Shown piece after piece: positions 1 through 20,393 of a stretch of 20,393 bases of DNA. Source of the DNA: a virus. Position 1 is the stretch's first letter. Every line of letters begins with the position of its first letter. Both the position numbers and the translations under genes were made by a program. The notes below the pieces were generated by a model. It saw only the letters and a program-made list of their open reading frames with translations. It had not been told where the DNA came from and did not search any database. The DNA is taken from IMG/VR virus record IMGVR_UViG_3300030380_003836, positions 1-20,393 of that record. One strand, 5' to 3'.

Positions 1-2039
1 ATATTACCATTTGCATCTAAAACATAATAACTTACATCTAAAGGATTAGTTGTAAGTATTCCTCTGCTTGTTTCTACAGGATATACTTTAATATTATTGC
101 CTAACTCAGCATCAGGATTATCTAATAAATTTTTTATAGCAGTTTCATGCCAATCATTTATTAAATTAGTAGGATTATTAGGATCTGTTATATAAAAGTT
201 TTCTAAAGGATAGGTTGTATATCCTTTTCCTGTATCAGATGGTCTATAATTATATTTTGATTCACCTATTATTTTTTGCTCTTCTAATGACTTTACAAAT
301 TTTCTACCCATGTCCTTAAATGATGCAACAGGTGTACCTATTACTCCATCATATATAGTTTCGCTATTAATATAAGTTTCTGCATATTGCATGATTGCAG
401 GACTTTCATCACCTAAACCATCAAAACTTCCATTTAAAGTTGTTCTTATAATATCTTTTGCATCTTCTTTTCCTTGATTAAATTGATTTTGTTCTTCTCT
501 ACTTAATTTACTTGAAGCATCATTTAGTTCATTAATAACATTTTTAAAATTTACATCTTTATCTATTATACGTCTTACCATTATAGCTCGTAATAGACCA
601 TTTACTTTTGGATCTAATCTTGGTAAAAATTGATAATCTGCCGCTATATTTTGAATTTCATTGTTGCTATCTATATATTTTTGTACAGATGGCATTTCCA
701 TAGCAGAATCTAAAACTGCAGTTATGGTTGGAATATGTCCATTATTAATTAAAGATTGTATTTCATCTTTTGCTTTTTCAGGCATAATACCTGTCTTTGC
801 CATAGCACTTATAAATTGTGGATCTGCAAAAGCATCAGCTACAGACTCATGTTGAAATCCCATTGTTTGTATAAATCCTGTAGGATTTTTATTAAATAGT
901 TTATTTATATCACCTTGATATTGAATTACAGTTTGTCTTGGATTTTGTAATTGTTGTCTTAATGCTTCCTGTACACTAAAAGTTGCACCTGTATTATCTG
1001 CATCACCAGTAAGGTTTGCTAAGCGTGCTCTTACATCTGTTTGTATATCAGTTTTTTCACCCTCAGAAAGTGTTCCTATAGAATTATTAAATTCAACTTG
1101 CGACAGTTTTACTGGTTTGCCATCAACCATAATTGTTTGATCACCAGTATTATCAAGCAGTTCATCAAGTGCTGAAAGATTGGCAACAATATTACGCTTG
1201 CCTTCTATAGTTTCTCCTGCTGTAGTAACATTATTTGCAAGATCACGTATAGTAACACCACCTACTGAACTGCCATAAAACTTATCAAAACTTTTTATTC
1301 TTTCTTGTAATTTAGCAACAAGTGGTCTTGCAATACCTGATACTTCTTCAGGTATCTGTTTAAGGTTTTCTAGTGCTTCCTGTCCTGCTTCTTTATTATA
1401 TATAATTGTATCATCATATTTATTTTGGTAAGAACTTATTTGTTCTGTTACACTATCTAACATCATTTTTTCTTGTTGAACTCTAAATGTATTACTTACT
1501 CTTTTTTGATCTGCCAGTAATTTTGCATCTAGTTTTGGTCTAAGGTATTCTTTAAATCGAGAAGGTACATTCTGCATATATTGATCATAGACAGGTTGCA
1601 TACGTTGTAGAAATTGATCTGCTGTTTGTTTACGTGTCTGTGAATCACTTGCTACTTTAAAACTTTGCTCTTCAAACTGACGACCAAGATCCTCTTTCAT
1701 TTTTATTACAACCATTTTGTCATAAGCATCTTGAGATGGTTGCCAGAAGAAACGATCAGGTTTGAATTGCTTTGGTCTTTTTACAGTTGTTTCAAGTCCA
1801 TCATCATCTGTATAGGTATACTCCTCTTGTTCAAACTGTAAGTTTTCTATAGAGTTTTTCATAGCCAACTCATCAGCTTTATTTGCAAGTTTACCTAAAG
1901 TTTCACTCTGAGTTTCCATTGTTTTATTCCACTCAGCTTGTGCTCTTGCTTCAGCCCTAACAGCAGTATCTCTACCTGTTTGTGAAGTTACTCCAACTTT
2001 ATCTACATATGTAACCTTTTGTGATTCTCTAATTGCCAT
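1..2039 (-). CDS. Large internal virion protein, T7 gp15-like (partial, runs off left edge)
   Basis: An open frame of 679 codons runs from the ATG at 2039 to the window edge without a stop, so the C-terminus is missing. The start overlaps the stop of the gp14-like gene as TAATG, which fixes it. The protein is long, hydrophilic and helical, rich in Gln, Asp, Lys and Asn, with an N-terminal coiled-coil-like stretch (about residues 30-70), no signal peptide and no obvious membrane segment. I see no lytic transglycosylase motif in the part present. Position decides the call: in T7-like phages the genes after tail tubular B are the internal core proteins gp14, gp15 and gp16, which are ejected into the host envelope to form the DNA conduit. 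T7 gp15 has 747 residues, close to what this frame could reach. A gp16-like or tail-fibre protein is less likely. The coding call is firm; the gp15 assignment rests on context and general character. Confidence 0.62.
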   Translation of the reverse strand, partial: MAIRESQKVTYVDKVGVTSQTGRDTAVRAEARAQAEWNKTMETQSETLGKLANKADELAMKNSIENLQFEQEEYTYTDDDGLETTVKRPKQFKPDRFFWQPSQDAYDKMVVIKMKEDLGRQFEEQSFKVASDSQTRKQTADQFLQRMQPVYDQYMQNVPSRFKEYLRPKLDAKLLADQKRVSNTFRVQQEKMMLDSVTEQISSYQNKYDDTIIYNKEAGQEALENLKQIPEEVSGIARPLVAKLQERIKSFDKFYGSSVGGVTIRDLANNVTTAGETIEGKRNIVANLSALDELLDNTGDQTIMVDGKPVKLSQVEFNNSIGTLSEGEKTDIQTDVRARLANLTGDADNTGATFSVQEALRQQLQNPRQTVIQYQGDINKLFNKNPTGFIQTMGFQHESVADAFADPQFISAMAKTGIMPEKAKDEIQSLINNGHIPTITAVLDSAMEMPSVQKYIDSNNEIQNIAADYQFLPRLDPKVNGLLRAIMVRRIIDKDVNFKNVINELNDASSKLSREEQNQFNQGKEDAKDIIRTTLNGSFDGLGDESPAIMQYAETYINSETIYDGVIGTPVASFKDMGRKFVKSLEEQKIIGESKYNYRPSDTGKGYTTYPLENFYITDPNNPTNLINDWHETAIKNLLDNPDAELGNNIKVYPVETSRGILTTNPLDVSYYVLDANGN

Positions 2040-2548
2040 TATTCACCCATTAATCCACTATAATTAATATCAGAAAGTAACCCAATAGTTTTACCTATTC
2101 TTCTCATTTTACGTGCTTTCATTTGTGATCTAAATGAACTTTGTACTGCTTCTTGGGCAATACCTGCCTGCTGTGCTTCTAACTGTTTTGTGAGTTGTTC
2201 TTCTCTACCCATTAATCGTAATAAATTAGAATCACGTTGTTCTCTTTCTCTATTAGATTTTAAAAATGCTTGGAAAGATGCAGAATTAATATCAGCTCCA
2301 GATGCTCCAAATTGAGCCATATTTGCATAGTGATTAGCTTGTGCTTCTCTTTTACGTGAATTTATTTGTGTTAATGTTTTTAGTGCCGCCGCTTCAGAGG
2401 CATCAAGTGCTTGTTGTTTCTGTTGTGCAAGTGCTTGTTCTTCATATGCATTCATACGAGCAAGTGATTCTTCTTCATATTGTTCTGCTTTATAGTCAGT
2501 ATAAAACTGAGCTACCCTGAAACCTGCACTTAAAAACTGTTCACACAT
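2039..2548 (-). CDS. Internal virion protein, T7 gp14-like
   Basis: This 169-residue protein is almost entirely alpha-helical and rich in Gln, Ala, Glu and Arg, with a central coiled coil (about residues 20-75) and a second helical block (about 95-150). The middle, from about residue 76, has a short Gly/Ala/Ser-rich break (NMAQFGASGADINS). T7 gp14 (196 residues) has the same size class and sits in the same place, directly after tail tubular protein B; it goes into the outer membrane during DNA ejection. The start ATG overlaps the upstream stop as TAATG, and its own stop overlaps the next start in the same way, so the three genes are probably translationally coupled. Family assignment rests on position, length and composition rather than on a catalytic motif. 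Confidence 0.7.
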   Translation of the reverse strand: MCEQFLSAGFRVAQFYTDYKAEQYEEESLARMNAYEEQALAQQKQQALDASEAAALKTLTQINSRKREAQANHYANMAQFGASGADINSASFQAFLKSNREREQRDSNLLRLMGREEQLTKQLEAQQAGIAQEAVQSSFRSQMKARKMRRIGKTIGLLSDINYSGLMGE

Positions 2549-4998
2549 TAGTAATATACCTCAGATGTTATTGATAATATTCTTAACGGCATTGGTTTTG
2601 ATTGAGATATAGTTACAAAGGGTTCTTGACTATATCCAAGAGTATGCACATCTTTTTTTCCTGTAAAGCCTACCATTTCAAATCCATTATTTGTAAGAAG
2701 TACATCATTACTATTAACTTGTAAATCATATGTTTGAGATAATTCTATAATAGTTTTACCAATTTTTCTAGGTAATCCATATGTTGTTCCTAAACCTCTT
2801 ATAGGTTGAACCGCATCTATAGATAAGGTTTGTATATCAATATCAAATGACAATCCAATATCTATACCAGAAGCAGGTTTATCAAAAACAACAACTCCTG
2901 CTGAAGATACAGTACCAGAACCATAGTATTGTATTGTATCATCTTCTGTAGTTCCTGATGTTGCGTGTACTACTTTAGCTGTAAGATCAGGACTGCTATC
3001 TAATCCTATAAATGTTCTACTTGTTTTAAATGTAACTGAAGCATTATCTGATGCTGATAATGTTGTATTTAAAGTTATTTGATATTCATTACTTACACCT
3101 GTCGCATGAACAGATTGAATGACATATTCTGTTGAACCTATTTCTATTGTTTCTCCTGCAAAAGGTTGGCTCGTACAACCATCAATAGTAATAGCTGATT
3201 TACTTGTAACTGCTCCATTAACAAGTACAGTACCATAAGGTTGATAGCTTCCAGATATTGTTTTACTTACAGAACAATCTGTTGGTAGTTCAAACTGTGA
3301 ATTACCAAACTGCTCTAAATAATATTTTGTAGCACCATCTATTGTTCTTTTTACAGATGCATATAAAAATTTAGTAATACCTGCCACAGACTCGTATTCA
3401 CCATCAGTTGTCCATATAACCCATCCTTGTAACTTTTGATCTCTATTACCCATAAAACATCCTAGTGATCCATCATCATTTGCAAATAACATAAACATTT
3501 CTGTACGCAATCCTGTTGATTTTAATATACCTGTATCTTGTGGATTACTAATAGCTTGTGGCGAAAGAACAGTTAAAAGGTTTGGTGTGTATTCTTCATT
3601 AGCTGAGTTATAAAAATATTCTCTAACAGATTTACCATTTGGTTGTATAAATAGTGCAGCTCCATCAAATATTCTGGGCATACATTTTTGTACTGTTCCT
3701 AAACTACTTTGTTTTACAATTTGTAAATCAGTTGGTGTTATTGGTCTACCTACTTGTGGTTTAAGAAAAAATTCACCTGTAGTTGTAAATATTTCTAAAT
3801 TCTTACCTGATACTAAATGCAGTATTCTATTTACTTCATCTGATGATATATTAATTTGAATTGCATCAACATCTTCTGCATCTCCAATATCAAAGTTAAA
3901 AAACTCTGCTAGTTTACTCCCAACAACAATATCAGGTATTGCACCTCCTGCAAAAAATAATCTTTGTTGATGAAAACGAGCTGTAGTTGGAAACCCATTA
4001 TACGCATTATACACTTCTTCATCCCATGTGCGTGTTGGAGGATGACCGATAATACGTACATTTGTACCACCCCCATCTTGTGAATCTCCTGCTGTATCAC
4101 CTGAACCTGCTGTATATGAATATTTATCATCATCAATAAGAGTAATAGTAAATGTTCCATTTAAATTAGTTTCTGTAATACCTGTGTTTTGTGAATTCAA
4201 TATTGCTTCTGCGCCTTCAATAGTTACAGATGCACCATTTGAAAATCCGTGTTGTGGATGCAATACAATAACAGTACCGGATCCTTCTTCAGTTCGTAAA
4301 GGATCTTCATTAAGTTCAATAGATACTTTTCGTAATAATTCACCAACAGCATTAGTAGAATTTGTTACACCAGTTATTTCTATTTCAGATTTATGATATC
4401 TAATTATATTGCCTACCATACTGCTTTCAAAGTAAGCGGCACTTGTAACTAAATTTACACCAGTTTGTGGTGTTGTTTGATCTATATCTAATGTAACAGC
4501 ATCATCTGCAAATTTAAAATAAGGTTGAAATGTCTGTGTAGTATCTGTTGATTGTTTAAATGTAAAAACAGTTCTTGTAAATGTTGTAGCTCCTGTTCTT
4601 TTTATTATTTGTGGGTTAAAGTTTGTATGACAAATAATCATAGTATCACCAGATTGTGTATATGTAAGTTCAAATAATTCTGCAGTAACCCACGGACAAC
4701 TAGATAATGTTTGTAATAGTGTGCCATTAGTAGAAAATATTTTTAACTTTGTATTTTGAAATGCAAATATATACTCTTGATCAGCTGAAAAAATAAAAGG
4801 TTCTAAACGACTTTGTTCACCAAGGTCTGCTCTATATAATGAACCTTGTCTTCGTTCTACTGCTCCTTGATTAAGACAAAACACATTACGTGCTTTACGT
4901 AATGCTTGTTGATATGCACCTACATCTGTACGTGTAACTACAGTATCATCTACTTCTCCTCGTGAAAAACTATTTTGATGAACCCTTTGTATTGCCAT
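2548..4998 (-). CDS. Tail tubular protein B (T7 gp12-like nozzle protein)
   Basis: The product has 816 residues; T7 gp12 has 794. The N-terminus has the family's usual opening, with an NSFSRGEV element at residues 9-16 and an ARNVFCLNQGAVERRQG element at 36-52, followed by beta-rich propeller-like repeats. In T7-like phages six copies form the nozzle of the short tail below the gp11 ring. Residues 249-300 carry a motif of the type found in many phage tail proteins and in the FCCH domain of ubiquitin-activating enzymes: HGFSNGASVTI, then LNGTFTI, then DDDKYSYTAGSG. This is probably an inserted beta-barrel decoration. The gene follows tail tubular A after four bases and overlaps the gp14-like gene as TAATG. 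The order gp11-gp12-gp14-gp15 is that of T7. Confidence 0.9.
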   Translation of the reverse strand: MAIQRVHQNSFSRGEVDDTVVTRTDVGAYQQALRKARNVFCLNQGAVERRQGSLYRADLGEQSRLEPFIFSADQEYIFAFQNTKLKIFSTNGTLLQTLSSCPWVTAELFELTYTQSGDTMIICHTNFNPQIIKRTGATTFTRTVFTFKQSTDTTQTFQPYFKFADDAVTLDIDQTTPQTGVNLVTSAAYFESSMVGNIIRYHKSEIEITGVTNSTNAVGELLRKVSIELNEDPLRTEEGSGTVIVLHPQHGFSNGASVTIEGAEAILNSQNTGITETNLNGTFTITLIDDDKYSYTAGSGDTAGDSQDGGGTNVRIIGHPPTRTWDEEVYNAYNGFPTTARFHQQRLFFAGGAIPDIVVGSKLAEFFNFDIGDAEDVDAIQINISSDEVNRILHLVSGKNLEIFTTTGEFFLKPQVGRPITPTDLQIVKQSSLGTVQKCMPRIFDGAALFIQPNGKSVREYFYNSANEEYTPNLLTVLSPQAISNPQDTGILKSTGLRTEMFMLFANDDGSLGCFMGNRDQKLQGWVIWTTDGEYESVAGITKFLYASVKRTIDGATKYYLEQFGNSQFELPTDCSVSKTISGSYQPYGTVLVNGAVTSKSAITIDGCTSQPFAGETIEIGSTEYVIQSVHATGVSNEYQITLNTTLSASDNASVTFKTSRTFIGLDSSPDLTAKVVHATSGTTEDDTIQYYGSGTVSSAGVVVFDKPASGIDIGLSFDIDIQTLSIDAVQPIRGLGTTYGLPRKIGKTIIELSQTYDLQVNSNDVLLTNNGFEMVGFTGKKDVHTLGYSQEPFVTISQSKPMPLRILSITSEVYY

Positions 4999-5002
4999 AT
5001 AA

Positions 5003-5617
5003 TTAAGAACTACTTGGTACTACAGCAGTAATCCCATTAGCAGAACCTCTATTTCTTACTTCTATTAATAAACTAGTATTTAACTTACGTGTAGTTTGTG
5101 TTTGTGATTCCATGCTACGTGCTTGTTGTAATTGTATTTGTGATCTTTTTTGATATAGAGTAGAAAGACTATCGTTTCTTGCTATAGCTCCTGCAAATAA
5201 ACTGGCTAGTTCAAAAACAACTATTTGAGTAAAATAGTCAGGAAACTCATTTTCATGTGGTTGGTATGTATAATGACAAACTACAGCATCATTTGTTCCT
5301 GTATTTGTATATAAAAATTCACCATATCTATCAAATTTAATAACCTCATTTGATACAGTAAGTGTATGTACTAACAATGCATTTGTAGGTATTTGATATG
5401 CTGAATCCCATTTATCTAATGGATCTGTTGCACTCTTTGAAAGTTGTTGTTGTTTACTTGCAAATCTCCAACGTGCTTTAGTTAATAAATTTTTTAGTGT
5501 TGATTCGTATAATTGGTTTGCAACTACTGATTCAGTATTGTTGTCATTAAATGAAGAAATTATATTAGCACCTACAAGTACAAGTGCCTGATTTGCTATA
5601 TCTACTTTGTTTACCAT
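5003..5617 (-). CDS. Tail tubular protein A (T7 gp11-like adaptor)
   Basis: This 204-residue protein opens with VNKVDIANQALVLVGANII, the typical start of the gp11/adaptor family in which an early helix carries the NxAL..lG pattern. Further typical features are the ARWRFASK element (about residues 48-55) and a helical block with YFTQIVVFELASLFAGAIA (about 131-149). T7 gp11 has 196 residues; twelve copies form the adaptor ring between the portal and the nozzle. The gene lies just after a strong hairpin and directly before tail tubular B. The ATG at 5617 is the first in the frame. No strong Shine-Dalgarno sequence is visible; the 5' end lies close to the hairpin at 5629-5648, which may affect its translation or message level. 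Confidence 0.9.
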   Translation of the reverse strand: MVNKVDIANQALVLVGANIISSFNDNNTESVVANQLYESTLKNLLTKARWRFASKQQQLSKSATDPLDKWDSAYQIPTNALLVHTLTVSNEVIKFDRYGEFLYTNTGTNDAVVCHYTYQPHENEFPDYFTQIVVFELASLFAGAIARNDSLSTLYQKRSQIQLQQARSMESQTQTTRKLNTSLLIEVRNRGSANGITAVVPSSS

Positions 5618-5628
5618 AATATAAATAC

Positions 5629-5648
5629 TGGGGGAGTTACCTCCCCCA
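5629..5648 (-). terminator. Strong hairpin between head and tail genes
   Basis: An 8-base-pair perfect stem (TGGGGGAG pairing with CTCCCCCA) closes a four-base loop, 5 bases after the stop of the capsid-associated gene. On the transcribed strand the following bases are only loosely T-rich, so it may be a partial terminator or a processing/stability hairpin rather than a full stop. In T7 the T-phi terminator likewise sits just after the capsid gene and lowers expression of the tail genes. That parallel is an inference. Confidence 0.6.
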
Positions 5649-5653
5649 ATACC

Positions 5654-5902
5654 CTATGTACCATTAATAGTTGTTACAGTAGCCGCCGCCGTTGCACTTG
5701 ATACAACAACAACATCTACTGTTCTTGTGCCACCAGTTGACCCAACAGCCATGATTACATCATTCTGTTTAAGCTGATTGGTAGCATTATTGAAATATCC
5801 AGATCCTATAATAGTACCTATAGCATCTGTAGAGTTGTAGAGATAAACATTTTGATCTCCACCACCTGCAATCTTTTTTAAGTTTGCTTGAGTAAAAGCC
5901 AT
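5654..5902 (-). CDS. Small capsid-associated protein (possible decoration or head-fibre base)
   Basis: The product has 82 residues and follows the capsid gene after 10 bases, with a good ribosome site (AGGAG 8 bases before the ATG at 5902). The sequence opens MAFTQANLKKIAGG, continues with a NVYLYNSTDAIGTI strand region and a GYFNNATNQLKQNDVIMAV element, and ends in a Val/Thr/Ala-rich beta segment. Small proteins with this layout, in which a GYFN element is followed by a D-hydrophobic 'nDvI' stretch, are common beside podovirus and siphovirus capsid genes and are usually recorded as structural or head-associated. I cannot say whether it decorates the capsid or anchors a fibre. Position and composition support a virion role; the exact one is open. 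Confidence 0.6.
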   Translation of the reverse strand: MAFTQANLKKIAGGGDQNVYLYNSTDAIGTIIGSGYFNNATNQLKQNDVIMAVGSTGGTRTVDVVVVSSATAAATVTTINGT

Positions 5903-5912
5903 AATATTTCTC

Positions 5913-6737
5913 CTATTCTGTTATTTGACATTCAATCGCACCATCATTGTCAATCATCACAGCACCCATAGACATATATGAAGTGATTAGATTACTGACC
6001 TTTTCAGGTATGTAGTTTACTTCAGTTCTGATATCAGAACCCATAGCAAGACCAACGGATGATTTATGATATGCATGACAATCTCTTGTTGTACTAGAAA
6101 TAGACAAACCAGAAAATGTAAACCACATAAATCCTAACCATCTTTTAGCCGTTAAGCCACCTGCATATGGTAATTCACCTTCACCGATATATTCTGCTCT
6201 TGAGAACTGATCGATTTGAAGAAGATCAGCCCAACCTGCAGGAGATACTACAAAGTATCTTTGTCCATCATCAGGTACATCAGCTTCACCAAATGCTTCG
6301 TAAACTGTTAGGGCTTTGGCAAGTGTTAATGCCGCTGACCCATGTACGATATTGTTACTATTAGATCCTGCATCTAACACATCAACAATAAGTTGATCTG
6401 TTTTTCTTCCTAGTGCAGAAGCGGCTGATTGAGAAAGAACTTGTCTTTCATCAATGTTAGTCTTCAACTCATCCAGTCTATCGACATAATCTGCCGCATA
6501 GAAATCTGATAAAGTTACATCAACTGTATTATGCGTAACTTCCATAGTTGGAACATTAGCGTGTCTTGACTTTTCAGTCGCAGAGCCTTTGCCCACCTTT
6601 TGGAATCTAGCTTGGTTGCCTTTTACGTTATTAAGCTGTCTTACTGTGTTCTTCAATTTAGAACCCATACGTTGGTATGCCATATGGACTTCACTTTCAA
6701 ACTGCTTAATAAAGGCAGTAGTAATGGATGTAGCCAT
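5913..6737 (-). CDS. Major capsid protein
   Basis: The protein has 274 residues, shorter than T7 gp10A (345). It belongs by eye to the marine-podovirus capsid type with an HK97-like fold. The recognisable elements are AYQRMGSKLKNTVR (about residues 20-33), FQKVGKGSA (45-53), a LSDFYAADYVDRLDELKTNI segment (about 76-95), and ALGRKTDQLI (about 107-116). Next come a DGQRYFVVSPAGW beta strand (about 156-168) and a C-terminal immunogenic-loop-like GLTAKRWLGFMWFTFSGL region. The ribosome site is strong (AAGGAGAAATAATG on the coding strand), in keeping with high expression. Upstream lie scaffold and the gp13-like gene, downstream the small capsid-associated gene and then the hairpin at 5629-5648. 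No separate protease gene or cleavage site is evident. Confidence 0.92.
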   Translation of the reverse strand: MATSITTAFIKQFESEVHMAYQRMGSKLKNTVRQLNNVKGNQARFQKVGKGSATEKSRHANVPTMEVTHNTVDVTLSDFYAADYVDRLDELKTNIDERQVLSQSAASALGRKTDQLIVDVLDAGSNSNNIVHGSAALTLAKALTVYEAFGEADVPDDGQRYFVVSPAGWADLLQIDQFSRAEYIGEGELPYAGGLTAKRWLGFMWFTFSGLSISSTTRDCHAYHKSSVGLAMGSDIRTEVNYIPEKVSNLITSYMSMGAVMIDNDGAIECQITE

Positions 6738-6767
6738 TATTTCTCCTTATATTAGTTAATATTACAG

Positions 6768-7307
6768 TTAATCGAATTGTCCATTTTCAGATTTAAATTG
6801 GGTTGTCCAACGAGGGCCACATAAATCATCTATGGGTTCTACTCGAGTCTTACTAGACTCATAGTAAAAATACAGTAATTTTACGTTTTTGACAAGTAGT
6901 GCACGCTTAGAAAATTTAAAGCCTAACCATTTAAGCCATTTAATGTTTTTTGTATGTTCATCTAATATATAATTATAAACTACTTTATACTTAGTTGTTG
7001 CCCATTCAAACATACGTTTGTTGCTCTTTATCCATGTATAACTACGTGTTAATTTATCTGAACCAAGCAACCAAATTGATGCTATAGCAGGATTTTTTTT
7101 ACTAGGAAAACAACCCCACATTCCTTCAACTTGATTATCTATGTATACAGAAAATGTAATACTTCTTGGTCTATCAAATCTAAATGGATTAAGAAGTGCA
7201 GTAAGTGGATCAGAATTCATAACTGCTAATTCGTATTTATCAAGTTGCCGTAACCGAGGAGCTAAACTAAATGCATCCTCCGGTACGGACAGATCGTAAT
7301 ACATCAT
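6768..7307 (-). CDS. T7 gp13-like virion protein with GNAT-type fold (DUF2833-like)
   Basis: The product has 179 residues. The features that suggest the DUF2833/T7 gp13 family are an N-terminal PEDAFSLAPRLRQLDKYEL helix, a central ASIWLLGSDKLT element (about residues 76-87), then YNYILDEHTKNIKWLKWLGF (about 112-131). The last element matches the acetyl-CoA-binding end of GNAT acetyltransferases, where a residue with 'ai.wL..lGF' follows the final strand. Whether it binds acetyl-CoA or is a structural relic is unknown. In T7 gp13 is needed for virion assembly and its gene lies after gp12; here it lies between scaffold and capsid, overlapping the scaffold stop by four bases (ATGA). A free-standing modifying acetyltransferase is the alternative. 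Confidence 0.68.
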   Translation of the reverse strand: MMYYDLSVPEDAFSLAPRLRQLDKYELAVMNSDPLTALLNPFRFDRPRSITFSVYIDNQVEGMWGCFPSKKNPAIASIWLLGSDKLTRSYTWIKSNKRMFEWATTKYKVVYNYILDEHTKNIKWLKWLGFKFSKRALLVKNVKLLYFYYESSKTRVEPIDDLCGPRWTTQFKSENGQFD

Positions 7308-8080
7308 CTATATAAACGATTAAATGCATCATCAACTCTTTTGACGTATGCAGGATCTCTTTCTTTTTGATCAAAGTAACGAGGATCTTTCATCATTGAA
7401 CGAACATCATCTAATGTTAATTTATTAATAGGTTCTGTAGGTTGTTGTAAGGAAATGTTTTCATTTCTCATATTCATAATAGTTTCAATAATTTCAATAC
7501 CTTCTGCAGTTTGTCCAAGTGTTTCTTGAATGTGTGCATATTGATCAGGTGCAAAATAACTTTGTGCAAAGTTATCGGCGGCATCTATACGAGCGTTAGC
7601 ATTTTCACCTAATTTTTGAAACTCATTATCAAAGTTTGGTTGTTGATTACTCATAACATCAATATAAGCATTAACACCATTCTCAAACATTTCTTGATCA
7701 TAGGCATTTTCTATACAATGACTTTTCCACCATTCTGTTAATGGATTGCCTAGTACATCAGCTTCTGTAATCCCTTCAGGTAATGATGGTAAATCATATT
7801 CTTCAGGAACTTCTGATTCTGCTTCTGCAGATAACTCATTTATTATTTCATCACGAAGTTGTTCTTTATTTCCTCCAACAAACTTTTCTAACTCTTTATA
7901 TCCTTTTTCTAGGTCTTCTTGCGATTTAAACTTACCAAGAATTAGTTCTTCTACCTGTGCTTGTTGTTCAGGATCTTGTGGTCTTTCAGACAAGTTTTGT
8001 GGTTCTTGTGGTTGTTGCTCAGTAGGTTGTTCTTCTGTTTGTGTTTGTTCTTCTGCTTGTTGTTCAGTATTATCTGACAT
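7304..8080 (-). CDS. Capsid assembly scaffolding protein (T7 gp9-like)
   Basis: The protein has 258 residues. It opens with an extremely Gln/Glu-rich acidic stretch (residues 1-45), then a short GKFKSQEDLEKGYKELEKF element (about 49-67). That element is the conserved 'LgKFks.eDLakaY.elE' helix seen in podovirus scaffold proteins. The rest is acidic and helical, with a basic, Tyr-containing C-terminal helix (about residues 238-258) of the kind that contacts the capsid shell. T7 gp9 has 307 residues. Scaffold is needed for procapsid assembly around the portal and leaves before DNA is packaged. The gene lies between portal and capsid as expected. It overlaps the Bbp19-like gene by 11 bases and the gp13-like gene by four. 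Confidence 0.87.
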   Translation of the reverse strand: MSDNTEQQAEEQTQTEEQPTEQQPQEPQNLSERPQDPEQQAQVEELILGKFKSQEDLEKGYKELEKFVGGNKEQLRDEIINELSAEAESEVPEEYDLPSLPEGITEADVLGNPLTEWWKSHCIENAYDQEMFENGVNAYIDVMSNQQPNFDNEFQKLGENANARIDAADNFAQSYFAPDQYAHIQETLGQTAEGIEIIETIMNMRNENISLQQPTEPINKLTLDDVRSMMKDPRYFDQKERDPAYVKRVDDAFNRLYR

Positions 8081-8357
8081 CTTGTTTTTCCTTTACTATA
8101 CGTTGGCTTTTACCTTTATTAACTCGTCTTTGGATTAGTGCAACCATATATCGTTGTCCCTCTAAATGTCGTAAACTTTCGTTAGAAACTTCACCACCTG
8201 CTACAGACTCTAAACTTATTTGTTTAAGATACCTAAGTGCTTCTGCACCTGCAGGTGTTTTAAATACTTGTTCAAATATAAAGTTTAGTTTAACTTCTTC
8301 TGAGGGATCTCGTTCAAAGTTGTCTAACCCTATTACACGATTAGGCTTTGTGTTCAT
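8070..8357 (-). CDS. Bbp19-like phage protein
   Basis: This 95-residue protein shows the pattern of the small Bbp19-like family found beside portal and scaffold genes of many podoviruses. A FIFEQVFKTPAGAEALRYLKQ helix (about residues 26-46) is followed by a variable link, then LRHLEGQRYMVALIQRRVN (about 62-80). The family is named after a protein of Bordetella phage BPP-1; its role is not known to me, although the conserved place within the head genes points to a virion or assembly function. It follows portal after 12 bases and overlaps the scaffold start by 11 bases. The last residues are basic. Confidence 0.7.
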   Translation of the reverse strand: MNTKPNRVIGLDNFERDPSEEVKLNFIFEQVFKTPAGAEALRYLKQISLESVAGGEVSNESLRHLEGQRYMVALIQRRVNKGKSQRIVKEKQDVR

Positions 8358-8369
8358 ACTCTATTTATA

Positions 8370-9971
8370 CTACTTAGAAATGTTTTGTAAAGTATTAGTT
8401 ACAGTTTCAGGATTCATGCCTTGTGCTGATGCTTGTTGTTGCATAGCACCAATAGTCTGTGCACCCTGCGACATTTCTTCATCAGAACGAATTAACTCTT
8501 CAGGAACACCTAATTTTTTAGCTAAATATTTAGCAGTATCATTTTGTTTAATAAGAACATTGGTTAATGATGGCCCTAATCTAGCTTGTAACATACCTAT
8601 AAATCTATCTAATGTAGCAACATCTTGTTGTTGCTGTGCTTGTGCAAGTGGCGAAGAAGATCGTATTTTTATTTCTCTACCATTTATAGTAGGTATTTTA
8701 ATACGTCCTTGTTTTTTAAGGATATATACTACTCTTTGTAATACAGGATTAACTAGTTCAGCTTGTAATCTTCCAAAAGCAGCACCTATTTGTCTTGACA
8801 AGTCTGCCATACGTTCTGCTACTTCTGTAGCTGACATAGGTGTTTTTTGATTTGGCTGACCCAACATATCATTATACAATGCTTTCTTAATATTTTGACG
8901 CATATCTTTTAAAACTAAATCAGATATTTGAAAATTACCTGCAGGTGATACAGGAGTTAAACCACTACTTCCAACTGCTTTAGGTATAATAGTTCCCGGA
9001 ATAAGTTGTATGTTATCTACATTAATAACACCATCATCTTCAACTTGATACATACCTGATATTGCCATTTGTGCATTCTCTAGTACAAGTTCTATTACTA
9101 AGTTAGCTGTTTTAATTGCAGGCAAAGCAAGTTGTAATGGCCCTCGACCATATACTTCCCCTGCACATTTACTCCATCTGTAAATAAGATATGGATTAGA
9201 TCCAATACCTTTAAATGTTTTAGACAAAAGTTCTGCTTCATATTGTTCTGAAATAACGCAATATACGTGTTCCTCTTCTTTTGCTTGATAATTTCTATAA
9301 ACAACTTCTATTATCTTACATTCTTTATCAGGTGTTTTACCCATCTCTTCCATCATACGTGGTGGTATAATAGCTTCAGGATATGCACTTTTAATTTGTG
9401 CAAATTTAATTCTTCTTTCTCTAAATACATGATCAATCTTATCGTCATGTCCTGCATCTAATAATAAATGTGGTAATGGTATTGCTTTAAATCTTATTGG
9501 TTGTACTGCATCTCCTTCTTCAACAAGTAAACAACCTGTGCCTACTGCACAATCTAAAAATGTTTCATGAACTTCTTGGCTAAAGTTTGAGTTTTGTAAA
9601 ATTTCAAATACATATTCAGTTACTTCATCTAATGTTTCATTTACTTCTTTGCGTTCATTTTCGGGTATTTCTGTACCACTTGTAAATTCTGCCCATCTTG
9701 CATAATTGGGAACAATTCCAGATTGAAGTCTTGAGGCAAACTCTTGTACACCTACTACAGCTGTTTCATCAAATATACGTTCACTTCTACGTTTGGCTAT
9801 ACTTTCAGAATAAAATGATTCTCTTTGTGGTAATGCATATTCATAACAATCTTCAAAAACAGGAACCCATTGATCTTTTATTGATTGAGCCCTTCTATAT
9901 CGAGCAAGAAGTTGTTTTACTTTTGAGGCACTATAATCTACAGATGCCTGTGGTTTAACATCAACAACCAT
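8370..9971 (-). CDS. Head-tail connector (portal) protein, T7 gp8-like
   Basis: The product has 533 residues, against 536 in T7 gp8. The N-terminal region has the family elements RYRRAQSIKDQW (about 25-36), YEYALPQRESFY (about 44-55), RIFDETAVVGVQEFASRLQSG (about 65-85, followed by IVPNYARWAEF), and a VGTGCLLVEE element (about 142-151). Next come a PIRFKAIPLPHLLLDAG segment and, in the C-terminal half, YRWSKCAGEVYGRGP followed by the MSATEV element (about 402-407) and the long helix with AERMADLSRQIGAAFGRLQ. Twelve copies form the portal ring through which the terminase pumps DNA and on which the tail tubular A ring is built. The ATG overlaps the upstream stop as TAATG. The C-terminal tail is Gln/Ala-rich and probably flexible. 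Confidence 0.94.
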   Translation of the reverse strand: MVVDVKPQASVDYSASKVKQLLARYRRAQSIKDQWVPVFEDCYEYALPQRESFYSESIAKRRSERIFDETAVVGVQEFASRLQSGIVPNYARWAEFTSGTEIPENERKEVNETLDEVTEYVFEILQNSNFSQEVHETFLDCAVGTGCLLVEEGDAVQPIRFKAIPLPHLLLDAGHDDKIDHVFRERRIKFAQIKSAYPEAIIPPRMMEEMGKTPDKECKIIEVVYRNYQAKEEEHVYCVISEQYEAELLSKTFKGIGSNPYLIYRWSKCAGEVYGRGPLQLALPAIKTANLVIELVLENAQMAISGMYQVEDDGVINVDNIQLIPGTIIPKAVGSSGLTPVSPAGNFQISDLVLKDMRQNIKKALYNDMLGQPNQKTPMSATEVAERMADLSRQIGAAFGRLQAELVNPVLQRVVYILKKQGRIKIPTINGREIKIRSSSPLAQAQQQQDVATLDRFIGMLQARLGPSLTNVLIKQNDTAKYLAKKLGVPEELIRSDEEMSQGAQTIGAMQQQASAQGMNPETVTNTLQNISK

Positions 9972-10246
9972 TAAACACCAAGTGTTTCTCTTGTTGTAGT
10001 ACCTGCAGCAACTTGAAAACCTCTTCCACCTCTTCTACCTGATAAAAGAGAACGTCTTCCTCTTCTTCCAGTAAGTGTAGAAAGAGTATCTTGATATTGT
10101 TCTTCTTTCATTTTTTCACGTTCAGCTAATTCTTTTCTTCTAGCCATTTCTCTTTGTGCTCTTACAGTACCATCAACAGGTGGTGGTGGTGGTGCAGGCG
10201 TAGAGCGTTTTTTTCTTCTAAACGGATTAGGTATACTTATACACAT
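9971..10246 (-). CDS. Small conserved phage protein between large terminase and portal
   Basis: This 91-residue protein starts with a basic NPFRRKKRS block and a proline run (about residues 17-23), continues with a charged helix (AQREMARRKELAEREKM), and ends with the element TGRRGRRSLLSGRRGGRGF. Short proteins with a pro-rich N-terminus and a GRRSLL..GRGG.GF tail are often found just before podovirus portal genes; I know no established function. The start overlaps the large-terminase stop as TAATG and the stop overlaps the portal start the same way. This keeps it in strict translational coupling with packaging genes, so a portal or packaging accessory role is likely but unproven. Confidence 0.7.
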   Translation of the reverse strand: MCISIPNPFRRKKRSTPAPPPPPVDGTVRAQREMARRKELAEREKMKEEQYQDTLSTLTGRRGRRSLLSGRRGGRGFQVAAGTTTRETLGV

Positions 10247-11751
10247 TATCTTCGCCTTTCGTATATGTTTTTTGCATTACCAGTAAAAACGTCAAATTTA
10301 CGTTTTGCTATTATAGGTTTACTATATTTTGTTCCAATCGTCAACGATCTACCTTCACCTGCTCCTAACATTAAATATTGTAATGCATCATGAATATGAG
10401 AGAATCTATTCTTATTGGGACGTTCATCATATCGTTCACCTGATACTTGAAGTCTTCTATAGTGATATCCACCTGAAAATCCACGTATAATATTTATACA
10501 ACTTTTATCTATTAGAATACCTGATTCACCATCAACCATACGATTTAATGAAGCAGAAACTGATTCTATACGTAATGCTACATCATTACTAGGTGCAGGC
10601 CGTGCCATAATACCTTTACCTCTAAGTATTTGAAAAGGAGTAGATTCATCTGTTTGTACTCTATGATCTCCTGCAGGATCTCCAAATATATAAAATTGTC
10701 TAGGATGATATCGTAACATAGATTGTTTCATTAAATCAGAGAATCGAACAATACCCATATCTTCTGCTACAAGTTCTTCTAATATGACCCATCTATTGCG
10801 TACCTTTTGTGCAAACACACACGCAGGTGTTAATCCAAAATCAATACCAACATAGATAGGTAATGATGGAGCAATAGCTAATTCTCCTTTAGCAACATGA
10901 ACATCATGTTTAAATGACTCGTACACAGGTTTACCATCTTCTACTGTGCCTAGTTTGTTAAGAACATAAACATCAATCCATGATTTAGTCTTACCCCGTA
11001 TAATATTAGAGTAATAATTTTCAGTAAGATTATTTTGATTTTCAGAATTTTTGTTTTTTTGATATTCTTCTATTTCATTGTTTTTATTTTTTATTTCTAA
11101 CATAGCAGGAGGTTGATTAAAAAATTTCCAGTTGTCAGGTTTAATAAGCATCTTAGCTTCTTGTTTACTAATATAGTCGGGTATAATAGTTTCACCTGCC
11201 ATTATTGCCCACCAATGATCAGAGTCAGGGGGGTTGGTATCACAAACAACACCATACCATGTTGGGCCACCATCACGCATAGATGGAAAACGACCAACAC
11301 GCATAGAACAAGCATCAACAATACTTTTAGGAATCTCTCGTGCCTCATTGATCCACACTCCTGTCAGTTCTAATGATAATAACTTTTTAACATCTTCAGG
11401 TCTATCAAGTGCTAAAAATATAACTTCACAGTCTATATCACCTTTTTTAAGTTTATGTGTATATGGAACGCTCCATGTAAAGTTTCCCCAGTCTTCTTCT
11501 GGAAACCAATCAAGCCATGTTTTAATTGTAGTTGTTTTTAATTGTGGGTTTGTATTACGTATTACTGCCCAACGTGTACGCCGTATACCTTGTTCATTTG
11601 GTTTTTGATTTATAGCTCGTTTAATTATTTCAATACAACACGCTACTGACTTACCTGAACCAACTGGGCCTCGTATACCTCTAAAGAAAGTATTGTCTTT
11701 TAGAAAATCTTTTAGTGTTGTACCATTTGGTTTATAACTTAGTGATCCCAT
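10246..11751 (-). CDS. Terminase large subunit (ATPase and nuclease)
   Basis: The product has 501 residues. The ATPase domain has Walker A GPVGSGKS at 28-35, a Walker B-like GVWINEA at 131-137 (E136 as the catalytic acid), and a coupling motif DTNPP at 171-175. The RNase H-like nuclease domain carries its acidic residues at D304 (GIDFG), D358 (FGDPAGD) and D455 (HIHDALQY). The enzyme cuts the concatemer and drives DNA into the procapsid through the portal. A low-complexity Asn/Lys/Glu-rich insertion at about 220-245 joins the two domains. In the Walker B motif the usual first Asp is Asn (N135). The ATG at 11751 lies 20 bases inside the end of the preceding small gene, so the two are coupled; no strong ribosome site is visible. 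Confidence 0.96.
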   Translation of the reverse strand: MGSLSYKPNGTTLKDFLKDNTFFRGIRGPVGSGKSVACCIEIIKRAINQKPNEQGIRRTRWAVIRNTNPQLKTTTIKTWLDWFPEEDWGNFTWSVPYTHKLKKGDIDCEVIFLALDRPEDVKKLLSLELTGVWINEAREIPKSIVDACSMRVGRFPSMRDGGPTWYGVVCDTNPPDSDHWWAIMAGETIIPDYISKQEAKMLIKPDNWKFFNQPPAMLEIKNKNNEIEEYQKNKNSENQNNLTENYYSNIIRGKTKSWIDVYVLNKLGTVEDGKPVYESFKHDVHVAKGELAIAPSLPIYVGIDFGLTPACVFAQKVRNRWVILEELVAEDMGIVRFSDLMKQSMLRYHPRQFYIFGDPAGDHRVQTDESTPFQILRGKGIMARPAPSNDVALRIESVSASLNRMVDGESGILIDKSCINIIRGFSGGYHYRRLQVSGERYDERPNKNRFSHIHDALQYLMLGAGEGRSLTIGTKYSKPIIAKRKFDVFTGNAKNIYERRR

Positions 11752-11926
11752 AGTTTACAGCCAATTCATATAATTTTTCTCTAGCTTGTTCTGATAAAGA
11801 TTCTATGATTCTATCAGCTTCATGGTTAGTTACAAACTCTTTTGGATAATGTTTCATATGTTGTGATTTAACAACTGTACGTAATGTATTAATTTCTTTA
11901 ATAGTATATTTAGTAAATATTGTCAT
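11732..11926 (-). CDS. Small conserved protein upstream of large terminase
   Basis: The product has 64 residues: a mixed N-terminal part, then a helical acidic half with HYPKEFVTNHEADRIIESL and AREKLYELAVNYG. Short proteins with a similar 'yP.dfvt..eAdrlIe.L' core are found before the large terminase of other marine phages; I know of no established function. It overlaps the terminase start by 20 bases and the preceding Lys-rich gene by four (ATGA), so it is part of one co-translated chain. A terminase accessory role is plausible from position alone. Confidence 0.6.
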   Translation of the reverse strand: MTIFTKYTIKEINTLRTVVKSQHMKHYPKEFVTNHEADRIIESLSEQAREKLYELAVNYGITKL

Positions 11927-12267
11927 TTTAATAATCCTTTATAGTTTAAAGAACCTTTTAATAAAGTATTTGGTGCTCCTCCACCTCCTTTGAATTTTAT
12001 TTTACTTTTTTGTTTTTTTACCTTTTCTTGGTATTTAGGGTTTCTAAAAATTTTTCTTGCTTTACTAATTTCACTTTTTGGATCTTTTTCTTCTTTAAGT
12101 AAATTACGATAGTTTGATGTAATTAGCTTTCTATATTGTTTTATTGGCTGATTAGATTGTTTTGCTTTTTGTTCTAATAAATTAGGGTGTTTAAGTAATT
12201 CTTTTTTTTTAGATTTTGAATTATTAAATCTTAAAATAATTCGTTTAATTTTTTGCAGATTTGTCAT
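11923..12267 (-). CDS. Lysine-rich protein of unknown function
   Basis: I do not recognise this 114-residue protein. It is strongly basic, with repeated Lys/Asn/Gln helices (KSKKKELLKHPNLLEQKAK, KARKIFRNPKYQEKVKKQ), and ends with a Gly-rich KFKGGGGAPNTLL element and a short NYKGLL tail. The composition suggests nucleic-acid binding. It has ATGA overlaps with both neighbours. The frame is long and tightly packed between genes, which supports it being real, although A/T-rich codons alone can make Lys-rich open frames. Confidence 0.6.
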   Translation of the reverse strand: MTNLQKIKRIILRFNNSKSKKKELLKHPNLLEQKAKQSNQPIKQYRKLITSNYRNLLKEEKDPKSEISKARKIFRNPKYQEKVKKQKSKIKFKGGGGAPNTLLKGSLNYKGLLK

Positions 12268-12659
12268 GCTCTATACTTCTTTACTTTACGTGCAATAGAT
12301 TTAGGTTGTTTACTAAATTGTTTACCCATAGCTTTATCTTTACGTTTCTTAGCAGAAGTACGAGCATATTCTTTAGATGATAAACTTTTTATAGCTTTAG
12401 ATGGTAAATATCTTTCTCCAGTAACACTAGATTTTTTACCCGATTTTGTACGCCACTTTTGTTTTGACCATTTAGATAACGAGTTACTAGATTTCTTAGA
12501 CCCACTATATCCACCACCTGATTTTTTATATGCTTTGACGGCCGCTTGTGCTTTTCTGCCTGACCATTGACCTGCAGCAGTACCATGTGATGCTTGTGCT
12601 TTTATTCTAGCTACAATACGTTTCCATAGTTTTGGATTTCTTTTTTTTGCCGAACTCAT
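12264..12659 (-). CDS. DUF5872-like basic protein
   Basis: The product has 131 residues and is very basic. The pattern is distinctive: KRNPKLWKRIVARIKA at the N-terminus, then GQWSGRKAQAAVKAYKKSGGGY (about residues 30-51), then SLSKWSKQKWRTKSGK (about 60-75), GERYLPSKAIKSLSS, and a C-terminal KQFSKQPKSIARKVKKYR. The order 'GQWSaRKAQ..v..Ykk.GGGY ... SL.kW..q.WrTksGk ... ERYLPskAI..L' is, as I recall it, that of a family (DUF5872) found in phages and also in large DNA viruses of eukaryotes. The function is unknown; the charge and the conserved Trp and Lys positions suggest a DNA- or virion-associated protein. It overlaps both neighbours by four bases. Confidence 0.75.
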   Translation of the reverse strand: MSSAKKRNPKLWKRIVARIKAQASHGTAAGQWSGRKAQAAVKAYKKSGGGYSGSKKSSNSLSKWSKQKWRTKSGKKSSVTGERYLPSKAIKSLSSKEYARTSAKKRKDKAMGKQFSKQPKSIARKVKKYRA

Positions 12660-12877
12660 TTTTTTGCTCTATTCTTTCTTCTACTGACCACTCGTATATT
12701 ACCTTTAGAGTTATTCCGAGGGTTTCCATCTTTATGGTCAATATCTTTGTTATCACCTTTTTTTACTTTTTTCAATTTAAGGAACAATCTTCTTAATTTG
12801 TTGCGATATGCTCTATCTTTTTTTGACGAAGAAGATGATTGGAATTTTTTATACTCCTTCTTATAATTCCTAGTCAT
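12656..12877 (-). CDS. Minimal HNH-like protein
   Basis: The product has only 73 residues. After a basic Ser/Lys-rich N-terminus it has KGDNKDIDHKDGNPRNNSKGNIRVVSRRKN (about residues 40-69). The DIDHKDGNPRNNS..N.R..SR..N pattern matches the beta-beta-alpha core of HNH endonucleases: a DH pair, Asn, and a final Asn. Similar tiny proteins are frequent near phage terminases, and in several phages HNH proteins assist terminase cutting. The usual zinc-binding Cys pairs are absent, and the protein is shorter than most active HNH nucleases, so activity is uncertain. ATGA overlap with the following gene. Confidence 0.72.
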   Translation of the reverse strand: MTRNYKKEYKKFQSSSSSKKDRAYRNKLRRLFLKLKKVKKGDNKDIDHKDGNPRNNSKGNIRVVSRRKNRAKK

Positions 12878-13058
12878 TGTTAGTTAGGATATGTGCCTCT
12901 GCCATTTTATATGCTTTTTCTTTTGAATGACCTTTGAGCATCTTATATTCTGCATATTGTTTTATTTGATTTTGTCTATGCAGTTGTAGTTCAGATAGAC
13001 GAGCAGTTTCCATAGACTTAGCTACTGCTTCATTTTTTTTTACTTTATCTTTGACCAC
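12870..13058 (-). CDS. Small charged helical protein, unknown
   Basis: This product of 62 residues is not recognised. It is a single helical protein with alternating charge (KDKVKKNEAVAKSMETARL, then KMLKGHSKEKAYKMAEA). It starts 14 bases inside the preceding gene and ends eight bases inside the next, which supports it as part of the packed chain of genes. No motif assigns a function. Confidence 0.5.
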   Translation of the reverse strand: MVKDKVKKNEAVAKSMETARLSELQLHRQNQIKQYAEYKMLKGHSKEKAYKMAEAHILTNND

Positions 13059-13515
13059 GTTTACGTTTTTTTCTTAAAGCTAAAATCATTTTCAGACGTT
13101 GAGCTTTGGTCATTCTTTGTGATTTTTTTTCATTCTTCTCATCAGCTTCACGTGCTCTCTTTAATAAGTCTTCTTTTGTACCTTTTTGAAAACGTGTGCT
13201 TAATCCTCTTTCTTTAGCTTTTTCCATAGAAGCAATTTTCTCTTTTGCTTTTTTTACTAATGGCCCTTCTTTTTTATCTTTAGATGTTGAAGTAGATTTT
13301 GGAGTAGGCTTTCCTTCCACTTTTGGTTTAACTCTTCCCGGTTTGTCAATTACACGCCCTCCCTTGGCTCTAAAATCTTGTGCAGTACCACCTCTTGGAT
13401 TCATAAGAAGTGTCGGCTTTCTTGTTGACATTGAGGTAACGATCTTACCTTTTTTCTTTTGCATTCTGGCTTTACCATATCCAGCCATGCCTGCTATTTT
13501 TGAATAATTTACCAT
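13045..13515 (-). CDS. Basic, disordered protein of the terminase-proximal cassette
   Basis: This 156-residue protein is not recognised. It starts MVNYSKIAGMAGYGKARMQKKKGK, has a central Gly/Pro/Lys-rich stretch that looks disordered (about 38-90), and ends in a Lys/Arg-rich helix (RMTKAQRLKMILALRKKRKR). A nucleic-acid or capsid-interior role would fit the charge. It has a weak upstream ribosome site (AAGGA, about 11 bases before the ATG), lies seven bases after the preceding gene and overlaps the next by 14. Confidence 0.58.
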   Translation of the reverse strand: MVNYSKIAGMAGYGKARMQKKKGKIVTSMSTRKPTLLMNPRGGTAQDFRAKGGRVIDKPGRVKPKVEGKPTPKSTSTSKDKKEGPLVKKAKEKIASMEKAKERGLSTRFQKGTKEDLLKRAREADEKNEKKSQRMTKAQRLKMILALRKKRKRGQR

Positions 13516-13522
13516 GATGTTA

Positions 13523-13714
13523 TTATCCTTTCTTTTTCTTTTTTGTCAACATCATGACTTTTCTTTTAACTTTTGTTGGTAGTTCTTTTAAATGAAATAA
13601 TTTTTTACTAGAAGATGTGTGTGTTTTACCAGAATGTAAAGTTCCATCAGACATTTTATGTGTGCCTCCTTTATGTTCTTTACCATCTTTAGTGTAATGA
13701 GATACGCCTTTCAT
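13523..13714 (-). CDS. Small conserved phage protein (KGVxHY type)
   Basis: The product has 63 residues and begins MKGVSHYTKDGKEHKGGTHKM, followed by GTLHSGKTHTSSSKKLFHLKEL and a Lys-rich tail. Small proteins with a 'KGV.HY..dGk.y.G.tHKM..G.lHtG..Ht..Sk.L.h' pattern are familiar from marine phages, where they lie beside the structural genes and have no known role. The repeated His residues (six) are notable and could bind a metal. The ATG overlaps the stop of the 24-residue frame upstream as TAATG. Confidence 0.62.
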   Translation of the reverse strand: MKGVSHYTKDGKEHKGGTHKMSDGTLHSGKTHTSSSKKLFHLKELPTKVKRKVMMLTKKKKKG

Positions 13715-13788
13715 TACTTCTTCTTCTTTTTCTTCATAGACATTTTTTTTGTTTTTTTAGTTCCGTATGATTTTAATGTACTAGGCAT
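13714..13788 (-). CDS. 24-residue basic peptide
   Basis: A short frame encodes MPSTLKSYGTKKTKKMSM followed by a run of Lys. It has one of the best ribosome sites in the cassette (AAAGGAGCAAAAATG on the coding strand). It overlaps the stop of the DUF6321-like gene upstream, and its own stop overlaps the next start as TAATG. The strong site and tight coupling argue that it is translated. It may be a real micro-protein of the basic cassette or mainly a way to couple its neighbours. Confidence 0.55.
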   Translation of the reverse strand: MPSTLKSYGTKKTKKMSMKKKKKK

Positions 13789-14095
13789 TTTTGCTCCTTT
13801 TCTTTTTGTTTTTTAATCGTATTGACATAGCTTTTGCTTTACTTCTTGCATCAGCTTTACTAGATGCTCCCCACGCCCTCAATGATAAAAGTAAACGAGT
13901 AGGTCTACCTTTACTATCTCTTTCAGGCCCGGGCATATTACCCATACGTGCTAAGAAAGATGCACGCCTTGGATTATCACCTCGTTTTACTGGTGCTTTT
14001 AATGTACCACCTTTATACGAAGCTCGACCCTTGGCATTTAATCCCCCTTTAGGATTCTTACCTTCTTTCCGTGTCCATGCAGGTGTCTTTGGCAT
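13781..14095 (-). CDS. DUF6321-like basic protein
   Basis: The product has 104 residues. The sequence is well conserved in phages and some other viruses, as I recall it: AWTRKEGKNPKGGLNAKGRAS (about residues 6-26), LKAPVKRGDNPRRASFLARMG (about 32-52), then MPGPERDSKGRPTRLLLSLRAWG (about 54-76), and a Lys-rich tail. This is the family named DUF6321; its function is unknown. The many invariant Gly, Pro and Arg suggest a compact nucleic-acid- or protein-binding unit. It is the first gene of the basic cassette after the small terminase, and the only one with a gap of more than 100 bases in front of it. No strong ribosome site is visible. Confidence 0.75.
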   Translation of the reverse strand: MPKTPAWTRKEGKNPKGGLNAKGRASYKGGTLKAPVKRGDNPRRASFLARMGNMPGPERDSKGRPTRLLLSLRAWGASSKADARSKAKAMSIRLKNKKKRSKNA

Positions 14096-14240
14096 GAACG
14101 AACTTTAACAGAAAAAAAAATTTTTGTCGAGCTTTTTGAACCTATAATGTGAGGACAGGACATATATAGTGTGTCATGTGTGGTTTTTTCGAAGTACCCT
14201 ATGTGTTTGTGTGAGCCAGTACATAACACCACAGACCGAG
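14096..14240 (-). other. 145-base gap before the basic cassette
   Basis: This is the largest gap within the minus-strand module. It holds no convincing gene. A nine-base A run followed by five T (14112-14125) and a TATATA stretch (14162-14167) could be part of a promoter for the cassette, but I see no good -35/-10 pair. There is no clear terminator for the small terminase gene. Confidence 0.35.
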
Positions 14241-14615
14241 CTACTTGAGGTCTATATTAATCTGGAAGTCGCCTTTAACAAGATGTTGATGTTTATCAGG
14301 TGCTTTGAATCCTGCTCGGTCTAGAATGTCCTTGCTTGCCTCAAGCTGTACGTACTCTGACTTGGCTCCACTTGCTAGATCCAGTAGCTTACTCTGTGCC
14401 TTGACTGCGGACATTCCAATAGACTTCTGTATCTCTTGAAACATATATTGCTGTACCTCTGGGGAACGTAACGCTCGACTTGCACTTACTCTTGAGCTAT
14501 TTCCCTTGTATCCTGCGACTTTCGAAGCATCGGTGATTGTACATCCTGTGGCTACGAGCGTATCAACTAACTTCTTCTGTTGTGGTGTTATTCCCTTTGG
14601 TTTAATGTTTGGCAT
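14241..14615 (-). CDS. Terminase small subunit
   Basis: The product has 124 residues. The N-terminal half is the DNA-binding helix-turn-helix region of small terminases: PQQKKLVDTLVATGCTITDA, then SKVAGYKGNSSRVSASRALRS and PEVQQYMFQEI (about residues 11-64). A middle helical oligomerisation part (SAVKAQSKLLDLASGA, EYVQLEASKDILDRAG) and a short C-terminal tail follow. The protein forms a ring that recognises the packaging site and feeds DNA to the large subunit. Here it is separated from the large subunit gene by about 2.5 kb, in contrast to the usual adjacent pair. It is the first gene of the leftward module. The ATG at 14615 has no strong ribosome site. Confidence 0.85.
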   Translation of the reverse strand: MPNIKPKGITPQQKKLVDTLVATGCTITDASKVAGYKGNSSRVSASRALRSPEVQQYMFQEIQKSIGMSAVKAQSKLLDLASGAKSEYVQLEASKDILDRAGFKAPDKHQHLVKGDFQINIDLK

Positions 14616-14626
14616 AACTAACTCAT

Positions 14627-14655
14627 CTAATATCAGACGGCAACGAAAAAGTCAA
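14627..14655 (-). promoter_or_regulatory. Candidate sigma70-like promoter for the leftward module
   Basis: On the minus strand TTGACT (14655-14650) is followed after 17 bases by TATTAG (14632-14627), with a TGA just before the -10 (extended -10 type). This would start transcription only some 5-8 bases before the small terminase ATG, so the message would be nearly leaderless. That is unusual and lowers my confidence. Confidence 0.4.
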
Positions 14656-14680
14656 CATACCTAATGTGTCTTTAGTGGAA

Positions 14681-14763
14681 GAGCACATAGTCCGTGCTCC
14701 CATGTCATAAGGACTCTTCTCTGGCAAAGAACCGTCCTTACGGTGTTCCAAAGAGGGAACACC
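14681..14763 (-). ncRNA. Three consecutive hairpins in the leader of the leftward module (candidate structured RNA)
   Basis: Three stems follow each other with almost no spacer. 14742-14763 has a perfect 8-pair stem (GGTGTTCC/GGAACACC) with a six-base loop. 14707-14741 has a 7-pair stem (TAAGGAC/GTCCTTA) whose top continues, across a 2x2 internal loop, into about six more pairs closed by a three-base loop. 14681-14699 has a 6-pair stem (GAGCAC/GTGCTC) with a seven-base loop. The region is richer in G+C than its surroundings. No T run follows, so these are not ordinary terminators. They could be a leader structure, an attenuator linked to the short frame at 14861-14835, a packaging or replication site, or a small RNA. 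I cannot choose from sequence alone. Confidence 0.45.
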
Positions 14764-14861
14764 TATCCTGCAAGACACTCTATCAATACGGGGTGCCATT
14801 TCGGGGAGGCATCTTCATTGAATGTAGTATCGAGTTACTGTTTCAGCTTTTGGTTCACCAT
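14763..14861 (-). pseudogene. Broken inverted copy of the start of the first early gene
   Basis: Read on the minus strand from the ATG at 14861, with a strong ribosome site (AAGGAGG at 14872-14866), the frame gives MVNQKLKQ, a TAA, then LDTTFNEDASPKWHPVLIECLAG and a TAG. The gene at 15091 begins MTNAKTKKVIDTTFNEELF. The two match in frame across the stop (M.N.K.K..[stop/V].DTTFNE), as does the DNA (16 identical bases, TCGATACTACATTCAA). The intact ribosome site means the first eight codons could still be translated as a leader peptide. Confidence 0.6.
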
Positions 14862-14929
14862 CTGTCCTCCTTTTTAGGTCAAATTAATGCCATTATGCCA
14901 GTAAATCATAATGTTCGAAGATGTATATG
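14812..14929 (-). repeat. Inverted repeat arm B (partner of 15025-15140)
   Basis: On the minus strand this arm reads CATATACATCTTC, about 7 differing bases, ATGATTTA, CTGGC, CATTAATTT, AAAAAGGAG, an ATG and then the coding similarity ending in GAAGA. The same blocks occur in the same order in arm A on the plus strand. The 13-base CATATACATCTTC block and a 16-base block in the coding part are perfect; the rest has substitutions and small gaps. Confidence 0.75.
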
Positions 14930-14952
14930 CTAAAGCAAGTTAGAGTTGCCAT

Positions 14953-15002
14953 CGAAAACAAGTTTTCGGACAACGGAAAAAAAAATAAACATCCGTTTAT
15001 TT
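14953..15002. repeat. Two perfect palindromes between the inverted arms
   Basis: CGAAAAC-AA-GTTTTCG (14953-14968) and AAATAAAC-ATCC-GTTTATTT (14983-15002) lie about equally far from the midpoint of the two arms (near 14977). The surrounding DNA is very A/T-rich, with two runs of A or T. They could be operator sites for a regulator, back-to-back promoter elements, or part of a replication origin. Confidence 0.5.
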
Positions 15003-15024
15003 CAGGCATTTTTTTTTCCCTAAT

Positions 15025-15140
15025 CATATACATCTTCTCTGCATCATGATTTAAAACTGGCGTCATTAATTTAACAAAAAAGGAGAACATATGACAAACG
15101 CAAAAACTAAAAAAGTAATCGATACTACATTCAACGAAGA
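15025..15140 (+). repeat. Inverted repeat arm A, covering the leader and first 16 codons of the first early gene
   Basis: This is the plus-strand partner of 14929-14812. The blocks in order are CATATACATCTTC, ATGATTTA, CTGGC, CATTAATTT, AAAAAAGGAG, the ATG at 15091 and a coding match to GAAGA at 15140. The blocks before the ribosome site are in the right place to hold the early promoter (TATACA at 15027-15032 could be a -10), but no convincing -35 is seen. Confidence 0.75.
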
Positions 15141-15576
15141 ACTTTTTAAAAAAGGCATGGAGTTGATAGAGAAATCATTTGAGGGTTTCGTTCATGATCT
15201 GTCAGATATAAGTAAATCTGACTTTGATGGAGCGGGCGAACAAGAGATTGCTCGTGAAACCAAACGTATATTGAGAGCACTTACAAGATTGCCTAAGGCA
15301 GTTCAGTCTTCTCATATGTATGCTTTGGAGCAAGCTGAAGGTAAAATTGCTGAGCGTAAACAAAAAAGTCAGCCACATGATTACCTGACTGTTCAATGTG
15401 AAAATCACATGGCTTGGCATACTAGGTACAAAGAAATATTTGACGCTACTAAGTTAATATTTCAGGATGTAACTGGTGAAAGTTACATACCTCAAACTAA
15501 ATCAGATGAAAAATCTTCTGAAGATTCAGATGAAGTACTTAATAAAATCAAGCAATTCAAGGATTCTATGAAGTAG
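15091..15576 (+). CDS. First early protein, unknown function
   Basis: This 161-residue protein is not recognised. It is hydrophilic and mostly helical, with a charged N-terminal helix (NEELFKKGMELIEKSFEGF), a central ETKRILRALTRLPKAVQ block, an acidic helix with HMAWHTRYKEIFDATKLIF, and an acidic Ser/Asp/Glu-rich tail (about 135-150). No signal peptide or membrane segment. The ATG has a strong ribosome site (AAAGGAG, 6 bases upstream). It is the first gene of the rightward module, followed by a hairpin terminator, so it may be transcribed at high level at once after infection. Its leader and N-terminus are duplicated upstream in inverted form. Confidence 0.8.
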   Translation: MTNAKTKKVIDTTFNEELFKKGMELIEKSFEGFVHDLSDISKSDFDGAGEQEIARETKRILRALTRLPKAVQSSHMYALEQAEGKIAERKQKSQPHDYLTVQCENHMAWHTRYKEIFDATKLIFQDVTGESYIPQTKSDEKSSEDSDEVLNKIKQFKDSMK

Positions 15577-15586
15577 CATCCTCGAT

Positions 15587-15616
15587 AAGGGAGTTGCAAT
15601 AACGTAACTCCCTTTT
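15587..15616 (+). terminator. Terminator after the first early gene
   Basis: A 9-pair perfect stem, AAGGGAGTT (15587-15595) with AACTCCCTT (15606-15614), closes a ten-base loop and ends in four T. It lies 10 bases after the stop codon. The T run is short, so termination may be partial, letting the downstream genes be read. It is the first copy of an element that is repeated at 15875 and, degenerate, at 15936. Confidence 0.75.
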
Positions 15617-15642
15617 CATAATAACTTAAATTGGAGAATAAA

Positions 15643-15873
15643 ATGAAATTTCATACTTTTTACAATAAATTAGCAACTCATTTACCTAAAGGTAAAGGTT
15701 ATAAGACCAACCTTTATGGTATATGGGAACATTGGGAACCAGTTGGCTTATGCGAAGAATTTATATTTTCTTTCAAGCAAGGTAGAAAGCTTGGTCTTGA
15801 CTACATATCTTCTGTTGATCATGCTTACTTGGAGTGGGATTTAGATCCATATTCAGAAAGTTTATTAAGTTAA
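15643..15873 (+). CDS. Small early protein, unknown
   Basis: This 76-residue protein is not recognised. It is MKFHTFYNKLATHLPKGKG followed by an aromatic-rich middle (LYGIWEHWEPVGLCEEFIF) and an acidic tail (HAYLEWDLDPYSESLLS). The frame is open a little further up, but the GGAG at 15633 sits six bases before the ATG at 15643, which decides this start. It lies between two copies of the same terminator-type element, so it is a separately flanked single-gene unit, as is common for early host-takeover genes of phages (an inference). Confidence 0.72.
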   Translation: MKFHTFYNKLATHLPKGKGYKTNLYGIWEHWEPVGLCEEFIFSFKQGRKLGLDYISSVDHAYLEWDLDPYSESLLS

Positions 15874-15881
15874 CATCCTCG

Positions 15882-15914
15882 AAAGGGAGTTGCAATTTCG
15901 TAACTCCCTTTTTT
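15882..15914 (+). terminator. Second terminator of the repeated element
   Basis: AAAGGGAGTT (15882-15891) pairs with AACTCCCTTT (15902-15911) over ten perfect pairs with a ten-base loop, followed by a T run (15909-15914). It is a good intrinsic terminator. It begins with the same ATCCTCGA as the first copy. The stem is kept although the loop differs (GCAATTTCGT against GCAATAACGT). Confidence 0.85.
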
Positions 15915-15935
15915 ATTATAGAGTTTTATTCAGTG

Positions 15936-15969
15936 TCCTCGATATCCTTAGGACGTTGCGTAACTCCCT
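15936..15969 (+). repeat. Third, degenerate copy of the 3'-end element
   Basis: TCCTCGAT at the start and GTTGC..GTAACTCCC at the end match the two copies upstream, but the GGGAG side of the stem has been replaced by ATCCTTAGGAC, so the long hairpin is lost. No gene separates it from the second copy. The 135 bases from 15915 to 16050 hold no convincing gene, so this may be the remnant of a lost early gene with its terminator. Confidence 0.6.
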
Positions 15970-16050
15970 ATGCTATACTAACGCTAGTGTTTGTGTGTCC
16001 CCGAGTTCGGAGGGTACCTTTTCACTATCATCACCCCATTGGAGATTATT

Positions 16051-16221
16051 ATGATTACATTCAGAACACTGTTGGGCTTGTATCTCAACATTATTTTCAT
16101 TCCATTAGCACTATGGCATATGCCTACATACAATGGATTGTCGTTGATATTAACACTTGTATGGATATTCACAACTTACTTAGCTATTGATATTCATGTA
16201 ACATCACGTAATAATAAATAG
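16051..16221 (+). CDS. Small membrane protein with two predicted transmembrane segments
   Basis: The product has 56 residues with two hydrophobic stretches: MITFRTLLGLYLNIIFIPLA (about 1-22) and LSLILTLVWIFTTYLAIDI (about 30-48). They are joined by a short polar link, and the protein ends in a short basic/polar tail (HVTSRNNK). The frame extends upstream, but GGAG at 16041-16044 before the ATG at 16051 fixes the start. A two-helix inner-membrane protein in an early module could serve exclusion or host-membrane change. A holin is possible by size but would be expected in the late module. Function unknown. Confidence 0.65.
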   Translation: MITFRTLLGLYLNIIFIPLALWHMPTYNGLSLILTLVWIFTTYLAIDIHVTSRNNK

Positions 16222-16232
16222 GTGTACCCGTG

Positions 16233-16267
16233 GAGCAAGACTTTTCCTTCCCTTATGTGTCTTGCTC
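16233..16267 (+). terminator. Hairpin after the membrane protein gene
   Basis: GAGCAAGAC (16233-16241) pairs perfectly with GTCTTGCTC (16259-16267) over nine base pairs, with a 17-base loop. It begins 11 bases after the stop. No T run follows, so it is a weak terminator or a message-stabilising structure. It does not belong to the repeated element upstream. Confidence 0.5.
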
Positions 16268-16308
16268 TATGGTTTCACAATAATGTGTAACCTAACACAG
16301 GAGAGCGT

Positions 16309-16593
16309 ATGTCTACAAACTATATGGAAGATGAAATTAAACACATAAACTCAACTTTTTTACAAAAGATTAAAAACTACAAGGTGCAGCTATTGATTGC
16401 AGAATCAAAACTCCCCCAATCATGGCACGACGAAATACAAGAAGCATTTCAACACCTCGACAATATGTCAATTATGTTGGAAACAAATTGCTTTGACGAT
16501 TCGTTATGGGATTTGTACTCCCAACACATTGACTTTGTAATTGATGCGTGTGAAAAGAATCAACCAATACATGAGGTTCAAAATGGATCATAA
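16309..16593 (+). CDS. Small acidic helical protein, unknown
   Basis: This 94-residue protein is not recognised. Two helical blocks (EDEIKHINSTFLQKIKNYKV and PQSWHDEIQEAFQHLDNMSI) and a C-terminal DLYSQHIDFVIDACEKN element are visible. AGGAG lies 5 bases before the ATG at 16309, so the start is sound. It begins the chain of closely spaced early genes that leads to the DUF932 gene. Confidence 0.7.
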   Translation: MSTNYMEDEIKHINSTFLQKIKNYKVQLLIAESKLPQSWHDEIQEAFQHLDNMSIMLETNCFDDSLWDLYSQHIDFVIDACEKNQPIHEVQNGS

Positions 16594-16732
16594 ATATATA
16601 TCAACTGCTTGGGCTGACTTTACCTACAAAATGATACGTGAAGTTCAATGCCCAATACATAGACATAAACTAGAATCTGATTGGATAAATTTTAGTAAAA
16701 AAATTAATAAGTTTATCAATGAAAAATCTTGA
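16583..16732 (+). CDS. 49-residue basic protein, unknown
   Basis: The protein is MDHKYISTAWADFTYKMIRE followed by VQCPIHRHKLESDWINF and a Lys/Asn-rich tail. The frame is open further upstream, but GAGG at 16573-16576 lies six bases before the ATG at 16583, and this start gives a modest 11-base overlap with the preceding gene. One Cys and two His are close together (CPIHRH), but there is no second metal-binding half. Function unknown. Confidence 0.58.
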   Translation: MDHKYISTAWADFTYKMIREVQCPIHRHKLESDWINFSKKINKFINEKS

Positions 16733-16967
16733 TCAAGTTTACTTAGAATTTGTAAAACATACAGAACGTATAGAGAGTAGTGTAAAATCGCTCGAAGCTA
16801 TGCGTCTGTATGCGGCACAAAGAAATCTTACTGGTGCTGACGCAGGGAAGACACTAGATAAGTTACTACATACCATGGCACGGGAAAGAGATTACTTAGA
16901 AAAATCTCACCGTACCATTCTTCCCTATTTAACTATCTTATATCAATGCATTAAAACAAAGGAGTAA
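16719..16967 (+). CDS. Small helical protein, unknown
   Basis: This 82-residue protein is not recognised. It is a helical, coiled-coil-like chain: LDQVYLEFVKHTERIESSVK, then SLEAMRLYAAQRNLTGADAG and LDKLLHTMARERDYLEKSHR, with a hydrophobic end (TILPYLTILYQCI). It starts 14 bases inside the previous gene with no clear ribosome site, so it probably depends on coupling, and lies two bases before the DUF932 gene. Confidence 0.62.
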   Translation: MKNLDQVYLEFVKHTERIESSVKSLEAMRLYAAQRNLTGADAGKTLDKLLHTMARERDYLEKSHRTILPYLTILYQCIKTKE

Positions 16968-16969
16968 TC

Positions 16970-17824
16970 ATGCTAGATAATTTAGACTATGACTTCCCCA
17001 CAGAAATGGTGGATTTGGAAGCAATCAATACCGAACAGCAAGTAGGTAAAGATAACTACAAAGTCCCAAGTGCTATGGCTAGAGCGTGTGTACGCACAGA
17101 CACAGGTCAAGTTCTAGGTATTCACGGCAGTAAATACAAACCAATATCTCATAAAGATGTAGTTGACAGAGTAATGGAAGGCGTTGAAAAAACAGGTCTT
17201 ACAAATTATGAGTCAAAAATACAAATCCATGAAGCAGGTGCAAAAATGCGTGGCTCTATTACTTTCAATGAATTGGTAATTGAACCACAAAAAGATGATA
17301 TCATAAAGTTTAGGATAAACTTCTTTAACTCATATGATCAGTCATGGGCATTTGCTACTATATGTGATGGCTTACGTTTATGGTGTTTAAATGGTTGTAC
17401 AACGCCCGTCAATGCATCTACATTACGATTTAAACATACGAGTAACGTAAACATCAACAGCATAGCAGATCGTGTTCACAAAGGTACAGAGTTCTTTATG
17501 CAGTCAGAAAATGATTATCAAGAATGGGGTAAAACAATACTAGGTGAACACAATGTACAAAAGTTTTTGGAATCTACGTTATGTAAGACCTTCAAAAGAT
17601 CAACAAATTCAGTACCTTACAATGTAACACGTACTGAAACCTTGCTTCAAGGTTTTGATCGTGAGGCTCGATCATTAGGTAAAACTAAATGGGCATTGTA
17701 CAACGCACTCACTTATTGGTCTACACATACTGATGGTGAACGTGGTCATGCCATACGTAAACGAAGAGAAGATGAAGTATCTAAAGCAATATCTTCTCAA
17801 CAATGGCAACAACTAGTTGCTTAA
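16970..17824 (+). CDS. DUF932 family protein
   Basis: The product has 284 residues. The diagnostic parts of the DUF932 (phage/plasmid-like protein) family are present: VPSAMARACVRTDTGQVLGI, then GSKYKPISHKDVVDRV (about residues 54-69), an alpha/beta section with INFFNSYDQSWAFATICDGLRLWCLNGC (about residues 117-144), and HTSNVN near 155. The C-terminal half is helical (KWALYNALTYWSTH). The family is common in pelagiphages, other phages and plasmids; its function is unproven, but it is usually found with recombination or replication genes, as here. GGAG before the ATG at 16970 gives a strong ribosome site. The gene is the largest of the early module. Confidence 0.85.
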   Translation: MLDNLDYDFPTEMVDLEAINTEQQVGKDNYKVPSAMARACVRTDTGQVLGIHGSKYKPISHKDVVDRVMEGVEKTGLTNYESKIQIHEAGAKMRGSITFNELVIEPQKDDIIKFRINFFNSYDQSWAFATICDGLRLWCLNGCTTPVNASTLRFKHTSNVNINSIADRVHKGTEFFMQSENDYQEWGKTILGEHNVQKFLESTLCKTFKRSTNSVPYNVTRTETLLQGFDREARSLGKTKWALYNALTYWSTHTDGERGHAIRKRREDEVSKAISSQQWQQLVA

Positions 17825-17851
17825 ATATTAACCTTGTAATATTCTAATCAA

Positions 17852-18016
17852 ATGAAAATTACAAACAAACAAAGTTCTTTACGTTGTCATAAGTGTAATC
17901 ACTATTTCAACTATAAGAAAATGTATTCATTCACGTATTACAAAAGTGATATGACACAACTCTGTAATGCGTGTTATGAATATATGTATAACGTCATAAC
18001 AAACCAAAGGAGGTAA
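17852..18016 (+). CDS. 54-residue CxxC/CxxC protein, possible zinc ribbon
   Basis: The frame MKITNKQSSLRCHKCNHYFN continues with NYKKMYSFTYYKSDMTQ and ends LCNACYEYMYN with a short basic tail. Cys12-x2-Cys15 and Cys38-x2-Cys41 form the two halves of a zinc ribbon. The TAA stop at 18014 follows the AGGAGG that serves as ribosome site for the next gene, so the last two Arg codons are also that site. No strong ribosome site precedes its own ATG. The clear Cys pattern and tight packing support a real gene. A role in transcription or DNA binding is only a possibility. Confidence 0.65.
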   Translation: MKITNKQSSLRCHKCNHYFNYKKMYSFTYYKSDMTQLCNACYEYMYNVITNQRR

Positions 18017-18018
18017 AC

Positions 18019-18216
18019 ATGACAAATGCAGTAGAACGTGATATCGAGAACGAATTATATCAAAGATGTTACGAGGCAGAAACATTTCAAGAATTTATGT
18101 TTTCTGCAGAACCCTTACGTAAACACTTTTCTTATTTCAACAATGATGGTTGGCACAAGTTCTGTGATGACATTTGGTACGATACGTGGATCAAATATGC
18201 ACAGGAGAAAGACTAA
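18019..18216 (+). CDS. Small acidic aromatic-rich protein, unknown
   Basis: This 65-residue protein is not recognised. It is acidic and rich in Phe, Tyr and Trp (FQEFMFSAEPLRKHFSYFNN and DGWHKFCDDIWYDTWIKY). The ribosome site AAAGGAGG lies five bases before the ATG and is one of the best in the module, so high translation is expected. Its stop overlaps the next start as TAATG. The small size, acidity and strong site are typical of early phage proteins that bind a host factor; that is only a guess. Confidence 0.68.
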   Translation: MTNAVERDIENELYQRCYEAETFQEFMFSAEPLRKHFSYFNNDGWHKFCDDIWYDTWIKYAQEKD

Positions 18217-18569
18217 TGATTGATCGAGATGATATGAAAATGAACAAGTCTACAAACACCTGTGAGTTTATAGACTTTCATCTTGATAATCCTCAAATCT
18301 GGTATATGTATAAACAGTTTGCATATGACATGGTACATACTGGACACAAGAAACTATCAAGTGAAATGCTTATTAATCGTGTAAGATGGGAAACTATGAT
18401 CAACACAACAGATAATATATTTAAGATTAATAATAATCACAAACCTTATTATGCAAGATTGTTATTATCTACACGTAGATTCAAGGACACAAAGTTCCTT
18501 GAGATACGACAAAGTGCTGCAGATGATTTGTCATACACAGAATGTGAGTTACTCATAGACAATGTATAG
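18216..18569 (+). CDS. Conserved phage protein of unknown function (RVRWET type)
   Basis: The product has 117 residues. The core reads FIDFHLDNPQIWYMYKQFAY, then SSEMLINRVRWETMINTTDN and IFKINNNHKPYYARLLLSTR, ending KFLEIRQS. The pattern 'F...NP.vw..F..fA...  i.eriRWe......   fKinNn...yYaRl..   Fe.R' is familiar from many phages and prophages. It appears beside replication or DNA-metabolism genes, with no established function known to me. The frame is open upstream to an ATG at 18174, but the ATG at 18216 overlaps the previous stop (TAATG) and has AGGAG upstream, so I choose it. Confidence 0.72.
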   Translation: MIDRDDMKMNKSTNTCEFIDFHLDNPQIWYMYKQFAYDMVHTGHKKLSSEMLINRVRWETMINTTDNIFKINNNHKPYYARLLLSTRRFKDTKFLEIRQSAADDLSYTECELLIDNV

Positions 18570-19044
18570 ATCAACTGTAAAACAACTTCAAGAGAGAAGA
18601 CAACATCTAGGTATGTCAGCTACTGCTGTAGCTGAACACCTTGGTGTTTCTGATTCTCTAGTATCACTTTGGGAATGTGGAAAGAAGCAACCCAGTAGTA
18701 CAATGTTTTGTAAATGGATAACTGTGCTCGGCTTTAATATCATTCTCAATGTTTATCAATCTCAAATTCCAAAATCCTTTGAGCCAAGTTATGATACAAA
18801 GCGGTGGATCAAAGCAGAGTTTGGAGAAAGGTACGATTATGTCAACGAACTTAAAATCTTTGTCAACCATTATAGGGCAAATGGAACAACTAAATCAGAT
18901 TGGCAATACGCTTTCCGATCTTGGTTATTGCGTTCCAAAAAATTCACGACCAATACAGCTCAAACCTCCCAAGGTACTGAAGAACGCCGTGAAAGAATCA
19001 ACAATGTGTTTGCTATTAGCGATAAAGCAAAACAAAATAGATGA
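18562..19044 (+). CDS. XRE-type helix-turn-helix protein with an extra C-terminal domain
   Basis: The product has 160 residues. Residues 6-60 form a typical XRE/Cro-C1 helix-turn-helix domain (LQERRQHLGMSATAVAEHLG, then VSDSLVSLWECGKKQPS). Residues 72-127 (SFEPSYDTKRWIKAEFGERY, then LKIFVNHYRANGTTKSDWQY and AFRSWLLRS) resemble the small helical module seen at the C-terminus of phage replication/DnaT-like proteins, in which 'F..yw.anG..k.DW...frnW' is typical. The last 33 residues are low in structure and are read through a region that also encodes the start of the next gene. It overlaps the previous gene by eight bases. A regulator of the divergent region is the simplest reading; an initiation protein is the alternative. 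Confidence 0.78.
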   Translation: MYRSTVKQLQERRQHLGMSATAVAEHLGVSDSLVSLWECGKKQPSSTMFCKWITVLGFNIILNVYQSQIPKSFEPSYDTKRWIKAEFGERYDYVNELKIFVNHYRANGTTKSDWQYAFRSWLLRSKKFTTNTAQTSQGTEERRERINNVFAISDKAKQNR

Positions 19045-19444
19045 GTATGTAGCTACAGAAGACAAAGCAATACAATATCTCAATCTATTGCGAAGCACAT
19101 TGTTGCATTGTCAACAACTAATGTTGCCTGCCGATCCTAAATATATAGGCACGGCAATAGAAATGTGTGCGTCTACCTTTGGGTGTGATGTACCTAATGA
19201 ACTTGGGTTAAAGATGTACGGACAAATCTTAGCCAAGTACCCTCAATGTATCATTGAAGAATATACATTGGAGTTAATCAAAACATATAAGTATAGAAGA
19301 TTGCCTGTACCTGCAGACTTTCTTGCTATCTATGAACCACCATACGAACACGGAATGTTGTTCATAGAAAATACTTATTTAAAAACAAAAAGGTTTGCAA
19401 ATATAGTACAAGAGTGCTATAAAATAGATATGAAAGGAGTATAA
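18839..19444 (+). CDS. Probable replication accessory or helicase-loader-like protein
   Basis: The product is 201 residues from the ATG at 18839, which has GGAGAAAGG upstream. The frame is open further up, but no earlier ATG has a better site. It overlaps the XRE gene by 206 bases in another frame. The C-terminal half contains PADPKYIGTAIEMCASTF, then LGLKMYGQILAKYPQCIIEE and YRRLPVPADFLAIYEP. This 'YP...i..a....... fP.paDf' arrangement is that of helical domains in phage helicase loaders and replisome organisers (lambda P/DnaC-loader type context). There is no Walker A motif. The next gene is the YqaJ exonuclease after one base. The function is an inference; if the start were the ATG at 19008, the overlap would shrink to 37 bases. 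Confidence 0.6.
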   Translation: MSTNLKSLSTIIGQMEQLNQIGNTLSDLGYCVPKNSRPIQLKPPKVLKNAVKESTMCLLLAIKQNKIDEYVATEDKAIQYLNLLRSTLLHCQQLMLPADPKYIGTAIEMCASTFGCDVPNELGLKMYGQILAKYPQCIIEEYTLELIKTYKYRRLPVPADFLAIYEPPYEHGMLFIENTYLKTKRFANIVQECYKIDMKGV

Positions 19445-19445
19445 T

Positions 19446-20255
19446 ATGCAAGCAATTAAAAAAGTTGAACGGCCAAAAACTATTGGTGGTTCTGATGCAA
19501 TACGCATTATGGAGGGAGATTGGCATAGCTTGTGGTTAGAGAAAACCGGGCGTCAAGAACCAAAAAACTTGGATGATGTGTTACCTGTACAAATAGGTAT
19601 ACTTACTGAAGAACTAAATATAAAAACATTTGTACGTGAAACAGGTTTCGAACTAGCTACACAGCATGATCTAAATTTCAAAGATGATTTTCGCCATGCT
19701 ACTCTTGATGGCATGATTGAAACAGCTGACAAAATGTGTGTCCTAGAGTGTAAGCATACCAATGCCAACAACACTTTGGAAAATGTTATACGTAAATATA
19801 TGCCACAGCTACAGCATTATATGCAAGTTGCTATGATGGATTCAGCTTATCTATCTGTAATATTTGGAAATGGAAACAGATACGAGTGGTGCCAAGTACA
19901 ACTAGATAATGACTACATTGAAATGCTATATGAAATGGAATCAACATTTTGGAAAGAACACATAGAGAAAGACATACCACCTGAAGACATACAAGCAGAA
20001 ATCATACAACAAAATCACATAAACAATATAAAAATTAATGACATGATTCGTATTGATATGGATACTAACAATGAGTTTGTAGCTAATGCACATACTTGGC
20101 GTGAAACCAAAATTCCATACGATCAACACCGAGCAGTTGGTAAGGTATTGAAAGAACTAATACCTGCCAACTGTCGTCTTGCTGAAGGTGGTGGTATTAA
20201 AATATCAAGAACAAAAGCAGGACATTTAACCATCAAAGAAAACAAAGGAGGTTAA
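19446..20255 (+). CDS. YqaJ-family exonuclease/recombinase
   Basis: The product has 269 residues. It has the conserved parts of the YqaJ/lambda-exonuclease-like PD-(D/E)XK nucleases: IGGSDAIRIM (about residues 13-22), a G-x3-EE motif near 51-56, ATLDGMI with D88, then CVLECKHTN with E101 and K103, and MPQLQHYMQVAM with Q121, Q123 and Y125. Such enzymes degrade one strand of double-stranded DNA to give single-stranded ends for an annealing protein. AGGAG lies 5 bases before the ATG at 19446. A 60-residue basic C-terminal extension follows the nuclease core. The neighbouring DUF932 gene and the unfinished gene downstream would fit a recombination operon. Confidence 0.88.
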   Translation: MQAIKKVERPKTIGGSDAIRIMEGDWHSLWLEKTGRQEPKNLDDVLPVQIGILTEELNIKTFVRETGFELATQHDLNFKDDFRHATLDGMIETADKMCVLECKHTNANNTLENVIRKYMPQLQHYMQVAMMDSAYLSVIFGNGNRYEWCQVQLDNDYIEMLYEMESTFWKEHIEKDIPPEDIQAEIIQQNHINNIKINDMIRIDMDTNNEFVANAHTWRETKIPYDQHRAVGKVLKELIPANCRLAEGGGIKISRTKAGHLTIKENKGG

Positions 20256-20256
20256 T

Positions 20257-20393
20257 ATGATGGGTAATATTGAACCAAGAGTACAGAAAATACTTAAACA
20301 GTATGATCTGAAACCCGAACACGCACTCTGGGAACTAAAGCGTGGAGGTACTGCAACACTTATTATGTACCACAAATACTGTGAGCTTGTTGG
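20257..20393 (+). CDS. Partial gene, N-terminus only, probably part of the recombination set
   Basis: Forty-five codons run to the window edge without a stop. The protein starts MMGNIEPRVQKILKQYDLK and has ALWELKRGGTATLIMYHKYC at about 23-42. The opening 'vW.lk..gt.iiyHka.E' is found at the start of phage proteins located beside recombination nucleases, but this is too little to name it. AGGAGG at 20246-20251 is an excellent ribosome site. ATG at 20257 and ATG at 20260 are both possible; the latter has the more usual spacing. Confidence 0.7.
   Translation, partial: MMGNIEPRVQKILKQYDLKPEHALWELKRGGTATLIMYHKYCELV

Follow-up and report, generated by a model that had tools for sequence, protein, structure and literature searches.

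The stretch of DNA analysed here, referred to as the window, comprises 20,393 nt of a 27.5-kb virus record (IMG/VR record IMGVR_UViG_3300030380_003836), and a search of a phage collection identified Pelagibacter phage EXVC031P Hodr as the nearest cultured relative of its group. As a preliminary description of the sequence had recognized, the window has a divergent centre: TerS (terminase small subunit) and the structural genes are leftward, with TerL, portal, and major capsid among them, and the remaining genes, namely gene 1, a RecE-like exonuclease, and others, are rightward. The window contains only one long inverted repeat, which lies at this centre (Table 1).

Table 1. Features at the divergent centre of the window
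Feature	Positions	Strand	Remarks
TerS (terminase small subunit)	14241..14615	-	entered by the left arm in the Hodr clade and in L129
TerS promoter-like element	14627-14655	-	sigma70-like, weak (TTGACT-17-TATTAG); between left arm and TerS
Left arm	14778..14965	-	non-coding mirror of gene-1 leader, ribosome site, and first ~27 codons; core helix 14774-14929; ribosome-binding site and ATG (14861) retained, stop at codon 9
Centre (loop) of inverted repeat	14930..15024	.	contains a smaller A/T-rich inverted repeat, 14975-14986 / 15008-15019
Right arm	14987..15171	+	gene-1 leader, ribosome site, and first ~27 codons; core helix 15025-15176
Gene 1	15091..15576	+	161 aa, no known family; dN/dS 0.12 vs L001
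Terminator-like hairpin AAGGGAGTT...AACTCCCTT	15587..15614	+	just 3' of gene 1

On sequence grounds, gene 1 is a real protein gene. Its dN/dS is 0.09-0.5 in most pairs and 0.84 in one pair, and both gene 1 and TerS are under purifying selection. Pfam and PHROG searches with gene 1 gave no convincing match. AlphaFold2 predicts a helical hairpin, with a pLDDT of 66 for the window protein (low confidence) and 84 for that of a Hodr-clade member; the best matches in a PDB fold search were generic helical proteins, none of them significant, and the significant matches of the model among viral proteins were all unnamed or uncharacterised. Two gene-1 families have the same helix order in their predicted structures, and a profile comparison of the two gave no homology (1.7%). 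Downstream, the gene-1 terminator sequence (GGGAGTTGCAAT..CGTAACTCCC) is present twice in 15587-15912, flanking a small ORF (~15631-15873) that is absent at the corresponding place in L001; this ORF looks like an inserted cassette that may have brought or duplicated the terminator.

The preliminary description had reported an inverted duplication of the gene-1 start spanning 14812-15140. Both arms lie where it had placed them, with exact blocks CATATACATCTTC (13 nt; 15025-15037 and 14917-14929) and TCGATACTACATTCAA (16 nt; 15119-15134 and 14818-14833), and the leftward copy carries the TAA that it had noted, the ATG at 14861-14859 opening a frame that reads MVNQKLKQ before the stop. The duplication stands; its extent is somewhat longer than proposed, since in the fold of the minus-strand RNA 14774-14929 is paired to 15025-15176, with 127 pairs near the axis. 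Gapped local alignment of the arms gave a score of 138, and 2000 dinucleotide shuffles gave a mean of 34, an sd of 6, and a maximum of 66 (Gumbel p ~2e-10 for 138), which rules out chance similarity; the runner-up among the window's inverted pairs reaches 68. The left arm is likewise ruled out as a protein-coding copy by its early stop codons and by indels that break the frame. The minus-strand fold has a predicted energy of -162 kcal/mol (plus strand, -138) and is more stable than shuffles (z -14.8).

Smaller structures accompany the repeat. At its centre, 14975-15019 holds a short perfect inverted repeat, GGAAAAAAAAAT/ATTTTTTTTTCC; on the minus strand of this segment, a AAATAAAC/GTTTATTT stem leads into a T-run and resembles a weak terminator. 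Between TerS and the left arm, the leader (14640-14775) could form several more hairpins, e.g., GGTGTTCC/GGAACACC; part of it is similar to the L049 leader, and the L001 leader is longer here.

The repeat in related phages

The window repeat is a short example of something larger. Among related loci, which were chosen for TerS and TerL and cut around the TerS start, a clear inverted repeat lies between TerS and gene 1 in ~43 loci of a first set and in 46 of the 70 further loci of a second set (31 of the 46 non-redundant), and the isolate Hodr carries it at the same place. Some relatives have short arms only (20-55 nt) or none. The preliminary description had taken a single arm with unrelated DNA opposite as the pattern that would speak against a duplication; relatives were examined for it, and in them both arms are kept. 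A scan of 174 loci (1.52 Mb) found no inverted repeat scoring at least 55 away from the TerS/gene-1 centre. The scanned stretches of HTVC010P and of less related phages with similar terminases (MEP301, BcepC6B, Pmp11, and VA-RY-3) contained no such repeat. The record named EXVC031P Hodr (L002, OQ414635.1) bears locus tags of EXVC032PBaldr, and its listed proteins are all annotated as hypothetical.

Where the repeat is best developed, the right arm comprises the entire gene-1 unit (leader, gene, and terminator edge; ~520-550 nt), with a non-coding mirror of that unit as the left arm. For example, the right arm of L010 spans gene 1 almost entirely (431 matched columns), with the non-coding mirror 141-642 nt upstream of TerS. 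Arms as long as gene 1 are also found in L219, L246, L213, and L193, where the right arm ends between 17 nt before and 42 nt after the gene-1 stop, and begins, in the first three, ~70-100 nt upstream of gene 1. The left arms of several Hodr-clade members and of L129 extend ~70-260 nt into the TerS coding sequence. Most relatives have a strong intrinsic terminator after gene 1, and because a terminator-like hairpin directly follows the gene in nearly all of them, the right arm represents one monocistronic unit.

Each left leader matches the right arm of the same genome or of a close family member, and such own-matching mirrors occur across at least 12 gene-1 protein groups that are unrelated (no BLASTP link). 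Right arms of relatives differ at 1413 columns, and at 1028 of these each of the two left arms goes with its own partner; the genome pairs in this count are not independent. A single ancient duplication with independent decay is ruled out, as the left arms track their own right arm. Bulge positions are also shared: L002 and L034 have 56 nt in common (null mean 22, maximum 36), and L010 and L008 have 43 (null 8.8, maximum 22). From the shared bulge positions and from arms that follow their own partner, it follows that the hairpin persists while its bases are exchanged compensatorily.

The strongest single test of own-matching is the comparison of the gene-1 and TerS coding sequences. In seven representative genomes, the gene-1 coding sequence pairs with its own TerS at scores of 52-90, versus mostly ~20-39 with the TerS of relatives (one pair, 48), and synonymous shuffling lowers the gene-1/own-TerS score to 22-34. 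Covariation in an alignment of ten Hodr-type hairpins (A1) was 0.043 versus 0.035 and at most 0.032, above all 500 shuffles and all slides; the excess is modest because registers shift between subclades. As part of the best explanation, selection on base pairing would keep the arms complementary, a proposition for which we consider the chances about even.

Strand asymmetry of the mismatches

If the pairing is that of an RNA, departures from it are expected as G.U on the strand that folds. Among isolated mismatches of a first non-redundant set, minus-strand and plus-strand G.U numbered 51:14. The ratio was 18:2 in the group of the window, L010, L049, and L106, 49:12 in a GC-richer group, and 109:16 in a second set that partly overlaps the first. 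Single loci reached 38:0 (L129, all mismatches) and 27:0 (L193, isolated mismatches); the window repeat alone, with very few changes, has 5 versus 1. The fold of L129 is likewise stronger on the minus strand (-430 versus -322). Isolated transversions had no comparable overall strand bias, and mutational drift as the only cause was rejected: it predicts ~1.6:1, as estimated from the background composition of the left arm, and 6.8:1 was observed in the second set.

The Hodr clade is strand-neutral (90:76 and 239:251), as is seen also where TerS and gene 1 overlap in the repeat of its members (10:16). Its indels are as common as substitutions or commoner, its bulges are evenly spaced, and its perfect runs are capped at 10-13 nt versus ~20-25 nt in simulations with the same aligner. 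Thus, the constraint expected of RNA, G.U tolerated on one strand, is present in most lineages and absent from the Hodr clade. Collectively, these patterns suggest a minus-strand RNA hairpin in most lineages. In the Hodr clade, given its neutral strand test, the evidence does not single out RNA; an RNA from either strand or from both would fit, and so would a constraint at the DNA level.

Promoters and alternative explanations

The TTGAC(A/T) box of the TerS promoter-like element recurs in relatives. In the Hodr clade, this element (there TTGACA-17-TATACT) falls within the left arm, 35-67 nt upstream of TerS; outside this clade, it is located between the left arm and TerS. Owing to these positions, the left arm would fall mostly outside the expected TerS message. 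Promoter-like sites in the window region number 6 (5.3 expected), no more than chance. A conserved minus-strand promoter beyond gene 1 was looked for in relatives and not found; a TTGTAT-16-TATAAT site in L002, which is not general, would start near the right-arm end. Late leftward transcription reading round the circular genome is another possible source of minus-strand RNA. The Hodr clade (L002 12855-12900 and relatives) has a promoter after gene 1 with a strongly conserved TAGAACAAA between its -35 and -10 boxes; this sequence might be an operator or a divergent promoter that overlaps the first.

The preliminary description had read the repeat as an early promoter and leader copied for the leftward module, or as a two-sided operator. 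We consider both very improbable. The window arms do share the CATATACATCTTC block, upstream of gene 1 and mirrored, as a copied promoter would have it; however, this block is not general, leftward promoters lie elsewhere, and promoters are not found at matching places in both arms, the TerS element not being at the mirror of the gene-1 start. A double-sided control site is too small to account for relatives in which the similarity extends through whole genes: there the duplication covers all of gene 1, and the arms are complementary over hundreds of bases, coding sequence on both sides included. A DNA hairpin or cruciform serving as a signal, such as a packaging (pac) site or a replication origin beside TerS, is somewhat less improbable. 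Packaging sites of headful phages are often in or near terS, and the repeat always adjoins or overlaps this gene. However, a bound site would keep its sequence, whereas the arms differ wholly between lineages and match each other within each lineage; they are also gene-length, and the strand bias is at odds with a symmetric DNA structure. Sequencing is known to produce fold-back chimeras with indels, so an artefact of assembly or amplification might look like such a repeat, but we give this next to no credence. The repeat occupies one locus in dozens of independent contigs and never appears elsewhere, reading frames are intact, and the arms of relatives co-vary; its restriction to one site and its presence in the isolate Hodr rule the artefact out.

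The main rival is a DNA quasi-palindrome, in which template switching during replication at the centre would repeatedly copy one arm onto the other. The pairing would then be a mutational by-product with no need for RNA function, and small indels would accumulate afterwards, long perfect palindromes being unstable. Quasi-palindromes are imperfect inverted repeats whose arms are known to be homogenised by template switching (PMC8604942, PMC7202029), and both the strand-neutral mismatches of the Hodr clade and its indels, as common as substitutions or commoner, speak for this reading. Known examples, however, are usually short and scattered, whereas the repeat here is gene-length and found at one site per genome. 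Copying should erase bulges, but bulge positions are retained and shared while bases covary. Moreover, own-matching holds from coding sequence to coding sequence between orthologous proteins, where copying across bulges would shift frames, and mismatches are biased toward minus-strand G.U in the non-Hodr lineages. Bulges, coding-coding pairing, and strand bias argue against template switching as the whole story, and we regard it as unlikely.

A candidate hairpin RNA and its possible function

The explanation that we favour is that the locus encodes a self-matched, long, bulged hairpin RNA, an antisense to gene 1 with a built-in mimic; we hold it at roughly even confidence. RNA production, the RNA ends, the direction of control, and displacement by mRNA are inferred. 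Gene 1 would be a stand-alone transcription unit, with its own promoter probably near the centre and its own terminator directly after it, and the DNA across the centre would be a mirror copy of this unit. A minus-strand RNA, most likely the paired molecule, would run leftward from gene 1 (antisense) through the centre into the left arm, which in this RNA would be a non-coding, sense-like mimic of the gene-1 mRNA. With the antisense arm 5' and the weakened mimic 3', it would fold as a long bulged hairpin. The antisense arm could pair perfectly with the gene-1 mRNA and so switch gene 1 off; the mimic, weakened by bulges or G.U pairs, would mask the antisense arm until real gene-1 mRNA displaced it. 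Bulges may also protect the hairpin itself from RNase III.

Rfam searches of the window and other loci, on both strands, gave no match above the gathering score, and literature searches covering Hodr, hairpin RNAs, and inverted repeats in pelagiphages brought up no relevant work. Phage cis-antisense RNAs (lambda OOP/cII, P22 sar/ant, and P1 and P7 c4/ant) are alike in that an antisense RNA overlaps a phage gene at a regulatory junction, and in P1 c4 the antisense and its target are on one transcript. These RNAs are roughly 70-100 nt long; we know of none with a gene-length target mimic or of comparable arm-to-arm co-evolution. For plant proto-miRNA and hairpin loci, the inverted duplication model (PMC3237417, PMC1790633) holds that a stretch of a target gene is duplicated in inverted orientation, so that the RNA folds back with bulges and is complementary to the very gene it came from. 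In contrast, the present locus is in a phage, with no Dicer or Argonaute known; the target gene itself is one arm, and the arms co-evolve over hundreds of nt and may include a second protein gene (TerS). The CBASS-activating RNA (cabRNA) of staphylococcal phages is a structured, RNase III-sensitive RNA from terminase genes (PMC10686824). We regard it as a lead only: it is a sense RNA running from terS into terL in another phage group, and no inverted duplication of a neighbour gene has been described for it.

Taken together, these results point to control by an RNA (or DNA) hairpin of a kind not yet described. Tentatively, and at slightly less than even confidence, we propose a new form of phage gene control, in which each phage would make its own gene-length, self-matched hairpin RNA, with antisense sequence to the first rightward gene in one arm and an imperfect mimic in the other; in one clade, the TerS coding sequence would be part of the mimic, two protein genes co-evolving to pair. 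Nucleotide-level co-evolution is seen between the neighbouring protein genes TerS and gene 1, as well as between a gene and its non-coding mirror; across a widespread group of marine phages, the co-evolving mirror reappears at a single fixed site with gene sequences that are unrelated to one another. Should the RNA be produced, it would parallel, in bacteria, the hairpin RNAs that derive from their targets and would provide a natural test of phage tolerance for long double-stranded RNA, and the cultured member Pelagibacter phage Hodr, which grows on HTCC1062, makes direct testing possible.
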